Positions 1-64,000 of a DNA stretch of 64,000 nt are shown here, piece after piece. Source of the DNA: Sneathiellales bacterium. GTDB lineage: Bacteria > Pseudomonadota > Alphaproteobacteria > JANQFL01. The translations under genes and the position numbers were made by a program. The notes beneath the pieces were generated by a model. That model was not told the origin of the DNA. It saw nothing but the letters and a program-made list of their open reading frames with translations, and did no database searches. The stretch lies in NCBI GenBank assembly GCA_028277845.1, contig JANQFL010000105.1, positions 1-64,000 on the forward strand, in the 5' to 3' direction. Numbering within the stretch: the first letter of the stretch is position 1; each line of letters begins with the position of its first letter.

Positions 1-98
1 ACGGTTTGCGCGATGCACCGCATCGCGCAAGCCGTCTTCCTGGTGGATGGCCAGGCCGCTCGAGAAACAGAATGGATTCCATCTAAAGAGGAACTGCT
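1..98. mobile_element. Right end of a MITE copy, truncated by the window edge
   Basis: Positions 32-98 match 10282-10348 at an offset of 10,250 bases with only two differences (positions 51 and 94). The piece includes the terminal inverted repeat that ends in AATTGCT/AACTGCT and is followed by CTAG at 99-102, the same 4-bp target as the complete copy at 10071-10348. Positions 1-35 form a strong hairpin (arms 6-16 and 20-30, extended outward by ACGG/CCGT). No transposase is visible, so this is a non-autonomous element. The left end lies outside the window. Confidence 0.8.
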
Positions 99-908
99 CT
101 AGAACAGCAGCGTATCGAGGCCGCGGATCAGACCACGCACTTCCGGCACGCGGCGGGTGGCCAGAAGCGTACCGTCGATGTAGATCCCGGCGCTGGTGCC
201 GGCGTCGTGGCGCAAGGTCAGGCGCTCGCCCGGCAGGCCGAATATGTTCTCGACGCTGAGGGCATACCCCGGCAGGCGCACACTGTGGACCTGGGTGCCG
301 CCGAGCGTGCCGCCCCGCGCTTCCCGCGAACCCTTGATCTGATCGATGGGATAGCCGATTTCGGGCCGCCCCTGCGGTTCGCCTTGTTCCGATAGCCGTT
401 CGGCCAGTTCCCGTGCCGTGCCGCTGGGCGCGTCCGGCTTGGTCGGACCGGCGTAATCGATCACTTCCCAGGACGGCAGATACTGTGCCGCGATCATGGC
501 GAAGTGCTGCAGCAGGGAAGCGGTCAGCGAGAAATTGCCCGAGGCGATAACGCCGACGCCCTCGTCGCTGGCCACGGCATCGATTTCCGCGTAATCGGCG
601 CCGGTCAGACCCGACGTACCGACCACGACCGATGTGCCCGACCAGATACCCGCCATGATGTTTTCCTTCACCACGTCGGGTTTGGTGTAGTCGATCAGCA
701 CATCCGTGTCGGTTTTCAATGCCTCTTCGGTTGTGGCGGAAACCGTGACGCCGTTGGGATGCCCGCCCAATGCTTCGCCGAGGTCCCGTCCCGCGGCGGT
801 TCGTGATACGGCGCCGACCAGATGCATGTCGTCGGCTTCGCGCACGGCGGTCACCAGTTCCCGCCCCACCCAACCGGTTGCCCCGGCTATGCAGACTTTC
901 AAGGTCAT
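99..908 (-). CDS. dapB: DapB-family reductase (annotated as 4-hydroxy-tetrahydrodipicolinate reductase), active site divergent
   Basis: The 269-residue product has the DapB fold order: an N-terminal Rossmann motif GATGWVGRELV (residues 9-19), VVVGTSGLTG (94-103) and the substrate-binding motif KPDAPSGTA (157-165). DapB reduces hydroxytetrahydrodipicolinate with NAD(P)H in lysine and diaminopimelate synthesis. Here the His-His pair that precedes the conserved Lys in classical DapB (E. coli EAHHRHK) reads DYAGPTK (151-157), so the catalytic His is Ala153 and its neighbour Gly154; Lys157 is kept. The C-terminus is also unusual. It may be a paralogue with another substrate. It lies 23 bases downstream of dxs, and its TAG stop lies inside the CTAG that borders the MITE. 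Confidence 0.7.
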   Translation of the reverse strand: MTLKVCIAGATGWVGRELVTAVREADDMHLVGAVSRTAAGRDLGEALGGHPNGVTVSATTEEALKTDTDVLIDYTKPDVVKENIMAGIWSGTSVVVGTSGLTGADYAEIDAVASDEGVGVIASGNFSLTASLLQHFAMIAAQYLPSWEVIDYAGPTKPDAPSGTARELAERLSEQGEPQGRPEIGYPIDQIKGSREARGGTLGGTQVHSVRLPGYALSVENIFGLPGERLTLRHDAGTSAGIYIDGTLLATRRVPEVRGLIRGLDTLLF

Positions 909-931
909 CGCGATCGTATCTCCGATTGAGT

Positions 932-2857
932 TCAGGCCCGGGCGGGCTGTTCGGCGCTGTCCTGCTGATCCAGAAGCCCGGCCACGGTCGACACGATATC
1001 GGCAGCCTTAAGGTGCGCATCCTCGTACATGGCTTCGGGCTTGTTCTGGTCGATGAACCGGTCGGGCAGACACATGGGCCGGACTTTCAGTCCGTTTTCC
1101 AGCAAGCCGTTGACCGCCAGGAATTGCAGGACATGGCTGCCGAACCCGCCAATGGATCCTTCCTCGATGGTGATCAACACCTCGTGGCCCTTGGCCAATT
1201 CCATGATCAGGTCTTCATCCAGCGGCTTGGCAAAGCGGGCATCGGCCACGGTGGTGCTGAAACCCCGCGCGGCCAGTTCATCGGCGGCGCGCAGGCACTC
1301 CTGCAACCGGGCGCCGAGGGACAAAAGCGCGACGCGCGATCCTTCCCGCACGATTCGGCCCTTGCCGACCGCCAACACCTCACCCCGCTCCGGCATGTCG
1401 ACGCCGACCCCCTCACCGCGGGGGTAACGCACGGCGCTCGGCCGGTCGTCAATGGACGCCGCCGTGGCCACCATGTGGCACAGTTCGGCCTCGTCCGCCG
1501 CCGCCATGACGACGAACCCCGGCAGACTGGCCAGGTACGTGATGTCGAACGCGCCGGCATGAGTCGGACCGTCGGCGCCAACCAGACCGGCCCGGTCGAT
1601 GGCGAAACGCACCGGCAGGCTTTGGATGGCCACATCGTGCACCACTTGGTCGTAGGCCCGTTGCAGGAAGGTGGAGTAGATGGTGGCGAACGGCTTGTAC
1701 CCCTCGGCGGCCAGGCCGGCGCAGAAGGTGACGCCGTGCTGTTCGGCGATGCCGACATCGAAACAGCGCTCGGGAAACTGTTCGGCAAACAGATTGAGAC
1801 CCGTGCCGTCGGGCATGGCCGCCGTCACCGCGACGATCTTGTCATCGGCCTCGGCTTCCTTGATCAGCGACCGGGCGAATACCTTGGTGTAGCTGGGCGC
1901 GTTCGAGGTGCCCTTGGCCTGTTTGCCCGTGATGACGTCGAAGCGGCTGACGCCGTGATACTTGTCGGCGGACTTCTCGGCCGGTTCGTAGCCCTTGCCT
2001 TTTTGCGTCACCACATGGATCAGGACCGGGCGGTTGTCCTGGGCGTCGCGGACATTGCGCATGATCGGCAGCAGATGGTCCAGGTTATGTCCGTCGATCG
2101 GGCCGACATAGTAGAAACCCATTTCCTCGAACAGCGTGCCGCCGGTCACCATGCCGCGGGCATACTCCTCGGCCCGCCGCGCCGTGCGCTCCAGCGGTTC
2201 GGGCAAGTGGGTGACCACCTGTTTGGCGATCTCGCGCAGGCCGCGATAGCTGCGCGATGAGATCAGACGCGACAGATAGGCGCTCATGGCGCCCACCGGC
2301 GGTGCGATGGACATGTCGTTGTCGTTGAGAACGACGATCAGCCGGCTGCCCAGCGAACCGGCGTTGTTCATGGCTTCGTAAGCCATGCCGGCGCTCATGG
2401 CGCCGTCGCCGATCACGCAGATGACGTTGTTGTCGCCCTGCGCCAGGTCCCGCGCCACGGCCATGCCGAGGCCGGCCGAAATGGATGTGGAACTGTGCGC
2501 GGCGCCAAAGGGATCGAAATCGCTTTCGGCCCGTTTGGTGAATCCCGACAACCCGCCGCCCTGGCGCAGCGTACGGATGCGGTCCCGCCGGCCGGTGAGG
2601 ATTTTGTGCGGATAGCACTGGTGTCCGACGTCCCAGATCAATCGGTCGTCGGGCGTGTTGAACGTGTAATGCAATGCCACCGTCAGTTCGACCACACCCA
2701 ACCCGGCACCCAAATGCCCGCCGGTCTTGGAAACGGCGTCGATGGTCTCGGTACGCAGTTCGTCGGCCAGTTGCCGCAGGGTCTCTTCCGGCAGCTGCCG
2801 CAGGTCGCTCGGGACGGTCACCGTATCCAGCAGCGGTGTTTTACTCTCGGCGGACAA
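932..2857 (-). CDS. dxs: 1-deoxy-D-xylulose-5-phosphate synthase
   Basis: Thiamine-diphosphate enzyme that condenses pyruvate and glyceraldehyde 3-phosphate, the first step of the MEP isoprenoid pathway. The 641-residue length is normal for the family. Visible signatures are [28 protein letters not shown], the ThDP-binding [20 protein letters not shown], and the transketolase-like [15 protein letters not shown] in the second half. The start is TTG at 2857, preceded by AGAGGTAA at a suitable distance, and no better ATG is available in frame. It follows ispA by 24 bases on the same strand, so xseB-ispA-dxs is probably one operon supplying isoprenoid precursors. Confidence 0.95.
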
Positions 2858-2881
2858 AAGTTACCTCTAACAACTAATCAG

Positions 2882-3769
2882 TCACGAACTGCGGTTTACG
2901 ACAAAATCGGCGATTTCCCTAAGAGAATCCGCCTTCTTGCCGAACAAATCAAGATGCCTGACCGCCTGATCGGCGAGCATTTCGGCCTGAATCCGGGCCT
3001 GATCGGCACCCAGAATGGACACCAAAGTGGCTTTTCCGGCCTCCAGGTCCTTGCCGACGGCCTTGCCGACCACGGAGGCATCCCCCTCGTAATCTAGGAG
3101 ATCGTCCGCGATTTGGAACGCCAGGCCCAGATCATGGGCGTAGGCCAGCAAGGCGTGGCGCTCGGGCTTGTCGGCCCGTCCCAAAATGGCTCCCGCCTCG
3201 CAGGAAAAGGCGATCAGGGCACCGGTCTTGAGCTGCTGCAGGCGGGTAATCTCACCGGCATCCAGGCTCTCGTGCTCCGCCAGCAGGTCGATCATCTGGC
3301 CGCCGACCATGCCATGGCTGCCGGCCCGCTTAGCCAACATGGCGACAAGCTCGGCGCGGACCGCCGGTTCGGGATGGGTTTCGTCGTCGGCGATGACCTC
3401 GAAGGCCAGTGTCAGCAACGCATCCCCGGTCAAAACGGCGGTGGCTTCGTTGTATTTGATGTGGACCGTCGGGCGGCCGCGACGCATGTCGTCGTCGTCC
3501 ATGCAGGGCAGGTCGTCATGCACCAGGGAATAGGCGTGCACCATTTCGATGGCCGCGGCGACACGCAGGGCATAGGACTGGGGCACATTGAAAACATCGG
3601 CACTGGACACCACCAGGAACGGCCGCAGCCGCTTGCCGCCGGCCAGGGCGGAATAACGCATGGCGTCGAGCAACTGGCCTTCCGGGCCTTCCGGCATGGG
3701 GATCAGCCGTCCGAGCAATTCGTCGACGGACGATCCGATTGCGCGCAATGCCTGTGATAGTTCGGTCAA
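2882..3769 (-). CDS. ispA: Polyprenyl synthetase, probable farnesyl diphosphate synthase
   Basis: Class I trans-prenyltransferase of 295 residues that condenses IPP with DMAPP and GPP. The first Asp-rich motif is DDLPCMDDDDMRRG and the second is QIADDLLDYEGD; these hold the magnesium-diphosphate. The upstream GGKRLRPFLV motif is also typical. The start is TTG at 3769 with GGGAG seven bases before it. The gene sits between xseB and dxs, the usual arrangement in alphaproteobacteria. Chain length is inferred to be C15 from this context, not proved by sequence. Confidence 0.92.
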   Translation of the reverse strand: MTELSQALRAIGSSVDELLGRLIPMPEGPEGQLLDAMRYSALAGGKRLRPFLVVSSADVFNVPQSYALRVAAAIEMVHAYSLVHDDLPCMDDDDMRRGRPTVHIKYNEATAVLTGDALLTLAFEVIADDETHPEPAVRAELVAMLAKRAGSHGMVGGQMIDLLAEHESLDAGEITRLQQLKTGALIAFSCEAGAILGRADKPERHALLAYAHDLGLAFQIADDLLDYEGDASVVGKAVGKDLEAGKATLVSILGADQARIQAEMLADQAVRHLDLFGKKADSLREIADFVVNRSS

Positions 3770-3816
3770 GGTGTGCTCCCGCGATGAATGGGATTCAAGG
3801 ATGTGGGGCCGGCGGA

Positions 3817-4083
3817 CTATTCCAGATCGACGGGTTCGGTGCCGGCCGCGTCGCCGTTGGCGCCGGGCACGATCTTCTCGATCCGCGCCTGGGCATCCTT
3901 CAGCTTGGCGGCGCAGTGGTTCTTCAACTGCGTGCCCCGGGTGTAGACCGCGATCGATTCCTCCAGCGACACGTCCCCCTGTTCCAGGTTCTGAACGATT
4001 TCCTCGAGTTCCCGAAGGGCGTCCTCGAAGCTCATCGCCTGAATATCCCCGGGAACGGCGTCGCTTTCCTTGACCTTACTCAT
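3817..4083 (-). CDS. xseB: Exodeoxyribonuclease VII small subunit
   Basis: Small 88-residue protein with the XseB core MSFEDALRELEEIVQNLE and a second helix around LEESIAVYTRGTQL. XseB packs several copies around the XseA catalytic subunit of the single-strand exonuclease VII. xseA is not in the window. The gene lies 47 bases upstream of ispA on the same strand, the common xseB-ispA-dxs order. The acidic N-terminal tail and Val/Asp-rich C-terminus are unremarkable. Confidence 0.93.
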   Translation of the reverse strand: MSKVKESDAVPGDIQAMSFEDALRELEEIVQNLEQGDVSLEESIAVYTRGTQLKNHCAAKLKDAQARIEKIVPGANGDAAGTEPVDLE

Positions 4084-4172
4084 GCATGTGTCCTTGATCG
4101 CACCAATTCTTCGGCTTGCCAGACTACTGTAGGAGCCGGATTTTTGCCAGTGTTACCGGGGCTTAGAGCATT

Positions 4173-5099
4173 CTAGGCCGTCATCAACGTCCTGACGTGT
4201 GCCGCGGTCGCGCTGGCCAGGCCGGACAGGCTGTATCCCCCCTCCAGCACCGACACGACCCGGTTCTCGGCATGCTTGCCGGCGATTTCGAGCAACCGCT
4301 CGGTCAGCCAGGTGTAATCGCCGTCGGTCCAGTTGAGGCCGCCCAACGGATCGAGCTGATGGGCATCGAAGCCGGCCGATATCATCAGCAACTCGGGCGC
4401 GAAGTCCTGCAACGCCGGGAACAGGACCCGGTCCGCTTCCCGCCGCACCTCGAGGGTGCCCGACATGGCGGTCATGGTCACGTTGACGATGTTGCCGACG
4501 CCGGTCTCTTGGGCCGCACCGGTGCCGGGATAGAACGGGAACTGATGAATGGAGCCATAGAACCTAGAAGCGTCCCGCTCGAACATGGCCTGGGTCCCGT
4601 TGCCGTGGTGTACGTCGAAATCGATGACCGCGACCCGGTCGATGCCGTGCACGGCCTGGGCCTGGGCGGCCCCAACGGCGATGTTGTTGAACAGGCAAAA
4701 ACCCATGGCCCGGTCGGCCTCGGCGTGATGGCCGGGCGGCCTTACGGCGCAAAAGGCATTACGCACCTCGCCCGCCATGACGGCGTCGACGGCGGCGCAC
4801 ACCGCCCCTGCGGCATGCAGCGCCGCTCGTCCGGAACCGGGCGATACGACGGTATCGGCGTCCAAGTGCCGATGTCCGGAGTCCGGTATGGACGCAAACA
4901 CATCATCGACATAAGCGGCGTCATGGACGCGGATCAGTTGCGTACGATCGGCCTCCGGCGCGTCGCGGCGATCGAGCAGTTGGAATTCCTCGACTTCCAT
5001 GGCCTGGGTGACCGCCCGCAGCCGGTCGATGCGCTCCGGATGGCCCTCGCCGGTATCGTGCTCGAACCCGGATGCATGGGTAAAAAGGGCTGTCGGCAT
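4173..5099 (-). CDS. Histone deacetylase-family amidohydrolase
   Basis: Zinc-dependent deacetylase of the HDAC/AcuC/acetylpolyamine amidohydrolase superfamily, 308 residues. The catalytic tandem His occurs in RPPGHHAEADRAMGFC, the zinc Asp-His in DFDVHHGNGTQAMF, and the third metal Asp in SAGFDAHQLDPLGG. Bacterial members remove acetyl groups from small amines or proteins; the substrate cannot be read from sequence. It is the first gene before xseB, 89 bases away, and diverges from the RND efflux operon across 5100-5282. Confidence 0.9.
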   Translation of the reverse strand: MPTALFTHASGFEHDTGEGHPERIDRLRAVTQAMEVEEFQLLDRRDAPEADRTQLIRVHDAAYVDDVFASIPDSGHRHLDADTVVSPGSGRAALHAAGAVCAAVDAVMAGEVRNAFCAVRPPGHHAEADRAMGFCLFNNIAVGAAQAQAVHGIDRVAVIDFDVHHGNGTQAMFERDASRFYGSIHQFPFYPGTGAAQETGVGNIVNVTMTAMSGTLEVRREADRVLFPALQDFAPELLMISAGFDAHQLDPLGGLNWTDGDYTWLTERLLEIAGKHAENRVVSVLEGGYSLSGLASATAAHVRTLMTA

Positions 5100-5282
5100 G
5101 GATTCTCCCGATCACATCAATGTTAACCCACGCCTATGGCGCCAGGGCCAGCTATTCCATCCGGCTTTTTCGCGGTATGCTTGCCTTATCAGGTATTTAG
5201 CGCCAAGTGTACCGTGGAAGCAATGCTCCCGTACGGCCTGGTACCGCAGCCGCGATCGGATAACGATAAACGACACCGTAAT

Positions 5283-6437
5283 ATGAGAGTTTGGACCCAG
5301 TTGGCAATCGTTGCCGCTCTGACAGCCGTCGGCGCCGCCGGCTGGCAATACCGCGATCGGCTCCCGTTCGACGCACTGAAAGGCCCCGGCGCCGGACAAG
5401 GCGGCCCGTCCCGCGGGTTCGGCCAGCGCGCCGTTCTGGTCGACACGGCGCGTCTGCGCACCGGCGAAATCAAGCAGTCCGTGGAGGCGGTCGGTACCGC
5501 ACTCGCCAACGAAGCGGTCGAGATCACCAGCAAAGTCAGCGGTATCGTCGAGAAGATCCGCTTCCGCGACGGCGAACTGGTCAAGGCCGGTGCCGTCATC
5601 GTGCAACTGGGTGCCGGGGAACTGCAGGGCGAGCTCGAGGAAGACCGGGCCGAACGGGATATCGCGAAACGGCTCTACGAACGGGCCCGCAAACTGCTGG
5701 CCAGCAAGAACGTGCCCGAATCCCGTGTCGAGGAACTGCAGGGCCGGCTGGAAGCCGCCCAGGCCCGTGTCCGGTCGAAGGAAGCCAAGCTCGCCGAGTA
5801 TGTGGTGCGGGCGCCGTTCAACGGACGCCTCGGCATCCGCGAAATCAGCCTCGGCGCCCTGGTAACGCCTGGCACCCGGGTCACCACCCTCGACGACAAT
5901 TCGGTCATCAAACTGGATTTCGAAGTGCCGGAAACGGCCCTGTCCCACCTCAAACCGGGGCTGGAGGTCACGGCCAGCGGCGCCGCATTCCCCGACCGGG
6001 TATTTTTCGGCCGGGTCGTCACCATCAACTCCCGGCTCGATCCGGTCACGCGCACCGTGCGCGTGCGCGCCGAAATCCCCAATGACGACGACGTGCTCAA
6101 ACCGGGCATGTTTCTGACCGTCGAACTGGTGGTCCAGACCAAGGCCGACGCCGTACTGGCGCCCGAGGAATCCGTCATCACCTTCGGCGAGGCGCACTAT
6201 GTCTTCGCCATCGAAGCCGACAAGGCCGTGCGCAAGCCCGTCACCCTGGGCCGCCGACTGACCGGCGAGGTGGAGATCCTGTCCGGACTGCGCGCCGGCG
6301 ACGAGGTGATCGTCGGCGGCATTCAGAAAGTCAGCGACGGTACGTCGGTGAAACGCGCCCAGGCCGGGGCGGCGCCGGACAAGAAAAGCAAGCAAACCGG
6401 GGACGGCGCCGGCGCCAAGGGGCAGAAGCGGGGCTGA
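5283..6437 (+). CDS. RND efflux periplasmic adaptor (membrane fusion protein)
   Basis: HlyD/AcrA-type adaptor of 384 residues. It begins with a single uncleaved or signal-anchor segment (LAIVAALTAVGAAGW). It then has a lipoyl-like half (VSGIVEKIRFRDGELVKAG), a coiled-coil hairpin around residues 120-170 rich in Glu, Arg and Ala, the returning half with VRAPFNGRLGIREISLG, a beta barrel and a membrane-proximal domain. The ATG at 5283 is preferred over an upstream in-frame start at 5136 because it begins exactly at the membrane anchor. Its stop lies three bases before the pump start, so the two are translated together. The C-terminal 25 residues are Lys/Gly-rich and probably disordered. Confidence 0.92.
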   Translation: MRVWTQLAIVAALTAVGAAGWQYRDRLPFDALKGPGAGQGGPSRGFGQRAVLVDTARLRTGEIKQSVEAVGTALANEAVEITSKVSGIVEKIRFRDGELVKAGAVIVQLGAGELQGELEEDRAERDIAKRLYERARKLLASKNVPESRVEELQGRLEAAQARVRSKEAKLAEYVVRAPFNGRLGIREISLGALVTPGTRVTTLDDNSVIKLDFEVPETALSHLKPGLEVTASGAAFPDRVFFGRVVTINSRLDPVTRTVRVRAEIPNDDDVLKPGMFLTVELVVQTKADAVLAPEESVITFGEAHYVFAIEADKAVRKPVTLGRRLTGEVEILSGLRAGDEVIVGGIQKVSDGTSVKRAQAGAAPDKKSKQTGDGAGAKGQKRG

Positions 6438-6440
6438 TCC

Positions 6441-9400
6441 ATGGTCTTGTCCGATGTCTCCATCAAGCGGCCGGTATTGGCGACGGTGTTGTCGCTGGTC
6501 CTGATCATTTTCGGCTTCTTCGCCTACGAATCCCTGACCGTGCGGGAATACCCCGACATCGACCCGCCGATCCTGTCGGTCAGCACGACCTATGAGGGCT
6601 CGTCGGCGCAGATTATCGAGAGCCAGGTGACCCAGGTGATCGAGGACGCGGTGGCCGGCATCGAAGGCATCAAGTCCGTCAAGTCGCGCAGCCGCGAGGA
6701 TTCCTCGGGCGTCACCATCGAGTTCAATCTGGCGCGCGACATCGAGGCGGCGGCCAACGACGTGCGCGACCGGGTCGCCCGCTATATCCGCCGCCTGCCC
6801 GACGAAGCCGACGCACCGCGTATTGCCAAGTCGGACACCGATGCCCGGCCGATCATGTGGCTGTCGCTGACCAGCGACCGCATGAAATCCCTCGACCTGA
6901 CCGACTATGCCGAACGGTTCCTGGTGGACCGGCTGTCCATCGTGCCCGGCGTGGCGTCGGTCCGCATCGGCGGCAGCCGCCGTTACGCCATGCGCATCTG
7001 GCTCGACCGGCGCAGCCTGGCGGCGCGCGGACTGACCGTGCAGGACGTGGAAGACGCCATCCGCAGCCAGAACGTGGAATTGCCGTCCGGCCGCATCGAA
7101 TCCCAGCAGCGGGAGTTTTCGGTCCGCACCGAAGCCGGCCTGACGTCGGCCGAGGAATTCCGCAACATCGTGGTGCGGGAGGTCGACGACTATCTCGTGC
7201 GGCTGGGCGACGTGGCCCGGGTGGAGATCGCCGCCGAGAACGACCGCACCGCCGTGCTGGCCAATGGCCGCAACGCCGTCGGTCTGGGCATCATCCGGCA
7301 ATCCAAGTCCAACACCCTCGAGGTCGCCAACGGCGTCAAGGCCGAGGTCGCCAATCTGAGCCAGAGCCTGCCCCAGGGCATGGCGCTCGACGTCTCCTAC
7401 GACCAGTCTGTGTTCATCGCCGAATCCATCAAGGAAGTGTTCATCGCCCTGGCCATCTCCATGTCGCTGGTGGTGGCGGTGATCTTCCTGTTCCTGCGTA
7501 CCCTGCGCGCGACGTTGATCCCGGCCGTCGCCATTCCGGTCTCCATCATCGCCTCCTTCACGGTTCTGGCGGCGCTCGGCTATTCCATCAATGTGCTGAC
7601 ATTGCTGGCCCTGGTGCTGGCCATCGGCCTGGTGGTGGACGACGCCATCGTGGTGCTGGAAAACATCCACCGGCGTATCGAAAACGGCGAACCGCCCTTG
7701 CTCGCGGCTCTGCGCGGCGCCCGGCAGATCGGCTTCGCCGTCATCGCCACCACGGTCGTGCTGGTCGCCGTGTTTCTGCCCATTTCGTTCCTCCAGGGCG
7801 ATACCGGCCGTCTGTTCCGGGAATTCGGCGTCGCCGTGGCCGCGGCGGTGATGTTCTCGAGCTTCGTCGCCCTGTCGCTGACGCCGATGATGTGTTCGAA
7901 ACTGTTGCGGCCGGCCAAGGACGAGGGGCCGATCTTCCGCGCCACCGAAATCGGTTTCAACGGCCTGAACCGGGGCTACAAGGCACTGCTCGGCCGGACC
8001 CTGCGGGCACCGGTCCTGATCATCGCTGCCGCCATCGCCATCAGCCTGGTGTCGTACGGCATCAAGGAAACCATTCCGACCGAGCTGGCGCCGGCGGAGG
8101 ATCAGGGCGTGTTCTTCGTCGCCATCAACGGCCCCGAGGGCACCAGCCTGGATTACACCCGCAAATATGTCGACGACATCGAAGAACACCTGATGCAGCT
8201 GCGCGAGGACGGCATCGCCGAACGGGTCATCACGATCCTGGCGCCGAGCTGGGGCTCGGCCAGCGGCGTCAATTTCGCCTTCGTCATCGTGCGCCTGAAG
8301 GACTGGGACGAACGGGAGCAGTCGCAGGACGAAGTCCTCAACGACATCCGCCCCGCCATCATGGCCATACCCGGCGTGCGCGCGTTTCCCTATGGCCGCA
8401 AGAGCATCGGCCGCAGCCGTTTCGGCCCGGACATCCAGATGGTGGTCGGCGGCCCGTCCTATGACGTCATCGACGGCTGGACGGAAAAAATCGTCGAGCG
8501 GGTCAAACGCGACAATCCGCGGCTGCGCAACGTGCAGACCAACTACGACGAAACCCGGCCACAGATCGAAGTGCGGATCGACCGCGACCGGGCCGGCGAT
8601 CTGGGCGTATCGGTACAGGAGATCGGCCGCACCCTGGAGACCATGCTCGGTATCCGCTACGCCACCACCTTCAACCGGGGCGGCAAGCAGTACAACGTGA
8701 TCCTGCGGGCGCGCGCCGACGACCGGGCGACGCCCAACGACCTGTCCAACCTGTATGTTCGCTCGCAGACCAGCGGCCGGCTGATTCCGCTCAGCAATCT
8801 GGTGTCGTTCAAGGAAACCGGCGGCGCGCGGTTGCTGAACCGTGTCGACCGGCTGCGCACCATCACCGTATCGGCCCGCCTGACCAAGGGCTACACCATC
8901 GGCGAAGCCGTCGCCTATATGGAAAATATCGCCGCCGAGGAACTGCCGGCCGAGGCCCGGGTGACGTTCTCGGGCGCCAGCCAGGAGTTCAAGGAATCCT
9001 CCGCCGCCCTCTACTTCACCTTCGGCATGGCCCTGCTGGTCGTGTTCCTCGCCCTGGCGGCCCAGTTCGAAAGTTTCATCCACCCGCTGATCATTCTCAT
9101 ATCGGTCCCGCTCGCCGTCACCGGGGCACTGGCGTCCATGCTGTTCACCGGCCTCAGCCTCAACGTGTACAGCCAGATCGGCCTGATCATGCTGATCGGC
9201 CTGACGGCCAAGAACGCGATCCTCATCGTCGAGTTCGCCAATCAGTTGCGCGACGAAGGCCGCGACATCTTCACCGCCGTTCTGGACGCCGCCGCGATCC
9301 GGCTGCGGCCCATCCTGATGACGACCATATCCACGGCCCTGGGCGCCCTGCCGCTCGCCCTGGCGACCGGCGCCGGCGCGGAAGCCCGCTCGGCGCTGGG

Positions 9401-9572
9401 CATCGTCATCATCGGCGGCGTGCTGTTCTCGACCCTGCTCAGCCTGTTCGTGGTGCCGGTGTTCTATCTGCTGCTGGCCCGCTTCACCAAGCCGACCGGC
9501 TTTATAGCGCGGCGTCTGAGCGAGCTGGAGTCCCGGCACGACAAACGCCGGGCGGCCGCACCGGCGGAGTAG
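6441..9572 (+). CDS. RND-family efflux pump, inner-membrane permease
   Basis: AcrB/MexF-type pump of 1043 residues, the usual size. It starts with VSIKRPVLATVLSLVLIIFG (first membrane helix) followed by the porter-domain motif near YPDIDPPILSVST. The proton-relay Asp pair is in GLVVDDAIVVLE of helix 4. A second half repeats the pattern, including GLTAKNAILIVEFA. It pumps drugs, solvents or other amphiphiles with the adaptor encoded just upstream. No TolC-type outer-membrane gene is in the window, so it probably shares one encoded elsewhere. The end converges on the broken lysE gene with only nine bases between them. Confidence 0.95.
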   Translation: MVLSDVSIKRPVLATVLSLVLIIFGFFAYESLTVREYPDIDPPILSVSTTYEGSSAQIIESQVTQVIEDAVAGIEGIKSVKSRSREDSSGVTIEFNLARDIEAAANDVRDRVARYIRRLPDEADAPRIAKSDTDARPIMWLSLTSDRMKSLDLTDYAERFLVDRLSIVPGVASVRIGGSRRYAMRIWLDRRSLAARGLTVQDVEDAIRSQNVELPSGRIESQQREFSVRTEAGLTSAEEFRNIVVREVDDYLVRLGDVARVEIAAENDRTAVLANGRNAVGLGIIRQSKSNTLEVANGVKAEVANLSQSLPQGMALDVSYDQSVFIAESIKEVFIALAISMSLVVAVIFLFLRTLRATLIPAVAIPVSIIASFTVLAALGYSINVLTLLALVLAIGLVVDDAIVVLENIHRRIENGEPPLLAALRGARQIGFAVIATTVVLVAVFLPISFLQGDTGRLFREFGVAVAAAVMFSSFVALSLTPMMCSKLLRPAKDEGPIFRATEIGFNGLNRGYKALLGRTLRAPVLIIAAAIAISLVSYGIKETIPTELAPAEDQGVFFVAINGPEGTSLDYTRKYVDDIEEHLMQLREDGIAERVITILAPSWGSASGVNFAFVIVRLKDWDEREQSQDEVLNDIRPAIMAIPGVRAFPYGRKSIGRSRFGPDIQMVVGGPSYDVIDGWTEKIVERVKRDNPRLRNVQTNYDETRPQIEVRIDRDRAGDLGVSVQEIGRTLETMLGIRYATTFNRGGKQYNVILRARADDRATPNDLSNLYVRSQTSGRLIPLSNLVSFKETGGARLLNRVDRLRTITVSARLTKGYTIGEAVAYMENIAAEELPAEARVTFSGASQEFKESSAALYFTFGMALLVVFLALAAQFESFIHPLIILISVPLAVTGALASMLFTGLSLNVYSQIGLIMLIGLTAKNAILIVEFANQLRDEGRDIFTAVLDAAAIRLRPILMTTISTALGALPLALATGAGAEARSALGIVIIGGVLFSTLLSLFVVPVFYLLLARFTKPTGFIARRLSELESRHDKRRAAAPAE

Positions 9573-9581
9573 GCCCCGGCG

Positions 9582-10508
9582 TCAGCGGTCGGCGGCCAGC
9601 TTGACCCCGAAGCCGACGAACACCGCTCCGGTGGCCCGCAGGATGGCCGCCTGAAACCGGTTGTAGGTGCGGGCAACGGGCGCGACCCCCATGAACACCG
9701 CGACCAATCCGTACCAGACGAACGCCATGACCACGACGATGGCGATCAACAGGCCGTGGAACCACAGCGGCGCACTGGCGGGCACGGCGACGGCGAACAG
9801 GCTGGTGAAGAACGCCGCCGCCTTGGGATTGCTCAAGTCGGTCACGATCCCGCGCAACAACGACCGAAATCCGCTGCCCGAATACGCGGCGGCCGCGGCG
9901 GGTCCCACGCTTGACGCCGTGGCATGGCCGGCGGCGCGGATCATCAAGATACCGGCGACGATCAGATAGGTGGCGCCGATGAGCCGCACCACATGGTAGA
10001 GCCATCCCGCTTCCTGAAACAACAGGGCGAGACCGGCGAGGCTGGCGCCCGCCCACACCGTCGTGCCTAGATCAATTCCTCCTTAGATGGAATCATTCTG
10101 ACGGAGCGCATTGGCGCCAAGGCCAAGGCTGGCGCTGACGGCCATACCGGGGGTATGGCCGAGACGGCAGCCGCCGGATTTGGCGCCAAGACGCCCGTCC
10201 CACAAGAACGCAATGGGGGTTTCCGAGCGGGCGCCCCCCACGGCGTCAGACGGCTTTCGCGATGCCCGGCATCGCGCGGCCCCGTCTTCCTGGTGGATGG
10301 GCAGGCCGCTCGAGAAACAGAATGGATTCCATCTAAAGAGGAATTGCTCTAGCCCGACACCCGCGGCCACCAGCAAGCCGTGACGCCTGGACTGGGAGAC
10401 CGACGCATGGGCCGTGACCAGGAAATTGGGGCCCGGACTGACGACGGTAATCAACCAAACGGCGGTCACGGTCGTCAGGCTGGTCCACAGGGCGGGTTCC
10501 CACGTCAT
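9582..10508 (-). pseudogene. LysE/RhtB-family amino-acid exporter, split by a MITE
   Basis: Reading from 10508, the first 53 codons encode a typical LysE N-terminus (WLITVVSPGPNFLVTAHASV, then LLVAAGVGL). The MITE then enters and brings a TAA at 10083-10085. The remainder of the protein resumes at GTTVWAGASLAGLALLFQEAG and runs to 9582. Removing 282 bases (element plus one CTAG) restores a continuous 214-residue exporter in the same frame, the normal length for the family. As it stands the product would lose its membrane helices after the first. The downstream piece could start at the GTG at 10058 but would lack the N-terminal helix, so the gene is probably dead. Confidence 0.88.
10071..10348. 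mobile_element. 278-bp MITE with imperfect terminal inverted repeats and CTAG target duplication
   Basis: The left end begins ATCAATTCCTCCTTAGATGG and the right end, read on the opposite strand, begins AGCAATTCCTCTTTAGATGG. The matching continues for about 30 bases to ATTCTG. CTAG flanks both ends (10067-10070 and 10349-10352). The interior codes for nothing recognisable and carries two perfect hairpins: 10140-10160 (arms GGCCATACC/GGTATGGCC, 3-base loop) and 10258-10276 (arms CGCGATGC/GCATCGCG, 3-base loop). A 4-bp CTAG duplication is known for part of the IS5 family, so an IS5-group transposase elsewhere in the genome is a reasonable inferred driver. The right end of a second copy is at 1-98. 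Confidence 0.88.
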
Positions 10509-10630
10509 GGCGGCGCTCCTCCGTCATTGTCGGCGTACAATATTGTGCTCCCGGTTCGCCGCGCCGTAGGCTAATCTGCGAACCCGCGCTCCGTGACACA
10601 CCGAACTGAAATACAAGTCAAGGTATTCAC

Positions 10631-11242
10631 ATGATCCGCCTTTACGATTACCTCGCTTCGGGCAACGGTTACAAGGTCCGCCTTCTGCTGCATCAGTTGG
10701 GGGTGGAATTCGAACTGATCGAGATGGACAATCTCGAGGGCGAAACGCGGACGCCGGAGTTTCTCGAGCTCAATCCCAATGGCCGCATTCCGCTGGCACA
10801 ATTGCCGGACGGCACCTGCCTCGCCGAATCCAACGCCATGTTGTTCTACTTCGCCGAGGGCACGCCGTTTCTGCCGGACGACCGGCTGGACAAGGCCAAG
10901 GTGCTGCAGTGGATGTTCTTCGAGCAATACAGCCACGAACCCAACATCGCCACATCCCGCTTCATCCTGCACTACACCGAAATCGACGACGAGCGGCGCG
11001 CCGCCTTGAAACAGAAAAAACCGCTCGGCTACGCGGCGCTGGACGTCATGGAGCAGCACCTGAAGGACCGCCGCTTCATGGTGGCCGACCGCTACACCAT
11101 CGCCGACATTTGCCTGTACGCCTACACCCACGTGGCCGACGAAGGCGGTTTCGAACTGTCGCGCTATCCGGCGGTCAATGCCTGGCTCGGCCGGGTGCGT
11201 TCGGAGCCCGGGCATATTCCCATCGACTGGCGGCCGGAATAG
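10631..11242 (+). CDS. Glutathione S-transferase family protein
   Basis: 203-residue GST with an N-terminal thioredoxin-like half (LYDYLASGNGYKVRLLLHQLG) and the conserved cis-proline and glutathione-binding region NPNGRIPLAQLPDGTCLAESNAM split over residues 52-75. The helical C-terminal half contains the family motif DRYTIADICLYAYTH. Such proteins conjugate or reduce electrophilic substrates with glutathione. It resembles the YfcG/GstN type in length and motifs; the substrate is unknown. It diverges from the broken lysE across 10509-10630. Confidence 0.88.
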   Translation: MIRLYDYLASGNGYKVRLLLHQLGVEFELIEMDNLEGETRTPEFLELNPNGRIPLAQLPDGTCLAESNAMLFYFAEGTPFLPDDRLDKAKVLQWMFFEQYSHEPNIATSRFILHYTEIDDERRAALKQKKPLGYAALDVMEQHLKDRRFMVADRYTIADICLYAYTHVADEGGFELSRYPAVNAWLGRVRSEPGHIPIDWRPE

Positions 11243-11294
11243 AGCCGCTGGCCTGATCGGTTTCGCCCGGCTAGCATAGGCGCAGGAGGACGCC

Positions 11295-12251
11295 ATGCCG
11301 CGCCGCGCGAGCGAGCCCTACGAACCGACCGAACAGCAGAAAGCGCTGTTTCCGGAAGTATCCGGCAACGCCATCAACGGACTGGGCGAAACCGAGTTCC
11401 GGCGGCCCAAACCGGTCTATTGGCGCGAACCCGAGACCCTGGCCCATGGCGACCTGCAGCTCTATTTCCGCAGCCTGAGCACGAAAATCCCGGAACTGCT
11501 GGAGCGCTACAAGGATCCCGTCCGCAACCCGTACGAACCGGCACCGATCGCAGCGGACCATGAAGACCGGAGCCCCAAGGACTGGTCGCACCGGGTGAAG
11601 GACTTCGCCCTGAAAAACGAAGGTGATCTGGTCGGCATCGCCCGCTTCAGCCAGGACTGGGTGTTCGACGACAGCGCCGTCGACGACGACTGGATCATCG
11701 TCATCGGCGTGGCCATGGATTACGACCGCATCGCCCAGTCGCCCCCGTCCGCCAACAATCCGACATCGGCGGTGGAGGTGATGGACCAGTACAACCGGGT
11801 CGCCCGGGCCGCGAAGCTGCTGAGCAACTGGATCCGCAAACAGGGCTTCGACGCGACGCCGCGTCCCGGCCCCATGGCCGGCGCGCTGAATTTGATCCCG
11901 CCGGCCCTGGCCTGCGGTTTCGGCGAATTGGGCAAGCACGGCTCGATCATCAACCGGCAGCTCGGTTCGTGTTTCCGGCTCGGCGGCGTGACCACGAAAA
12001 TGCCGCTGACCGCCGATGCACCGGACACCTTCGGCGCCGACGATTTCTGCCGGAGCTGCCGCCTGTGCGCCGACGCCTGTCCGCCCAAAGCCATCTTCGA
12101 GGAAAAGCAGTGGGTGCGCGGCGTGCAGAAGTGGTACGTCAATTTCGATAAATGCATCCCGTATTTCAATGATACCCACGGCTGCGCCATCTGCCTTGCC
12201 GCCGCCCCTGGAGCCGGCCAGGCGTCGCGCCCAAATTGGCCGAAAAGATGA
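11295..12251 (+). CDS. Reductive-dehalogenase-like/QueG-related 4Fe-4S protein with a 3' frameshift
   Basis: The 318-residue reading frame has the RdhA-like catalytic-domain pattern and a first ferredoxin motif CRSCRLCADACP. A second cluster motif begins KCIPYFNDTHGCAICLA, where family members continue AVCPWSRPG. Here the in-frame sequence becomes AAAPGAGQ and stops at 12251. In the +2 frame from about 12206 the expected ending can be read (PWSRPGVAPKLAEKM) to a stop at 12281-12283. One base therefore seems to be missing near 12200, and the last cluster Cys is lost. There is no Tat signal, and no membrane-anchor gene was noticed beside it. This is either a true mutation that cripples the second cluster or a sequencing error. 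The cobalamin or queuosine link is only by family resemblance. Confidence 0.72.
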   Translation: MPRRASEPYEPTEQQKALFPEVSGNAINGLGETEFRRPKPVYWREPETLAHGDLQLYFRSLSTKIPELLERYKDPVRNPYEPAPIAADHEDRSPKDWSHRVKDFALKNEGDLVGIARFSQDWVFDDSAVDDDWIIVIGVAMDYDRIAQSPPSANNPTSAVEVMDQYNRVARAAKLLSNWIRKQGFDATPRPGPMAGALNLIPPALACGFGELGKHGSIINRQLGSCFRLGGVTTKMPLTADAPDTFGADDFCRSCRLCADACPPKAIFEEKQWVRGVQKWYVNFDKCIPYFNDTHGCAICLAAAPGAGQASRPNWPKR

Positions 12252-12294
12252 CCCGCCGGGCCGCCCGCCTAGTCTCGGATTAGCATACACGCCA

Positions 12295-12316
12295 TCGCGA
12301 AAGGGTGATTTCGCGA
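12295..12316. repeat. Perfect 8-bp inverted repeat between the Fe-S gene and merF
   Basis: Arms TCGCGAAA and TTTCGCGA enclose GGGTGA. It lies just past the out-of-frame stop of the Fe-S gene and 51 bases before merF. It has no T-run, so it could be a weak terminator or a regulator site. Confidence 0.5.
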
Positions 12317-12367
12317 CGACCGGGACAGGTATTAGGCTAGCCGGATCGCATTCACGGATCGGCGGCC

Positions 12368-12601
12368 ATGATGCCTCCACCAAATCGGCTTTTGCGCATC
12401 GGCTTGATCGGAACCGTCGTATCGGCGGTGTGCTGCTTCACGCCCGCGCTGGTTGTCGGACTCGGGGCACTGGGATTGTCGGCATGGCTTGCCTGGCTCG
12501 ACTGGGTACTCTTGCCGTCTTTGTTGGGCTTCGCCGTCCTGACCGTGATCGCCTGGGTTCTGCACAAACGCGCGACCGCGGCGCCCGTGGAGGAGCCATG
12601 A
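12368..12601 (+). CDS. merF: MerF-like mercury transport protein
   Basis: 77-residue inner-membrane protein with two predicted helices (about residues 10-33 and 42-65). The vicinal Cys pair in SAVCCFTPALVVGLGALG is the MerF signature that carries Hg(II) across the membrane. The ATGA overlap with the next gene shows coupled translation. No merR, merA or merP is nearby, so this is not a complete mer operon. The role may be transport of another soft metal or thiol-reactive ion. Confidence 0.82.
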   Translation: MMPPPNRLLRIGLIGTVVSAVCCFTPALVVGLGALGLSAWLAWLDWVLLPSLLGFAVLTVIAWVLHKRATAAPVEEP

Positions 12602-12825
12602 CGGAAATCGTGTTGGAATCTACGCTGACCTGTCCGGAATGCGGGTACGTCAAAACCGAAATCATGCCCACCGACGCCTGCCAGTTTTTCCATGACTGCC
12701 GGGGCTGCGGCGTGGTCTTCAAACCCAAGCCCGGCGACTGCTGCGTGTTCTGTTCATACGGCACTGTCCCCTGTCCGCCGGTGCAAAAGGACGGTGGCAT
12801 TGCCTGCCGTTCATCGGCCGGTTAG
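12598..12825 (+). CDS. GDCCVxC-motif small cysteine-rich protein
   Basis: 75-residue protein starting at the ATG that overlaps the merF stop. It has nine Cys: CPECGY near the N-terminus, DCRGCG in the middle and the diagnostic GDCCVFCSYG followed by PCPP. The family is typically found next to merF or other mercury genes and is thought to bind metal; no enzymatic activity is established from the sequence. The four-base overlap supports a two-gene unit. Its end nearly touches the convergent cyclase gene at 12822. Confidence 0.8.
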   Translation: MTEIVLESTLTCPECGYVKTEIMPTDACQFFHDCRGCGVVFKPKPGDCCVFCSYGTVPCPPVQKDGGIACRSSAG

Positions 12826-14153
12826 AGAACCCATACGGTTTCCTGTTCACGTCGGCCACGGATCGCCTGCGGTTCCGCGCGCCGGAACCCCGCGAGCACT
12901 TCGTCACCCGACGTTCCCCTGGCCCGCGCCGCAACGGCATCGCTGACCACCACAAGGCCGTCCAACTCGCGGGTCAAACGTTCCAGGCGGCTGGCGACGT
13001 TGACGGTGTCGCCCAGTACGGCGAACTCCATGCGCCGCTCGGACCCCACATCCCCCAGCACGGCGTCGCCGAAATGCACGCCGACCGATATTTTGATCGG
13101 TGGCAAGTCTTGCGCCGAACGGCCGTGGTTCCACGCCTCGACCGCGGCGATCATGGACCGGGCACACGATACGGCACGGGCGGCATCATCCGCCGCCGCA
13201 TTGGGTGTTCCGAAAGTGGCCATCAGACCGTCGCCGAGAAACTTGTCCAGCGTGCCGCCGTTCTCGAACACGGCCTGCTCCATCCGCCCGTGGAACTCGC
13301 GCAGGGTTTCGACCACCTGTTCGGCCGGCGCGGATTCCGCGTAGCCGGTAAATCCGACGATGTCGGCGAACAGGACAGCCACCTTCTGCGTCCTGACCGG
13401 ACCCAACGGCTGATCGAGATGCGCCAGGCGGTCGACCATGGTGGGCGGAAAGTAGCGCGCCAGATTGGCCCGTTCCCGGGCCGCGCCGACCTGCGCCACC
13501 ACCAAGCGCCGCGACCGCGCCACCACGACGGCCAGAATCGCGGCGATCAGCAGCATGAACGTGATGTCGGCGATGCGCGGTATGGCGGCCATGAGCATAT
13601 CGTCGGCGACCGAAATGTCGGACCGTTCCATCCGGCCCGCCGCCGCATCGGGAGACATGCTGAACAACAGCCAGCGCACGACCTCGGGATCGCGCGTCAG
13701 CCACAGAAACACGACCCCGTAAAACAGGCCCGCCGCCGCACCGGCCCACAGGGTCAGGCGGGGGGCGTAACTCAACGCCGTCAACATGACGAAGAGGAAA
13801 TAGAGCGCCTGAACGCCGTAGCTGTACAGCACCTCGGGCACCAGGCCCGGCCAAAAGGCCGGATTGGCGATGAACAGCTGCACCGTGATGATGAGGAAGT
13901 CCAGGGCAATGAATCCGTAACCGATGTTCGTTCCCGCCGACAGTTTCAACCGGGTCCAGGCATGGGCCCCACCGGACAGCGCCAGCGCCGCCATGAACAG
14001 CGCGTTGTACAAACCGTAGGGCATGGGTTGGAGGATCAGGAACATCACCGCCACCGCCGCCAGGGCCACGACGCGCACTTTCGTCGCCAGCAACAGGCCG
14101 GCACGTTCCTCCTGTTCGAAGGCCGTTTCGACGCGGGAAGGGGGTTGTTCCAT
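12822..14153 (-). CDS. Membrane-bound class III adenylate/guanylate cyclase
   Basis: 443-residue protein. The first half has about six predicted membrane helices (roughly residues 25-230). The second half is a class III cyclase catalytic domain, with the metal-binding VLFADIVGFTGYAES, DKFLGDGLMATFG and GVHFGDAVLGDVGSE, followed by VLGDTVNVASRLE. Both metal Asp residues and the late Asn/Arg pair are present, so it should be active, making cAMP or cGMP. The ATG at 14153 is chosen because an upstream in-frame extension would run through the alpha/beta hydrolase gene on the other strand. The 3' end overlaps the convergent GDCC gene by four bases. Confidence 0.87.
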   Translation of the reverse strand: MEQPPSRVETAFEQEERAGLLLATKVRVVALAAVAVMFLILQPMPYGLYNALFMAALALSGGAHAWTRLKLSAGTNIGYGFIALDFLIITVQLFIANPAFWPGLVPEVLYSYGVQALYFLFVMLTALSYAPRLTLWAGAAAGLFYGVVFLWLTRDPEVVRWLLFSMSPDAAAGRMERSDISVADDMLMAAIPRIADITFMLLIAAILAVVVARSRRLVVAQVGAARERANLARYFPPTMVDRLAHLDQPLGPVRTQKVAVLFADIVGFTGYAESAPAEQVVETLREFHGRMEQAVFENGGTLDKFLGDGLMATFGTPNAAADDAARAVSCARSMIAAVEAWNHGRSAQDLPPIKISVGVHFGDAVLGDVGSERRMEFAVLGDTVNVASRLERLTRELDGLVVVSDAVAARARGTSGDEVLAGFRRAEPQAIRGRREQETVWVL

Positions 14154-14237
14154 GCCGTCTGCCGTAGCATGTTTTGCCCCCGCGCGGAACGGGCAAGGGG
14201 TCCGGTGCGCATAACCCGTCAATTGGGAATCTCGTTC

Positions 14238-15020
14238 ATGTCCGCCTGTCCAGCCTATGAGATCCGCGGTGAGACCGGCCCCGTCATGCTGTTCCTGCAC
14301 GGCATGGGCGGCGATCGAAGCCATTTCCAGGACCAGCTTGCCCACTTCGGCGGTCGCTATCGGGCCGCGGCGTGGGATGCGCCCGGTCATGGCGCGTCGG
14401 TGCCGTGGCACGACCTGTCCTTTGCCGCCATGGCGGAGGCGGCGATCGCACTGCTCGATCAATTGGGAACCGATACCGCCATTGTCGTCGGCCATTCCAT
14501 GGGCGGCATGGTGGCCCAGGAAATGGCTGCCATCGCGCCGCAACGGCTGCGGGCCCTGGTGTTGTCGGGCACCAGCCCGGCGTTCGGCGACCCCAGCGGA
14601 CCGTGGCAACAGCAGTTTCTCAAAGACAGCCTGGCGCCGGTCGAAAACGGCAACCGTCTGGCCGACCATGCCGAAGCGATGATCCACGATGTCATCGGCC
14701 CTGGCCCCGACCCGGGCGGTGTCCGGCGGGCCGTCGACAGCATGGCACGGGTACCGCACGACACCTATCGGGCGTTGGTGCGCAACCTGTTGCAGTTCGA
14801 CCGCCGCGCGACACTGGGATCCATTTCCGTGCCCACACTGGTGATCGCCGGAGCGGAGGACACCAAGTCCCCAGCCGCCATGCTGCAGCGCATGGCGGGG
14901 AAAATCCCGGGCGCCGATTTTGTCTGCCTGCCGGGTGCCGGGCACTTGGCCAACCTGGAGCAACCCAAAGCGTATTGCGCCGCCATGGATCAATTTCTTG
15001 TGACGCACGGGGTATTTTAG
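14238..15020 (+). CDS. Alpha/beta hydrolase
   Basis: 260-residue alpha/beta hydrolase. The oxyanion motif is FLHGMGGDRSHF, the nucleophile elbow GHSMGGMVAQE carries the Ser, the acid is in AGAEDTKSP and the His in LPGAGHLANLE, so the catalytic triad is complete. The fold suits hydrolysis of lactones or esters (the 3-oxoadipate enol-lactonase type is one possibility). The start at 14238 fits the beginning of the domain. It diverges from the cyclase with 84 bases between. Confidence 0.86.
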   Translation: MSACPAYEIRGETGPVMLFLHGMGGDRSHFQDQLAHFGGRYRAAAWDAPGHGASVPWHDLSFAAMAEAAIALLDQLGTDTAIVVGHSMGGMVAQEMAAIAPQRLRALVLSGTSPAFGDPSGPWQQQFLKDSLAPVENGNRLADHAEAMIHDVIGPGPDPGGVRRAVDSMARVPHDTYRALVRNLLQFDRRATLGSISVPTLVIAGAEDTKSPAAMLQRMAGKIPGADFVCLPGAGHLANLEQPKAYCAAMDQFLVTHGVF

Positions 15021-15334
15021 TTCGACCAGAGTCGAACGGAGTAGGAATTGATCTCCAAAGGCGTGTCGAATTTACTGGTTATACATCGGTTTTGTGGTAT
15101 AATATTAGGAAAATCAAATATACAAAACCGATTCATGATTCTGATCAATTAGGCTCGGCCGTCGATACAGTACTATCGGCTCAGCTTGATCATCCGAGGC
15201 GGATAAAGCTTGACGCGTTTACGGAGGTAGGCCATTTCGTGGGTAGCCGATGATCGGGACGACGGGACGGCCTCCGAACGTAGAATTGGAATAATGGCCC
15301 GCGGCAACGCGGCCGAGACGCTTGGAACAGGACC
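15021..15334. other. 314-bp non-coding region upstream of hemA
   Basis: No plausible gene on either strand. The part 15070-15140 is AT-rich and contains a TATAAT at 15098-15103 and an inverted repeat at 15085-15132. It is the likely promoter region of hemA. No clear -35 box was found at the right spacing. Confidence 0.6.
15085..15132. promoter_or_regulatory. Inverted repeat around a TATAAT box, possible hemA operator
   Basis: Perfect 11-base arms ATCGGTTTTGT (15085-15095) and ACAAAACCGAT (15122-15132) enclose 26 bases that contain TATAAT (15098-15103). A dimeric regulator bound to both arms would span the -10 box. The regulator is unknown. Confidence 0.5.
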
Positions 15335-16546
15335 ATGAACTACAAAAAGGTTTTCGCCGACGCCATTGCCTCGCTCCGTGCCGAGCGGCGGTATCGCGTG
15401 TTTACCGAATTGGGTCGCCATGCGGGCGACTTCCCGCGGGCGACCAACTATTCCGAACCCGAGCGGCCGGACGTCACCGTCTGGTGTTCCAACGACTATC
15501 TCGGTATGGGCCAGAACCAGACGGTGCTGGATGCCATGGTCGACGCCGTGCGCACCTACGGCGCCGGAGCCGGCGGCACCCGCAACATCTCGGGAACCAA
15601 CCACCCGCTGGTGTCCCTTGAGGCCGAACTGGCCGACCTGCACCACAAGGAAGCGGCCCTGGTCTTCACGTCGGGTTTCGTGTCCAACGAGGCGGCCATC
15701 AGCACGGTGGCATCGAAACTCCCCGGCTGCATCATCTTTTCCGACGAATTGAACCACGCCTCGATGATCGCCGGCATCCGCAACAGCCGTTGCGAGAAGC
15801 GCCTGTTCAAACATAACGATCCGAAACACCTTGAAGAATTGTTGCGCGAGGAAGACCCCGCCGCGCCGAAACTGATCGTCTTCGAATCCGTCTATTCCAT
15901 GGATGGCGACATCGCGCCGATCGAAGCCTTCTGCGACCTGGCCGACAAATACAATGCCATGACCTATCTCGACGAAGTCCATGCCGTCGGCCTCTACGGC
16001 CCGCGCGGCGGCGGCATCGCCGAACGGGACGGTCTGATGGACCGGGTCGACATCATCGAAGGCACCCTGGCCAAGGCGTTCGGCGTGCTGGGCGGCTACA
16101 TCACCGCCTCCGCCGACATCGTCGATACGGTACGGTCCTACGCGCCGGGCTTCATTTTCACAACCGCCCTGCCGCCGGCTATCGCCAATGCGGCACTGAC
16201 CAGCGTGCGCTACCTGAAGCAAAGCAACGCCGAACGCGAGCGCCATCAGGAACGGGCCGCGACCTTGAAGAAACTGCTGGCCGATGCCGGCCTGCCGGTC
16301 ATGCCGTCGGTGACACATATCGTGCCGGTGCTGGTCGGCGACGCCGCGCTGTGCAAGCAGGCCACCGACATGCTGCTGTCGGACTACAACATCTACATCC
16401 AGCCGATCAACTTCCCGACGGTGCCGCGCGGCACCGAGCGGTTGCGCATCACGCCGTCGCCGCTGCACAGCGACGCCGACATGGCCTATCTGGTCGATTC
16501 TCTGTGCGCCGTCTGGAACCGGCTCGCGCTGCGGTCCGCCGCATAA
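15335..16546 (+). CDS. hemA: 5-aminolevulinate synthase
   Basis: PLP enzyme of 403 residues that condenses glycine and succinyl-CoA, the first step of haem and tetrapyrrole synthesis by the C4 route of alphaproteobacteria. The start region [11 protein letters not shown] is typical. Visible motifs are [24 protein letters not shown], the cofactor Asp in [12 protein letters not shown] and the Schiff-base Lys in [15 protein letters not shown]. Length and order agree with the HemA subgroup. It is monocistronic, with a hairpin terminator shortly after the stop. Confidence 0.96.
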
Positions 16547-16574
16547 CGTTCGATTTCCTTCCTCCGAACAGCCT

Positions 16575-16608
16575 CGGCCGCCCTTGAGACACAGGGCGGC
16601 CGCTTCTT
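16575..16608 (+). terminator. Hairpin terminator after hemA
   Basis: Arms CGGCCGCCCT (16575-16584) and AGGGCGGCCG (16593-16602) with an 8-base loop, followed by CTTCTT. It lies 29 bases past the hemA stop and just before hrpB. Confidence 0.65.
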
Positions 16609-16643
16609 GACGTCTGCCCGGTAGCGGGCGAAAACGTCGCTCC

Positions 16644-19127
16644 ATGGTCCCTGTCCAATCATCCGGCCTGCCGATCGGCGACGCCTTGCCGGCCCTGAAA
16701 TCCGTCCTGGCGTCCGGCAATACGGCCGTCCTGCAGGCGCCACCCGGCGCCGGCAAGACCACCGTCGTGCCGCTCGCCTTGCTGGACGAGCCCTGGGCCG
16801 CCGCGGGCAGGATCGTCATGCTCGAACCCCGGCGCCTGGCCACCCGGGCCGCCGCCCGGCGCATGGCGGAAACGCTGGGGCAAAACGTCGGCGAAACCGT
16901 CGGCTACCGCGTGCGCCAGGACACGCGGGTCGGCGCGGCCACGCGGATCGAGGTGGTGACCGAGGGTATCCTGACCCGGCAAATGCTGGGCGACCCGGAA
17001 CTGACCGGCGTCAGCGCCGTGCTGTTCGACGAATTCCACGAACGCAGCATCCACGCCGATTTGGGACTGGCGTTGTGCCGGGACGTGCAGTCGGCGTTGC
17101 GTCCCGACCTGCGCCTGCTGGTCATGTCGGCCACGCTCGACGCCGCCGCCATCGCCGAGAAACTCGACAATGCCCCCGTCATCCGCAGCGAAGGCCGGGC
17201 CCATCCCGTCGATATCCGCCATGTCGACGACTTGAACGGCCGGGAACCCGCCGATGTCGCCGAGGCGGTCATGCGGGCCCTCGGCGAAGAGAGCGGCAGC
17301 ATCCTTGTCTTTCTGCCCGGCGAGCGGGAAATCCGGCAGACCGAGACGTTACTCCGCAAGAACTGCCCCGCCGACACCACCGTCGCGCCGCTTTACGGCG
17401 CCCTGGCCAAGGCGGAACAGGACAAGGCCATCCAGCCGGCACCGCAGGGGCGGCGCAAGGTCGTGCTGGCCACCAACATCGCCGAAACCAGCCTGACCAT
17501 CCAAGGCGTGCGCGTGGTGATCGACAGCGGCCTGGCTCGCAAGCCGCGCTATGATCCGAACAGCGGCATGAGCCGGCTGGAGACGGTCAAGGCCTCGAAG
17601 GCATCCTTGACCCAGCGCACGGGCCGGGCCGGGCGGACCGAACCGGGCGTGAGTGTCCGCCTGTGGCCCAAGGCCGCCGAAGGCGCCCTGGCGGCGTTCG
17701 AGGCGCCCGAGATTGTCGAAACCGATCTGGCGCCGCTGGCGCTGGCTCTCCTGGAATGGGGCGTGTCCGATCCGGCGGACCTGACATGGCTCGACCTGCC
17801 TCCGCCGAACGCGCTCGCCAAGGCACGAGACCTGCTGCGAGAACTGGGCGCCGTCGACGCCGCCGGCGGCATTACCCGGCATGGCCGCACCATGGCCACC
17901 CTGCCGCTGCACCCGCGCCTCGCCCACATGGTGTTGCTCGGACACGACGCCGGCTTGGGTGTCGCCGCCTGCCACTTGGCGGCCGTCCTCGACGAAGGGG
18001 ATGTGCTCGTACCCGCCCACCGCAACGATATCGATTTGCGTCAGCGTTTGGAGGCACTCTCCGGCCAAACGGCCAGGACAAAGGGCATCGATCAGGGTGC
18101 GGCAAAGCGGGCAAAGGCGCTGTCGTGGACCTGGCAAAAACGGATTGGCGCCAAGGACGCACAGACTATCGATCAGCAAGCGGCGGGCCGGCTGCTGGCC
18201 CTGGCCTATCCGGATCGCGTGGCCCTGGCCCGGCCCGGCCAGCCGGGACGGTTTCTCATGCGGAACGGCCGCGGCGCGGATCTGCCCGACGATGATCCGC
18301 TGGCGCCGGAGCCGTGCCTGGCCATCGCCGGTCTGGACGGCCGGCAACAGGCCGCGCGTATCCGCCGCGCCGCGCCCTTGGACAAAATGCTGCTGGAAGA
18401 CCTGTTTGGCGATCAACTGCAACGGGACGATATCGTCGAATGGGATCGGCGCGCACGGAAAGTCCGTGCCGAACACCGTATGAATCTCGGTGCATTGGTC
18501 CTCAAACGCGAAACGCTTTCGCTTCCGGCCGGCGACGACCGTGTCACGGCGGCCATGTGTGCCGGAATTCGACTGGCGGGAATCGACTGTCTGCCGTGGA
18601 CGGATACCGCACAGCAGTTCCGTCACCGGTTGGCGTTCGCGGCCCGGCATGATACCGGCACGGATTGGCCGGACGTCGGCGACGCAGAATTGCTTGCGAC
18701 TTTGGAACAGTGGCTGACGCCTTTCCTAACCGGCGTTTCTTCTCTTGCGGATCTGGCCGGTATCGATGTGGACACGGCACTGCAATCGCTGCTCGACTGG
18801 CCGTCCCGGTCGCGTCTCGATGAGATCGCGCCGGTTACGTTCACGCTGCCCTCGGGCCGGCGGCTCACCATCGACTACCGGTCCGATCCGCCGGCCGTGG
18901 CATCCAAACTGCAGGACTTTTTCGGTATCGACAGCCACCCGAGCCTGGCCAACGGCCGCGTGGCATTGTCCGTGCAGTTGCTGTCCCCCGCCCGGCGGCC
19001 CGTACAAGTAACGACGGACTTGCCCGGATTCTGGCGGGGATCCTACCGCGACGTCCGCAAGGACCTGCGCGGGCGCTATCCCAAACACCCGTGGCCCGTA
19101 AATCCGCTCGAAAAGAAACAACCGTGA
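16644..19127 (+). CDS. hrpB: ATP-dependent helicase HrpB
   Basis: 827-residue DExH-box helicase. The order is APPGAGKTT (motif I), the DEFH box in LFDEFHERSIHADLGLAL (typical for HrpB in place of DEAH), MSATLD (motif III), TNIAETSLTI (motif V) and QRTGRAGRTEPG (motif VI), then the HrpB-specific C-terminal region ending in WPVNPLEKKQP. It is presumed to remodel RNA; its substrate in the cell is not established. It follows the hemA terminator and appears to be a separate unit. Confidence 0.94.
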   Translation: MVPVQSSGLPIGDALPALKSVLASGNTAVLQAPPGAGKTTVVPLALLDEPWAAAGRIVMLEPRRLATRAAARRMAETLGQNVGETVGYRVRQDTRVGAATRIEVVTEGILTRQMLGDPELTGVSAVLFDEFHERSIHADLGLALCRDVQSALRPDLRLLVMSATLDAAAIAEKLDNAPVIRSEGRAHPVDIRHVDDLNGREPADVAEAVMRALGEESGSILVFLPGEREIRQTETLLRKNCPADTTVAPLYGALAKAEQDKAIQPAPQGRRKVVLATNIAETSLTIQGVRVVIDSGLARKPRYDPNSGMSRLETVKASKASLTQRTGRAGRTEPGVSVRLWPKAAEGALAAFEAPEIVETDLAPLALALLEWGVSDPADLTWLDLPPPNALAKARDLLRELGAVDAAGGITRHGRTMATLPLHPRLAHMVLLGHDAGLGVAACHLAAVLDEGDVLVPAHRNDIDLRQRLEALSGQTARTKGIDQGAAKRAKALSWTWQKRIGAKDAQTIDQQAAGRLLALAYPDRVALARPGQPGRFLMRNGRGADLPDDDPLAPEPCLAIAGLDGRQQAARIRRAAPLDKMLLEDLFGDQLQRDDIVEWDRRARKVRAEHRMNLGALVLKRETLSLPAGDDRVTAAMCAGIRLAGIDCLPWTDTAQQFRHRLAFAARHDTGTDWPDVGDAELLATLEQWLTPFLTGVSSLADLAGIDVDTALQSLLDWPSRSRLDEIAPVTFTLPSGRRLTIDYRSDPPAVASKLQDFFGIDSHPSLANGRVALSVQLLSPARRPVQVTTDLPGFWRGSYRDVRKDLRGRYPKHPWPVNPLEKKQP

Positions 19128-19236
19128 TGAGTCAGACCAAACGCCGCACCGCAGATGTCTTCACAGGCCCTGGTCCACTGCGTAGAGTGTGCGGCCTTAT
19201 CGCCAAGCCGTCCGTATCGTAAAGAAGATTTTGAGT

Positions 19237-19626
19237 ATGCCGCTGTCGGTCGAAATCGCCCCCGATCCATCCCTGATCGTCATCCGCTGTTTCGGCCGTT
19301 TCACGGACGACGATCTGCTGGACATTCCCGCGGCGGTGATGAAGCACGAGCATTTCGCCGCCGGGCTGCCGTCCCTGACCGATCTGACGGAAGTCACCGA
19401 ATCGGGCCTGACCACCGAAGGCAACCGGCGCTATATCGCCTTGCTGAAGAATTCCCGGCAACGCCGCGGCGCCGCCCGTGCGGCCGTGCTGGCCGCCAAC
19501 GATGTGCATTTCGGCATGGCGCGGATGCTGCAGACCCTGGCCGGCGACGGCCACCATCTGCGCTATCGGGTGTTTCGCGACCGCGACGAGGCCATGCGCT
19601 GGGTGCTGGAAGCGGAGGCAGACTAG
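19237..19626 (+). CDS. Small conserved hypothetical protein, STAS/SpoIIAA-like in appearance
   Basis: 129-residue soluble protein beginning MPLSVEIAPDPSLIVIRCFG. The alternating beta-strand and helix pattern, with FTDDDLLDIPAAVM early and RYRVFRDRDEAMRWVLEA at the end, resembles the SpoIIAA/STAS-like proteins of about this size that occur as single genes. No catalytic motif is evident. The ATG at 19237 is preferred to one 16 codons upstream because the domain begins there. No function can be assigned. Confidence 0.65.
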   Translation: MPLSVEIAPDPSLIVIRCFGRFTDDDLLDIPAAVMKHEHFAAGLPSLTDLTEVTESGLTTEGNRRYIALLKNSRQRRGAARAAVLAANDVHFGMARMLQTLAGDGHHLRYRVFRDRDEAMRWVLEAEAD

Positions 19627-19638
19627 CGCGCCCCCCGG

Positions 19639-20178
19639 TTAGCCGCTGAATTCCTCCGCGTGCAGCCAGTCGGCGTGCTTGGGCGCCTTCTTGGTCCGCG
19701 ACCATTCCTCCAGCATGTCCCACTTCACGTCGTCGAGACGCTTGGTCATTTCCGGCGCGCGCGGGTCGTTGTAGGACAGTTCGAGCCGGTGGCCGTTGGG
19801 ATCGAAGAAGTAAATGGAGTGGAACAGGGAGTGGTTGGTCACGCCGATCACGTCGATGCCGTCGGCCTCCAGCTTCTCCTTGTAGGCCAGCAGGGTCTCG
19901 CGGTCCTTGACTTGGAAGGCGATATGCTGGACCCATTCCGGCGTGTTGGGGTCCTTGCCCATTTCCGGCTTGGTGGGCAGCTCGAAGAACGCCAGCACGT
20001 TGCCGTTGCCGGCATCGAGGAAGATGTGCATGTAGGGGTCGGGCTCGTGGGTCGACGGCACCTGGTCTTCGGCGAACGCGAGGACGTAGTCCATGCCCAG
20101 ATACTTGCTGTACCACTCGACCGTCTCCTTGGCGTCCTTGCAGCGATAGGCGACGTGATGGATTTTTTCGATCGTCAT
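19639..20178 (-). CDS. VOC-family protein, glyoxalase/extradiol dioxygenase type
   Basis: 179-residue vicinal-oxygen-chelate protein with the two beta-alpha-beta-beta-beta modules. Candidate metal ligands are the His in IEKIHHVAYRCKD, the Glu in NVLAFFELPT, the His in VQHIAFQVKD and the Glu in NGHRLELSYND, the set used by glyoxalases and type I extradiol dioxygenases. It is the last gene of the operon that starts with fumarylacetoacetase. Because no other ring-cleaving enzyme is present, it is a candidate for that step, but isomerase or lyase roles are equally possible from sequence. Confidence 0.82.
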   Translation of the reverse strand: MTIEKIHHVAYRCKDAKETVEWYSKYLGMDYVLAFAEDQVPSTHEPDPYMHIFLDAGNGNVLAFFELPTKPEMGKDPNTPEWVQHIAFQVKDRETLLAYKEKLEADGIDVIGVTNHSLFHSIYFFDPNGHRLELSYNDPRAPEMTKRLDDVKWDMLEEWSRTKKAPKHADWLHAEEFSG

Positions 20179-20221
20179 GTGTTCGGCCTTTCTGCTCTGT
20201 CAGGCGGCGTTGGGGACTATA

Positions 20222-20416
20222 TTAGGCGTCGTTGGCGGCGGTGGCGAACGCTTCGCGCAGGACCTCGCGGTCGCCGATATGATTGGCCAGAACCAGGATC
20301 AGCCGGGCGTTGACGGCATCGCTCTCGGCCTTGTTCCGCCCTTCGTGCAGCGCCAGCAATTCGGCGTAGAACCCGTCCGGATCCGCAATATTGGGCGCGG
20401 TGGTCAACTTGCTCAT
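20222..20416 (-). CDS. DUF2783 small protein
   Basis: 64-residue protein with a helical sequence (DGFYAELLALHEGRNKAESD, then NARLILVLANHIGD) that matches DUF2783. This family is found almost always beside MhpA-like flavin hydroxylases and may be an accessory or stabilising subunit. It lies 13 bases downstream of the hydroxylase and 43 bases before the VOC gene on the same strand. No catalytic residues are evident. Confidence 0.78.
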   Translation of the reverse strand: MSKLTTAPNIADPDGFYAELLALHEGRNKAESDAVNARLILVLANHIGDREVLREAFATAANDA

Positions 20417-20429
20417 GTCTGCGTACTCC

Positions 20430-22040
20430 TCAGGCGCGGCCGATGGCGGTGCGCAACGCCGCGTCGACGGCGGCGCGGTCGAACGTTTCCCACCGGGCGG
20501 CGACGTGCTGGTCGGGCCGCATCAGATAGACGGCGGCGCCGGCATCGCCGAGATACCGGTCACGCAGGTCCCGCGTCGGTATGTCGGCCGTGCTGATCCG
20601 CATGGTTTCCACGGCGATGCCGTCGACCTCGAAGTCGGCCGGCGCTTCGGTGTCGATCGCCAGCAACTGGAACCGGTCGCCCAGGGCGTCGATCAACCAG
20701 CCGTCGGCCAGCGGCGCATCGGCGGCGGGCGCGCCCGGCCGGGTGCGGGACGGCATGCCGGCCGCGTCGGGTCCGTTCAGGGGCGACCCGTCATAGACGC
20801 ACGGCACCGACAGACGGCCCGAATTGACCAGCGGCCGCGCGAAGTCCACGTTCTCCGACAGGTCGAGCACGGCGTCGCGGAAGACCCGGCTGATCTCCGA
20901 CTTCGGCGTGATGAAGTCGGTCGACCGGGACGAATTGAGGATGTTCTCGTCGGCCCCGTGGATACGCTCCATGTCGTAGCTGTCCAGCAAACTCTCCGGC
21001 GCCTTGCCGTCCATGATCAGTTTGAGTTTCCAGCACAGATTGTCCGTGTCCTGCAGGCCCGAGTTGGCGCCGCGGGCGCCGAAGGGTGAGACCTGGTGGG
21101 CGGCGTCACCGGCGAAGATGACACGGCCGTGGCGGAACTTCTCCATGCGGCGGCACTGGAAGGTGTAGATGGACACCCATTCCAGTTCGAACTTGACGTC
21201 CTCGCCCAGCATGGCTTTGAGGCGCGGAACGACGTTTTCGTGTTTCTGTTCCTCCGCCTTGTCGATGTTCCACCCAAGCTGCAGATCGATGCGCCAGACA
21301 TTGTCGGGCTGTTTGTGCAGCAGGGCCGACTGGCTGCGGTTGAACGGCGGATCGAACCAGAACCAGCGTTCGGTCGGGAAGTCCGCCTCCATGATGACGT
21401 CGGCGATGAGGAAATTGTCCTGGAACACGCGGCCGACGAAGTCGAGGCCCATCATGCCACGGATCGGCGAGCCGGCGCCGTCGCAGGCGATCAGCCAGTC
21501 CGCTTCCATGCGGTAGGTGCCGTCCGGCGTTTCGATCAGCAGGCCGGCATGGTCGTCCTGCGGGTCCACCGACAATACCTTGTTGCCGCCGCGCAGTTCG
21601 ATCGGCTTGCCCTCGGCCTGCAGTTCCCGCACCCGGTCGACCAGGTATTCCTCGAAATAGTATTGCTGCAGGTTGATGAAGGCGGGCCGCTTGTGGCCTT
21701 CCTCGGGCAACAGATTGAACTGGTAGACCTGCCGTTCGTCGAAAAACACCTTGCCGGTGTCCCACACCACGCCCTTGTCGACGAAAGCGTCTCCGCAACC
21801 GAGGCGGTCGAGGATCTCCAGTGGCCGCTTGGCGAAACAGATGGCGCGCGAGCCGAAGCTGACCTTGTCGTTGTCGTCGATCACGACCACCGGCACGTCC
21901 TGCTGGGCCAAGTCGATGGCGGCTCCCAGGCCGATCGGTCCGGCACCGACCACGACGACCGGATGGCGCACCGGTGCTTCCGCGTCCTGGTCGGTCGAAC
22001 GCTGATAGGGATAGAGCGAAACCTCGAAAATCTTCTTCAT
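20430..22040 (-). CDS. FAD-dependent aromatic monooxygenase, MhpA-like
   Basis: 536-residue class A flavin monooxygenase of the 3-(3-hydroxyphenyl)propionate hydroxylase group. The N-terminal dinucleotide motif is GAGPIGLGAAIDLAQ, a central DG motif follows in ACDGAGSPIRGMMGLDF, and the flavin-ribityl motif is AGDAAHQVSPFGARGANSG. The C-terminal 150 residues form the thioredoxin-like domain seen in this group. The start at 22040 (MKKIFEVSLYPYQ) is chosen because upstream codons overlap the MBL gene. It would hydroxylate a phenolic ring at the cost of NAD(P)H, which suits a ring-cleavage operon ending in fumarylacetoacetase. Confidence 0.88.
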   Translation of the reverse strand: MKKIFEVSLYPYQRSTDQDAEAPVRHPVVVVGAGPIGLGAAIDLAQQDVPVVVIDDNDKVSFGSRAICFAKRPLEILDRLGCGDAFVDKGVVWDTGKVFFDERQVYQFNLLPEEGHKRPAFINLQQYYFEEYLVDRVRELQAEGKPIELRGGNKVLSVDPQDDHAGLLIETPDGTYRMEADWLIACDGAGSPIRGMMGLDFVGRVFQDNFLIADVIMEADFPTERWFWFDPPFNRSQSALLHKQPDNVWRIDLQLGWNIDKAEEQKHENVVPRLKAMLGEDVKFELEWVSIYTFQCRRMEKFRHGRVIFAGDAAHQVSPFGARGANSGLQDTDNLCWKLKLIMDGKAPESLLDSYDMERIHGADENILNSSRSTDFITPKSEISRVFRDAVLDLSENVDFARPLVNSGRLSVPCVYDGSPLNGPDAAGMPSRTRPGAPAADAPLADGWLIDALGDRFQLLAIDTEAPADFEVDGIAVETMRISTADIPTRDLRDRYLGDAGAAVYLMRPDQHVAARWETFDRAAVDAALRTAIGRA

Positions 22041-22071
22041 CGTGTCGTCTCTTGTACCCGGCCGCAGACCG

Positions 22072-23028
22072 TCACACCGCGCCCTGCAGGCTGTCCCACA
22101 ATTCCCGGTCGCGCTGCGCCGTCCAGATCCGCGGCGTGTCGATGCCGAGCGCCTCGTCGTAGGCGCGGGCCACGTTGAACGGCAGGCAGTGTTCGTAGAT
22201 CGCGAAGTCCGAGAATTTCGGATCGCAGGCGGCGCGGCAGGCGTCCCAGGCTTCGCGCAGCGAACCGCCGCGGGCCGCCACCTCGGCCACCGGCCGGTAG
22301 GTGGATTCGACGAAGTCGCGGGTGCTTTCGATGGCCGCGTTGACCATGTCCTCGCCGACCAGGGCGTCGCCGCGGCCCGGGACGATGGCCTTGGGCCGGT
22401 ACGCCTTGATGGCGTCGAGGGTGTTGCCCCAGTCGTTGAAGTGTCCGTCGCCGCAATAACAGGCGGAATGATATTCGACGATATCGCCCGAGAACATGAC
22501 ACCGGCATCGGGCACCCAGACGACCGTGTCGCCGGCCGTGTGGGCCCGGCCCAGATGCATGATTTCAACCCGCCGGTTCCCCATGTTGACGGTCATGCGG
22601 TCCTTGTAGGTAACCGTCGGCCAGGTCAGGCCGGGAATGGAATCGGCCGCGTCGAACAGGCGCGGGAAGCGTTCGTATTCGCTGTCCCAGTCTTCCTGGC
22701 CGCGTTCGTGAATCATCGCATGGGCCTTCTCCGAGGCGATGATTTCCGACGCGCCGTAGGCCGACGCGCCCAGCACCCGCACCGCGTGGTAATGGCTCAA
22801 CACCACGTACTTGATCGGCTTGTCGGTCACCGTGCGGATGCGGTCGATGACCATCTGCGCCATCACCGGCGTCGCCTGGGTGTCGACCACCATGACGCTG
22901 TCGTCGCCGATGATGATACCGGTGTTGGGATCGCCCTCGGCGGTGAAGGCGTACAGATTGTCGCCGATTTCCGAAAACGTGATGGTTTTCTCGCTCATGT
23001 CCGCGGTGGATGCAAACGCCTTTGCCAT
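22072..23028 (-). CDS. MBL-fold protein with an altered metal motif
   Basis: 318-residue metallo-beta-lactamase-fold protein with an AGGACAGG ribosome site before ATG 23028. Where active MBL hydrolases have HxHxDH this one reads SHYHAVRVLGAS, so the Asp and third His are Val and Arg. The later positions HLGRAHTAGDTVVW and FSGDIVEY are still recognisable, and the final His region contains VPGRGDAL. The protein may bind one metal only or act as a ligand-binding hydrolase. It lies 17 bases from fumarylacetoacetase and 31 before the monooxygenase, so it belongs to the aromatic operon. Confidence 0.82.
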   Translation of the reverse strand: MAKAFASTADMSEKTITFSEIGDNLYAFTAEGDPNTGIIIGDDSVMVVDTQATPVMAQMVIDRIRTVTDKPIKYVVLSHYHAVRVLGASAYGASEIIASEKAHAMIHERGQEDWDSEYERFPRLFDAADSIPGLTWPTVTYKDRMTVNMGNRRVEIMHLGRAHTAGDTVVWVPDAGVMFSGDIVEYHSACYCGDGHFNDWGNTLDAIKAYRPKAIVPGRGDALVGEDMVNAAIESTRDFVESTYRPVAEVAARGGSLREAWDACRAACDPKFSDFAIYEHCLPFNVARAYDEALGIDTPRIWTAQRDRELWDSLQGAV

Positions 23029-23045
23029 TGTGCCTGTCCTTGTCT

Positions 23046-24311
23046 CTACCAGTCTTTTTCCGCCGTCGCCGGCAGGATCGTGCCGACGCACTCGCCAAAT
23101 CCGATGCGATAGCCGTCGCCCTGGGCCCAGCCGGCCAGGGTCAACGTGTCGCCGTCTTCGATAAAGCTGCGCGTCTCCCCGCTGTCCAGGGTCAGCGGCT
23201 CCTTACCGCCCCAGGACAGTTCCAGCAGCGAACCGAACTGATGTTTCTCCGCACCGGAAATGGTCCCCGACCCCAGCAGATCGCCGGTGTTCATCCGGCA
23301 GCCGCCGATGGCATGATGGGCCAACTGCTGTGCCGACGAGTAGTACATGGTGTTGTAGTTGGTGCGGCAGATCGTCGTCGCTTGCCCGGCGCCCTCCGGC
23401 TGCATGCGCACTTCAAGCTCGATGTCGTAGAGCATCGGTCCCGGCTCGCGCAGATAGGGCAGCAGGTCCTTTTCCCGCTCGGGCGTCGAGGTGCGGAACG
23501 GCTCCAGCGCCGCCTTGGTGACGACCCAGGGGCTGATGGAGGTGGCGAAGGCCTTGGATTGGAACGGACCCAGCGGCTGGTATTCCCAGGCCTGGATATC
23601 CCGCGCCGACCAGTCGTTGAGCAGCACGTAGCCGAAAATCATCTCGTCGGCCTGGGAGACGGTGACCGGTTCGCCCATGCGGTTGGGCACGCCGACGACG
23701 GCGCCCATTTCAAGCTCTATGTCGAGGCGCTTGCACGGCCCGAAGACCGGCGCGTCGGCCTCCGGCGGCTTGAGCTGGCCCAGCGGCCGGCGGATGTCGG
23801 TGCCGCTGACGATGACCGTCGAGGCCCGGCCGTTGTAGCCGATGGGGATGTGCAGCCAGTTGGGCGGCAAGGCGTTTTCCGGCCCGCGGAACATGGTGCC
23901 CACATTGAAGGCGTGCTGACGGCCGGCGTAGAAATCCGTGTATTCGGACACGCTGAACGGCATGTGCAGCGTGACCTCGCCGATCGGAGCCAGCGCTTTT
24001 GCCTGCAACGCCGTATCGTCGCGTAACGCGCCATCGCCGTCCTCGGCCAGCAATGCCGTCAGGCGTTCACGGATGGCGTTCCACGCGCCGTTGCCCAGCG
24101 CCATGAAGGCGTTGAGGGCCGGTTCCGCGAAGACCGGCGCGCCGGCGTCGATCACGCCGGCCTGCTCCAGGGCGGCCAGGTCGAGCACCTGGTCGCCGAT
24201 GGCCGTGCCGCAGCGCGGCGCGTCTCCACCCCGGCTGAACACACCGTAGGGCAGGTTCTGAATGGGAAACGGGCAATCCGGCGAATTGGCGCTGTCGATC
24301 CAGCTCTTCAT
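23046..24311 (-). CDS. fahA: Fumarylacetoacetase
   Basis: 421-residue hydrolase of the FAH family that splits fumarylacetoacetate into fumarate and acetoacetate. The conserved region YTDFYAGRQHAFNVGTMFRG contains the catalytic His and a metal Asp, LLNDWSARDIQAWEYQPLG follows, and GDLLGSGTISG lies near the C-terminus. Full length is normal for two-domain FAH. It is the first gene of a minus-strand operon and faces a divergent marR. Homogentisate dioxygenase and maleylacetoacetate isomerase are not in the window. Confidence 0.92.
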   Translation of the reverse strand: MKSWIDSANSPDCPFPIQNLPYGVFSRGGDAPRCGTAIGDQVLDLAALEQAGVIDAGAPVFAEPALNAFMALGNGAWNAIRERLTALLAEDGDGALRDDTALQAKALAPIGEVTLHMPFSVSEYTDFYAGRQHAFNVGTMFRGPENALPPNWLHIPIGYNGRASTVIVSGTDIRRPLGQLKPPEADAPVFGPCKRLDIELEMGAVVGVPNRMGEPVTVSQADEMIFGYVLLNDWSARDIQAWEYQPLGPFQSKAFATSISPWVVTKAALEPFRTSTPEREKDLLPYLREPGPMLYDIELEVRMQPEGAGQATTICRTNYNTMYYSSAQQLAHHAIGGCRMNTGDLLGSGTISGAEKHQFGSLLELSWGGKEPLTLDSGETRSFIEDGDTLTLAGWAQGDGYRIGFGECVGTILPATAEKDW

Positions 24312-24413
24312 CTGTCCTCACTCGCGGCTATTTTTGTCTGAACACCCCTGGGCGTTGCGATCCGGCGGGGTCCGTATTGAGCGGGAACCAGGGCCCGCCA
24401 GCCGCCGCAGATA

Positions 24414-24433
24414 ATAGTTACAAATGAAACTAT
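24414..24433. promoter_or_regulatory. Candidate MarR operator 1
   Basis: ATAGTT and AACTAT arms enclose ACAAATGA. The reverse strand reads AGTTTCATTTGTAACTA, matching site 2 at 24541-24558 in about 13 of 17 positions. It lies about 100 bases upstream of fahA. Confidence 0.6.
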
Positions 24434-24540
24434 GTCAACATGCCATGGCTGCATGTCGGCATGTACGGCACGCATAACGCCCGTGTTTCGCTCCGTCACA
24501 GTCGCCGAAAGGCCGCAGTCGAGGCGGTAAACTTGATACT

Positions 24541-24558
24541 GGTTTCGTCTGAAACTAC
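24541..24558. promoter_or_regulatory. Candidate MarR operator 2
   Basis: GGTTTCGTCTGAAACTAC has the palindromic core GTTTC-GTCT-GAAAC (24542-24555). It matches the reverse complement of site 1 and lies about 60 bases upstream of marR, the position expected for autorepression. Confidence 0.6.
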
Positions 24559-24618
24559 TATCGCCCGGACACATCCGGCCGTTCCGGCGAGCACCATGAT
24601 ACCGAATTCACCGCGCCC

Positions 24619-25119
24619 ATGAGCCCCGTCGATCAACGAACCCAACCCCGTCCCGCACGGTCCGACGGCCATGCCGAATTCGACTTGCGCGCGTTCTTTC
24701 CCTATCTGGTCCGGGTGTTCTACCGTTCCGTCAGCGATTCCGTCGCGGCAATCTACGCCACGCAATACGGCCTGTCGGTGTCCGAATGGCGCACCATGGT
24801 GGTACTGGGTCCGCGGCAGGCCATGTCGGCCGGCGAAATCGTCGAACAGTCGAGCATGGACAAGGTCAATGTCAGCCGCGCCATCAGCGGCCTGCGCAAG
24901 CGGGGCTTCCTCAAGCGCGACATCGACGGCGAAGACCGCCGCCGCGCCGTGCTGCGCCTGACCGACAAGGGCGCCGAAGCGTTCGACAGGCTGGTGCCGC
25001 AAGTCCTGCAACTGGAATCCGATCTTCTCAGCGGCCTGTCGTCCGAGGAACGCACGACACTGCTGAACCTGATGGAGAAGGTGCGCAAAAACGCCGAAGC
25101 GGCGCGGCCTTCCGAGTGA
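24619..25119 (+). CDS. MarR-family transcriptional regulator
   Basis: 166-residue winged-helix regulator. The region YGLSVSEWRTMVVLGPRQ leads into the recognition part SSMDKVNVSRAISGLRKRGF, followed by the wing RDIDGEDRRRAVLRLTDKG. It diverges from the aromatic operon and two matching palindromes lie in the shared promoter region. It probably represses fahA and its followers, released by an aromatic acid or CoA-type ligand. The effector cannot be read from sequence. Confidence 0.88.
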   Translation: MSPVDQRTQPRPARSDGHAEFDLRAFFPYLVRVFYRSVSDSVAAIYATQYGLSVSEWRTMVVLGPRQAMSAGEIVEQSSMDKVNVSRAISGLRKRGFLKRDIDGEDRRRAVLRLTDKGAEAFDRLVPQVLQLESDLLSGLSSEERTTLLNLMEKVRKNAEAARPSE

Positions 25120-25154
25120 CCGCGCCGCGTTGACCGGGATCCGTTGGTCTCGTC

Positions 25155-26006
25155 CTACGCCGCTTTCAGCGGGAGGTAAATTTCGGTCAACAGGTCGTTG
25201 GGCGCCGTATCGCGCGGGTTGTTGAGGTAGACCTCGTAGACCGGCTGGTCCGCCGGCTCCTTGCCCGACTGGAGCAACCACTCACCGTAGAGCCATTCAT
25301 AGGCCGCCCGCATGTCGGCGTAGGGCCCTTTGTGGGTCAGTACCGCGCACGGTCCGCCGGGAATATCGGCCTGTTCGAGCGGCGCCTCGATGTCGGTGTC
25401 TCCGGCGACGAGAATGCCGGCCCGGGAACGCAGTTCGTCCTCGGGCACCGAACCCGGATCGTCGTAATAGATGCCGATCATGCGCAGATCGGGCGTGATC
25501 ATGCCGCGGGCGCCGAGTTGCCCGAACAAGGTATCGAAAGCCTGGCCGATGGCCATGTAGGAGCCCGTGTGTTCAACGGTGGCCGCCGTCTGGGCCGGCA
25601 TGGTCTTGATGGTGATGTCGTACATAGCGTCTGTCCCTTCCCGCCGAGGCGTCTGGAATTTCGTATGGCTGCCGTTCTTCCGGTATTGCGCCGGCGGCAG
25701 GCCGTAGATGGAGTGAAAGACGCGGGTGAAGGACTGGGAATTGGTGTAACCGCTGCGTTCGGCGATTTCCTCGATCGGCATGGACGTATGGGCCAGAAAC
25801 CCGGCCGCGCGGTGCAGGCGCAAACGCCGCACCGTCACCGCGATGGTCTCGCCCTGCACCGCGCTGTAAACCCGGTGCCAGTGATAGGGCGACATGCAGG
25901 CGACCTCGGCCAGGGTGTTCAGGTCGATATCCTCATCCATGTGGTCGTACATATAGGCGATCACACGGCTGATCCGGTCTTCGTACTTGCTTGGCTTCAC
26001 GGTCAT
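25155..26006 (-). CDS. AraC-family regulator with GyrI-like effector-binding domain
   Basis: 283-residue protein. The N-terminal AraC DNA-binding domain (residues 8-110) contains DLNTLAEVACMSPYHWHRVY and a second helix-turn-helix around SQSFTRVFHSIYGLPPAQYR. The C-terminal GyrI-like domain begins YDITIKTMPAQTAATVEHTG. This SbmC/Rob-type layout responds to hydrophobic small molecules. ATG 26006 is preferred to the GTG one codon earlier. It is convergent with marR and reads away from the LysR gene. Confidence 0.86.
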   Translation of the reverse strand: MTVKPSKYEDRISRVIAYMYDHMDEDIDLNTLAEVACMSPYHWHRVYSAVQGETIAVTVRRLRLHRAAGFLAHTSMPIEEIAERSGYTNSQSFTRVFHSIYGLPPAQYRKNGSHTKFQTPRREGTDAMYDITIKTMPAQTAATVEHTGSYMAIGQAFDTLFGQLGARGMITPDLRMIGIYYDDPGSVPEDELRSRAGILVAGDTDIEAPLEQADIPGGPCAVLTHKGPYADMRAAYEWLYGEWLLQSGKEPADQPVYEVYLNNPRDTAPNDLLTEIYLPLKAA

Positions 26007-26129
26007 CACTTTCGTCGTCGTTCATCCGCGTCGGCTGACGGGGAGACAACAGCACAGGCTGTTTTGATAAATCTTGCTGACTTTGATGGCCGGGTAAAGG
26101 GCGTGTATTTTCGCAGGTTTCCGAGGGAT

Positions 26130-26993
26130 TCAGGAAGCCGCCTTCAAGGCCTCGAACAGCAGTTGGGTGAATTGCCGCCGCGCGTTGTCGGCCGCCGCCA
26201 GCACGCCCAACCGCCGGACCGCCGGCGGATCGCCGAAGGGAAATGTCCGAATGGACCGTGGAAACGCATGGCCGCCGGCCCGGTCGGGCACGATGGAAAC
26301 ACCGAGACCCTTGGCGACCAGGGAAATCACGCCCTCCAGGGTGTCGATCTCCATATCCGACCGCACGTCGACGCCGAGCTGGCCAAGCCGGTCATCGATC
26401 TGCCGGGCCACCCGCGCCAGCCGGTTGAAGCGCACATAGGGGTTCTCGTGCAGCACGCTGCGCCAATCGGACCCTTGTGCCGATTTGTGGGCAATAACGA
26501 CCAGCGTTTCCTCGCAGAAACGCTGGAACGTCAAACCGGGGGACAAGGTCTCCGGTTCGCTGACGATGGCGGCGTCCAGGCGCCCGCCGCGCACGGCGGC
26601 TTCCAGGTCGTGGGTCAGTCCGGTGCTGAGCCGCACGGCCAGTTCGGGCGCCGCCTTGCGCAGCCGCAGCAGGGCGTCCGGCAAAACCCCCGACACCGTG
26701 GTATGCACCGCGCCCACCTTGAGCACACCGCGCCCGGCCGATTGTGTCAGGTTGTCGCTCAATCGCTCCCAACTGCCGATCACGGTGCGGGCGTTGTCGA
26801 CGAAGGCGCGGCCTTCCTCGGTCAGGACCGGCGGCCGGCGGCTGCGGTCGAACAGGGTCTGGCCCACTTCGGTTTCCAGGCTGCGCATCTGCACGCTGAC
26901 CGCCGACACCGACAGGCCGACCGCCGCCCCGGCCTCGGCGAAACTACCGTGGTCGGCGACGGCAACCAGGGTATAGAGGGTCTTTACGTCCAT
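26130..26993 (-). CDS. LysR-family transcriptional regulator
   Basis: 287-residue LysR regulator. The N-terminal helix-turn-helix is LVAVADHGSFAEAGAAVGLSVSAVS spread over residues 9-33, followed by the effector-binding domain from about residue 88. It lies nine bases past the TauE gene on the same strand. That makes it the last gene of the long operon, so it probably controls the operon, or is co-transcribed with it. The inducer would be a substrate or intermediate of that pathway. Confidence 0.88.
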   Translation of the reverse strand: MDVKTLYTLVAVADHGSFAEAGAAVGLSVSAVSVQMRSLETEVGQTLFDRSRRPPVLTEEGRAFVDNARTVIGSWERLSDNLTQSAGRGVLKVGAVHTTVSGVLPDALLRLRKAAPELAVRLSTGLTHDLEAAVRGGRLDAAIVSEPETLSPGLTFQRFCEETLVVIAHKSAQGSDWRSVLHENPYVRFNRLARVARQIDDRLGQLGVDVRSDMEIDTLEGVISLVAKGLGVSIVPDRAGGHAFPRSIRTFPFGDPPAVRRLGVLAAADNARRQFTQLLFEALKAAS

Positions 26994-27002
26994 GCCGCCG
27001 CC

Positions 27003-27767
27003 TCAACCATTGACCAGACCCCGGTAGATGAGGTTGGCGCCCAGCACCGCGAGACCGAGCAGGACCATTCGGCGAAAACCGGCCGATGTCAGACGCTGGG
27101 CAAAACGGTTGCCGAACCACAATCCGATCATCGACGGCACGACGCACAACAGGCCCAGAACGAAGCGCGGCCCGTCGAGGATGCCCAGAACGAAGAACGA
27201 GGCGATGATCAGGAACCCGGTGAACATGAACATGAACCCAAGCGCGGAGCGGAACAATCCGCGCTCGACACCCAATCCGACCAGGTACATGACGAACACC
27301 GGTCCGCTCGCGGTGGTCAGCGAGCCGACCACGCCGATGGCCATGCCGACCCACACGGCGATGCGCCGTTCCATGGTTGTGGAAATGGTGAAGGGCGGCG
27401 CGAAAGCGGCCAGCAGACAAAACACCACGACGAACACGCCGAGCGACGCCATCAGGGACGCTTCGTCCACATAACTGACGAACGCGGCGCCGAGGGGAAT
27501 GCCGACCGTCAATCCGAGCAGCACCAGCCGGAAGCGCACCACGGTCTGCTTGAAGGCCCGTTCCTCGAGGATCTGCTGGATGTTGGTGAACGGCAGGACC
27601 ACGGCGTTCAGGGCCAACGCCGCCTCGACCGGCATCAACAGCGGCAGGATCGACATGGTCATCAAGGGCAGCCCGAACCCCAGGCCGCCCTTGACCACAC
27701 CACCCAGCAGGAACAGGCCAAGCGTAACGATCAACGCGGTGGGATCCAGGTTCAGCGCGGCGATCAT
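27003..27767 (-). CDS. TauE/SafE-family anion permease
   Basis: 254-residue inner-membrane protein with about eight predicted helices. The family signature GGVVKGGLGFGLPL occurs near the N-terminus and its repeat GMAIGVVGSLTTASGPVF about residue 140. Known members export sulfite, sulfoacetate or other anions. It lies between the hydratase beta gene (37 bases upstream) and lysR, so it should move a substrate or waste anion of the operon. The presence of this family next to a ThDP enzyme is reminiscent of sulfonate pathways, but that is only a hint. Confidence 0.86.
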   Translation of the reverse strand: MIAALNLDPTALIVTLGLFLLGGVVKGGLGFGLPLMTMSILPLLMPVEAALALNAVVLPFTNIQQILEERAFKQTVVRFRLVLLGLTVGIPLGAAFVSYVDEASLMASLGVFVVVFCLLAAFAPPFTISTTMERRIAVWVGMAIGVVGSLTTASGPVFVMYLVGLGVERGLFRSALGFMFMFTGFLIIASFFVLGILDGPRFVLGLLCVVPSMIGLWFGNRFAQRLTSAGFRRMVLLGLAVLGANLIYRGLVNG

Positions 27768-27804
27768 TCAGGCTGCCATGATGGTGTGATCGCAACGCAT
27801 ATGG

Positions 27805-28488
27805 TCAGATGACCTCGTTCTTGCGGTCGTCGGTTTCGCCGTAGCGGTGCAGCGCCGGTTCCTTCAGACCGTCGTAGAGGGAGGCGATGTTCTTGTTGAT
27901 GGCATCGCCCTGCTGGGCGAACAGGGAATTGCCGGCCAGGTCGCTGTCGACGATGAAAGGACCGAAATTCTCCACCTGGAACAGCCACATGGCCTGGGCG
28001 ATGCCGAGATCGTCGAGCCAATGCACCGCCTCGACGCCCGTCACGCCCCGGCCCAGCAAGGCGCCGGTGCCGTATCCCACCGTGGTGAGATACACCGCGC
28101 CGCGCGGCGCCAGGATGTTCTGATAGTCCTGCCTCGGCATGCCGCCCTTGCCGATGACGATCTTGGTGCCGGTCAGGTCGAGCCAGTCGGCCATCCATTT
28201 GGAGAAACGGAATGACGCCGTGGCGGTGACGCCGCCGACGGTATAGCCGCCCGCGCCGTCAGGCGCCGCCGCCGGCGAGCAGTGGAAATTGGCGTTGGTC
28301 AGGGCCGCCAGATTATCCACCGGCAGCGCTTGGTTGTCACCGAGCACCCGCTGATAGACGCCTTCTCGGGCGGTGTAGACGATGCCGTCGAGATAGACCA
28401 CCGAACCGGGTTCCAGTTCGGCGATGGCGTCCGCCGTCGCCGGCAGGCTCAGGCGGTGTTGCTTCGGGCCGTTTCCGGACTGGGCCAT
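27805..28488 (-). CDS. Class I fumarase/tartrate dehydratase-type hydro-lyase, beta subunit
   Basis: 227-residue subunit with the conserved IGKGGMPRQDYQ and the C-terminal WLFQVENFGPFIVDSDLAGN. In family members the early motif is TARDxAH; here it is TAREGVYQR, with Asp to Glu and the Ala-His changed to Val-Tyr. That suggests a different substrate from fumarate or tartrate. The start at 28488 overlaps the alpha gene by 40 bases, which couples the two. With the alpha subunit it would reversibly hydrate a double bond or dehydrate a hydroxy diacid. Confidence 0.85.
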   Translation of the reverse strand: MAQSGNGPKQHRLSLPATADAIAELEPGSVVYLDGIVYTAREGVYQRVLGDNQALPVDNLAALTNANFHCSPAAAPDGAGGYTVGGVTATASFRFSKWMADWLDLTGTKIVIGKGGMPRQDYQNILAPRGAVYLTTVGYGTGALLGRGVTGVEAVHWLDDLGIAQAMWLFQVENFGPFIVDSDLAGNSLFAQQGDAINKNIASLYDGLKEPALHRYGETDDRKNEVI

Positions 28489-29414
28489 GCGACCGTCTCC
28501 CTGCGCATATAGGGGGTGAACCATTGCGGATCGGTGCGGTAGGCCACCGAACCGTCGGCGAAGACGCGCGCCGTCGCCCGCCGCGACGACAGGCAGAAGG
28601 TGTGCACGCTGACCGGCATGCCGCCGGTGTGGGTGTGGCCGACCTCGATGTGGCAATCGACCACCATGGACGAGCCGACAAAACCCATGGCGCCCATGCC
28701 GATGGAGTTGCCGAGCTCCTTCAGTTCGTCCTCAAGCGCGGCGATCTTCGGATCGGGGTTCTTGTCGCCGACGACGCGCAGACACGCGGCCTGCTTGCCC
28801 AGCTGCATGCAGGTATCCTTGGACCCGCCGATACCGACGCCGACGATGGCCGGCTGGCAGGCCAGGCCGCGCTTGCCGAAGGCGATCAGCGTATCCAGCA
28901 GGAAGCGCTTGATGCCGTCGATACCGTCGCCGGGAAACAGCATACGGTAGTCGGAGCCGAACAAGCCACCCTTGTGCACCGTGGTGATGTCGATCCAGTC
29001 GGCGTCGGGCTCGAAGCTCCAGTCGATCTCCGGCGCGTTGATGCCCACATTGTTGTTGTGTTCCGTGCGCCACAACGGATGCACCCGGTTGGGCCGCAGC
29101 GGCACGTCCCGGGTCGCCCGGGCGGTGGCCGAGCGCAGCGCCTGTTCGACACCGACGAAGCCGCCGTCGATGCGCGCATCGTTGCCGGCCTTGACGAAGT
29201 AACGCGGCAAACCGGTGTCGGCGCACATGGGCCGGCGGTCCTCCGTCGCCGCTTCCCAGTTCTCGACCATGGTCTGCAGCACGAAGCTCGACAGATCGCC
29301 TTTTTCGATGTCGATCATCCCTTTGATTCCCTTGAGATAATCGTCGGGTATGTCGATCGCGGCGCGGCTCATGATGTCATAGGCCGCCGCTTCGACCGTA
29401 GCGTTTTTGATCAT
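28449..29414 (-). CDS. Class I fumarase/tartrate dehydratase-type hydro-lyase, alpha subunit
   Basis: 321-residue Fe-S hydro-lyase subunit. Candidate ligands of the 4Fe-4S cluster are the Cys residues in PMCADTGLPRYF and GIGGSKDTCMQLGKQAAC. Enzymes of this type hydrate fumarate, mesaconate or tartrate-like acids. The start overlaps the end of the flavoprotein gene in an ATGA junction, so the two are co-translated. Length is normal for the separate-subunit form. The exact substrate is not shown by sequence. Confidence 0.88.
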   Translation of the reverse strand: MIKNATVEAAAYDIMSRAAIDIPDDYLKGIKGMIDIEKGDLSSFVLQTMVENWEAATEDRRPMCADTGLPRYFVKAGNDARIDGGFVGVEQALRSATARATRDVPLRPNRVHPLWRTEHNNNVGINAPEIDWSFEPDADWIDITTVHKGGLFGSDYRMLFPGDGIDGIKRFLLDTLIAFGKRGLACQPAIVGVGIGGSKDTCMQLGKQAACLRVVGDKNPDPKIAALEDELKELGNSIGMGAMGFVGSSMVVDCHIEVGHTHTGGMPVSVHTFCLSSRRATARVFADGSVAYRTDPQWFTPYMRRETVAWPSPETARSNTA

Positions 29415-31168
29415 GACGTCTCTCCCGCTGTTGCCGTCGGCGCGCCAACGGCATCGTCGATCAGGGACTGGCCCGGCCGGACGATGGAAAAATCGACCGG
29501 CACCATGTCGATGGACAGATCGTCCCGGTTGCCGCTGACGCGGGTGTAGGCGGTGGCTTCCAGGTCCGCCGTGTCGGGATGGTCCTCGCGGTAATGGGCG
29601 CCGCGGCTGTCTTCCCGCGCCAGCGCCGCGGTGCCGATGACCTTGGAGATGGTGATCAGGCTGTCCAGGTTGAGCCAGTCGTGCCAGGTCAGATTGAAAG
29701 CCCGGTCGCCGTCGGCCAGTCCGGTCGCCGCCAGTTCCTCGGCATACTCATCGAGTGTTGCAAGCCCGCGCATGATGCCGTCCCGGTCACGCAGGATGCC
29801 GACGTCGTCCCACATGGTCTGGGACAGCCGTTCGCGCAGGCCGAACAGGTCGCCGGGTTTCTGCGCGAAGGGATATTCGGCCCGGGCGATGCCCGCATCG
29901 ATGGCGGTTTCGTCCGGGTCGCGCAACGGCGCGCCGTTGCCGGCGAAGCCCGCCATGCTTTCCCCGGCGATGCCGCCGAACACGGTGGAGTTGGCGACGC
30001 CGTTGCCGCCCAGCCGGTTGGCGCCGTGCACGCCGCCGCAATCCTCGCCGGCCGCGAACAGGCCGGGCGATGCCGTCGACGTATCGGCCTCGAATTCCAA
30101 CCCGCCCATCATGTAGTGCGCCGTCGGCACCACCTCGACCAGGCCGCCGGCTAGGTCGAAACCGCAATCGGCGCAACGCTTGACCATGCCGGGGAACTTC
30201 TCCGCCACCGCTTCGCTGCCGAGATGGCCCATGGAGATATAGACGCCGCCCATGGGCGTGGTGTTGCCCGCCCGCATCTCGGCATAGATGCCGCGGCTGA
30301 CGATATCCCGGGTCGCCCGCTCGCCGGCCGGGTCGTAGTCGAGCATGAAGCGTTCCCGGGCGCCGTTGAGCAGATAACCGCCGGCGCCGCGCAGGCCTTC
30401 CTCCAGCACCGTGCCGGTCATGCGGGTTTCCGGCCCGCCGAGCAGGCCGGTGGGATGGAACTGCACCATCTCCATGTCCCGCATGGCCAGGCCGTAGCGC
30501 AGGGCCATGTCCAGGCCGTCGCAGGTCTTGTCGCCCGACGGCGTGTGGTAGAGGTACATGCTGGGGCCGCCGCCGGTGGCCAGCAGCACGGCCCTGGCCT
30601 GCACGAAACGGTGGCCGCCGGTGCGCATGTCGATCATCAGCACGCCGGAGATGCCCGATCCGTCCCTGGCGGGGATCAGGTCGATGGCCCGGTGTTCCTC
30701 GAGCCGGTTTGCGCCGCAGGCCCAGACCTGTTCCATCAGACGGTTGATGATTTCGATGCCGGTCAGGTCCGACTTATGCACCGTCCGGTCGAAGCTCTGA
30801 CCGGCGAAGGCCTTCTGGTGCAGGGTGCCGTCGGGGTTGCGGTCGAAGAAACAGCCGATCTCGTTTTCCAGTTCCTGAATGCGTTCGACCGCCGTTTCGC
30901 ACAGTTTCCAGGCCAGGTCCTGGCGCGGCAGCCACTTGCCGCCGACGATGGTGTCCATGAAATGGCGTTCGACGGAATCGCCCTCGGCCAGCGCCACGTT
31001 GTAGCCGCCCTGCACCATGCGGGTGCAGCCGCACTTGCCGACCAGGCCCTTGACGGCGATGGTGACGTCCAGGTCCGGGTTGGCCTGTTTGGCATGCAGC
31101 GCGGCGAACAGGCCGGCGCCGCCGGTGCCGAGAATCAGAATGTCGGTGGTGGATCGTTCGATCTGCAT
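29411..31168 (-). CDS. Succinate dehydrogenase/fumarate reductase-like flavoprotein subunit
   Basis: 585-residue FAD subunit. Dinucleotide motif GTGGAGLFAALHAKQA is near the N-terminus, QFHPTGLLGGPETRM and LEEGLRGAGGYLLN surround the dicarboxylate site, and HGANRLGGNGVANSTVFGG matches the SdhA signature. At the FAD-anchoring position, where classical SdhA has SHT before AQGG, it reads GCTRMVQGG, so His is Cys and the flavin is probably not linked through His. It is distinct from the housekeeping enzyme of the citric acid cycle. It follows the two anchor genes and overlaps the hydratase alpha gene, making a two-step oxidation-hydration module. Confidence 0.9.
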   Translation of the reverse strand: MQIERSTTDILILGTGGAGLFAALHAKQANPDLDVTIAVKGLVGKCGCTRMVQGGYNVALAEGDSVERHFMDTIVGGKWLPRQDLAWKLCETAVERIQELENEIGCFFDRNPDGTLHQKAFAGQSFDRTVHKSDLTGIEIINRLMEQVWACGANRLEEHRAIDLIPARDGSGISGVLMIDMRTGGHRFVQARAVLLATGGGPSMYLYHTPSGDKTCDGLDMALRYGLAMRDMEMVQFHPTGLLGGPETRMTGTVLEEGLRGAGGYLLNGARERFMLDYDPAGERATRDIVSRGIYAEMRAGNTTPMGGVYISMGHLGSEAVAEKFPGMVKRCADCGFDLAGGLVEVVPTAHYMMGGLEFEADTSTASPGLFAAGEDCGGVHGANRLGGNGVANSTVFGGIAGESMAGFAGNGAPLRDPDETAIDAGIARAEYPFAQKPGDLFGLRERLSQTMWDDVGILRDRDGIMRGLATLDEYAEELAATGLADGDRAFNLTWHDWLNLDSLITISKVIGTAALAREDSRGAHYREDHPDTADLEATAYTRVSGNRDDLSIDMVPVDFSIVRPGQSLIDDAVGAPTATAGETS

Positions 31169-31171
31169 GGT

Positions 31172-31522
31172 TCAGAACACTCCGAACAAAAACACCGCGC
31201 CGATGGCCAGGGCGCCGCCCGCGCCGTAGACGATCCAGGAGGCGCGCAGACCGCTGCCGTCGCGCCAGGGCAGGAATTCCAGCGCCAGCACCCGCAGCCC
31301 GAAAAAGAAGTGCAGCGCCAACAGCATCACCAAGCCCCACTCCGCCACCTTGACCAGCGGCTGGTCCGTGAAGGCCAGCGCCGCGTCCATCGCGGCCGCC
31401 CCGTCCAACGCCAGGCCGAGAAACAGAAAATGCACCGGCAGAAACACAGCCAGCGCCAGCCCCGAAAGGCGGTGTCCGAGAAATGCCCAATAACTGGGAT
31501 GGTTGCCGCTGCGCGCCATCAT
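31172..31522 (-). CDS. SDH/FRD-like membrane-anchor subunit (SdhC-type motif)
   Basis: 116-residue protein with three predicted helices. The N-terminal GHRLSGLALAVFLPVHFLFL resembles the haem-b and quinone region of SdhC, where HRxTG/SG is usual. Start ATG 31522 shares an ATGA with the end of the preceding anchor gene. The stop lies three bases before the flavoprotein start. It anchors the complex in the inner membrane and passes electrons to quinone. Confidence 0.82.
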   Translation of the reverse strand: MMARSGNHPSYWAFLGHRLSGLALAVFLPVHFLFLGLALDGAAAMDAALAFTDQPLVKVAEWGLVMLLALHFFFGLRVLALEFLPWRDGSGLRASWIVYGAGGALAIGAVFLFGVF

Positions 31523-31854
31523 GACCAGCCTCCGGTCACCGCGTAGACGGCGCGAACGCCCAACACCAGCAAGGCGGCACCGAACACAAGCATCGCAGCG
31601 TCGATCAGCCGCGGCGCCAACGGCGTCCACTCCCGCAACACGGACCGCACCCCGATCGGCGCGTGCACCGCCGCACATACGACGAACAGGCCATAGAACA
31701 GCGCCCACGCCACACTGCCCTCGGTGCGCGACATGATTTCGGCCGCCGTCAGTCCGCCGCGCATGGCGTAAAGAATAATCCCCAGATGCACGACGATCAG
31801 CGGCGCCATGATCATGGCGCTGACGCGTTGCAATGCGTAGAGACCCGTCTCCAT
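31519..31854 (-). CDS. SDH/FRD-like membrane-anchor subunit
   Basis: 111-residue protein with three predicted helices. His residues that could serve as haem ligands occur in IVVHLGIIL and VCAAVHAPIG. Start ATG 31854 is the one just after the iron-sulfur gene (stop 31857-31859). It pairs with the next anchor gene, which it overlaps. The order B-C-D-A is different from the usual sdhCDAB operon. Confidence 0.82.
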   Translation of the reverse strand: METGLYALQRVSAMIMAPLIVVHLGIILYAMRGGLTAAEIMSRTEGSVAWALFYGLFVVCAAVHAPIGVRSVLREWTPLAPRLIDAAMLVFGAALLVLGVRAVYAVTGGWS

Positions 31855-31856
31855 GG

Positions 31857-32591
31857 TCAGCGTCCCATGCCGACGAACTGCAGCAGGCTCATGCGCTTCA
31901 GTCCGGCGATGCTGCGGGTGGGATTGAGGCCGATGGGACAATGCCGCACGCAGCTGCCCTGAGAATGGCAATTGCCGCAGCCGCCGCGGTCCGAGGCATC
32001 GGCCAGGGTCTGCTTGGTGGCTGCGTGACGTTCGTCGTTGACCAGGGTCCAGGCCCGGTTGAGGGCCGCCGGCCCATAGTAGGCGTCATCCCAGGCCACC
32101 ACCTCGCAGGCGGCGTAGCACACGGCACAATTGATGCATTCGATGCCGGCGTCGGCATATTGCCGTTGACGGCTGGCGGGATCGACCCGGGCCGGTTCGT
32201 CGTGGCGGGTCGCGCTGCCCCGGAAGCGGCCGCCGGCACGGTCCCACTTCTCGAAAAAGCCCGTCATGTCGGTGGCCAGGTCCTTGATACGCGGCAGGTT
32301 GCGCAGCGGTTCGATGGTGATCTTGCCGGTGGCGGCGACCTGCTTGACGTGGGTGCGGCAGGTCCATTTCGGCGCGCCGTTGACGGTCATGGCGCAGGAG
32401 CCGCACACGCCGACACGGCAGGCGAAGCGGTAGGCCAGCGCCGGTTCGTGCCGCCGCTGAACTTCGGTGACCACGTCCAGTACGGTCTGGTTGGCCCGCA
32501 GCGGCACCTCGTAGGTGACGAAGCGGCCGTCCGCGCCGCCCCGCCAGATCGCCACCTCGAGCATTGTCTCCTGTTCGGTCATATCCTGCAT
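31857..32591 (-). CDS. SDH/FRD-like iron-sulfur subunit
   Basis: 244-residue protein with an N-terminal 2Fe-2S ferredoxin domain (FACRVGVCGSCAMTVNG) and a C-terminal domain holding CINCAVCYAAC and CGNCHSQGSCVRHCP, the ligands of the 4Fe-4S and 3Fe-4S or second 4Fe-4S clusters. It connects the flavoprotein to the membrane anchors. It starts four bases after the stop of the ThDP enzyme gene, so it is co-transcribed with it. An alternative start is Met4. Confidence 0.88.
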   Translation of the reverse strand: MQDMTEQETMLEVAIWRGGADGRFVTYEVPLRANQTVLDVVTEVQRRHEPALAYRFACRVGVCGSCAMTVNGAPKWTCRTHVKQVAATGKITIEPLRNLPRIKDLATDMTGFFEKWDRAGGRFRGSATRHDEPARVDPASRQRQYADAGIECINCAVCYAACEVVAWDDAYYGPAALNRAWTLVNDERHAATKQTLADASDRGGCGNCHSQGSCVRHCPIGLNPTRSIAGLKRMSLLQFVGMGR

Positions 32592-32595
32592 CTCG

Positions 32596-34206
32596 TCAAT
32601 GTCCGCGTGCCGGGGCCGGTCCGTCGCGGGTGAACACCGGCGCGGCGGGGCCTTCGATTTCCACGTTGAGGCAGACGGGCTTGTCGTTGTTCATCGCGCG
32701 CCGCAAGGCCTGGTCCAACCCCGTCCGGTCGACGACATGGTCGCCGATGCACCCCAGCCCGGCCGCCGCCACATCATAGCGCGCCTCAGGCGACAACTGG
32801 CAGCCGTACAGGCGGTTCTCACCGTATTCGCGCAACTGTAGCTGATGTTCGGCATTCCAGCGGAAGTCGTTGCCGATGACGGCGACGATATGGACGCCTT
32901 CCCGTGCCGCCGTCTCGAATTCGGCGAAATGAAAACCCGCCGTGCCGTCCCCCATCATAAGAATTACATCCGATTCGGGCCGGGCGATCTTCGCGGCGAT
33001 GGCGTAACACAATCCGCCACCGATGGCGCCGCCGACGCCGTTGATGATCCGCGTGGGCGCAGTGCAGAACGCCTGGGCCCATTGACCGAATTCTCCACCG
33101 TCACACACCAGAATGGGATCGCGGCATTCCGACAGCACCGCCTGGACCGTTTCGCACACTTCATGGGACAGCAGCCTGCCCGGCACGGCGTCGGGCCGGG
33201 TCCGGTATTGCACGGCGCCGGCGACCGTCTCGCGCCACGGTCCGTTCCCATGGGTTTCGGCAACGGCGGAAAGCGCTTGCGCCGCCGGAATAATTTCGGC
33301 CCGGATGGCCAGTGAAACAGCATTCCCCAGCGCCTGGACCGCCCGGTCCAACTGCGCCTGTTCGGGGTCGACAAGGATGATCTCCACAGCCTCGGCAACG
33401 GCGGGCGATTGGCCGAAATTCCAGGTGTAGTCCACCGGCTTGCCCATGCCGACCACCAGGTCGGCATGGGCAAGCACTTCGCGGAACACACCCAGGCACG
33501 GATCGTTCAGGCCGCGCGGACTTTCCATGCCGATCACCGGGACGCCAAGCGTTTCCTCAAGTTGCCGGCCGGCCGGATGGCGGCGCAAACCCGGCCCCGC
33601 CAGGATGAGGGGGCGTTGTGCGGCCTGGACCTTGTCGACGATCGCCCGCGCTTCCGCCTCGTCGAGCGACGTGGGCGCGGGTTTGCTGACCGGCGCAGTC
33701 TCCCCGTCCCAGGATTGTTTCATCAGATCGAACGGCAACGCGACATGAACGGGACCCGGACGGCCCGACAGCGCGGCATTTATGGCCCGCATGGTCTCGG
33801 CATACAGTGCGTCCACCTCGGCCGGGCGGACGGCATGTTTGACGATGGACCGGGTCACGTCGGTCTGCGCCAGTTCCTGAAACGCGCCCTGGCCGTCCCG
33901 CGACATCGGCGCATCGCCGCTCAGCAGCAGCACCGGGCTGTCCGCCGCGCGGGCCGAGTAGAGCGGCGACAATCCATTGAGCAATGCCGGTCCGGCGGCG
34001 ATCAACGCGACGCCCGGCTCGCTGGTCACCTGCGCCCAGGCATCGGCCATGTAGACCGCCGCCGCTTCCTGCCGCACGTGCACGATCCGGATGCCGGCGT
34101 CGATACAGGCGTCATAGATCGGCATGACCTGGTTGCCGGACAGGCTGAAGACCGTGCGGACGCTGGCATCGTTGAGTGCCCGGGTCACCGCGTGTGCGCC
34201 GTTCAT
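32596..34206 (-). CDS. Thiamine-diphosphate-dependent enzyme, acetolactate-synthase-like
   Basis: 536-residue enzyme in the ALS/decarboxylase family. The N-terminal PYR domain has the activating Glu in [15 protein letters not shown], the middle domain follows at about 190-320, and the C-terminal domain has the ThDP/Mg motif [14 protein letters not shown] ending near IGNDF. It may decarboxylate a 2-oxo acid or ligate an aldehyde. It is the first gene of the operon that includes an SDH-like complex and hydro-lyase, so it may act on the 2-oxo acid they produce. Reaction and partner are not shown by sequence. Confidence 0.85.
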
Positions 34207-34415
34207 GGCAGGAAATCCGTTCCGATCAGACGTTCTGGGCTCCGAAACGCCATGATATCATCTATTCTTTGTATTCTAAAACTGTTTTTTGTTATTTGAA
34301 TTTTTATAAATCTAATGGACACCGCGAATTTGGCGCGATCATCATATTCCTCCCCGCACCGGCACTCTATCTTCCAGGTTTCCTAAACCCCCGCATCGGG
34401 GCCCACAGATCAACC

Positions 34416-34889
34416 ATGAGGAAGGCCGTGTTCGAACTGAATGGCACACCGACCACCGTTCCGGCGCACCTGCGGGACGCCACGCTTCTCGATTTCATCC
34501 GCGAAATCGCGGGTCTGACCGGCACCAAATACGGTTGCGGCCAGGGCCTGTGCGGCGCCTGCACCGTCCATATCGACGGCGACGCCGCCCGGGCCTGCCA
34601 GACCCGGATATCCGACGTGGACGGCCGCAAGGTCACGACCATCGAAGGCCTGGCCGCGACGACGGCGGATGCGGGCCTGCATCCGGTACAGCAGGCCTGG
34701 ATCACGGCCTCCGTGCCGCAATGCGGCTACTGCCAGCCCGGCCAGATCATGGCCGCGGCCGCCCTGCTCAAGGCCAACCCAGACCCCAGCGATGACGACA
34801 TTCGCGACGGCATGGCCGGCAACATCTGCCGTTGCGGCACCTACCCGCGCATTCGGCAGGCCATCAAAATCGCCGCCGGGAAAGGATAA
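34416..34889 (+). CDS. IorA-type 2Fe-2S subunit of a molybdenum hydroxylase
   Basis: 157-residue subunit like isoquinoline 1-oxidoreductase alpha. The plant-type ferredoxin motif is [16 protein letters not shown] and the second cluster lies in [11 protein letters not shown] and [12 protein letters not shown]. It passes electrons from the molybdopterin subunit. There is no signal peptide, so it would travel by hitch-hiking on the Tat-exported large subunit. The start at 34416 is chosen over an upstream one at 34176, which falls inside the divergent ThDP gene. Four bases separate it from the large subunit. Confidence 0.87.
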
Positions 34890-34893
34890 GGCC

Positions 34894-37077
34894 ATGAACC
34901 AACAGCCCAACTCGACCCTGAACCGCCGGGCGTTCCTGGTGCGCACCGGCTGGCTGGCCGCCGGCACCACCGTGCTGACGGGATGCAGTTCGATCATCCC
35001 CGCCCTGCCCTCAACCAAGGATCCGGTTGCCGAGGACGGGCTCGCCTGGATCCAGATAATGCCCGACGGCCGCGTGCGGTTCTATTGCCCGCGCATGGAG
35101 ATGGGCCAGGGCGCCCCGCTGGGCCTCACCCAGATCGTCGCCGAGGAGCTCAATGTCGGCCAGGAGGCCATCGACTGCATCACCCCCGCCACCGACCAGG
35201 TGCCGCCGTTCAAGATGACCGTGGGCAGCGAGGGCGTCTCGCAGTTCGCCGAACCGTTGGCCCGGGCGTCCGCCCAGTTGCGCGAAGCCCTGCGGGCCCG
35301 GGCGGCGGGAAAACTCGGCGTCCCACCGGCCAAGGTCGCGGACGCCACCGGTGGCTTTGCCGGTCCGGACGGAAGCGTCCTGGCCTACGGCACGATTGCC
35401 GGCCAATCCGGTTTCTCTATCCTAGAAGCTGACATGTCCGCCAAGCCGAAACCGGCGGACCGCCACCACACCGTCGGCCAGCGCTGGCGCCATCCCGATC
35501 TGCAGGCCATCGTCACCGGCCAAATGACTTACAGCCGCGACATCGTCGTCGAGGGCATGGCCTACGGCGACGTCTTGCGCCCGCCGGCCTTCGGCGCGGA
35601 ATTGCTGCGTGCCGACGCCGATAAGGCCAGAGCCATGGAAGGGGTTGTCGCCGTGGTGATCGACGAAGGCGACAACTTCGTCGGAATCGTCACGGAAAAC
35701 CCGTTCATTCTCGATGCGGCGTTGCACGCCATCCAGGCGGATTGGTCCCGTCCGGCTGCCGCCGACCCTGTGCAGACACTGGACGCCGACAAGCCCTGGG
35801 ACGAAGACGACTTCGAGCATGAAATCCTGTCCGACGGCAGTATTCAGGCAGGACGCGACGAAGCGACGGATCACTTGTCCCATCGTTACGACACGCCGTT
35901 CGCCGCCCACGCCGCCATGGAACCCCGTGCCGCCATCGCCAAGGTGTCCGGCGGCAAGGCGGAGATCTGGTGCGGCAGCCAGGATCCCTACTTCGTGCGT
36001 GGCCGGGTGTGCCGCGTCGTCGGCCTGGACGAAGACGACGTCGTCGTGCATCCCCATCGCATGGGCGGCGGCTTCGGCGGCCGGGTGCCCTGTCAGGCGT
36101 CCGAGGAGGCCGCCCGCCTGTCCGCCGCCGTCGGCCGTCCCGTACGGGTGCAGTGGGACCGCGAAACCGAGTTCCGCCACAACTACTTCCAGCCGGCGTT
36201 TTCCCATCGCATCGCCGCCGGCATCGACGGATCGGGCCGCATCCGGTACTGGGATCATGGCTTCGTCTCGTCACCCATCATCTTCGGACTGGTGCCCAAG
36301 CCGCTGTCGTACATCCTGGACCTGTTCGTCGCCGACGAAGGCACGGCCCGCGGCGCCACGCTGCCCTATGCTCCGCCCAGCCGCCGGGTCCGGTATTCGG
36401 ACGTCCGCACCCAGGTTCCGACAGGTTCCTGGCGCGGGCTCGGCGCGGCACCCAATACGTTTGCCATCGAAAGCATGGTCGACGAACTGGCGGCCGAGGC
36501 CCGCATGGATCCGCTGGCCTTCCGGTTACAGAACCTGCCGAAGGACCAAGGCCGTTTGGCCGCCGTCCTGCAGACGGTGGCCCGCGATGCGGACTGGGGC
36601 CGTCCGCAACCGGCCAGCATTGGCATGGGCATCGCCGGCGCCATCTACAAGGGCGAGACCTACGCCGCCATTGTCGCCAAGGTCAGCGTGGACCGGGCTG
36701 CCGAGACGATCCGGGTCAATCATGTCTGGTGTGCCCAGGATTGCGGCCGTGTGGTCAATCCGGACCAGGTCGAAAGTCAGATCGCCGGCAACATCGCCTG
36801 GGGATGTTCGATGGCCCTCAAGGAACAGGTCCCGTTCGATGGTGGCCAGTTGGACGTGTCCAACTTCGACGGCTACGACGTCTTGCGCCATGACGACGCA
36901 CCGAACATCTCCATTACCTTAATTGACCCGGCGAAAGCCGCGCCATCGGGTGTCGGCGAATCCGCCTTCGGCCCGGTGGCGGCCGCCATCGCCAACGCCG
37001 TGTTTGCGGCGACCGGCCACCGGTTCCGCAAGCTGCCCATCACGTATGATGATATAGTGCCGGCAACGGCTTCTTGA
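34894..37077 (+). CDS. IorB-type molybdopterin large subunit, Tat-exported lipoprotein
   Basis: 727-residue subunit of an aldehyde or N-heterocycle hydroxylase. It has a Tat signal (NRRAFLV) followed by a hydrophobic stretch and a lipobox VLTGC at about residue 30. Xanthine-oxidase family motifs are EMGQGAPLGLTQIVAEEL, HRMGGGFGGR, TGSWRGLGAAPN and the catalytic Glu in GVGESAFGPVAAA. IorAB-type enzymes hydroxylate isoquinoline, aldehydes or related heterocycles. Electron transfer to the periplasmic cytochrome chain is expected, but no cytochrome gene is next to it. Confidence 0.88.
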   Translation: MNQQPNSTLNRRAFLVRTGWLAAGTTVLTGCSSIIPALPSTKDPVAEDGLAWIQIMPDGRVRFYCPRMEMGQGAPLGLTQIVAEELNVGQEAIDCITPATDQVPPFKMTVGSEGVSQFAEPLARASAQLREALRARAAGKLGVPPAKVADATGGFAGPDGSVLAYGTIAGQSGFSILEADMSAKPKPADRHHTVGQRWRHPDLQAIVTGQMTYSRDIVVEGMAYGDVLRPPAFGAELLRADADKARAMEGVVAVVIDEGDNFVGIVTENPFILDAALHAIQADWSRPAAADPVQTLDADKPWDEDDFEHEILSDGSIQAGRDEATDHLSHRYDTPFAAHAAMEPRAAIAKVSGGKAEIWCGSQDPYFVRGRVCRVVGLDEDDVVVHPHRMGGGFGGRVPCQASEEAARLSAAVGRPVRVQWDRETEFRHNYFQPAFSHRIAAGIDGSGRIRYWDHGFVSSPIIFGLVPKPLSYILDLFVADEGTARGATLPYAPPSRRVRYSDVRTQVPTGSWRGLGAAPNTFAIESMVDELAAEARMDPLAFRLQNLPKDQGRLAAVLQTVARDADWGRPQPASIGMGIAGAIYKGETYAAIVAKVSVDRAAETIRVNHVWCAQDCGRVVNPDQVESQIAGNIAWGCSMALKEQVPFDGGQLDVSNFDGYDVLRHDDAPNISITLIDPAKAAPSGVGESAFGPVAAAIANAVFAATGHRFRKLPITYDDIVPATAS

Positions 37078-37104
37078 CCGCTCTGCCGAACATAGGATCC
37101 ACCA

Positions 37105-38082
37105 TTGACAGACGTCGCCCGTGCCAGCCTGACCAATCTCGTTCGCCGCGTCCTGGAAAGGACAAACACTTCGGTCAGCACACGAGGGACCATGGCCGGC
37201 GGCTCCATTCGCCACGCCTATGTTCCGGCCATGGAGAAGCGTCACATTCTCGATCTGATCTGGGAAAGTGCCGGACCGGGTGCCATTCTCGCCGTCGGTC
37301 GGGGTATCCGTGACGCGGGATATGACCCGATCTGGGAAGCCGCACTCAGGGCGCCCAGTCCGGCGCGGCTCTATGCGGGTTGGAGGCGGCTGGAAAACTA
37401 TGGCCATTCCACCAACCGGGTTCGCATCATCGAGCTTTCCGAAACGCGCACCGCGTTCGAGCGGTATACGGTCGACACGGATGCGGCACCGAGCGTGCCT
37501 GAGAACCTTTTGATTTGCGGTCTCATTATCGCCCTGCTCGAGGCAATCGGCTGTCAAGGTCTCACATGCCGGATGCCGGATGCAAACAACCGGGTCGTGG
37601 CGATCTATGGCGAACGGCAATTTGTGGACTCGGCTTTCTCCGGCCAGATGAATACCGGGTATTGGGAAATATCCTGGGACCGCTTCGAAGCACCGGCGCA
37701 TGAACCCAGAGCGCCGGAATCGGACCTGCCTCTGCCCATTCCTGACACCTGCTTCGGCGCGACTCGTAAAGCCGTAAACAGGGCAATCCTCCTTATGTTC
37801 GACGACCTTCTGCGCCAGTGGAAAGTGGCAGAGATTGCCCGCGAAATCGGCATGTCGACACGCACCTTCCAGCGCCGGTTGACGGAAGCGGGGTTGTCGT
37901 TCAGCAATCTGGTCCGGGCGGTGCGGGTGCACGAAGCCTGCAGGCTATTGAATAATGGTGATATCTCCATCACCGCTGCCGGATTTTGCGCCGGGTTTTG
38001 CGACAGTGCCCACTTCAGCCGGGATTTTCGTGCCAGTACAGGCATGACTCCTTCGACTTACCGCTCGGCCGTCCTTCAGTAG
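37105..38082 (+). CDS. AraC-family transcriptional regulator
   Basis: 325-residue regulator with an N-terminal OruR/HTH-associated ligand domain and a C-terminal AraC domain. The latter has KVAEIAREIGMSTRTFQRRL and a second helix-turn-helix near CAGFCDSAHFSRDFRASTGM. The predicted start is TTG at 37105; the next in-frame ATG is about 30 codons later and would cut the N-terminus. It is 27 bases after the IorB gene and may control it. The downstream gene belongs to the TetR unit. Confidence 0.82.
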   Translation: MTDVARASLTNLVRRVLERTNTSVSTRGTMAGGSIRHAYVPAMEKRHILDLIWESAGPGAILAVGRGIRDAGYDPIWEAALRAPSPARLYAGWRRLENYGHSTNRVRIIELSETRTAFERYTVDTDAAPSVPENLLICGLIIALLEAIGCQGLTCRMPDANNRVVAIYGERQFVDSAFSGQMNTGYWEISWDRFEAPAHEPRAPESDLPLPIPDTCFGATRKAVNRAILLMFDDLLRQWKVAEIAREIGMSTRTFQRRLTEAGLSFSNLVRAVRVHEACRLLNNGDISITAAGFCAGFCDSAHFSRDFRASTGMTPSTYRSAVLQ

Positions 38083-38105
38083 AAAAGAAAAATCCATCCC
38101 GGGGC

Positions 38106-38154
38106 TTGACAGGCAATTGTATCTATCTACCTTACGGCAGGTAGATAGATACAA
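38106..38154 (+). promoter_or_regulatory. Promoter with TetR-type operator O1
   Basis: A consensus -35 box TTGACA (38106-38111) is followed by a perfect palindrome with 16-base arms TTGTATCTATCTACCT (38117-38132) and AGGTAGATAGATACAA (38139-38154), spacer TACGGC. The palindrome covers the -10 region, so binding would block transcription of the MAPEG operon. Its core matches O2 at 40712-40731. Confidence 0.72.
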
Positions 38155-38197
38155 CCTCCTGCCCGGGAGGTCGGCAGCAACAATCAAGGATCCAACC

Positions 38198-38596
38198 ATG
38201 CCACTAGAGCTTTTCTGGCTGACTCTGACTGCTCTGATGACATCCCTGTTCTGGGTGCCCTATGTCCTGAACCGTATGGCCGTCCGGGGAATCGGCGGCA
38301 CTCTGGCCAATCCCAAGGCCGACGCCCAACCCCTTTCCGACTGGGCGGAACGGGCCGCGGCGGCTCACCGCAACGCCGTTGAGAACCTGGCGATATTCGC
38401 GCCGCTGGCGATCGCCGTCCATGTTCTGGAAATGGGTTCGGACCTGACGACCTTCGCCTGTATGGCGTTCTTTATTGCCCGCGCGGCGCATTTCGTCATT
38501 TACGCGGCCGGCATCCCTGTCGCGCGCACTTTGGCGTTTACAGTCGGCTGGTTGGTGCAGGTGCTGCTCGCCTTGCGCCTATTGGGCTTGGTTTGA
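38198..38596 (+). CDS. MAPEG-family membrane protein
   Basis: 132-residue protein with four predicted helices and the MAPEG pattern (WVPYVLNRMAVRG at the first loop, AAHRNAVENLAIFAPLAI in the second helix). Members conjugate or reduce lipophilic compounds with glutathione; the bacterial substrates are mostly unknown. ATG 38198 lies 43 bases after the operator palindrome and is preferred over one inside the palindrome itself. It starts a unit that continues with an SDR 21 bases downstream. Confidence 0.83.
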   Translation: MPLELFWLTLTALMTSLFWVPYVLNRMAVRGIGGTLANPKADAQPLSDWAERAAAAHRNAVENLAIFAPLAIAVHVLEMGSDLTTFACMAFFIARAAHFVIYAAGIPVARTLAFTVGWLVQVLLALRLLGLV

Positions 38597-38617
38597 ATTT
38601 CAGACGAAGCTGTTTCC

Positions 38618-39340
38618 ATGCCCGATGAACACCAAACCAAGAGCGTCCTGATCAGCGGGATCGGACCCGGCCTGGGTGCCGCGCTATGCCGCCGCTTGAC
38701 CCGCGAAGGATATGCGGTGACCGGCTTGGCGCGATCCCTTGATTTCGGTGCCCGATTACAAACGGAGCTACTGTCCCAAGGTGGTCGGTTCAAATTCATC
38801 GCCTGTGACATCACCGACGAACGCGCCGTCAGCAATGCGGTGCAATGGACGAATGACCACCACGGCACCCCATCCGTGTTCGTGCACAACGCCGGTCAGA
38901 TTCTGATCAAGCCGTTCGAAAACACCACACCTGCCGCTTTCGAAGCCATGTGGAAGGTCACGGTTTACGGCGCCATGCTGGCTGCGCGGGTTATGGCTCC
39001 GGACATGATCGGCCACGGCGGCGGCACCATGATATTCACCGGCGCGACGGCCAGCTTGCGTGGCGGCGCCAATTTTTCCGCCTTTGCCTCCGCCAAGTTC
39101 GCCTTGCGCGGCTTGGCCCAGGCTTTGGCGCGGGAACTGGGTCCGTCGGGCGTGCACGTCGTCCATAGCGTACTCGACGGGATCGTTTGGAACGGCGTCT
39201 CAAGGGACCTGGTGTCCCTACCCCGCGAGAAATGCATGGAACCGGACGCCGTTGCGGACACCTACTGGCAACTGATCCAACAACCCCCGTCGGCCTGGAC
39301 CCATGAACTGGACATTCGCCCAGGCACCGAATCGTTTTGA
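38618..39340 (+). CDS. Short-chain dehydrogenase/reductase with Phe in place of the catalytic Tyr
   Basis: 240-residue Rossmann protein. The N-terminal dinucleotide motif is GIGPGLGAALCRRL and the NAG equivalent is HNAGQILI. The region that should read YxxxK is FASAKFALRGL, so the catalytic Tyr is Phe and only the Lys remains; the preceding TGATASLRGGAN matches a known SDR subgroup with this change. It may therefore act by another mechanism or bind nucleotide without reducing. It is 21 bases downstream of the MAPEG gene and probably co-transcribed. Confidence 0.82.
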   Translation: MPDEHQTKSVLISGIGPGLGAALCRRLTREGYAVTGLARSLDFGARLQTELLSQGGRFKFIACDITDERAVSNAVQWTNDHHGTPSVFVHNAGQILIKPFENTTPAAFEAMWKVTVYGAMLAARVMAPDMIGHGGGTMIFTGATASLRGGANFSAFASAKFALRGLAQALARELGPSGVHVVHSVLDGIVWNGVSRDLVSLPREKCMEPDAVADTYWQLIQQPPSAWTHELDIRPGTESF

Positions 39341-39407
39341 CACAGGCTTCCAACGGCTGCGCATCGACATCGAACCCACTCAAGTAACCGTTAAAGGAGC
39401 GATTACG

Positions 39408-39947
39408 ATGAAGACCCTGATTATGGCGCCGCTGTTGGCTGCCGCAGTGCTTTGGACCGCCTTTGGCGCCCTAGCCGGAAACTCGGCCAAATTGACCGAT
39501 GCGCAGATCTTTGCCATCTACGACCAAGTCAATGGATTCGACATTGCCACGGCCGAGCTGGGTGCAGTCAAGGGCAGCGCGGTGGAGGTGCGCGAGTTGG
39601 CGGTCATGGTCCTGCGGGACCATTCCATCGTGCGTCAGATGGCACGGGAACTCGCACAACGGCACAATGTCGTCTACACCGTGCCGAAAAACGATGACGC
39701 GGCGAGAGCCCATCAAGCCGCCATGGCGCGCTTGAAGGCGAAATCGGGCCGCGATTTCGACGAGGCCTATCTCGCACACGAAACGGCCTTTCACCGCAAT
39801 GCCATCGATGCCGTGAAGACGGTGCTTCTGAAAAACCTGCGAAATGCCGAATTCAAGGCACAATTGCAGGCCGTCCTGCCAGGCTTCGAACATCATCTGG
39901 CACAAACCATCGCGACCGCCAGGAAGCTCGGTTACAGCCAGGACTGA
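39408..39947 (+). CDS. DUF4142 periplasmic protein
   Basis: 179-residue protein with a Sec signal peptide (MKTLIMAPLLAAAVLWTAFG, cut near Ala-Gly about residue 23). The mature helical domain has the DUF4142 pattern: AIYDQVNGFDIATAELG, VLRDHSIVRQMARELAQ and ETAFHRNAIDAVKTVLL. AAAGGAG precedes the ATG at 39408. Members resemble ferritin-like bundles, with an unknown role in stress or envelope biology. It is third in the MAPEG-SDR unit. Confidence 0.82.
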   Translation: MKTLIMAPLLAAAVLWTAFGALAGNSAKLTDAQIFAIYDQVNGFDIATAELGAVKGSAVEVRELAVMVLRDHSIVRQMARELAQRHNVVYTVPKNDDAARAHQAAMARLKAKSGRDFDEAYLAHETAFHRNAIDAVKTVLLKNLRNAEFKAQLQAVLPGFEHHLAQTIATARKLGYSQD

Positions 39948-39960
39948 GGGCGGCCGTGAG

Positions 39961-40017
39961 GCGGAGCCGCGCCGGCGGGACAGCCGATGCGCAGCCTTCC
40001 CGTTTGCGCGGCTCCGC
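39961..40017. repeat. Perfect 12-bp inverted repeat between DUF4142 and tetR genes
   Basis: Arms GCGGAGCCGCGC (39961-39972) and GCGCGGCTCCGC (40006-40017) enclose 33 bases. It could lower read-through or stabilise the upstream message. There is no T-run. Confidence 0.45.
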
Positions 40018-40075
40018 TATTGCCAGTAAAAGAAAGGATCTCGCCATCTCATGCCCTGAGGATACCGTCGACGTC

Positions 40076-40645
40076 ATGTCGGATACATCGGAACGCATTC
40101 TGGACACGGCCGAAGCGCTTATTCAAAAAGGCGGCTTTCATGGCTTCAGTTTCCAGGACATCGCGGACGAGATCGGTATCAAAAAGGCGAGCATCTACTA
40201 CCATCATCCCGCCAAGGCGGCATTGGGACGGGAGGTTATCGCCCGCTACCGCCGCCGGTTCCAAGAAGTGATGACGGCGGTCGCCGAGCGGAAAAACATC
40301 AGCCACTGGGACGCACTGGCTTTGTACCTTGAGCCCATCGTCGCCATATCGCGTGCCGAAGACCGCATGTGCCTGTGCGGCGTACTGGGCGGTGAATATC
40401 TGGCCTTGCCGGAAGAAATGCGGGACGAAGTGGCGGGATTTTTTAATGAGAATCAGCAGTGGCTGGCGAAACTCCTGGAACGCGGACGCAAAGCCGATGA
40501 ATTTCATTTCTCCGGATCGCCACGTAAGCTGGCCAGACTGATCTTCAGTGCCATAGAAGGCGCCTTGTTGATCAAACGCGCCACGGGTGACGCCAAGCAG
40601 TTCGACGAAGTCACGTCGATCGTCCACGACATGTTGCAGGGCTGA
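40076..40645 (+). CDS. TetR-family transcriptional regulator
   Basis: 189-residue regulator. The N-terminal helix-turn-helix FSFQDIADEIGIKKASIYYH is typical of TetR, followed by a ligand domain with EDRMCLCGVLGGEY, which has two Cys and could sense electrophiles. ATG 40076 begins at the conserved domain. It lies between two copies of the operator TCTACCT-N6-AGGTAGA (38117-38154 and 40712-40731), which it is predicted to bind. It is fourth in the MAPEG-SDR-DUF4142 unit and so self-regulated. Confidence 0.86.
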   Translation: MSDTSERILDTAEALIQKGGFHGFSFQDIADEIGIKKASIYYHHPAKAALGREVIARYRRRFQEVMTAVAERKNISHWDALALYLEPIVAISRAEDRMCLCGVLGGEYLALPEEMRDEVAGFFNENQQWLAKLLERGRKADEFHFSGSPRKLARLIFSAIEGALLIKRATGDAKQFDEVTSIVHDMLQG

Positions 40646-40711
40646 CATCCGAACATCACCTTCTCCGTTGCGGCAGAATCGACCCACAAATCACTGAACC
40701 GTGAGTCGAAT

Positions 40712-40731
40712 TCTACCTCACGTCAGGTAGA
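40712..40731 (+). promoter_or_regulatory. TetR-type operator O2
   Basis: TCTACCT-CACGTC-AGGTAGA. It matches the core of O1 (TCTACCT-TACGGC-AGGTAGA) with identical arms and a similar spacer. It lies about 55 bases before the cupin start, so the cupin should share the regulon. Confidence 0.7.
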
Positions 40732-40767
40732 TGTATTTATCAGACGAAACAACCCGTGGAATGTCAG

Positions 40768-41424
40768 ATGCAAATCAATGCCGATCCGAACCAGCGTGTT
40801 GTCGTCGACAGCAATCAGTTGCCTTGGACACCCTCCCCCCTGGCCGGTGTCGAACGGCGCATGCTGGAACGGGACGGCGGCGAAGTCGCCAGGGCGACGA
40901 CCATTGTCCGCTATGCACCCGGCAGCTCCTTCGACGCGCATGTCCACGACGCCGGAGAAGAATATTTCGTTCTGGACGGTGTCTTTTCCGACGAAATGGG
41001 TGATTCTCCGGCAGGGACCTATGTGCGGAACCCGCCAGGCTCGCGGCACGCTCCATACAGCAAGGATGGTTGCACCATTCTGGTCAAGTTGCGGCAGATG
41101 ACTCCGGACAATGCCGACCAGATCCGGATCGATACCCGAAGTACGGCATGGCGCCCCGGCCTGGTGGACGGGTTGTCGGTCATGCCCTTGTATCAACGCG
41201 GCACGGAACACGTCGCTGTCGTCCGATTTGCACCGGGCACGCGGTTTACCCCCCATGTTCGTCCCGGCGGTGAAGAAATTTTCGTCATCGACGGCGTGTT
41301 CGCTGACGAACACGGGCACTATCCGCAAGGGGTGTGGTTGCGAAACCCGCCCGGCAGCATGCACATGCCGTTCAGTGACGACGGCTGCACCATTCCCGTC
41401 AAGACCGGGCACCTAGATTGGTAA
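40768..41424 (+). CDS. Double-cupin protein, ChrR-like
   Basis: 218-residue protein made of two cupin repeats. The first has the metal motif HVHDAGEEYFVLDG. The second has HVRPGGEEIFVIDG, in which one His is Arg. The layout resembles the C-terminal cupin half of ChrR anti-sigma factors, but the zinc-binding N-terminal domain is missing, so it is not an anti-sigma. The start is uncertain: GTG at 40756 is possible too. It follows TetR operator O2. Confidence 0.75.
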   Translation: MQINADPNQRVVVDSNQLPWTPSPLAGVERRMLERDGGEVARATTIVRYAPGSSFDAHVHDAGEEYFVLDGVFSDEMGDSPAGTYVRNPPGSRHAPYSKDGCTILVKLRQMTPDNADQIRIDTRSTAWRPGLVDGLSVMPLYQRGTEHVAVVRFAPGTRFTPHVRPGGEEIFVIDGVFADEHGHYPQGVWLRNPPGSMHMPFSDDGCTIPVKTGHLDW

Positions 41425-41471
41425 CGGCTGTCGGTGAGCAGTAACTTCCGGCCACCGCCCACCATCCGCGA

Positions 41472-41789
41472 TCAATACGTGGCGATCGAGCGATAGTGAC
41501 TGACGCCGGCGGACGGGTCGTCGTGATCCGCACCCATGAGCTGGAAAAACGCCGCACAGGCGGGTTCCGATTCGGCCCGTTTCATGGCGGCTTCGGCGTC
41601 CGCCTGTGATCGCCAGTGGATCAGGTCCACATAACTGCCATCCGCATGTTTCACCAATTCGCGCTTGATGAATCCGGGTTGCTGCGCGACGAACGCCACC
41701 TGTAGAGCGCTCGACGCTTCAAGCAGTTCGTCCTCGGTCTTGCCATCCAGAAGCCGGAACGGCGCCCATTCAACAACTGTCGTGTCCAT
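41472..41789 (-). CDS. Antibiotic-biosynthesis-monooxygenase-like (ABM/dabb) protein
   Basis: 105-residue ferredoxin-like protein with the ABM pattern (PGFIKRELVKHADGSYVDLIHW split over residues 40-62). It has no cofactor motif. ATG 41789 follows GGAGAAAC at a good distance. Members dimerise and act on quinones or are detoxifying. It diverges from the WYL regulator, separated by only 76 bases with direct repeats. Confidence 0.78.
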   Translation of the reverse strand: MDTTVVEWAPFRLLDGKTEDELLEASSALQVAFVAQQPGFIKRELVKHADGSYVDLIHWRSQADAEAAMKRAESEPACAAFFQLMGADHDDPSAGVSHYRSIATY

Positions 41790-41839
41790 TGTTTCTCCTT
41801 CACAGACGATTGAGGTCGCCGTCTGTTTTATATTTTTAT

Positions 41840-41859
41840 ATGTCATTTTATGTCATATT
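41840..41859. promoter_or_regulatory. Direct repeat in the ABM/WYL divergent promoter
   Basis: Two tandem copies of ATGTCAT separated by 3 bases (ATGTCATTTT, ATGTCATATT), a 10-base period equal to one helical turn. It lies just upstream of the WYL regulator start at 41866 and may be its operator. Confidence 0.45.
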
Positions 41860-41865
41860 AAATGA

Positions 41866-42600
41866 ATGACGCGTACATCTGCACAAGAGCGACTCGCGCG
41901 GCTTGAGCAACTCACGGCGCTGCTCAAGGAGCGTGAACGTTTCATCGTAAAGGATCTGGCGGCGGAAATGGGCGTGAGCACCCGTACATTGTTCCGCGAT
42001 CTCGACGTGCTGCGGGAACGCGGCCTGCCCATCGAATCCGACCGGGGCCGCGGTGGCGGCATTCGCCTGCACCGTCATTGGGGCGTTGGGCGCGTCGAAC
42101 TGAGTTTTGCCGAGGCCGTCGATCTACTGATCAGTCTGGCTATCGCCGAAAAGGTGGAAACTCCGTTGTTTCTGACCAGCCTGCAGTCGGTGCGCCGCAA
42201 GATCACGGCCTCGTTCTCCCCGAACCTGAGGGCAAAGGTCGCCAAACTCCGGTCGCGGGTTCTGATCGGCGCACCGGCGTCACCGATGGTAACCGGTGCC
42301 TTTACGGCGCCATCGCGGGAGCCCTTCCGCGCGTTGCATCAAGCGTTCCTCGAGATGACGGCCGTCCGCATTTCTTATACCGACGAGGCCGGCACCAAAA
42401 CGCGCCGTACTATCGAGGCGCACTATCTCTACTTCAATTTTCCGGTCTGGTATGTCTTGGCCTGGGATCATCTGCGTCGCGACACACGCTGCTTCCGTAT
42501 CGACCGTGTTGGCTCAGCCATGGCGCTCGACGAGGAATTCACCCTCCGCTCACGCAAGGAGTTCCAGGCCATGATGGAGGACCTCGCCCTGCCGTTTTGA
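41866..42600 (+). CDS. YafY-type HTH/WYL-domain regulator
   Basis: 244-residue regulator with an N-terminal HTH (FIVKDLAAEMGVSTRTLFRD) and a C-terminal WYL domain (YTDEAGTKTRRTIEAHYLYF, then WYVLAWDHLRRDTRCFRIDR). WYL proteins respond to nucleotides or small ligands. It diverges from the ABM gene and ends five bases before the convergent aldo/keto reductase gene. It probably represses the ABM gene. Confidence 0.86.
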   Translation: MTRTSAQERLARLEQLTALLKERERFIVKDLAAEMGVSTRTLFRDLDVLRERGLPIESDRGRGGGIRLHRHWGVGRVELSFAEAVDLLISLAIAEKVETPLFLTSLQSVRRKITASFSPNLRAKVAKLRSRVLIGAPASPMVTGAFTAPSREPFRALHQAFLEMTAVRISYTDEAGTKTRRTIEAHYLYFNFPVWYVLAWDHLRRDTRCFRIDRVGSAMALDEEFTLRSRKEFQAMMEDLALPF

Positions 42601-42604
42601 CCGC

Positions 42605-43561
42605 TTAACGATCCGTCGCCGACGGCGGCTGGCGGGACAGTCCGGTGATCTCGGCATACAGCGCGTCCGTCATCTCGATGTCGGCGCCCCGCAGGGCGGG
42701 TTGCAACTGTTCGAGACTGCGAGCACCGATGATCGGCGCCGTGACGGCCGGATGCGCGCCGGCCCAGGCGACGGCCAAAGATACCGGGTGTACCCCTTGG
42801 TCCCGGGCCACGGCCGTAAAGGCCTCGGCCACGTCGAACACCCAATCGTCTTTGTAGCGCTCCTTGTACATCTGATTACGCATCAGCCGTCCGTCGGCCG
42901 GGCGGTTGTTTTTCGTGTACTTGCCGCTGAGCAGACCGCCGCCGACGGGAGAATAAGTGATGACGCCGATATTTTCCGCGCGCGCCAATGGGAATATCTC
43001 CACTTCGGCCTGGCGTTTGACCAGTGAATACATGGGTTGGATCACATCGAACCGGGGCCAACGGTTTTTCTCGGATATGCCGAGTCCCTTGGCAACCTGC
43101 CAAGCGGCGTAATTGCTGGCACCGAGATAGAGCACCTTGCCATCGGCCACCAGTTGTTCCAGCGCCCGCAGGGTTTCCTCCAACGGCACGCTGTCTTCCC
43201 AGCGGTGCATGAAATAGAGATCCAGCCAGTCGGTGCCGAGGCGCTTCAGACTGTGCTCGACCGCCTGCAGGATATGGCGCCGGTTGCCGCCCTGGGCGTT
43301 GACGTCGTCTCCCATGGGGCCGTGTACCTTGGAGGTGACCACCAGTTCGTCGCGATGCCCGCGGATCAGATCGCCCAGAATGGTCTCGGCCTGCCCATTG
43401 GAATAGACGTCGGCGCAATCGAAAAAATTGATGCCGGCATCACGGCAAGCCGTATACATGCGGCCCGCCTCGGCGGCGTCGGAGTCGCCGCCGAACGACA
43501 TGGTGCCGTAACACAGTTGCGAGACCTGCACACCGGTCTGGCCCAGAAAGGCGTAGTTCAT
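42605..43561 (-). CDS. Aldo/keto reductase
   Basis: 318-residue TIM-barrel NADPH-dependent reductase. The catalytic tetrad is visible as Asp and Tyr in FDCADVYSNGQAE, Lys in VTSKVHGPMG and His in YFMHRWEDSVP. The NADPH site includes VIGARSLEQL near the C-terminus. It resembles the YajO/Tas-like group of general aldehyde reductases. It is 66 bases past the AraC regulator on the same strand, so the two may form a unit. Confidence 0.88.
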   Translation of the reverse strand: MNYAFLGQTGVQVSQLCYGTMSFGGDSDAAEAGRMYTACRDAGINFFDCADVYSNGQAETILGDLIRGHRDELVVTSKVHGPMGDDVNAQGGNRRHILQAVEHSLKRLGTDWLDLYFMHRWEDSVPLEETLRALEQLVADGKVLYLGASNYAAWQVAKGLGISEKNRWPRFDVIQPMYSLVKRQAEVEIFPLARAENIGVITYSPVGGGLLSGKYTKNNRPADGRLMRNQMYKERYKDDWVFDVAEAFTAVARDQGVHPVSLAVAWAGAHPAVTAPIIGARSLEQLQPALRGADIEMTDALYAEITGLSRQPPSATDR

Positions 43562-43627
43562 GACTTTTTCTCGGATTGGAGCGGTCGACGCTGAAAGCTA
43601 TCACCAATGCGCCGGTTCGGAAATCGT

Positions 43628-44584
43628 CTACGCCGCCGAGCGGCGGACGCTGCCGGGAGACACGCCGAACACGCGCTTGAACGCGCGGCAAAAGGCCGCT
43701 TCGGAGGTGTAGCCAAGTCCGGCCGCAAGCGCCGCCAGGGAGTCCGTTGTTTCCTGCAGACGCGTGTGGGCCAGATTCATACGCCACTGGGTAAGATACT
43801 GCATCGCCGACTGGCCGACCTTGTCCGTGAACCGGGCGCAAAATGCGGAACGCGACATGCCGGCCTCGGCTGCGAGGGTTTCGATACTCCACGGTTTCTC
43901 GGGCGTCCGGTGAATGGCCGCCAGCGCCCGGCCGATCTGATCGTCCCGCAGCGCACCCAACCAGCCCCGCTCGGCTTCGGCCGCCGAAGCCAGCCAGGAC
44001 CGGATGGCTTGAATGACGAGGATATCGGCCAGACGGGTGATCACCGTCTCACCGCCGGGGCGTAACGCACGCGCTTCGCGGGCGATGAACCGCAACGTGC
44101 TTTGCAGCCAGCCGCCGGTGTCGTCGTCCCAGGCATCGATTTGCAGGACCTTGGGCAGCAGGGCGATGAGATGCCGGGCGGCGACATGATCGAATCGTAC
44201 CACCACGCAGATGGCCTGGGTCAATTCGCCACCACCGCCATGGTGCATGATCTCATAACGGTCGCTGATCTTCTCGACAGGCAAGTCGAACAGGGGATCG
44301 GCACGCGCGCCCGGTTCGCTGCTCAGGCGATGCCCCATGCCGTGCGGAACCAGCGTCAAGGTGCCGGGTTCCAGGTGGAAGCGTTCGCCGTCCTCCGTTT
44401 CCAGCCAACCCTGACCGGCGGTCACGACGTGCAGCATCATGCATCCTTCGATCGGCGGCATGTCCACGCCCCAGGGGGCCGTCAACTCCGAGCGACAGTA
44501 AAGCGTGCCCGTCAGACGAAGCAGGTGCAGCGTTTCGCCCAGCGGATCGACATAGTGTGGCAACGTGACTTCGGGTTCGGTCAT
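43628..44584 (-). CDS. AraC-family regulator with cupin-like ligand domain
   Basis: 318-residue regulator with an N-terminal cupin-type domain (APWGVDMPPIEGCMMLHVV, a typical AraC_binding_2 pattern) and a C-terminal AraC domain with WSIETLAAEAGMSRSAFCAR and ALAAGLGYTSEAAFCRAFKR. It is typical of regulators next to NmrA and AKR genes. It diverges from the NAD(P)H-binding gene across 44585-44728, and could control it and the AKR. The start at 44584 agrees with the beginning of the ligand domain. Confidence 0.86.
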   Translation of the reverse strand: MTEPEVTLPHYVDPLGETLHLLRLTGTLYCRSELTAPWGVDMPPIEGCMMLHVVTAGQGWLETEDGERFHLEPGTLTLVPHGMGHRLSSEPGARADPLFDLPVEKISDRYEIMHHGGGGELTQAICVVVRFDHVAARHLIALLPKVLQIDAWDDDTGGWLQSTLRFIAREARALRPGGETVITRLADILVIQAIRSWLASAAEAERGWLGALRDDQIGRALAAIHRTPEKPWSIETLAAEAGMSRSAFCARFTDKVGQSAMQYLTQWRMNLAHTRLQETTDSLAALAAGLGYTSEAAFCRAFKRVFGVSPGSVRRSAA

Positions 44585-44728
44585 GCATGGACCATCGCAT
44601 CCGAATTCCCGTTTGTCCAGAATTTGTGGATGAATAGCAAAAAATACCGGACAATTTGTCATTGTTGATCCGGATACGGCAACCAATCTTGGAAGGAATT
44701 GCCACTCATCACATGGAGCGAACACGTC

Positions 44729-45589
44729 ATGTCGACATCCCCAATTCTCGTCATCGGACCGACCGGCAAGACCGGCCGGCGGATCGTGCAAAAACTCACG
44801 CAAGGGGGTTTTGCCGTGCGGGAAGGATCCCGCCGGTCGGATCCGCCATTCGACTGGGACCAACCACAGACTTGGCCGGCGGCGTTCGCAGGTGTCAAGG
44901 CCGCCTACGTCACCTTCTATCCCGACCTGGCCGTGCCCGGCGCGCCCGCCGCAATCACGGCGCTTACCAAATGCGCGAAGGAATCCGGGGTGGACCGTCT
45001 GGTGCTGCTGTCCGGGCGGGGCGAGGCCAATGCGCAACGCTGCGAGGACATCGTGCGGCATAGTGGCGTCGGCTACACTTTGATCCGTGCCAGCTGGTTC
45101 AACCAGAATTTCGACGAAGGCCAGTTGCTCGGACCGGTACTGGATGGCGTCGTGGCCATGCCGGCCGGCACCGTCAAGGAACCGTTCGTCGACACCGACG
45201 ACATCGCCGATGTTGCCGTGGCGGCATTGACGGACGCCCGTCATTCGGGACAGCTCTACGAAGTAACCGGGCCTCGCCTGTTGAGCTTCGACGATGTCGC
45301 GGCCGAACTCTCGCGGGCCATCGGACGGAACATTCAATACGCCGCGATCTCCTTCGACCAGTTCCACGCCGCCCTGAACGAAGACGCTGGGCCGGACGTC
45401 GCCGACCTGCTCACCAATCTGTGCAAGGAAGTGTTCGACGGCCGCAACGAATCGCTGGGCGACGGCGTGCCGCGGGCGTTGGGCCGGCCACCCCGGGACT
45501 TCTCCGAATACTGCCGGTCCGTCGCCGCAACCGGCATCTGGTCGATGGATCCGTCCAATGCGGCCATGGCCGCGCAGGGGGGAGACTGA
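44729..45589 (+). CDS. NmrA-family NAD(P)-binding protein
   Basis: 286-residue protein with the Rossmann motif VIGPTGKTGRRIVQKL at the N-terminus and the NmrA pattern afterwards (FVDTDDIADVAVAAL). It lacks YxxxK, as NmrA-type proteins often do. It may reduce a quinone or sense NADP. GGAG precedes ATG 44729. Four bases separate it from the DUF4345 gene, so they form one unit. Confidence 0.84.
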   Translation: MSTSPILVIGPTGKTGRRIVQKLTQGGFAVREGSRRSDPPFDWDQPQTWPAAFAGVKAAYVTFYPDLAVPGAPAAITALTKCAKESGVDRLVLLSGRGEANAQRCEDIVRHSGVGYTLIRASWFNQNFDEGQLLGPVLDGVVAMPAGTVKEPFVDTDDIADVAVAALTDARHSGQLYEVTGPRLLSFDDVAAELSRAIGRNIQYAAISFDQFHAALNEDAGPDVADLLTNLCKEVFDGRNESLGDGVPRALGRPPRDFSEYCRSVAATGIWSMDPSNAAMAAQGGD

Positions 45590-45593
45590 AGCC

Positions 45594-46019
45594 ATGTCGA
45601 CTGCACGCCTGCAATTGATCACGTTGTTGGTATCGGGATTGATCGCCATGGGAATCGGCGGCGCGATCCTGTTCATGCCGGAGTCGTTCTACGCATCCAA
45701 CGGCATCTCGTTGAACGGTCATGCCGGATTGCTCAACGAGGTCCGGGCGTCGGGCGCGGCGGTGCTGGCTTGCGGGGTTTTGGCGGTATCCGGCGCGTTC
45801 GCGGGATCGCTGACGCTCACGGCCCTGATTGTGTCGGCGGTGCTGTATCTGTCCTACGGCCTGTCGCGGCTGGTCAGCATGGCGCTCTACGGCCTTCCCG
45901 CCGAAGGGCTGATCTACGCGGCAGCGTTGGAGTTACTTGTGGGGGCCCTGGCCGCATTTACCTTGCGTCGCCATCTGAGAGATGTGCGAACACCAGCAGC
46001 CCTGTCGTCAGCGACTTAA
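45594..46019 (+). CDS. DUF4345 integral membrane protein
   Basis: 141-residue protein with four predicted helices (for example LITLLVSGLIAMGIGGAIL and SLTLTALIVSAVLYLSYGL). It matches DUF4345, a family without known function. It follows the NmrA gene directly and is probably regulated by the AraC protein on the other side. The stop is 51 bases before the convergent adhesin gene. Confidence 0.8.
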   Translation: MSTARLQLITLLVSGLIAMGIGGAILFMPESFYASNGISLNGHAGLLNEVRASGAAVLACGVLAVSGAFAGSLTLTALIVSAVLYLSYGLSRLVSMALYGLPAEGLIYAAALELLVGALAAFTLRRHLRDVRTPAALSSAT

Positions 46020-46029
46020 GGGACGTGCC

Positions 46030-46059
46030 GAGGAAGGGTCCGGGAACAGAGCCTTCCTC
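46030..46059. terminator. Short inverted repeat between DUF4345 and the adhesin
   Basis: Arms GAGGAAGG (46030-46037) and CCTTCCTC (46052-46059) with a 14-base loop, between the two convergent stops. It could end both messages; no T-run makes this tentative. Confidence 0.45.
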
Positions 46060-46070
46060 ATCCCGCAGAT

Positions 46071-49000
46071 TTACGCGTTCTCCACCTGGAAGTCGGTCGC
46101 CTGTAGCGTCACCCCCTGCACCTGGGCCACGACGGTGTAGCCGTCGTCCGCGCCGTTGGCATCGTGATACAGCGTTCCCGTATCATCGAATAGAAACGCG
46201 GCTTCACCCGTATCCCAGGCCGTACCCGCGCCGTTGGAACCGTCATAGGTGCCGCCGATGAGGGCAAAGGTTTCGCCGTCGACCACATTGGAGACGCCGA
46301 AGGCTGTGGCGTCGAATCCGATCTTGTCACCATCGCCACCGTCGAAATCGGTGATGGTGTCATCCAGCGCTGCTGGATCCGGAACGCCGCCATTGTCGGG
46401 CACGAAGCGCGCATCCGTCAGGGACTTGTAGAGGAACACGTCCGCATCGGCGCCACCGGTCAGTGCGTCGGCACCCGACCCGCCAATCAAAACGTCGTTT
46501 CCGAGGCCACCGTCGATCTGGTCGTTTCCGGCCCCGCCATTGAGAACATTGTCGCCACTATCGCCTGCCAGGATGTCATCGCCGGTATTGGCGTCGTTCA
46601 GCGCCGTCAGCACCACACGGCCGCCATTGAAGTTGACATCGAACTGGAACCCGTCCGCCAGCCCGGCGACGTCATAGGCGAAGTCCTCCTCGTCTCCCGA
46701 CATCGCGCCATCGACCGAAACGACTTCGATGGCGTCGCCCGCACTGGACAGGAAACCGTCAATGAACGAGAAGGTCATGGTTCCGCCGGTTAAATCGGCA
46801 TCGCCGGTAACGGACACGAAATCAGCATCGCCCGGCAACAACCCGGCGATCTCCAAGTCCATATGTCCGTCGAAATCAAGATTACCGTCGATGGCCAGAG
46901 AGCCCACGGAGTGTCCTGGTGCCAAAGTGCCGCCGTCGTAGAACACGTCCGCCATGATGGTACCGTCACCTTCAATCAGCCCGCCGATACCCACATGGAT
47001 TTCATCCGCGCGGACAACCGTATCGTTGTCGACCGTAAGCGTGCCGGTTCCCTCGCCGGATTCCTCGAACTCCGCCCCAAGATAGATGGTCGCGCCGGGC
47101 TTGATTTCAGAGCTGTCGCCACCGGCCAGGAACAATCCGGCGGCGGCGGCAAAGGCGACACCCGACGGCGCCGCCTGCGTGACGATGTCGAATTCATCGA
47201 AGGTACTGAGACCGTCGTTATCCGACGCCGTGACCCGGACCGTCGTGGTTCCCACATCCGCCGCGGACGGCGTGCCCGAGAAGGTACCGGTCAAAGGATC
47301 GAAGCCGAGCCATGTCGGCAACGCGCCGCCGCCGCTCAGAGTCGCCTCGTAGGTCAGCGTATCTCCGGCATCGGGATCACTGAAGGAATTCGCGTCAAAG
47401 ACGTAGTTGAATTCCGCGTTTTCCGACGCCAGTTGGTCCAAAAGCGGCACATCGACCTGAGGCTGCTCGTTGACGTCCTGCAGAAAGACCGTGTAGTCGA
47501 CGGCTTCCGATGTATTGACACCGTCGGATACGGTAATGCCCAGTACGTAAGTGTCGGTGCCTTCGAAATCGAGAACGGCACCAGGAGCAACGTGGATTTC
47601 GCCGTTGTTCGGATTGATGGTGAAGTTGCCATCCTCGTTCCCGGAGACAATCTGGAAGTCCTGCAGGACATCATCGTGATCGTCATCGACCGCCGATATG
47701 GTACGCACCAAAGTACCGGGCGCCGCATTCTCGTCGAAATTGGTGAACTGGCCTGGGTTTACCACGGGCGTTTCATTGACATCGGTAATGCTGACAATGA
47801 CGTCTTCCGGGTCGCTGGTCGTCGAGCCGTTGGTCACGGTCACGCCCAGGACATAGTTGCTCGGCCCGAGAAAGTCGAGGCCAAGCCCGCCCAGCGAAAT
47901 GCCGTCCGGTCCTTCAAAGTCCAGTTGGGCGCCATCGGCCACGGAGATGACGCCGGTAGCGGGATCGATCACGAATTTCCCGAGTTCGTTACCGGAGACG
48001 ATGGCGAACGTCGGAGAAGACCCGGCGTCCTCCACGGCAATGGTACCAATAACCGAAGCGGACGGACTGTTTTCCGCAATCAGGAAGATCTGATCTTGCA
48101 CGACGGCAAAGTTTTCGGCGACGTCCAGGACATTGATCGTGACGCCGACCGGCTCCGATTCGATCGCACCGTCGGACACGGTAATACCGAGTTCGTAGCT
48201 CGTCGTCTGCTCGAAATCGATATCCGCATTCTCGGCGACCGTAATCTGTCCGGTTGCCGGGTCGATCACGAAGTTTCCGTCCGCATTGCCGGATACGATC
48301 TGGAACTGTTGCAGCGTGTCACCGTCCGGATCGCTTCCCAATACCGTCCCGACGACGGTGCCCTCGCCGCTGTTTTCGGCAACGTTGAACGATTGCTCGT
48401 CATTAACCGACGGCGTTTCGTTCACATCCGTGACGGTGACCGCCAGCGTTTCCTGATACGTCTTGCCGCCGCTGTCGGTTGCGATGACGGTGACATCCAC
48501 CGTCGGTTCGGTCTCGTGGTCGAATGCCGCGCCGCTGGCGACCTTGAGCACACCACCTTCGATGACAAAGCGGCCACCGCCATTCCCACCTGGTGCAAAC
48601 GCGAACGTATGCGTATCGCCGTCATCGGGATCACTGGCTGAAAGGGTACCGACCGCTGTGGACGCGGCCGCATCCTCGGGGACCAAAGACGCGGTGATGG
48701 CGATGTCAGTGGGATCCTCATTGACATCGGTGACCGTGACAGAGATCGTTTCCTGGTAGGTCAGATTGCCGGTGCCGTCGTCGGTGGCGATCACCGTGAC
48801 ATCGATGGAGCCTTCGGTCTCGTGGTCGAAGCCGGCGCCGTCGGCGACCCGCAATTCGTTACCGATGATAGCGAACCGGCCGCCACCGTCGCCGCCGGGC
48901 GCGAAGCTGAAGGTATGGCTGTCGCCTTCGTCCGGATCGCTGGCCGACAACACACCGACCACCGTCGCCGGCGCCGCATCTTCGGCCACCGAGGACGCCG

Positions 49001-51641
49001 TGATGGCGATGTCGGTGGGATCCTCGTTGACGTCGGTGACGGTGACGGTCAGCGTCTTCTGCACCGTCTCGTTGCCGCTGTCCTCGGCGATGATCGTGAC
49101 GTCGACCGTCGGTTCGGTCTCGAAGTCGAAGCTGGCGCCGGCCGCCACCCGCAGTTCAGTACCGACGATGACGAACCGGCCGCCACCGTCGCCGCCCGGC
49201 GCGAACGAGAAGGAGTGCGTGTCGCCGGCGTCCACATCCGTGGCCGACAGTGTCCCGACCACGGTCGTGGCCGCTGCGTCTTCAAAGATGTTGCTCGACG
49301 ACAGACCGATGTCCGTCGGTGCTTCGTTAACGTCCGAGACGGCAACCGTGATCGTCTCCTGATAAGTCAGACTGTCGCTGTCCGTCGCAATCACCGTGAC
49401 ATCGACGGACCCTTCGGTTTCATGGTCGAAGGCCGCGCCAGGCGCCACTTGCAGTTGATCGCCGACGATGACGAAGCGACCGCCACCGTCGCCACCGGGG
49501 GCAAACGAAAACGTGTGTGTATCGCCTTCGTCCGGATCGATCGCCGACAAGGTGCCGACCACGGTGCCGGCGGCTGCGTCCTCGGCGACGCTGCTGTCGG
49601 TGATAACGATGTCGGTGGGCACGGTATCGTCATCGTTGACAGTCGCGGTTCCGGTGCCGGTACCGATCGTGCCATTGACCGGATTGCTCAGGTTCAGGCT
49701 GAATTCTTCCGTGTTCTCGGTCGTGCTGTCGTCAATCAACGTAACGACAACGGTTTTTTCCGTCTCACCCGGCGCGAACGTGACCGAACCGGAAACGCCG
49801 GTATAGTCGAGGCCGTCCACCGCCGTACCGTCAGCGGAGGCATAATCCACCGTCAGCGGCAGAACCGCGGCGCCGGTCTTGGTCAGCGTAAAGGTAACCG
49901 TTCCGTCGTCCTCGTCGACTTCGACGTCGCCGATGGAGACGGTCGGCAAAGTCGATATGTCGAGGGTTTCGTCGGCGAACTCAAGATGCTCGATGCCGGT
50001 CAGCGTATCGGTTCCGTCGTCGCCGTCGCTCGCGTCCGTGTCGACGACCGTCACGACGCCGTCGACGATGGTGATCGTATATCCCGCGCCGGCGTCATAG
50101 TCGCCGGAATAAATAGCCGTATCCGTTCCGTCTCCGCCGTCTATGGTATCGTTGCCCGCGCCACCAGTGACCGTGTCGTCCTCTTCTCCGGTATTGATGA
50201 CGTCGTTGCCGCTGCCGCCGATGACCGTGTCCTTGCCGGGTGTGGCGGTGATGTTGTCATTGCCTGATCCACCGTCGACGAAGTCGTCGCCGTCGCCACC
50301 CAATATGGTGTCGTTGCCCGCGCCGCCGAAGATGGTGTCGTTGCCCGCGCCGCCACTGATGAAATCGTCGCCGGCGCCGCCAATCAGGATGTCGTCCCCA
50401 TCAGTGCCGAAAAGCTGAAGACTGGTCGGACCGGTATCTTCATTTATGGGGATCTCGTCATTGTTCCGGTCGCCCCCGGCATCGTCCCGCCGCGTGAACT
50501 CATCGCCCGGATTGTCACGGCCCTCCGGCAGGTCGGGAAGTTTGGGCGGTTCCCACGGTATGGTGACAATGAACTGACCGTTCGAACTACCCGCCGCGGT
50601 CGCGATCGACGCCAATTCCTCGGCTGTCGGATCCAGACCGGCGCGGTCGCCGCCGCCACCGCCGCCTTCGTCGTCCTGTCCGTTCTCGCGGCGGCGCTCG
50701 TCCTCGAGATACAGCAGGTAGATTTTTTCGAGCAACGTGGCCGCGTTGCCGTGAATCGATTGAAAGTTGACCGGCGGGATGATCTGCGGCGGCGTGGGTG
50801 ACGAAAAGAAACTGGAAACCGTGGTCGATTCAAACGCCTCGTCGAGAATTTGCACGCCGCCCGCATTGCTGACCTCGACGACGCCAATGTGCTTGGTGAT
50901 GAGATCGGGCGACAGGGTGAAACGGCTCTCCACGCCCTCGACCTGAACATCGGCATTGACGGTCGTGCCTCGGATCCCGATCGTCGCCACGGGTGTCCGC
51001 ACCGACATGCCCTCGCCATCACCCTTGGCGATCGACCCGGTGATGAAGGCGAACGCGCCCTGCAGGACGGACACCCCCATACCGCCGTCACCCGAGGCCG
51101 CGTTGTAGATCAGGTTGTCGAGCACCATACGGGCGCTGCCACCCATGGAGAAATTGGTGCCGTCGACGAAGACGATGCCGATCTCGCTGCCGCTACCGGT
51201 GGTGATGACGTCGCCCTGGAAGACAGGATCGTTTGTGGCCAATGTGTCCACGGCACCTGAAACGCGGGTGGCGAAAACCTCGCCCTCAATGCTTTTGACC
51301 GTACCGATGGGTTGTCCGCCGATCGTGCCGCCCGCCTGCGCCGTCATTCCCGGTGTCAGTGGTCCGGCGAGCGCCATCGCCAGATCGGGCGCAATTTGTG
51401 CGCCGGTGAACGTTTCCAGGGTCGGTGGCGGCTGCCGGGAGAAAAACGTCTGGACGACGACCGTCGTTCCATCCTCGCCGGACAGAATCAGATCGTCCCC
51501 TTGGCGTGAAAAATCCGCCTTGAGAAGAAAGTCACCGCCGGGCACGGCAACCCGGGTCGAGTCACCGGCATCCAATACGATGGTATTGGCGCCCGAAGCT
51601 CCCCCTGTACCGGGGTCTAGCTCGAAACCTTTTGCCATCAT
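46071..51641 (-). CDS. Giant secreted RTX/cadherin adhesin with FecR domain
   Basis: 1856-residue protein. In order: an N-terminal region; a FecR-like domain at about 115-240 (IGTVKSIEGEVFATRVSG to GIRGTTVNADVQVEG); an acidic linker; a run of RTX calcium-binding nonapeptides (GGAGNDTI) at about 405-490; a Calx-beta domain at about 560-670; four 100-residue cadherin-like repeats; three further cadherin repeats; a dystroglycan-type Ig domain; passenger-type beta repeats; and a second RTX block with the C-terminal type I secretion region (LIGGSGADALTGGADADVF). It is exported by a type I system and should stick to cells or surfaces. GAGGGG precedes ATG 51641. No hlyBD/tolC genes are in the window. 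Confidence 0.9.
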   Translation of the reverse strand: MMAKGFELDPGTGGASGANTIVLDAGDSTRVAVPGGDFLLKADFSRQGDDLILSGEDGTTVVVQTFFSRQPPPTLETFTGAQIAPDLAMALAGPLTPGMTAQAGGTIGGQPIGTVKSIEGEVFATRVSGAVDTLATNDPVFQGDVITTGSGSEIGIVFVDGTNFSMGGSARMVLDNLIYNAASGDGGMGVSVLQGAFAFITGSIAKGDGEGMSVRTPVATIGIRGTTVNADVQVEGVESRFTLSPDLITKHIGVVEVSNAGGVQILDEAFESTTVSSFFSSPTPPQIIPPVNFQSIHGNAATLLEKIYLLYLEDERRRENGQDDEGGGGGGDRAGLDPTAEELASIATAAGSSNGQFIVTIPWEPPKLPDLPEGRDNPGDEFTRRDDAGGDRNNDEIPINEDTGPTSLQLFGTDGDDILIGGAGDDFISGGAGNDTIFGGAGNDTILGGDGDDFVDGGSGNDNITATPGKDTVIGGSGNDVINTGEEDDTVTGGAGNDTIDGGDGTDTAIYSGDYDAGAGYTITIVDGVVTVVDTDASDGDDGTDTLTGIEHLEFADETLDISTLPTVSIGDVEVDEDDGTVTFTLTKTGAAVLPLTVDYASADGTAVDGLDYTGVSGSVTFAPGETEKTVVVTLIDDSTTENTEEFSLNLSNPVNGTIGTGTGTATVNDDDTVPTDIVITDSSVAEDAAAGTVVGTLSAIDPDEGDTHTFSFAPGGDGGGRFVIVGDQLQVAPGAAFDHETEGSVDVTVIATDSDSLTYQETITVAVSDVNEAPTDIGLSSSNIFEDAAATTVVGTLSATDVDAGDTHSFSFAPGGDGGGRFVIVGTELRVAAGASFDFETEPTVDVTIIAEDSGNETVQKTLTVTVTDVNEDPTDIAITASSVAEDAAPATVVGVLSASDPDEGDSHTFSFAPGGDGGGRFAIIGNELRVADGAGFDHETEGSIDVTVIATDDGTGNLTYQETISVTVTDVNEDPTDIAITASLVPEDAAASTAVGTLSASDPDDGDTHTFAFAPGGNGGGRFVIEGGVLKVASGAAFDHETEPTVDVTVIATDSGGKTYQETLAVTVTDVNETPSVNDEQSFNVAENSGEGTVVGTVLGSDPDGDTLQQFQIVSGNADGNFVIDPATGQITVAENADIDFEQTTSYELGITVSDGAIESEPVGVTINVLDVAENFAVVQDQIFLIAENSPSASVIGTIAVEDAGSSPTFAIVSGNELGKFVIDPATGVISVADGAQLDFEGPDGISLGGLGLDFLGPSNYVLGVTVTNGSTTSDPEDVIVSITDVNETPVVNPGQFTNFDENAAPGTLVRTISAVDDDHDDVLQDFQIVSGNEDGNFTINPNNGEIHVAPGAVLDFEGTDTYVLGITVSDGVNTSEAVDYTVFLQDVNEQPQVDVPLLDQLASENAEFNYVFDANSFSDPDAGDTLTYEATLSGGGALPTWLGFDPLTGTFSGTPSAADVGTTTVRVTASDNDGLSTFDEFDIVTQAAPSGVAFAAAAGLFLAGGDSSEIKPGATIYLGAEFEESGEGTGTLTVDNDTVVRADEIHVGIGGLIEGDGTIMADVFYDGGTLAPGHSVGSLAIDGNLDFDGHMDLEIAGLLPGDADFVSVTGDADLTGGTMTFSFIDGFLSSAGDAIEVVSVDGAMSGDEEDFAYDVAGLADGFQFDVNFNGGRVVLTALNDANTGDDILAGDSGDNVLNGGAGNDQIDGGLGNDVLIGGSGADALTGGADADVFLYKSLTDARFVPDNGGVPDPAALDDTITDFDGGDGDKIGFDATAFGVSNVVDGETFALIGGTYDGSNGAGTAWDTGEAAFLFDDTGTLYHDANGADDGYTVVAQVQGVTLQATDFQVENA
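48414..49619 (-). repeat. Four tandem 300-bp cadherin-like repeats within the adhesin
   Basis: Unit borders at the codon for Pro in PTDI fall at 49619, 49319, 49019 and 48713, and the fourth unit ends at the Pro codon of ETPSV (48413). The units are 300, 300, 306 and 300 bases. Each contains the sequence FSFAPGGDGGGRF or a close variant at the same place. The units are very similar in DNA as well as protein, unlike the following cadherin repeats. Confidence 0.9.
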
Positions 51642-51870
51642 GCCACCCCTCGGCATACGCGGGACGGTATTCTCTCGTTCTTATCCGGACGTTCTGTCCG
51701 GAACCGGTCCCACGACAACCGCATCAGTTAGTGGCGCATGCGAAGGCGATCACATTTTTGATACTCACACACGCCTGCAACACGGCCCTTGACGGCAGCC
51801 CTTGTCATTCCCGCCATCACGGTATTTCCAAATTAACAGAAATTTAACCGACTTACGAGGTGAGCGCATG

Positions 51871-51900
51871 AGAAAAAGTAAAAATTGTATTACTTTTTCT
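51871..51900. promoter_or_regulatory. Perfect inverted repeat AGAAAAAGTA/TACTTTTTCT
   Basis: Ten-base arms with a ten-base spacer (51881-51890). It directly abuts the next palindrome. It lies 230 bases upstream of the adhesin start and could be an operator, or a terminator after phnY on the other strand. Confidence 0.55.
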
Positions 51901-51918
51901 TATGTTAACGTTAACATA
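51901..51918. promoter_or_regulatory. Perfect 18-bp palindrome TATGTTAACGTTAACATA
   Basis: A continuous palindrome without spacer, with the central GTTAACGTTAAC. This resembles LacI-family operator half-sites. No LacI gene is in the window. Confidence 0.6.
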
Positions 51919-52131
51919 CCTATTGTTGAGTCAATTATCCAAGAATTACCTTAGAAATTGTTCTTCGTTATCCTCCTTCCATAGTTAACACTTGGCATAA
52001 ATACTCTATATATTGCATGCCTAGAGTTACATCACTTGCCGATACTTTACGTTAGGCGACGTCATAAGGCTCCGCCGAACGCCGGAATTGCGAAAGTTCG
52101 TACACCCACAATTTAGAGGCCGGCTCTTCGC

Positions 52132-53607
52132 TCAACCCCACGGCAGGGAAAACGTCTTGACGTTGGTGTAGCTCCTGGCCGCCTCGATGACGCCTTCCTT
52201 GTAGCCGAGACCGGAATCCTTGATGCCGCCGAACGGCGACATTTCGATACGGTAGCCCGGCACCTCCCAGACATTCACCGTGCCGACTTTCAATCCGGCG
52301 ATATAGGCCTGCATGCGACGGAAATCGTTGGTGCAGATACCCGACGACAGTCCGAACGCCGTGGAATTGGAAATGGCCATGACCGTATCGTCGTCGTCGG
52401 GCACACGCACGATGGGCACGACGGGACCAAAGGTTTCCTCCATCACCAGTTCGGACGCGTGCGGCACCCGGTCGGCCACGATGGGCGGCAGGAGGGCACC
52501 CTGGCGGCCGGGATTGTAGAGCACGTCAGCGCCGGCTTCCGCGGCCATCTCCACCCGTTTCTCGAACAGTTCCGCCGCCTGGGCGTGAATGACCGTGCCC
52601 AGGTCGGTATCGGCCGCCAGGGGGTCGCCGAAGCGGATCTTCTTGGCCCGCTCCAGCACCAGCGGCACGAAACGGTCGGCCACGCTCTCCTGGCATAGGA
52701 TGCGCTTGACCGCCGTGCACCGCTGGCCGGAGTTTTTGGTCGCGCCGGCGACGGCCAGGTCCGCGGCCTTGGCCAGGTCGTCGTCGCTCAGATCGTTGAG
52801 GATGATCAACGGATCGTTACCGCCCAGTTCCAGCACCGTGCGCCGGTAACCCGCCTTCTCGGCGATCAATTTGCCGACCGGAACACCGCCGGTGAAGGTG
52901 ATGAGTTCGATATGGTCGTTCTGGATCATCTCCAGCCCGATATCCTGCGGCCAGCCGGTGACAACGGAGAACATCTCCGGCGGCAATCCGGCTTCGTACA
53001 ACACATCCGCCAGCACCAGTGCTGTCAGCGGCGTCAGTTCGGTCGGTTTGCACACCATGCAGTTGTTGGTGACGATGGCCGGCGCGATCTTGTGCGCCAC
53101 CATGTTGAGCGGATGGTTGAACGGCGTAATGGCGGAAATGGCCGTCAGCGGTTCACGGGTGGTGAAGATCTTACGCGCCTTGCCGTGCGGCGTCAGGTCG
53201 CAGGAGAAGATCTCGCCGTCGTCCTGGATGCACATCTGCCCGGCCAGGGTGAAGACGTCATAGGCCCGGCCCACCTCGTAGAGCGAATCGGCCTTGGAGA
53301 TGCCCAGTTCGAGGGTGATCAGGTCGGAAATCTCGTCCTTGCGCGCCGTCAGCAAATCCGCCGTCCTGAACAGGATCTGCTGACGTTCGTAGCGGGTCAG
53401 CTTCGGTTCGTATCTGGCCGCGATATCGAAGGCCTCGCGGGCATGGGCGGCGGTGCCCGCCGGCACCGTGCCGATCACCGCATCCGTATACGGATAATGC
53501 ACCTCGACCACGCCGTCGGCGTCGACCTTGCGGCCGGCGATGCGCATGGGCTCGTGCCGGACGGCCGGCGCGTCTGTCGCGCTGTCGATGCGTTCGCTGA
53601 TGCTCAT
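52132..53607 (-). CDS. phnY: Phosphonoacetaldehyde dehydrogenase
   Basis: 491-residue aldehyde dehydrogenase that oxidises phosphonoacetaldehyde to phosphonoacetate with NAD+. Motifs are [27 protein letters not shown], the general base in [13 protein letters not shown] and the nucleophile Cys in [12 protein letters not shown]. It starts 12 bases after phnA on the same strand. The pair supplies the last two steps of the PhnW-PhnY-PhnA route for 2-aminoethylphosphonate. phnW is not in the window. Confidence 0.9.
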
Positions 53608-53619
53608 AGAATCGTTCCT

Positions 53620-55308
<1,689 letters not shown>

Positions 55309-56025
55309 ATGCTGTACGCTGAAGTCGCAAACAAAATTAGAGACGAGTTCGGAGGCGGACAGTTTTCCCCAGGTGCCGCGATGCCGTCCGAAAACACGCT
55401 AGTGGAGGCGTTTTCGGTCAGCCGCTCGACCATCCGCAAAGCCCTGCAGTGCCTTGAAGATGACGGCTTCCTCGAGCGCCGGCAGGGACAAGGCACGTTC
55501 CTAAAACAGGGCAAGTATCAGCGCAGTGTATCCAGCCGGCTGGACTTTATCTCCCACGGCCAACGCGCGCGGGGCCGGCCTTCGACGCGATTGTTGTCGA
55601 AAGAGGTTCGCCCCAAAAGTATCGCGGAAATTTCGCTCTTCGGAAGCACAAGCGGGGAATGCATCGTGGAAATTCAACGCCTGCGCCTGATGAAAGGCGA
55701 AGTCTGTGTACTTCAAACCTCCATGCTGCCCATCGTGGCTTTGGCGCAAATTCCCGACGACGTGTTCGAGAAAAGATCGCTTTACCGGATGCTCGAGCAA
55801 GAATTCGATATCGTTCTTGGTACGGTCAAGGAAACGCTGAGTTGCACCAATGCCTCGGAAGAAGTGGCCTCTCTGATGAATGTCGCACCGGGCCTCGCGG
55901 TTTTCGTGTCCCACCGCGTGGTGCGTTCCACCCTCGGCGACGTGGTGGAGGTTTCGCGGAACTTTATCCGTTCAGACCGGTATTGCTTCGTACAGGATAG
56001 CGCCATTCTGGGGAGCGACGATTGA
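55309..56025 (+). CDS. GntR-family regulator with UTRA domain
   Basis: 238-residue HutC/FarR-type regulator. The N-terminal winged helix has MPSENTLVEAFSVSRSTIRK and GFLERRQGQGTFL. The C-terminal UTRA domain (about 80-235) binds a small ligand, often a sugar phosphate. GGGGAGGAAG sits just before the ATG at 55309. The stop overlaps the kinase start in TGATG. It probably represses the operon that follows and may also control phnA across the divergent region. Confidence 0.87.
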   Translation: MLYAEVANKIRDEFGGGQFSPGAAMPSENTLVEAFSVSRSTIRKALQCLEDDGFLERRQGQGTFLKQGKYQRSVSSRLDFISHGQRARGRPSTRLLSKEVRPKSIAEISLFGSTSGECIVEIQRLRLMKGEVCVLQTSMLPIVALAQIPDDVFEKRSLYRMLEQEFDIVLGTVKETLSCTNASEEVASLMNVAPGLAVFVSHRVVRSTLGDVVEVSRNFIRSDRYCFVQDSAILGSDD

Positions 56026-57506
56026 TGCGGGTGCTTGGCTACGATCTGGGTGGCAGCAGCCTGCGGTTGGGCATTCTGTCACCGGGCGAAGCACCGGAAC
56101 CCCAGGTTCAGATATCCATGAAGATGCGTGCCGGAAAAGACGGTGAGTATGAAGTCGATCCGCAGGATTGGTGGACCGCGTTCCAAAATGGCTTTAGCGA
56201 GCTCGCCGCCAAAGTGCCGGATCCGGCACAGATCGATGCGGTGGCCGGATGTGGATTTACGCGGTCGCAGGTGCCGGTTTCCGAAGACGGGACACCGGTT
56301 CACCCCTGCATCACATTTCAGGATTCCAGAGGATCGCGGTCGCTCGCGGAGTATCTCGTGGAAGCGTCCGGCGACCTGCCCCAACGATATGCCGATTTGA
56401 GCCCCTTTCACCCGGTTGCACGACTCCTATGGCTGCGCTCACGCAAACCGGAGGTCTGGGCCAGGGTCCACAAAGTGTTGGAACCGAAGGACTACATCAA
56501 TTTCCGGCTAACCGGTGCGTTCGCCTCCGACTGGATTTCACAAAACGCCTGGCAGTCCTTCTTCGAGGCACTTGAGGGGGACGCCCGCTCGCGCGATGCG
56601 CTTGGTATCGGCGAGTACGTCATGCCCGAACCCGTCAGCCCCTTCGACGAGGTTGGTCAGGTCCGTTCCGGTTTGCCCGGATTGGAGGCATTGGCAGGCA
56701 AGCCCGTTTTTTGTGGCTCGACAGATACCTGGCTCTGCGCCTTGGGCAGTGGCGCGCTTAAACCCGGATCGGCCTACTGCGTTTCGGGAACCAGCGATGT
56801 ATCGGGTATCCTGATGAATACACATTGCGAGGCCGAAGGGTTGTTGACCGTGCGCTGGGGGCCGTCGCTTTGGCAGTTGGGCGGGCCAAGCCAGGGCGCG
56901 GCGCCACGTTTGGCATGGGCCGCCGAACAATTTACGCCAGAGCTGAACCTGGAACAGGCCATCGCGCAGGGCATTGAGGCTGACGGGAATGTACCGATCT
57001 TTCTGCCTTATCTCGAAGGAGAACGGACACCCTTCTGGGACAAGACCCTGCGCGGCGCATTTTTGGGTCTCGACGGCAATGAGGGGCCGGGTGAGTTTGT
57101 CTGGAGTGTCGCCGAAGGGATCAATTTCCTAAGCCGCATCGTTCTGGAGAGGGCCGAAGACGCCGCGGGTACGCCGGCGTCCCACATCTGTTTTGCCGGT
57201 GGGCTGTCGAACAATCCGACCCTCTGCCAGCTAAAAGCCGACGTTACCAATCGCCCAGTTCACGTCGCCGCATGCAACGAGGCCGGACTGATCGGCGCGG
57301 CGTATCTACCGTTCAACAATACCGGCGCCCTTGACCGGATTGCGGGCGAAATCATGGCTTCGGGCACCTGGTACTACCCGAAATCAGGTCAACGTTCGAT
57401 GCTGGATGGGCGTTTCGAGATATTCAAAAAGGCGAGCGAAGCGCTGCTGCCCATTTCCCGCCTGATATCCGAATTCGCACAGGAAGAAGGAAAAGCTGTG
57501 TCATGA
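56025..57506 (+). CDS. FGGY-family carbohydrate kinase
   Basis: 493-residue kinase with the phosphate-1 motif GYDLGGSSLRLGIL at the N-terminus, the connecting region GSTDTWLCALGSGA, and the second phosphate and adenosine motifs near LPYLEGERTPFWD and CFAGGLSNNPTLCQL. The ATG at 56025 shares a base with the GntR stop. It would phosphorylate a sugar or polyol imported by the ABC transporter encoded downstream. It is not close enough to xylulose or glycerol kinases in its motifs to name the substrate. Confidence 0.85.
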   Translation: MRVLGYDLGGSSLRLGILSPGEAPEPQVQISMKMRAGKDGEYEVDPQDWWTAFQNGFSELAAKVPDPAQIDAVAGCGFTRSQVPVSEDGTPVHPCITFQDSRGSRSLAEYLVEASGDLPQRYADLSPFHPVARLLWLRSRKPEVWARVHKVLEPKDYINFRLTGAFASDWISQNAWQSFFEALEGDARSRDALGIGEYVMPEPVSPFDEVGQVRSGLPGLEALAGKPVFCGSTDTWLCALGSGALKPGSAYCVSGTSDVSGILMNTHCEAEGLLTVRWGPSLWQLGGPSQGAAPRLAWAAEQFTPELNLEQAIAQGIEADGNVPIFLPYLEGERTPFWDKTLRGAFLGLDGNEGPGEFVWSVAEGINFLSRIVLERAEDAAGTPASHICFAGGLSNNPTLCQLKADVTNRPVHVAACNEAGLIGAAYLPFNNTGALDRIAGEIMASGTWYYPKSGQRSMLDGRFEIFKKASEALLPISRLISEFAQEEGKAVS

Positions 57507-58312
57507 AGACCCTGTTCAAGGATCGCTACAACAAGGATAAGTTCGTCATCGGCATGGTGCACACCCTGGCGCTTCCCGGTTCGCCAAAATATGACCGCGC
57601 CGGCGGCATGAAGAAGCTGGTCAAGCAGGCTCTGAAGGAAGCCGAATATCTCGTTGATACAGGCTATCACTCGATCATGTACTGTAACGAATCCGACATG
57701 CCTTATCAGGCGGTCATGCCACCGGAAACTGTCGCCGCGATGACCGATCTGGTCGCGGAATGCCAGGCGAAGCTTGACATCCCGTTCGGCATAAACATGC
57801 TGATCGACCCGGTCGCCTCGCTCTCCATTGCCCACGCAACCGGTGGCGACTTTATCCGCTGTTTTCTGACCGGCTCCTATGTCGGCGATATCGGCCATGT
57901 GGTACCCGACGGCGCACGGACATTGAGGCTGAGAGCCGAGCTGGACGCCGAGCAAATCGCGATTATCTGCAATGTGACCCCCGGTTTCTCCGTCACGCTC
58001 GATACGCGCCAGACACCCCAGGTTGCTTCGGGGGCTGTGTTTCTGGGACTTGCGGACAGTGTCTGCGTATCCGGTCCCGCGGCCGCGAAAGAGGCCGATT
58101 TGAGCGAGATTTCTGAAACCGCAAAAGCCGTGCCGGACACGCCGGTCATGGTCGGCACAGGAGTCAGCAAAGAGAATGTCTTGGCCATGGCTGAGGTCTC
58201 CGACGGCTTCATAATTGGCAGTTCGATCAAGGTGGACGGCAAGACCCTCAACGAGGTCGATCCACACCGTGCCGAGGCACTCATGAAAACACTGAACACA
58301 GTGTATGCATGA
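57503..58312 (+). CDS. BtpA/SgcQ-family TIM-barrel protein
   Basis: 269-residue protein of the BtpA family. The beginning FVIGMVHTLALPGSPKYD is diagnostic, and later motifs are GDFIRCFLTGSY and VGTGVSKENVLAMAEVSDG, which resemble phosphate-binding loops of TIM barrels. Family members were named from photosystem I biogenesis in cyanobacteria and from a sugar-phosphotransferase cluster (SgcQ). Their reaction is unknown. The start overlaps the kinase stop, so it probably acts on the phosphorylated substrate, perhaps as aldolase or isomerase. Confidence 0.84.
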   Translation: MKTLFKDRYNKDKFVIGMVHTLALPGSPKYDRAGGMKKLVKQALKEAEYLVDTGYHSIMYCNESDMPYQAVMPPETVAAMTDLVAECQAKLDIPFGINMLIDPVASLSIAHATGGDFIRCFLTGSYVGDIGHVVPDGARTLRLRAELDAEQIAIICNVTPGFSVTLDTRQTPQVASGAVFLGLADSVCVSGPAAAKEADLSEISETAKAVPDTPVMVGTGVSKENVLAMAEVSDGFIIGSSIKVDGKTLNEVDPHRAEALMKTLNTVYA

Positions 58313-59082
58313 CGAATAACCGCGAAGATAAACCGGTCGCCCTTGTGACGGGGGCCGCCGGAGACATAGGTCTCGAAACGGTCCGGTATCTTTTGCGCGA
58401 CGGCTGGGCCGTTGCGGCCACCTCTCTCGATGTCAGCGAGGAACTTCGATCTCTGCTCGCCAGTCATGGCTGCGCCATGTCAGCCAATCTCACGGAGGAA
58501 AGCGCCGCGGCAAAGATTATCTCCTTCGCGATTGACCGGTTCGGACGGCTTGACGGTTTGGTCAACTGTGCCGGGGCTTCGGCCGTAATGCAATTTCACG
58601 AACAATCCGAGGAAGACTGGTCGGCGCTCCTTGATATCAACCTGACCGCGGCATTCCGTATCTCAAAGGCGTTTATCAAAGCCGTACTCGAAATGCCGGC
58701 CGCACCCAGGTCTATCGTCCTGATCTCGTCGCTCGCGGCGATCGCCGGCGGCGCCAATCCCGCCTATGGTGCGGGCAAGGCCGGTGTGTGTACGCTGACC
58801 TACAATATTGCGCAGACCTATGCCCGGCATGGAATTCGCGCGAATGCGGTTCTGCCGGGCATCATCGATACGGTCATGGTGCGCAAGGCCTTCCCCGGAG
58901 AGGCTTTTGAAAGGCTGCGGGAAAAAGCGGTAGCCAGAACGCCGGCGGGGCGACTTGGCACACCTGGTGATGTAGCTGAACTTTGTGCTTTTCTTTTGTC
59001 AGATCGAACGGCTTTCATAACAGGACAGTCGATCAACATTACCGGTGGGTTCGAACTGGTGCCGCCAATCGGGAAGATTTGA
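58309..59082 (+). CDS. Short-chain dehydrogenase/reductase
   Basis: 257-residue SDR with the cofactor motif TGAAGDIGLETVRYL, an NAG equivalent in LVNCAGASAV, the Ser in ISSLAAIAGG and the catalytic YGAGK. So the triad is complete. It ends in ITGQSINITGGFEL, a normal SDR C-terminus. The start overlaps the BtpA stop in an ATGA junction. It would oxidise a hydroxyl group of the carbohydrate or an intermediate. Confidence 0.87.
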   Translation: MTNNREDKPVALVTGAAGDIGLETVRYLLRDGWAVAATSLDVSEELRSLLASHGCAMSANLTEESAAAKIISFAIDRFGRLDGLVNCAGASAVMQFHEQSEEDWSALLDINLTAAFRISKAFIKAVLEMPAAPRSIVLISSLAAIAGGANPAYGAGKAGVCTLTYNIAQTYARHGIRANAVLPGIIDTVMVRKAFPGEAFERLREKAVARTPAGRLGTPGDVAELCAFLLSDRTAFITGQSINITGGFELVPPIGKI

Positions 59083-59087
59083 GTACA

Positions 59088-60041
59088 ATGGGTGTTTCGA
59101 CACGGCAGATCATCGAACGGTACGGAACCTTTTTCGCCGGCGTTCTGCTGTTCATCTATCTGACGATTTTCGCCGACAATTTCGCCTCGGTGCCGAACCT
59201 GCTCAACATTTTAAAACAGGTGAGTTTTCTCGCAATCCTGTCGATTGGCTTCACCTTCGCTCTGATCACATCGGAACTTGACCTTTCCTTTGCCCATGTA
59301 TGCAGTTTTTCCGGAGTGATTATCGGGATGCTGATCTCGGACGGAGTATCCTGGCAGCTGGCCGCCTTGGTCGGCATCGCCATCGGCACGGTTGCCGGCC
59401 TAATCAATGGCCTCTTGGTGACGTACCTCAAAGTTCCTTCGCTTATTGCCACACTCGGCACCTCTTCGGTCGCCAACGGACTTGCCTTTATGATCACCGG
59501 CGGGGTGGCCTTTGTCGGACGCTGGGATCCGAATTTCTTGTTTCTGGCGAGAGGCAAAGTCGGTGTCGTGCCGCTTCTGGTGATCCTTATGTTGATCGTT
59601 GTCGTCTTGGCGCTTGTGTTTTCAACACAGAGCAAGACCGGCGTCCATCTTCAGGCCACCGGCGAAAACGAAGAAGCCGCCAGGCGATCCGGCATCAATA
59701 CAAAGCGATGCAAGATCCTGGGGCTTACCCTGTCCGGGGTGGCCGCCGGCGTCACCGGAGTGCTGCTGGTCTCGAACCTGTCTTCTGCGGCGCCGCAGAT
59801 GGGCGGCGATTTTCTGCTTCTCGGCATTGCAGCCGCGCTTTTGGGCATGACGATGTTCACCCCGGCAAAGCCCAACATTTTTGGCAGTTTCGTTGGCGCA
59901 TTAATCATCGTCATGCTGTCCAACGGGCTCGTGCTGCTCGGCGCGCAATATTACGTCCAGGACATCCTGCTTGGAATCATCATCATTGCATCGGTGGCCG
60001 TGTCCGCCTCCGTGCTCAAACAGGCTGCTTTCAGCCTATAA
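59088..60041 (+). CDS. Ribose-type ABC transporter permease
   Basis: 317-residue permease with eight to ten predicted helices and the RbsC-like ATPase-contact loop QATGENEEAARRSGINTKRC. The N-terminal FLAILSIGFTFALITSELDL is typical of the BPD_transp_2 family. The start at 59088 follows the SDR stop by five bases. Only one permease gene is seen, so it should work as a homodimer with the ATPase downstream. Confidence 0.87.
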   Translation: MGVSTRQIIERYGTFFAGVLLFIYLTIFADNFASVPNLLNILKQVSFLAILSIGFTFALITSELDLSFAHVCSFSGVIIGMLISDGVSWQLAALVGIAIGTVAGLINGLLVTYLKVPSLIATLGTSSVANGLAFMITGGVAFVGRWDPNFLFLARGKVGVVPLLVILMLIVVVLALVFSTQSKTGVHLQATGENEEAARRSGINTKRCKILGLTLSGVAAGVTGVLLVSNLSSAAPQMGGDFLLLGIAAALLGMTMFTPAKPNIFGSFVGALIIVMLSNGLVLLGAQYYVQDILLGIIIIASVAVSASVLKQAAFSL

Positions 60042-60061
60042 CCAACCATTGGGAGGAAGAC

Positions 60062-61009
60062 ATGAAGTACAAACGCATCATTACCGCCCTTTCCGTGCTT
60101 GCCGGTTCCGCACTCTTGTCAGGGCAGGGACTGGCCTTCGATCTTGGCGTTGTCGCGTTTCAGATGTCGGCGGAAACCCATGCACGCTGCGCCAACGCCG
60201 CCGAAGCGCGCGCGACCGATCTTGGATGGAAGACACAGGTGCTAAACTCGAACGGGGATCTGCAGGCCCACGCCGAGCAAATCGACAACCTTGTTCAGAA
60301 GGGTGTTGACGGTCTGATCCTCTGCATGTCGAAGCCGGTTGAGGCCGACGCCCAGTTCGCGGCCGCCAAGGCCGCCGGTATCCCGACGATTTCCGTGGTC
60401 AGCGGCACCAGCCCCCATACGCTGTTCGACGTGCAGGTGAACGAATACGGTGTGGGCGCAGACTCAGCACTCTATCTGCTCGGTACCATCAATTTCGAAG
60501 GCGGCGTCCTGATCCAGCGCTTTGAGGCAAATGCCGGAACCCGCGTACGCGGCAAAATTCTCGATGCGGTACTGGAAGAAAACAAGGCCGTCAAAGTGGT
60601 CGGCAGCCATTCGATGGCGCGCACCAAGAGCTGGCGTGACGACGTTCGTAACGGCATGCAGGCTCTGATCCTGCAGCAGGCGGGCAAGTTCAAGGGCATC
60701 TGGGCGAGCTTCGACGGCCAGGCCTTCATCATCGACGATCTTTTGAAAGAGGCCGGCTACAAAAAAGGCGACGTTTCACTCGTTTCCATCGACGGCGGCG
60801 CGGAAGTGTTTCGCCGCATCAAGGATCCGGAATCCATGATGACCGCCACGGTATCGATCCCGTTTGAGGAGATGGCCACCGCGGCCGTCGACTCGATGAA
60901 GAAGATAGCGGTTGACGGCATGAGCAAGGAACAGGTCGTTGCCGGCCCCTATCTTTTCATGAGCGCCGTATTGGTTGACGCCAGCAACGTCGATCAGGTC
61001 CTTAAGTAA
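60062..61009 (+). CDS. Periplasmic sugar-binding protein of the ABC transporter
   Basis: 315-residue binding protein with a Sec signal (ITALSVLAGSALLSGQGLA, cut after Ala) and the Peripla_BP_4 fold. The pattern is FQMSAETHARCANAAEA, then QIDNLVQKGVDGLILCM and SIDGGAEVFRRIKDPESM. GGGAGGAAGA precedes ATG 60062. It delivers a sugar or polyol to the permease. The ligand cannot be read from sequence. Confidence 0.88.
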   Translation: MKYKRIITALSVLAGSALLSGQGLAFDLGVVAFQMSAETHARCANAAEARATDLGWKTQVLNSNGDLQAHAEQIDNLVQKGVDGLILCMSKPVEADAQFAAAKAAGIPTISVVSGTSPHTLFDVQVNEYGVGADSALYLLGTINFEGGVLIQRFEANAGTRVRGKILDAVLEENKAVKVVGSHSMARTKSWRDDVRNGMQALILQQAGKFKGIWASFDGQAFIIDDLLKEAGYKKGDVSLVSIDGGAEVFRRIKDPESMMTATVSIPFEEMATAAVDSMKKIAVDGMSKEQVVAGPYLFMSAVLVDASNVDQVLK

Positions 61010-61032
61010 GCCGGTCGAACCGCGGACGCTCC

Positions 61033-61785
61033 ATGCCCTCTAAAATCAGCGCAAGCCAGGTATTCAAGAACTACGGCGCAGTGGAAGCCCTTAGGGGCGT
61101 GAGTGTCGAGATTGAAGAGGGCGAGGTCCATGCGATTTGCGGCGACAATGGCGCCGGCAAGTCTACATTGATCAAAATACTTGCCGGCGTGGAAACACCG
61201 GACGGGGGCGAGATTTCGATCGATGATCGCCCCCGTCAGTTTGCCAATCCGACCGAGGCGCTTCGAGCCGGTGTTGCGACAATCCATCAGGATTTGGCGG
61301 TCGCACCCAGAATGACGATCTACCAGAACGTCTTCATGGGGGCGGAGCTGACCAAATCCGTTCTTGGTGTGCCGTTACTGGACAAAGCCGAAATGCGGCG
61401 GCAATCGCTGAGCTACATGTCGCAGTTGAACAAATCCCTTACGGACATGAACAAAAAGGTCGAAGACCTGTCGGGCGGACAGCGTCAGGCGGTCGCGATT
61501 TGCCGCGCGCTTCGATGGAACGCGGATGTGGTTATCCTCGATGAACCGACGGCGGCGCTTGGCGTGCGCGAAACCGAGCAGGTGCTCGATCTCGTTCGTT
61601 CCCTCAAGCAATCGGGCAAAACGATCATCCTCATCAGTCACGCAATGCAAGACGTGATCGCGGTCGCCGACCGGGTCAGTATTCTGCGCCACGGCAAAAA
61701 CCAGATCGGCATGGCGGTCAGCGGCCTGACCGCCGACACGCTCTCCCACTATATTCTGAGCGGTGAAACCGCCAGCGCCCACTGA
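61033..61785 (+). CDS. Single-domain sugar ABC transporter ATPase
   Basis: 250-residue ATPase with Walker A CGDNGAGKSTLIKIL, the signature LSGGQRQAVAICRAL, Walker B VVILDEPTAALG and the switch His in ILISHAMQDV. Ribose-type transporters often have a double ATPase of about 500 residues; here only a half-size form is found, as in the fructose transporter FrcA. It would dimerise. It is 23 bases after the binding protein gene and overlaps the phosphatase start. Confidence 0.88.
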   Translation: MPSKISASQVFKNYGAVEALRGVSVEIEEGEVHAICGDNGAGKSTLIKILAGVETPDGGEISIDDRPRQFANPTEALRAGVATIHQDLAVAPRMTIYQNVFMGAELTKSVLGVPLLDKAEMRRQSLSYMSQLNKSLTDMNKKVEDLSGGQRQAVAICRALRWNADVVILDEPTAALGVRETEQVLDLVRSLKQSGKTIILISHAMQDVIAVADRVSILRHGKNQIGMAVSGLTADTLSHYILSGETASAH

Positions 61786-62473
61786 GTCGGCCGCTTTGGC
61801 ACCATTTTTCCTCACCGACGCACCGGACCTGGTAATTTTCGATTGCGATGGCGTGCTGGTCGACAGTGAACGGCCTATGCATGAGGTATTGCGGACAGAA
61901 CTTGCGGCCTGCGGCGTGGAGGTTTCACTGGACGACTGCATCGCCAATTTCACCGGACGGTCGATTGAAAGCGTGATGGACGCGGCGACGCAAATGGGGG
62001 CCGAGTTGCCTGCCGGCTGGAAAAGAAACCTCTACGAAAAAGTTCATGCAAGGCTTCGCGCCCGTGTCGATTTGATGCCGGGGGTCAAGGAGACGATCCG
62101 TTGTCTCAACGCCCGGCAGATAAGGTTCTGTGTCGCCTCGAATGGCAGTGTTGCCAAAATGGAATTGATGCTGTCGCAGCATGGATTGTGGGACACGTTC
62201 CGGGATGTCTGTTTTTCCGCGCAATCACTCGGCGTGGCGAAACCGGATCCTGGATTGCTTGAACACGCCATTCGCGCGATGGGCGGCGCCGCCAACCCTG
62301 TTGTTGTCGAAGACAGCCCGGTGGGGCTTCAAGGCGCCATTGCGGCAAGCATTCCTTGTATCCTGGTTGGGAACGATCCGCCCGTGGGAGATTTCCCGGC
62401 TGGATCGTATCGCACCCTCAACTCATTGAATCAATTGAGCCTAATGATCTCAACGCTGGCAAAGGCGAACTGA
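61763..62473 (+). CDS. HAD-family sugar phosphatase
   Basis: 236-residue HAD hydrolase. Motif I is FDCDGVLVDSE, motif II lies in CVASNGS, motif III in LGVAKPDPGLL, and motif IV in VVVEDSPVGLQGA. It belongs to the beta-phosphoglucomutase/phosphoglycolate-phosphatase group. The start is GTG at 61763, 23 bases before the ATPase ends, so translation is coupled. A phosphatase next to a kinase suggests removal of a dead-end phosphate ester or a later step of the path. Confidence 0.85.
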   Translation: MKPPAPTESAALAPFFLTDAPDLVIFDCDGVLVDSERPMHEVLRTELAACGVEVSLDDCIANFTGRSIESVMDAATQMGAELPAGWKRNLYEKVHARLRARVDLMPGVKETIRCLNARQIRFCVASNGSVAKMELMLSQHGLWDTFRDVCFSAQSLGVAKPDPGLLEHAIRAMGGAANPVVVEDSPVGLQGAIAASIPCILVGNDPPVGDFPAGSYRTLNSLNQLSLMISTLAKAN

Positions 62474-62542
62474 GGCCGGCTTTGCCGGTCTCCCTCCCGA
62501 ACCGGCAGGTTCTGCCTTTCTACCCCACCTACACAACGTTTT

Positions 62543-62566
62543 AGGCCCGCCCTATTGGGCAGGCCT
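62543..62566. terminator. Hairpin after the HAD gene
   Basis: Arms AGGCCCGCCC and GGGCAGGCCT with a TATT loop (one mismatch pair). It has no T-run. It may act with the stronger terminator 40 bases downstream. Confidence 0.5.
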
Positions 62567-62605
62567 TAATATCGCCTTCGGAACTTCGCTGTGCTCCGCA
62601 AACAG

Positions 62606-62631
62606 AAAGGCCTGGGTATCCAGGCCTTTTT
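62606..62631 (+). terminator. Rho-independent terminator of the carbohydrate operon
   Basis: Perfect ten-base stem AAAGGCCTGG/CCAGGCCTTT with a GTAT loop, running into five T residues (62627-62631). It lies 133 bases past the HAD stop. Confidence 0.8.
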
Positions 62632-63146
62632 GCTGCCGTACATCAGCTTGCTGGTTACGGGGGCAGGATTTGTGTTTTGCGGCCTTATTTCAGTGAACGG
62701 ACTTTCTAGGCCTTCCACCCGTTGTCACAGTTGAGACCCCGGGCGCGCAGCCATCTATTTCGAGCCGTCGGTTATTCGGAAAAGTAGCTTTGTTCAAGGA
62801 GCGTAGCGAATGTCTCCTTTGGATATCCGGGCATATTCAAAAGAGATACTGGGGACTGACAAATCGAAGAATATCATGTTACGATTGCCTCTAAAGTAGT
62901 ACCGTGAAGAGATTAAAAGTCATAGCAGTTGTAGGGTTTTATTGGCATCGCATTCGAGGCTTTTGCTTGTTGGTGATTGATACCGACCCGTCCTTTGAAT
63001 GGCGTACGATAACCGGTTTTTTCCCGTCAATCTTTTCAGGTTCTCACCATGTCACTTACCAACAATCCCGGACTTCATAGTTTTATTGGAGTAATGGTGA
63101 TTTTCGATTTTTGGAAAATCGGGGTATTGAAGGACGAGTGCCGTTT

Positions 63147-64000
63147 GTGAGATCCCCCTTCCACCCAATTGTCGGCATTGTGTTATTGGCGGTGGTCGTG
63201 GCGGTCGTCACCGGTTACATCGTTTTTCAAGTGATCGGGTCGAAGAGCCTTGCGCCTGAAATTGTTCGAGCCAACGCTGACTTCATATTTGCCGGTAGTG
63301 TAGGAATTGGTATTGCCGCGATTGTAGTCGCTGTATTTTCCACGGTTTTTTTCTATTTTCAGCCCGGACACTTCGATCAGGATAGAAAGAAAGCGGCAAG
63401 AGCAGCAAAACCAAAATCAAAAAGCCGAACCGCCGGATCAATCGATAGACCCAGCGCCGAAATCGTGCATCTGGCGGTGGGGACTTATGCCACCGCATCG
63501 ATGATGGTCAACGAAGATGGGCGCATCGTGAGAGCCAATTCCGATGCGTTGGACATGTTCGGCTATACCAACGATGAACTCGAAGGCCAGCTTGTCGAAG
63601 TTCTCATTCCGTCAGCAACCCACACGGCGCATCGCGATCTGCGCCGGAATTTCTTGGTGGAAGACAAGCCAAAGCGGATGATGGGTGTTGGCCGAGTGGT
63701 TTACGGGCGACGCAAGAACGGTACCGAGTTCCCGATCGAGGTTGGTCTAAGTCGTGTTGCGACGACCGACGGGCCGTTCGTCGTTTGTGCCTTGATCGAT
63801 ATATCTGCTCGCGTTGCGGCCAGCACTTCATTGGAAATTCGCACACGAGAGCTGGAGCGCTCCAACGCAGAGTTGCAGCAATTCGCATATGTCGCCTCTC
63901 ATGATTTGCAGGAACCCTTGCGCATGGTTTCCAGCTTTTGTGAGCTGCTGAAGGACAATTATTCCGACAAACTCGATGATGACGGCGTCGAATTCATTGA
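63147..64000 (+). CDS. PAS-domain sensor histidine kinase, 5' part (runs off the window)
   Basis: At least 284 residues, open at the right edge. Two predicted membrane helices are at about 7-30 and 50-72, then a linker rich in Lys and Arg. A PAS domain follows at about 108-215, with VNEDGRIVRANSDALDMFGY early and GVGRVVYGRRKNGTEFPIEV in the middle. It continues to the dimerisation helix, with the phospho-accepting His in FAYVASHDLQEPLRMV. The ATPase domain lies outside. The start is uncertain; GTG at 63147 begins just before the first helix, with GTG 63138 and TTG 63111 as in-frame alternatives. No cognate response regulator is seen. Confidence 0.8.
   Translation, partial: MRSPFHPIVGIVLLAVVVAVVTGYIVFQVIGSKSLAPEIVRANADFIFAGSVGIGIAAIVVAVFSTVFFYFQPGHFDQDRKKAARAAKPKSKSRTAGSIDRPSAEIVHLAVGTYATASMMVNEDGRIVRANSDALDMFGYTNDELEGQLVEVLIPSATHTAHRDLRRNFLVEDKPKRMMGVGRVVYGRRKNGTEFPIEVGLSRVATTDGPFVVCALIDISARVAASTSLEIRTRELERSNAELQQFAYVASHDLQEPLRMVSSFCELLKDNYSDKLDDDGVEFI

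Follow-up and report, generated by a model that had tools for sequence, protein, structure and literature searches.

The window analyzed here is the whole 64,000-nucleotide stretch at positions 1 to 64,000 of contig JANQFL010000105.1 of a Sneathiellales bacterium (assembly GCA_028277845.1). In this window, a LysE/RhtB-type exporter gene, lysE, is divided into two parts by a short insert (Table 1). After excision of 282 bases, corresponding to the 280-bp element and one TA, we obtained a joined product of 214 amino acids with no stop, reading ...AAGVGL-GTTVWAG... at the junction. The joined protein matched the Pfam LysE family (PF01810) over positions 1-191 of 193 with 117.9 bits, and the separate halves scored 24.2 bits (positions 1-38) and 79.4 bits (positions 40-191). 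An initial annotation of this DNA had described the insertion as frame-restoring. Removal of the 282 bases does restore the frame, but the interrupted open reading frame itself (141 amino acids) traverses the greater part of the element before a TAA in the distal inverted repeat ends it.

Table 1. Features of the interrupted lysE locus (positions in the window).
Feature	Position	Strand	Remarks
lysE 3' part	9582..10067	-	Pfam LysE 40-191; otherwise intact
Target-site TA, copy 1	10068..10069	.	Within the preferred target CTAG, 10067-10070
MITE, very probably IS630-type, non-autonomous, without transposase gene	10070..10349	+	280 bp
Left terminal inverted repeat	10070..10097	+	GATCAATTCCTCCTTAGATGGAATCATT; its GATC is a mutated GAGC tip
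Interior hairpin arm 1, conserved	10092..10199	+	Match to covariance model R1, 109 bits
Interior hairpin arm 2	10218..10317	+	Predicted fold; cross-genus alignment weaker
Right terminal inverted repeat	10322..10349	-	Reverse complement GAGCAATTCCTCTTTAGATGGAATCCAT
Target-site TA, copy 2	10350..10351	.	
lysE 5' part	10352..10508	-	N-terminal residues; Pfam LysE 1-38

The insert shows the features of a MITE, being short, with terminal inverted repeats, no transposase gene and numerous dispersed copies. The termini form an inverted repeat of 28 nt that is 93% complementary, with the arms 230 nt apart. These results agree with the initial annotation, which had recognized inverted termini of about 30 bases, no transposase nearby and a MITE splitting lysE at an exact insertion site; the size of 278 bp given there is corrected to 280 bp for the element proper. 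Insertion at residues 53-54 would stop the frame within the element and disable the gene, and the exporter function was presumably lost. A recent event is plausible, since the remaining lysE sequence is intact. Taken by itself, the insertion in lysE is nothing out of the ordinary for a MITE that inactivates a gene.

To place the element in its genome, we searched the whole assembly (5.39 Mb in 124 contigs). At least 40 element-sized or partial matches were recovered at 83-100% identity, and the terminus pattern matched 126 times compared to 0 for a reversed-pattern control, in support of the dispersed copies that the initial annotation had anticipated. As each copy has two ends, the 126 termini suggest roughly 60 or more copies. 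The addition of 282 bases preserves the length of lysE modulo 3, as would an ancestral or lineage-specific part of the gene. We consider such an origin extremely improbable, because of the dispersed matches, of the stop inside the insert and of a Pfam LysE domain that is continuous only without it. In addition, 213 plasmid records contain LysE-type homologues whose alignment covers at least 80% of the joined protein, so that the 282 bases are not an ancestral part of lysE, as the initial annotation also held.

Many contigs of the assembly terminate inside MITE copies, illustrating how these repeats fragment short-read assemblies. No IS interior was found behind the terminal inverted repeat (TIR) at the contig ends; all listed ends run into the same two MITE interior sequences. 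Among the other copies with spanning open reading frames, no domain crossed the junction in the seven peptides tested. Several individual copies were also noted. At L015 (1503-1770), the left arm belongs to the common subfamily and the right arm to the GAGCGTTTCATCC subfamily, and this hybrid copy suggests recombination between MITE copies. Further arm-matched TIR subfamilies (GAGCATGCCGCGCC... and GAGCATGTTTCCCC...) with the same interior occur in the same genome at L023 and L024, near 1501-1743. The L024 copy (contig C42) separates two neighbouring genes for branched-chain amino-acid permeases and could affect their co-transcription.

We then compared the flanks of the copies. Thirteen complete copies of the Sneathiellales genome are flanked by TA on both sides, except for one TG and one left flank cut by a contig end. 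Complete copies have the form TA/GAGC...GCTC/TA, preceded by C or T and followed by A or G. In at least four of them, C-TA is combined with TA-A or T-TA with TA-G; such flanks are incompatible with a 4-bp duplication, and only TA is duplicated. The target is YTAR, with a preference for CTAG, and only its TA is duplicated. At lysE, CTAG stands at 10067-10070 and at 10349-10352, bordering the insert, as first described. The exact CTAG duplication proposed from these two motifs was not upheld, since only TA is common to the flanks at non-CTAG copies; at lysE itself, duplications of TA and of CTAG are indistinguishable because the target there is CTAG. When 83 complete copies from several genomes were considered, TA was present at 71 of the left and 66 of the right ends. 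In several copies (L118, L119, L124, L129, L135 and others), CA, GA or TG replaces TA at one end only, possibly through mutation or a looser target. Empty sites were also recovered, R. brockwellii and R. indicum carrying a single CTAG where R. johnstonii 3841 has a related element. A different short palindrome starting TAGAGCATGATG..., another TAGAGC-ended repeat, is found at this Rhizobium insertion site, near the element or the empty site (L094, L097, L098 and L100).

Duplication of TA at a CTAG-like target is typical of the IS630/Tc1-mariner group. Two MITE-bearing genomes contain DDE_3 elements of 1,054-1,055 bp (TAs included) with the ends TAGAGC...GCTCTA, and a protein search recovered relatives in 973 plasmid records, one of them annotated as ISRm10-1. 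Among the plasmid IS630 elements fetched, including this ISRm10-1, seven of nine had both TA/GAGC tips, spaced as expected, and the right tip was present in all nine. When the MITE arms were scored against a profile of the IS630 ends, with the shared GAGC excluded, they reached 8.4 compared to -21.5 ± 2.2 for shuffled arms (0 of 2000 shuffles reached the observed value). The match of the termini to the IS630 family is well supported. No DDE_3 (IS630) transposase was found in the Sneathiellales assembly, where the breaks at repeats make either loss or an assembly gap conceivable. The genomes G183, with 26 copies, and G122, with 12, had none either, and none of the IS630 elements examined, all from other genomes, had termini identical to those of the lysE copy.

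The initial annotation had instead placed the element in the IS5 group. An IS5/IS427-group MITE with a 4-bp CTAG duplication would fit the CTAG target at lysE and the presence of two CTAG-flanked IS5-like elements in the genome. We regard this origin as very unlikely: the non-CTAG copies preclude a 4-bp repeat, the two resident IS5-like elements that were checked have ends (GGCTGACTCGACATTC and CAGGCTGCTGAAAAAGT) unlike those of the MITE, and the IS630 elements do match. Overall, the insert is very probably a non-autonomous MITE whose movement depends on a transposase acting in trans, supplied by an ISRm10-1-like member of the IS630 family, and the lysE copy would have been moved in this way. 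An enzyme of this group (Tc1/mariner-type, DDE) would bind the GAGC-tipped inverted ends and put the element into the TA of a YTAR site, with CTAG favoured and TA duplicated.

Some IS elements were observed in their own right. On contig C60 of the Sneathiellales genome, an IS5-like element with the ends CTAGCAGGCTGCTGAAAAAGT adjoins a MITE copy (L082, 264-284 and 1778-1798); as they abut at a common CTAG, both use one target motif. A perfect inverted repeat of 30 bp on contig C23, which may be a terminator stem, contains at a CTAG an IS5/IS427-like element whose transposase is encoded in two ORFs (L083, 1442-2383). Elsewhere, the 1.8-Mb genome G076 carries IS630 and IS5 transposases as dozens of broken fragments and is possibly undergoing reduction.

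We further analyzed the distribution of the element in the class. A plasmid search revealed a full-length relative, 65% identical, in Aminobacter, and from this sequence onward relatives were found in Phyllobacterium, Rhizobium and Sinorhizobium. The Rhizobium element independently matched the Sneathiellales genome (E 6e-11). A sequence-level search of 58 class genomes gave no match outside the Sneathiellales genome, and scanning 385 class genomes with the TIR pattern yielded no more than two near matches; a covariance model was required to reveal the family. The model of interior arm 1 detected it in 12 of the 385 class genomes, representing 11 genera and 11 families with the Sneathiellales genome included, and four of these 12 genomes had 12-26 matches each. 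The same architecture of about 270-280 bp is present in the 11 sampled genera and in rhizobial plasmids. In GTDB contigs, the TIR-pattern scan returned only two 54-bp pure palindromes from one Baikal deep-lake MAG (L080, 6109-6163; L081, 3716-3770), which carry the same GAGC tips, have ends mostly flanked by TA and apparently represent the outer stem without the interior. A known RNA family was rejected, as only two chance-level Rfam matches were obtained, none over the element interior, and a phage origin gave no meaningful match.

The interior of the element includes a hairpin of about 100 nt kept through many compensatory changes. The copy in the window folds with a z-score of -9.3 relative to shuffled sequences. 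In a 13-sequence cross-genus alignment, 96.8% of the cells were paired and two-sided changes were observed at 28 of 63 pairs; 0 shuffles reached the observed values and slid controls fell well short. In arm 1, pairing over 57 copies was 97.7% for helix 1 and 95.1% for helix 2, and 14 of the 18 pairs in these helices had changed on both sides; the covariation score was 0.444 compared to 0.141 for shuffled and at most 0.112 for slid controls. The 57-copy alignment was fitted to the structure model, and the independent 13-sequence alignment (A1), which agrees with it, is the safer support. Such compensatory conservation of the interior is unusual for a passive MITE.

The outer stems diverge strongly among lineages and among copies of one genome, yet stay paired: the outer arms differ by 1-2 mismatches in 18 within a copy and by 4-8 between copies of one genome. 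This matching is explained by one transposase binding both ends, which leaves the interior pairing unexplained. An argument for structural selection from the outer stem alone was therefore dropped, transposase specificity accounting for it.

Considering the interior, we tentatively entertain the idea that, with mobility explained by IS630 transposition, this part of the element also serves as a folded, functional module of RNA or DNA under selection, paired with different IS630-like ends by lineage. This reading would supplement the IS630 explanation and not replace it. The arm 1 pairing and covariation over the 57 copies, the same core in 11 genera, the low fold z-score and an agreement of outer arms far better within than between copies speak in its favour. 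However, no Rfam match lies inside the element, template switching at quasi-palindromes yields paired changes without selection, matched outer arms are expected anyway with one transposase on both ends, and the 57 copies were aligned to the structure itself. Both selection on the fold and neutral quasi-palindrome correction could produce the interior pairing seen in the alignments. Slightly more doubtful still is the wider proposal that the interior might be a mobile, selected, structured nucleic-acid module, conserved across the Alphaproteobacteria and borrowing its TIRs from the IS630-type element that happens to be active in a given lineage.

We compared the family with repeats described previously. 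RUP of Streptococcus pneumoniae, 107 bp long and probably mobilised by IS630-Spn1 (Delihas review, PMC2229807), is likewise a short non-coding repeat with inverted ends, a TA target, a high copy number and a proposed trans-mobilisation by IS630, but the family at the lysE site is about 280 bp long, has two interior arms and extends over many alphaproteobacterial genera. The Correia/NEMIS repeats share TA at both termini, inverted ends, a predicted folded transcript and dispersed copies; they differ in their size (107/155 bp) and their host, Neisseria, and that review (PMC2229807) does not report for them a branched interior of this kind that covaries across genera. The CIR repeats of Caulobacter and Brucella (Chen and Shapiro, 2003, as summarized in PMC2229807) are about 110 bp long with a conserved GANTC and no terminal inverted repeat, and are reported there only as intergenic. 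As there presented, they resemble our element in being alphaproteobacterial, with a terminal TA and two folded arms joined by a linker, whereas the MITE has paired ends, is about 280 bp long and, in this copy, is intragenic in lysE. GANTC is present in the window copy but absent from the Phyllobacterium and Sinorhizobium members, so identity with the CcrM/GANTC-associated CIR was rejected; with GANTC unconserved, pairing ends and an intragenic copy, the element is not a CIR as defined in PMC2229807.

The ISRm10-1-like IS630 elements share the TA/GAGC...GCTC/TA tips, similar ends of about 30 bp and CTAG/YTAR targets, but measure about 1,042-1,053 bp with a transposase gene, and such an IS is not an evident source of the MITE interior. 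Rhizobia also harbour the RIME repeats, reportedly described by Osteras et al. in 1995. RIMEs are presented as palindromic intergenic repeats occurring by dozens in rhizobial genomes (PMC2573895); going by this description only, the Rhizobium copies may be, or overlap with, RIMEs.

Starting from one insertion in lysE, the analysis led to a class-wide repeat family with a likely mobiliser group, the ISRm10-1-like IS630 elements. According to the 2007/2008 Delihas review (PMC2229807), RUP was the only bacterial repeat of this type whose ends had been matched to an IS; in the present family this link is directly testable. If the interior is indeed a selected module, the ends would change while the fold stays, opposite to the usual MITE, whose ends are kept while its interior drifts. 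The family, with its conserved, covarying interior and its changing ends, is a less usual variant. The paired changes also allow asking if the interiors of MITEs are folds kept by selection or arise as a by-product when palindromes mutate.
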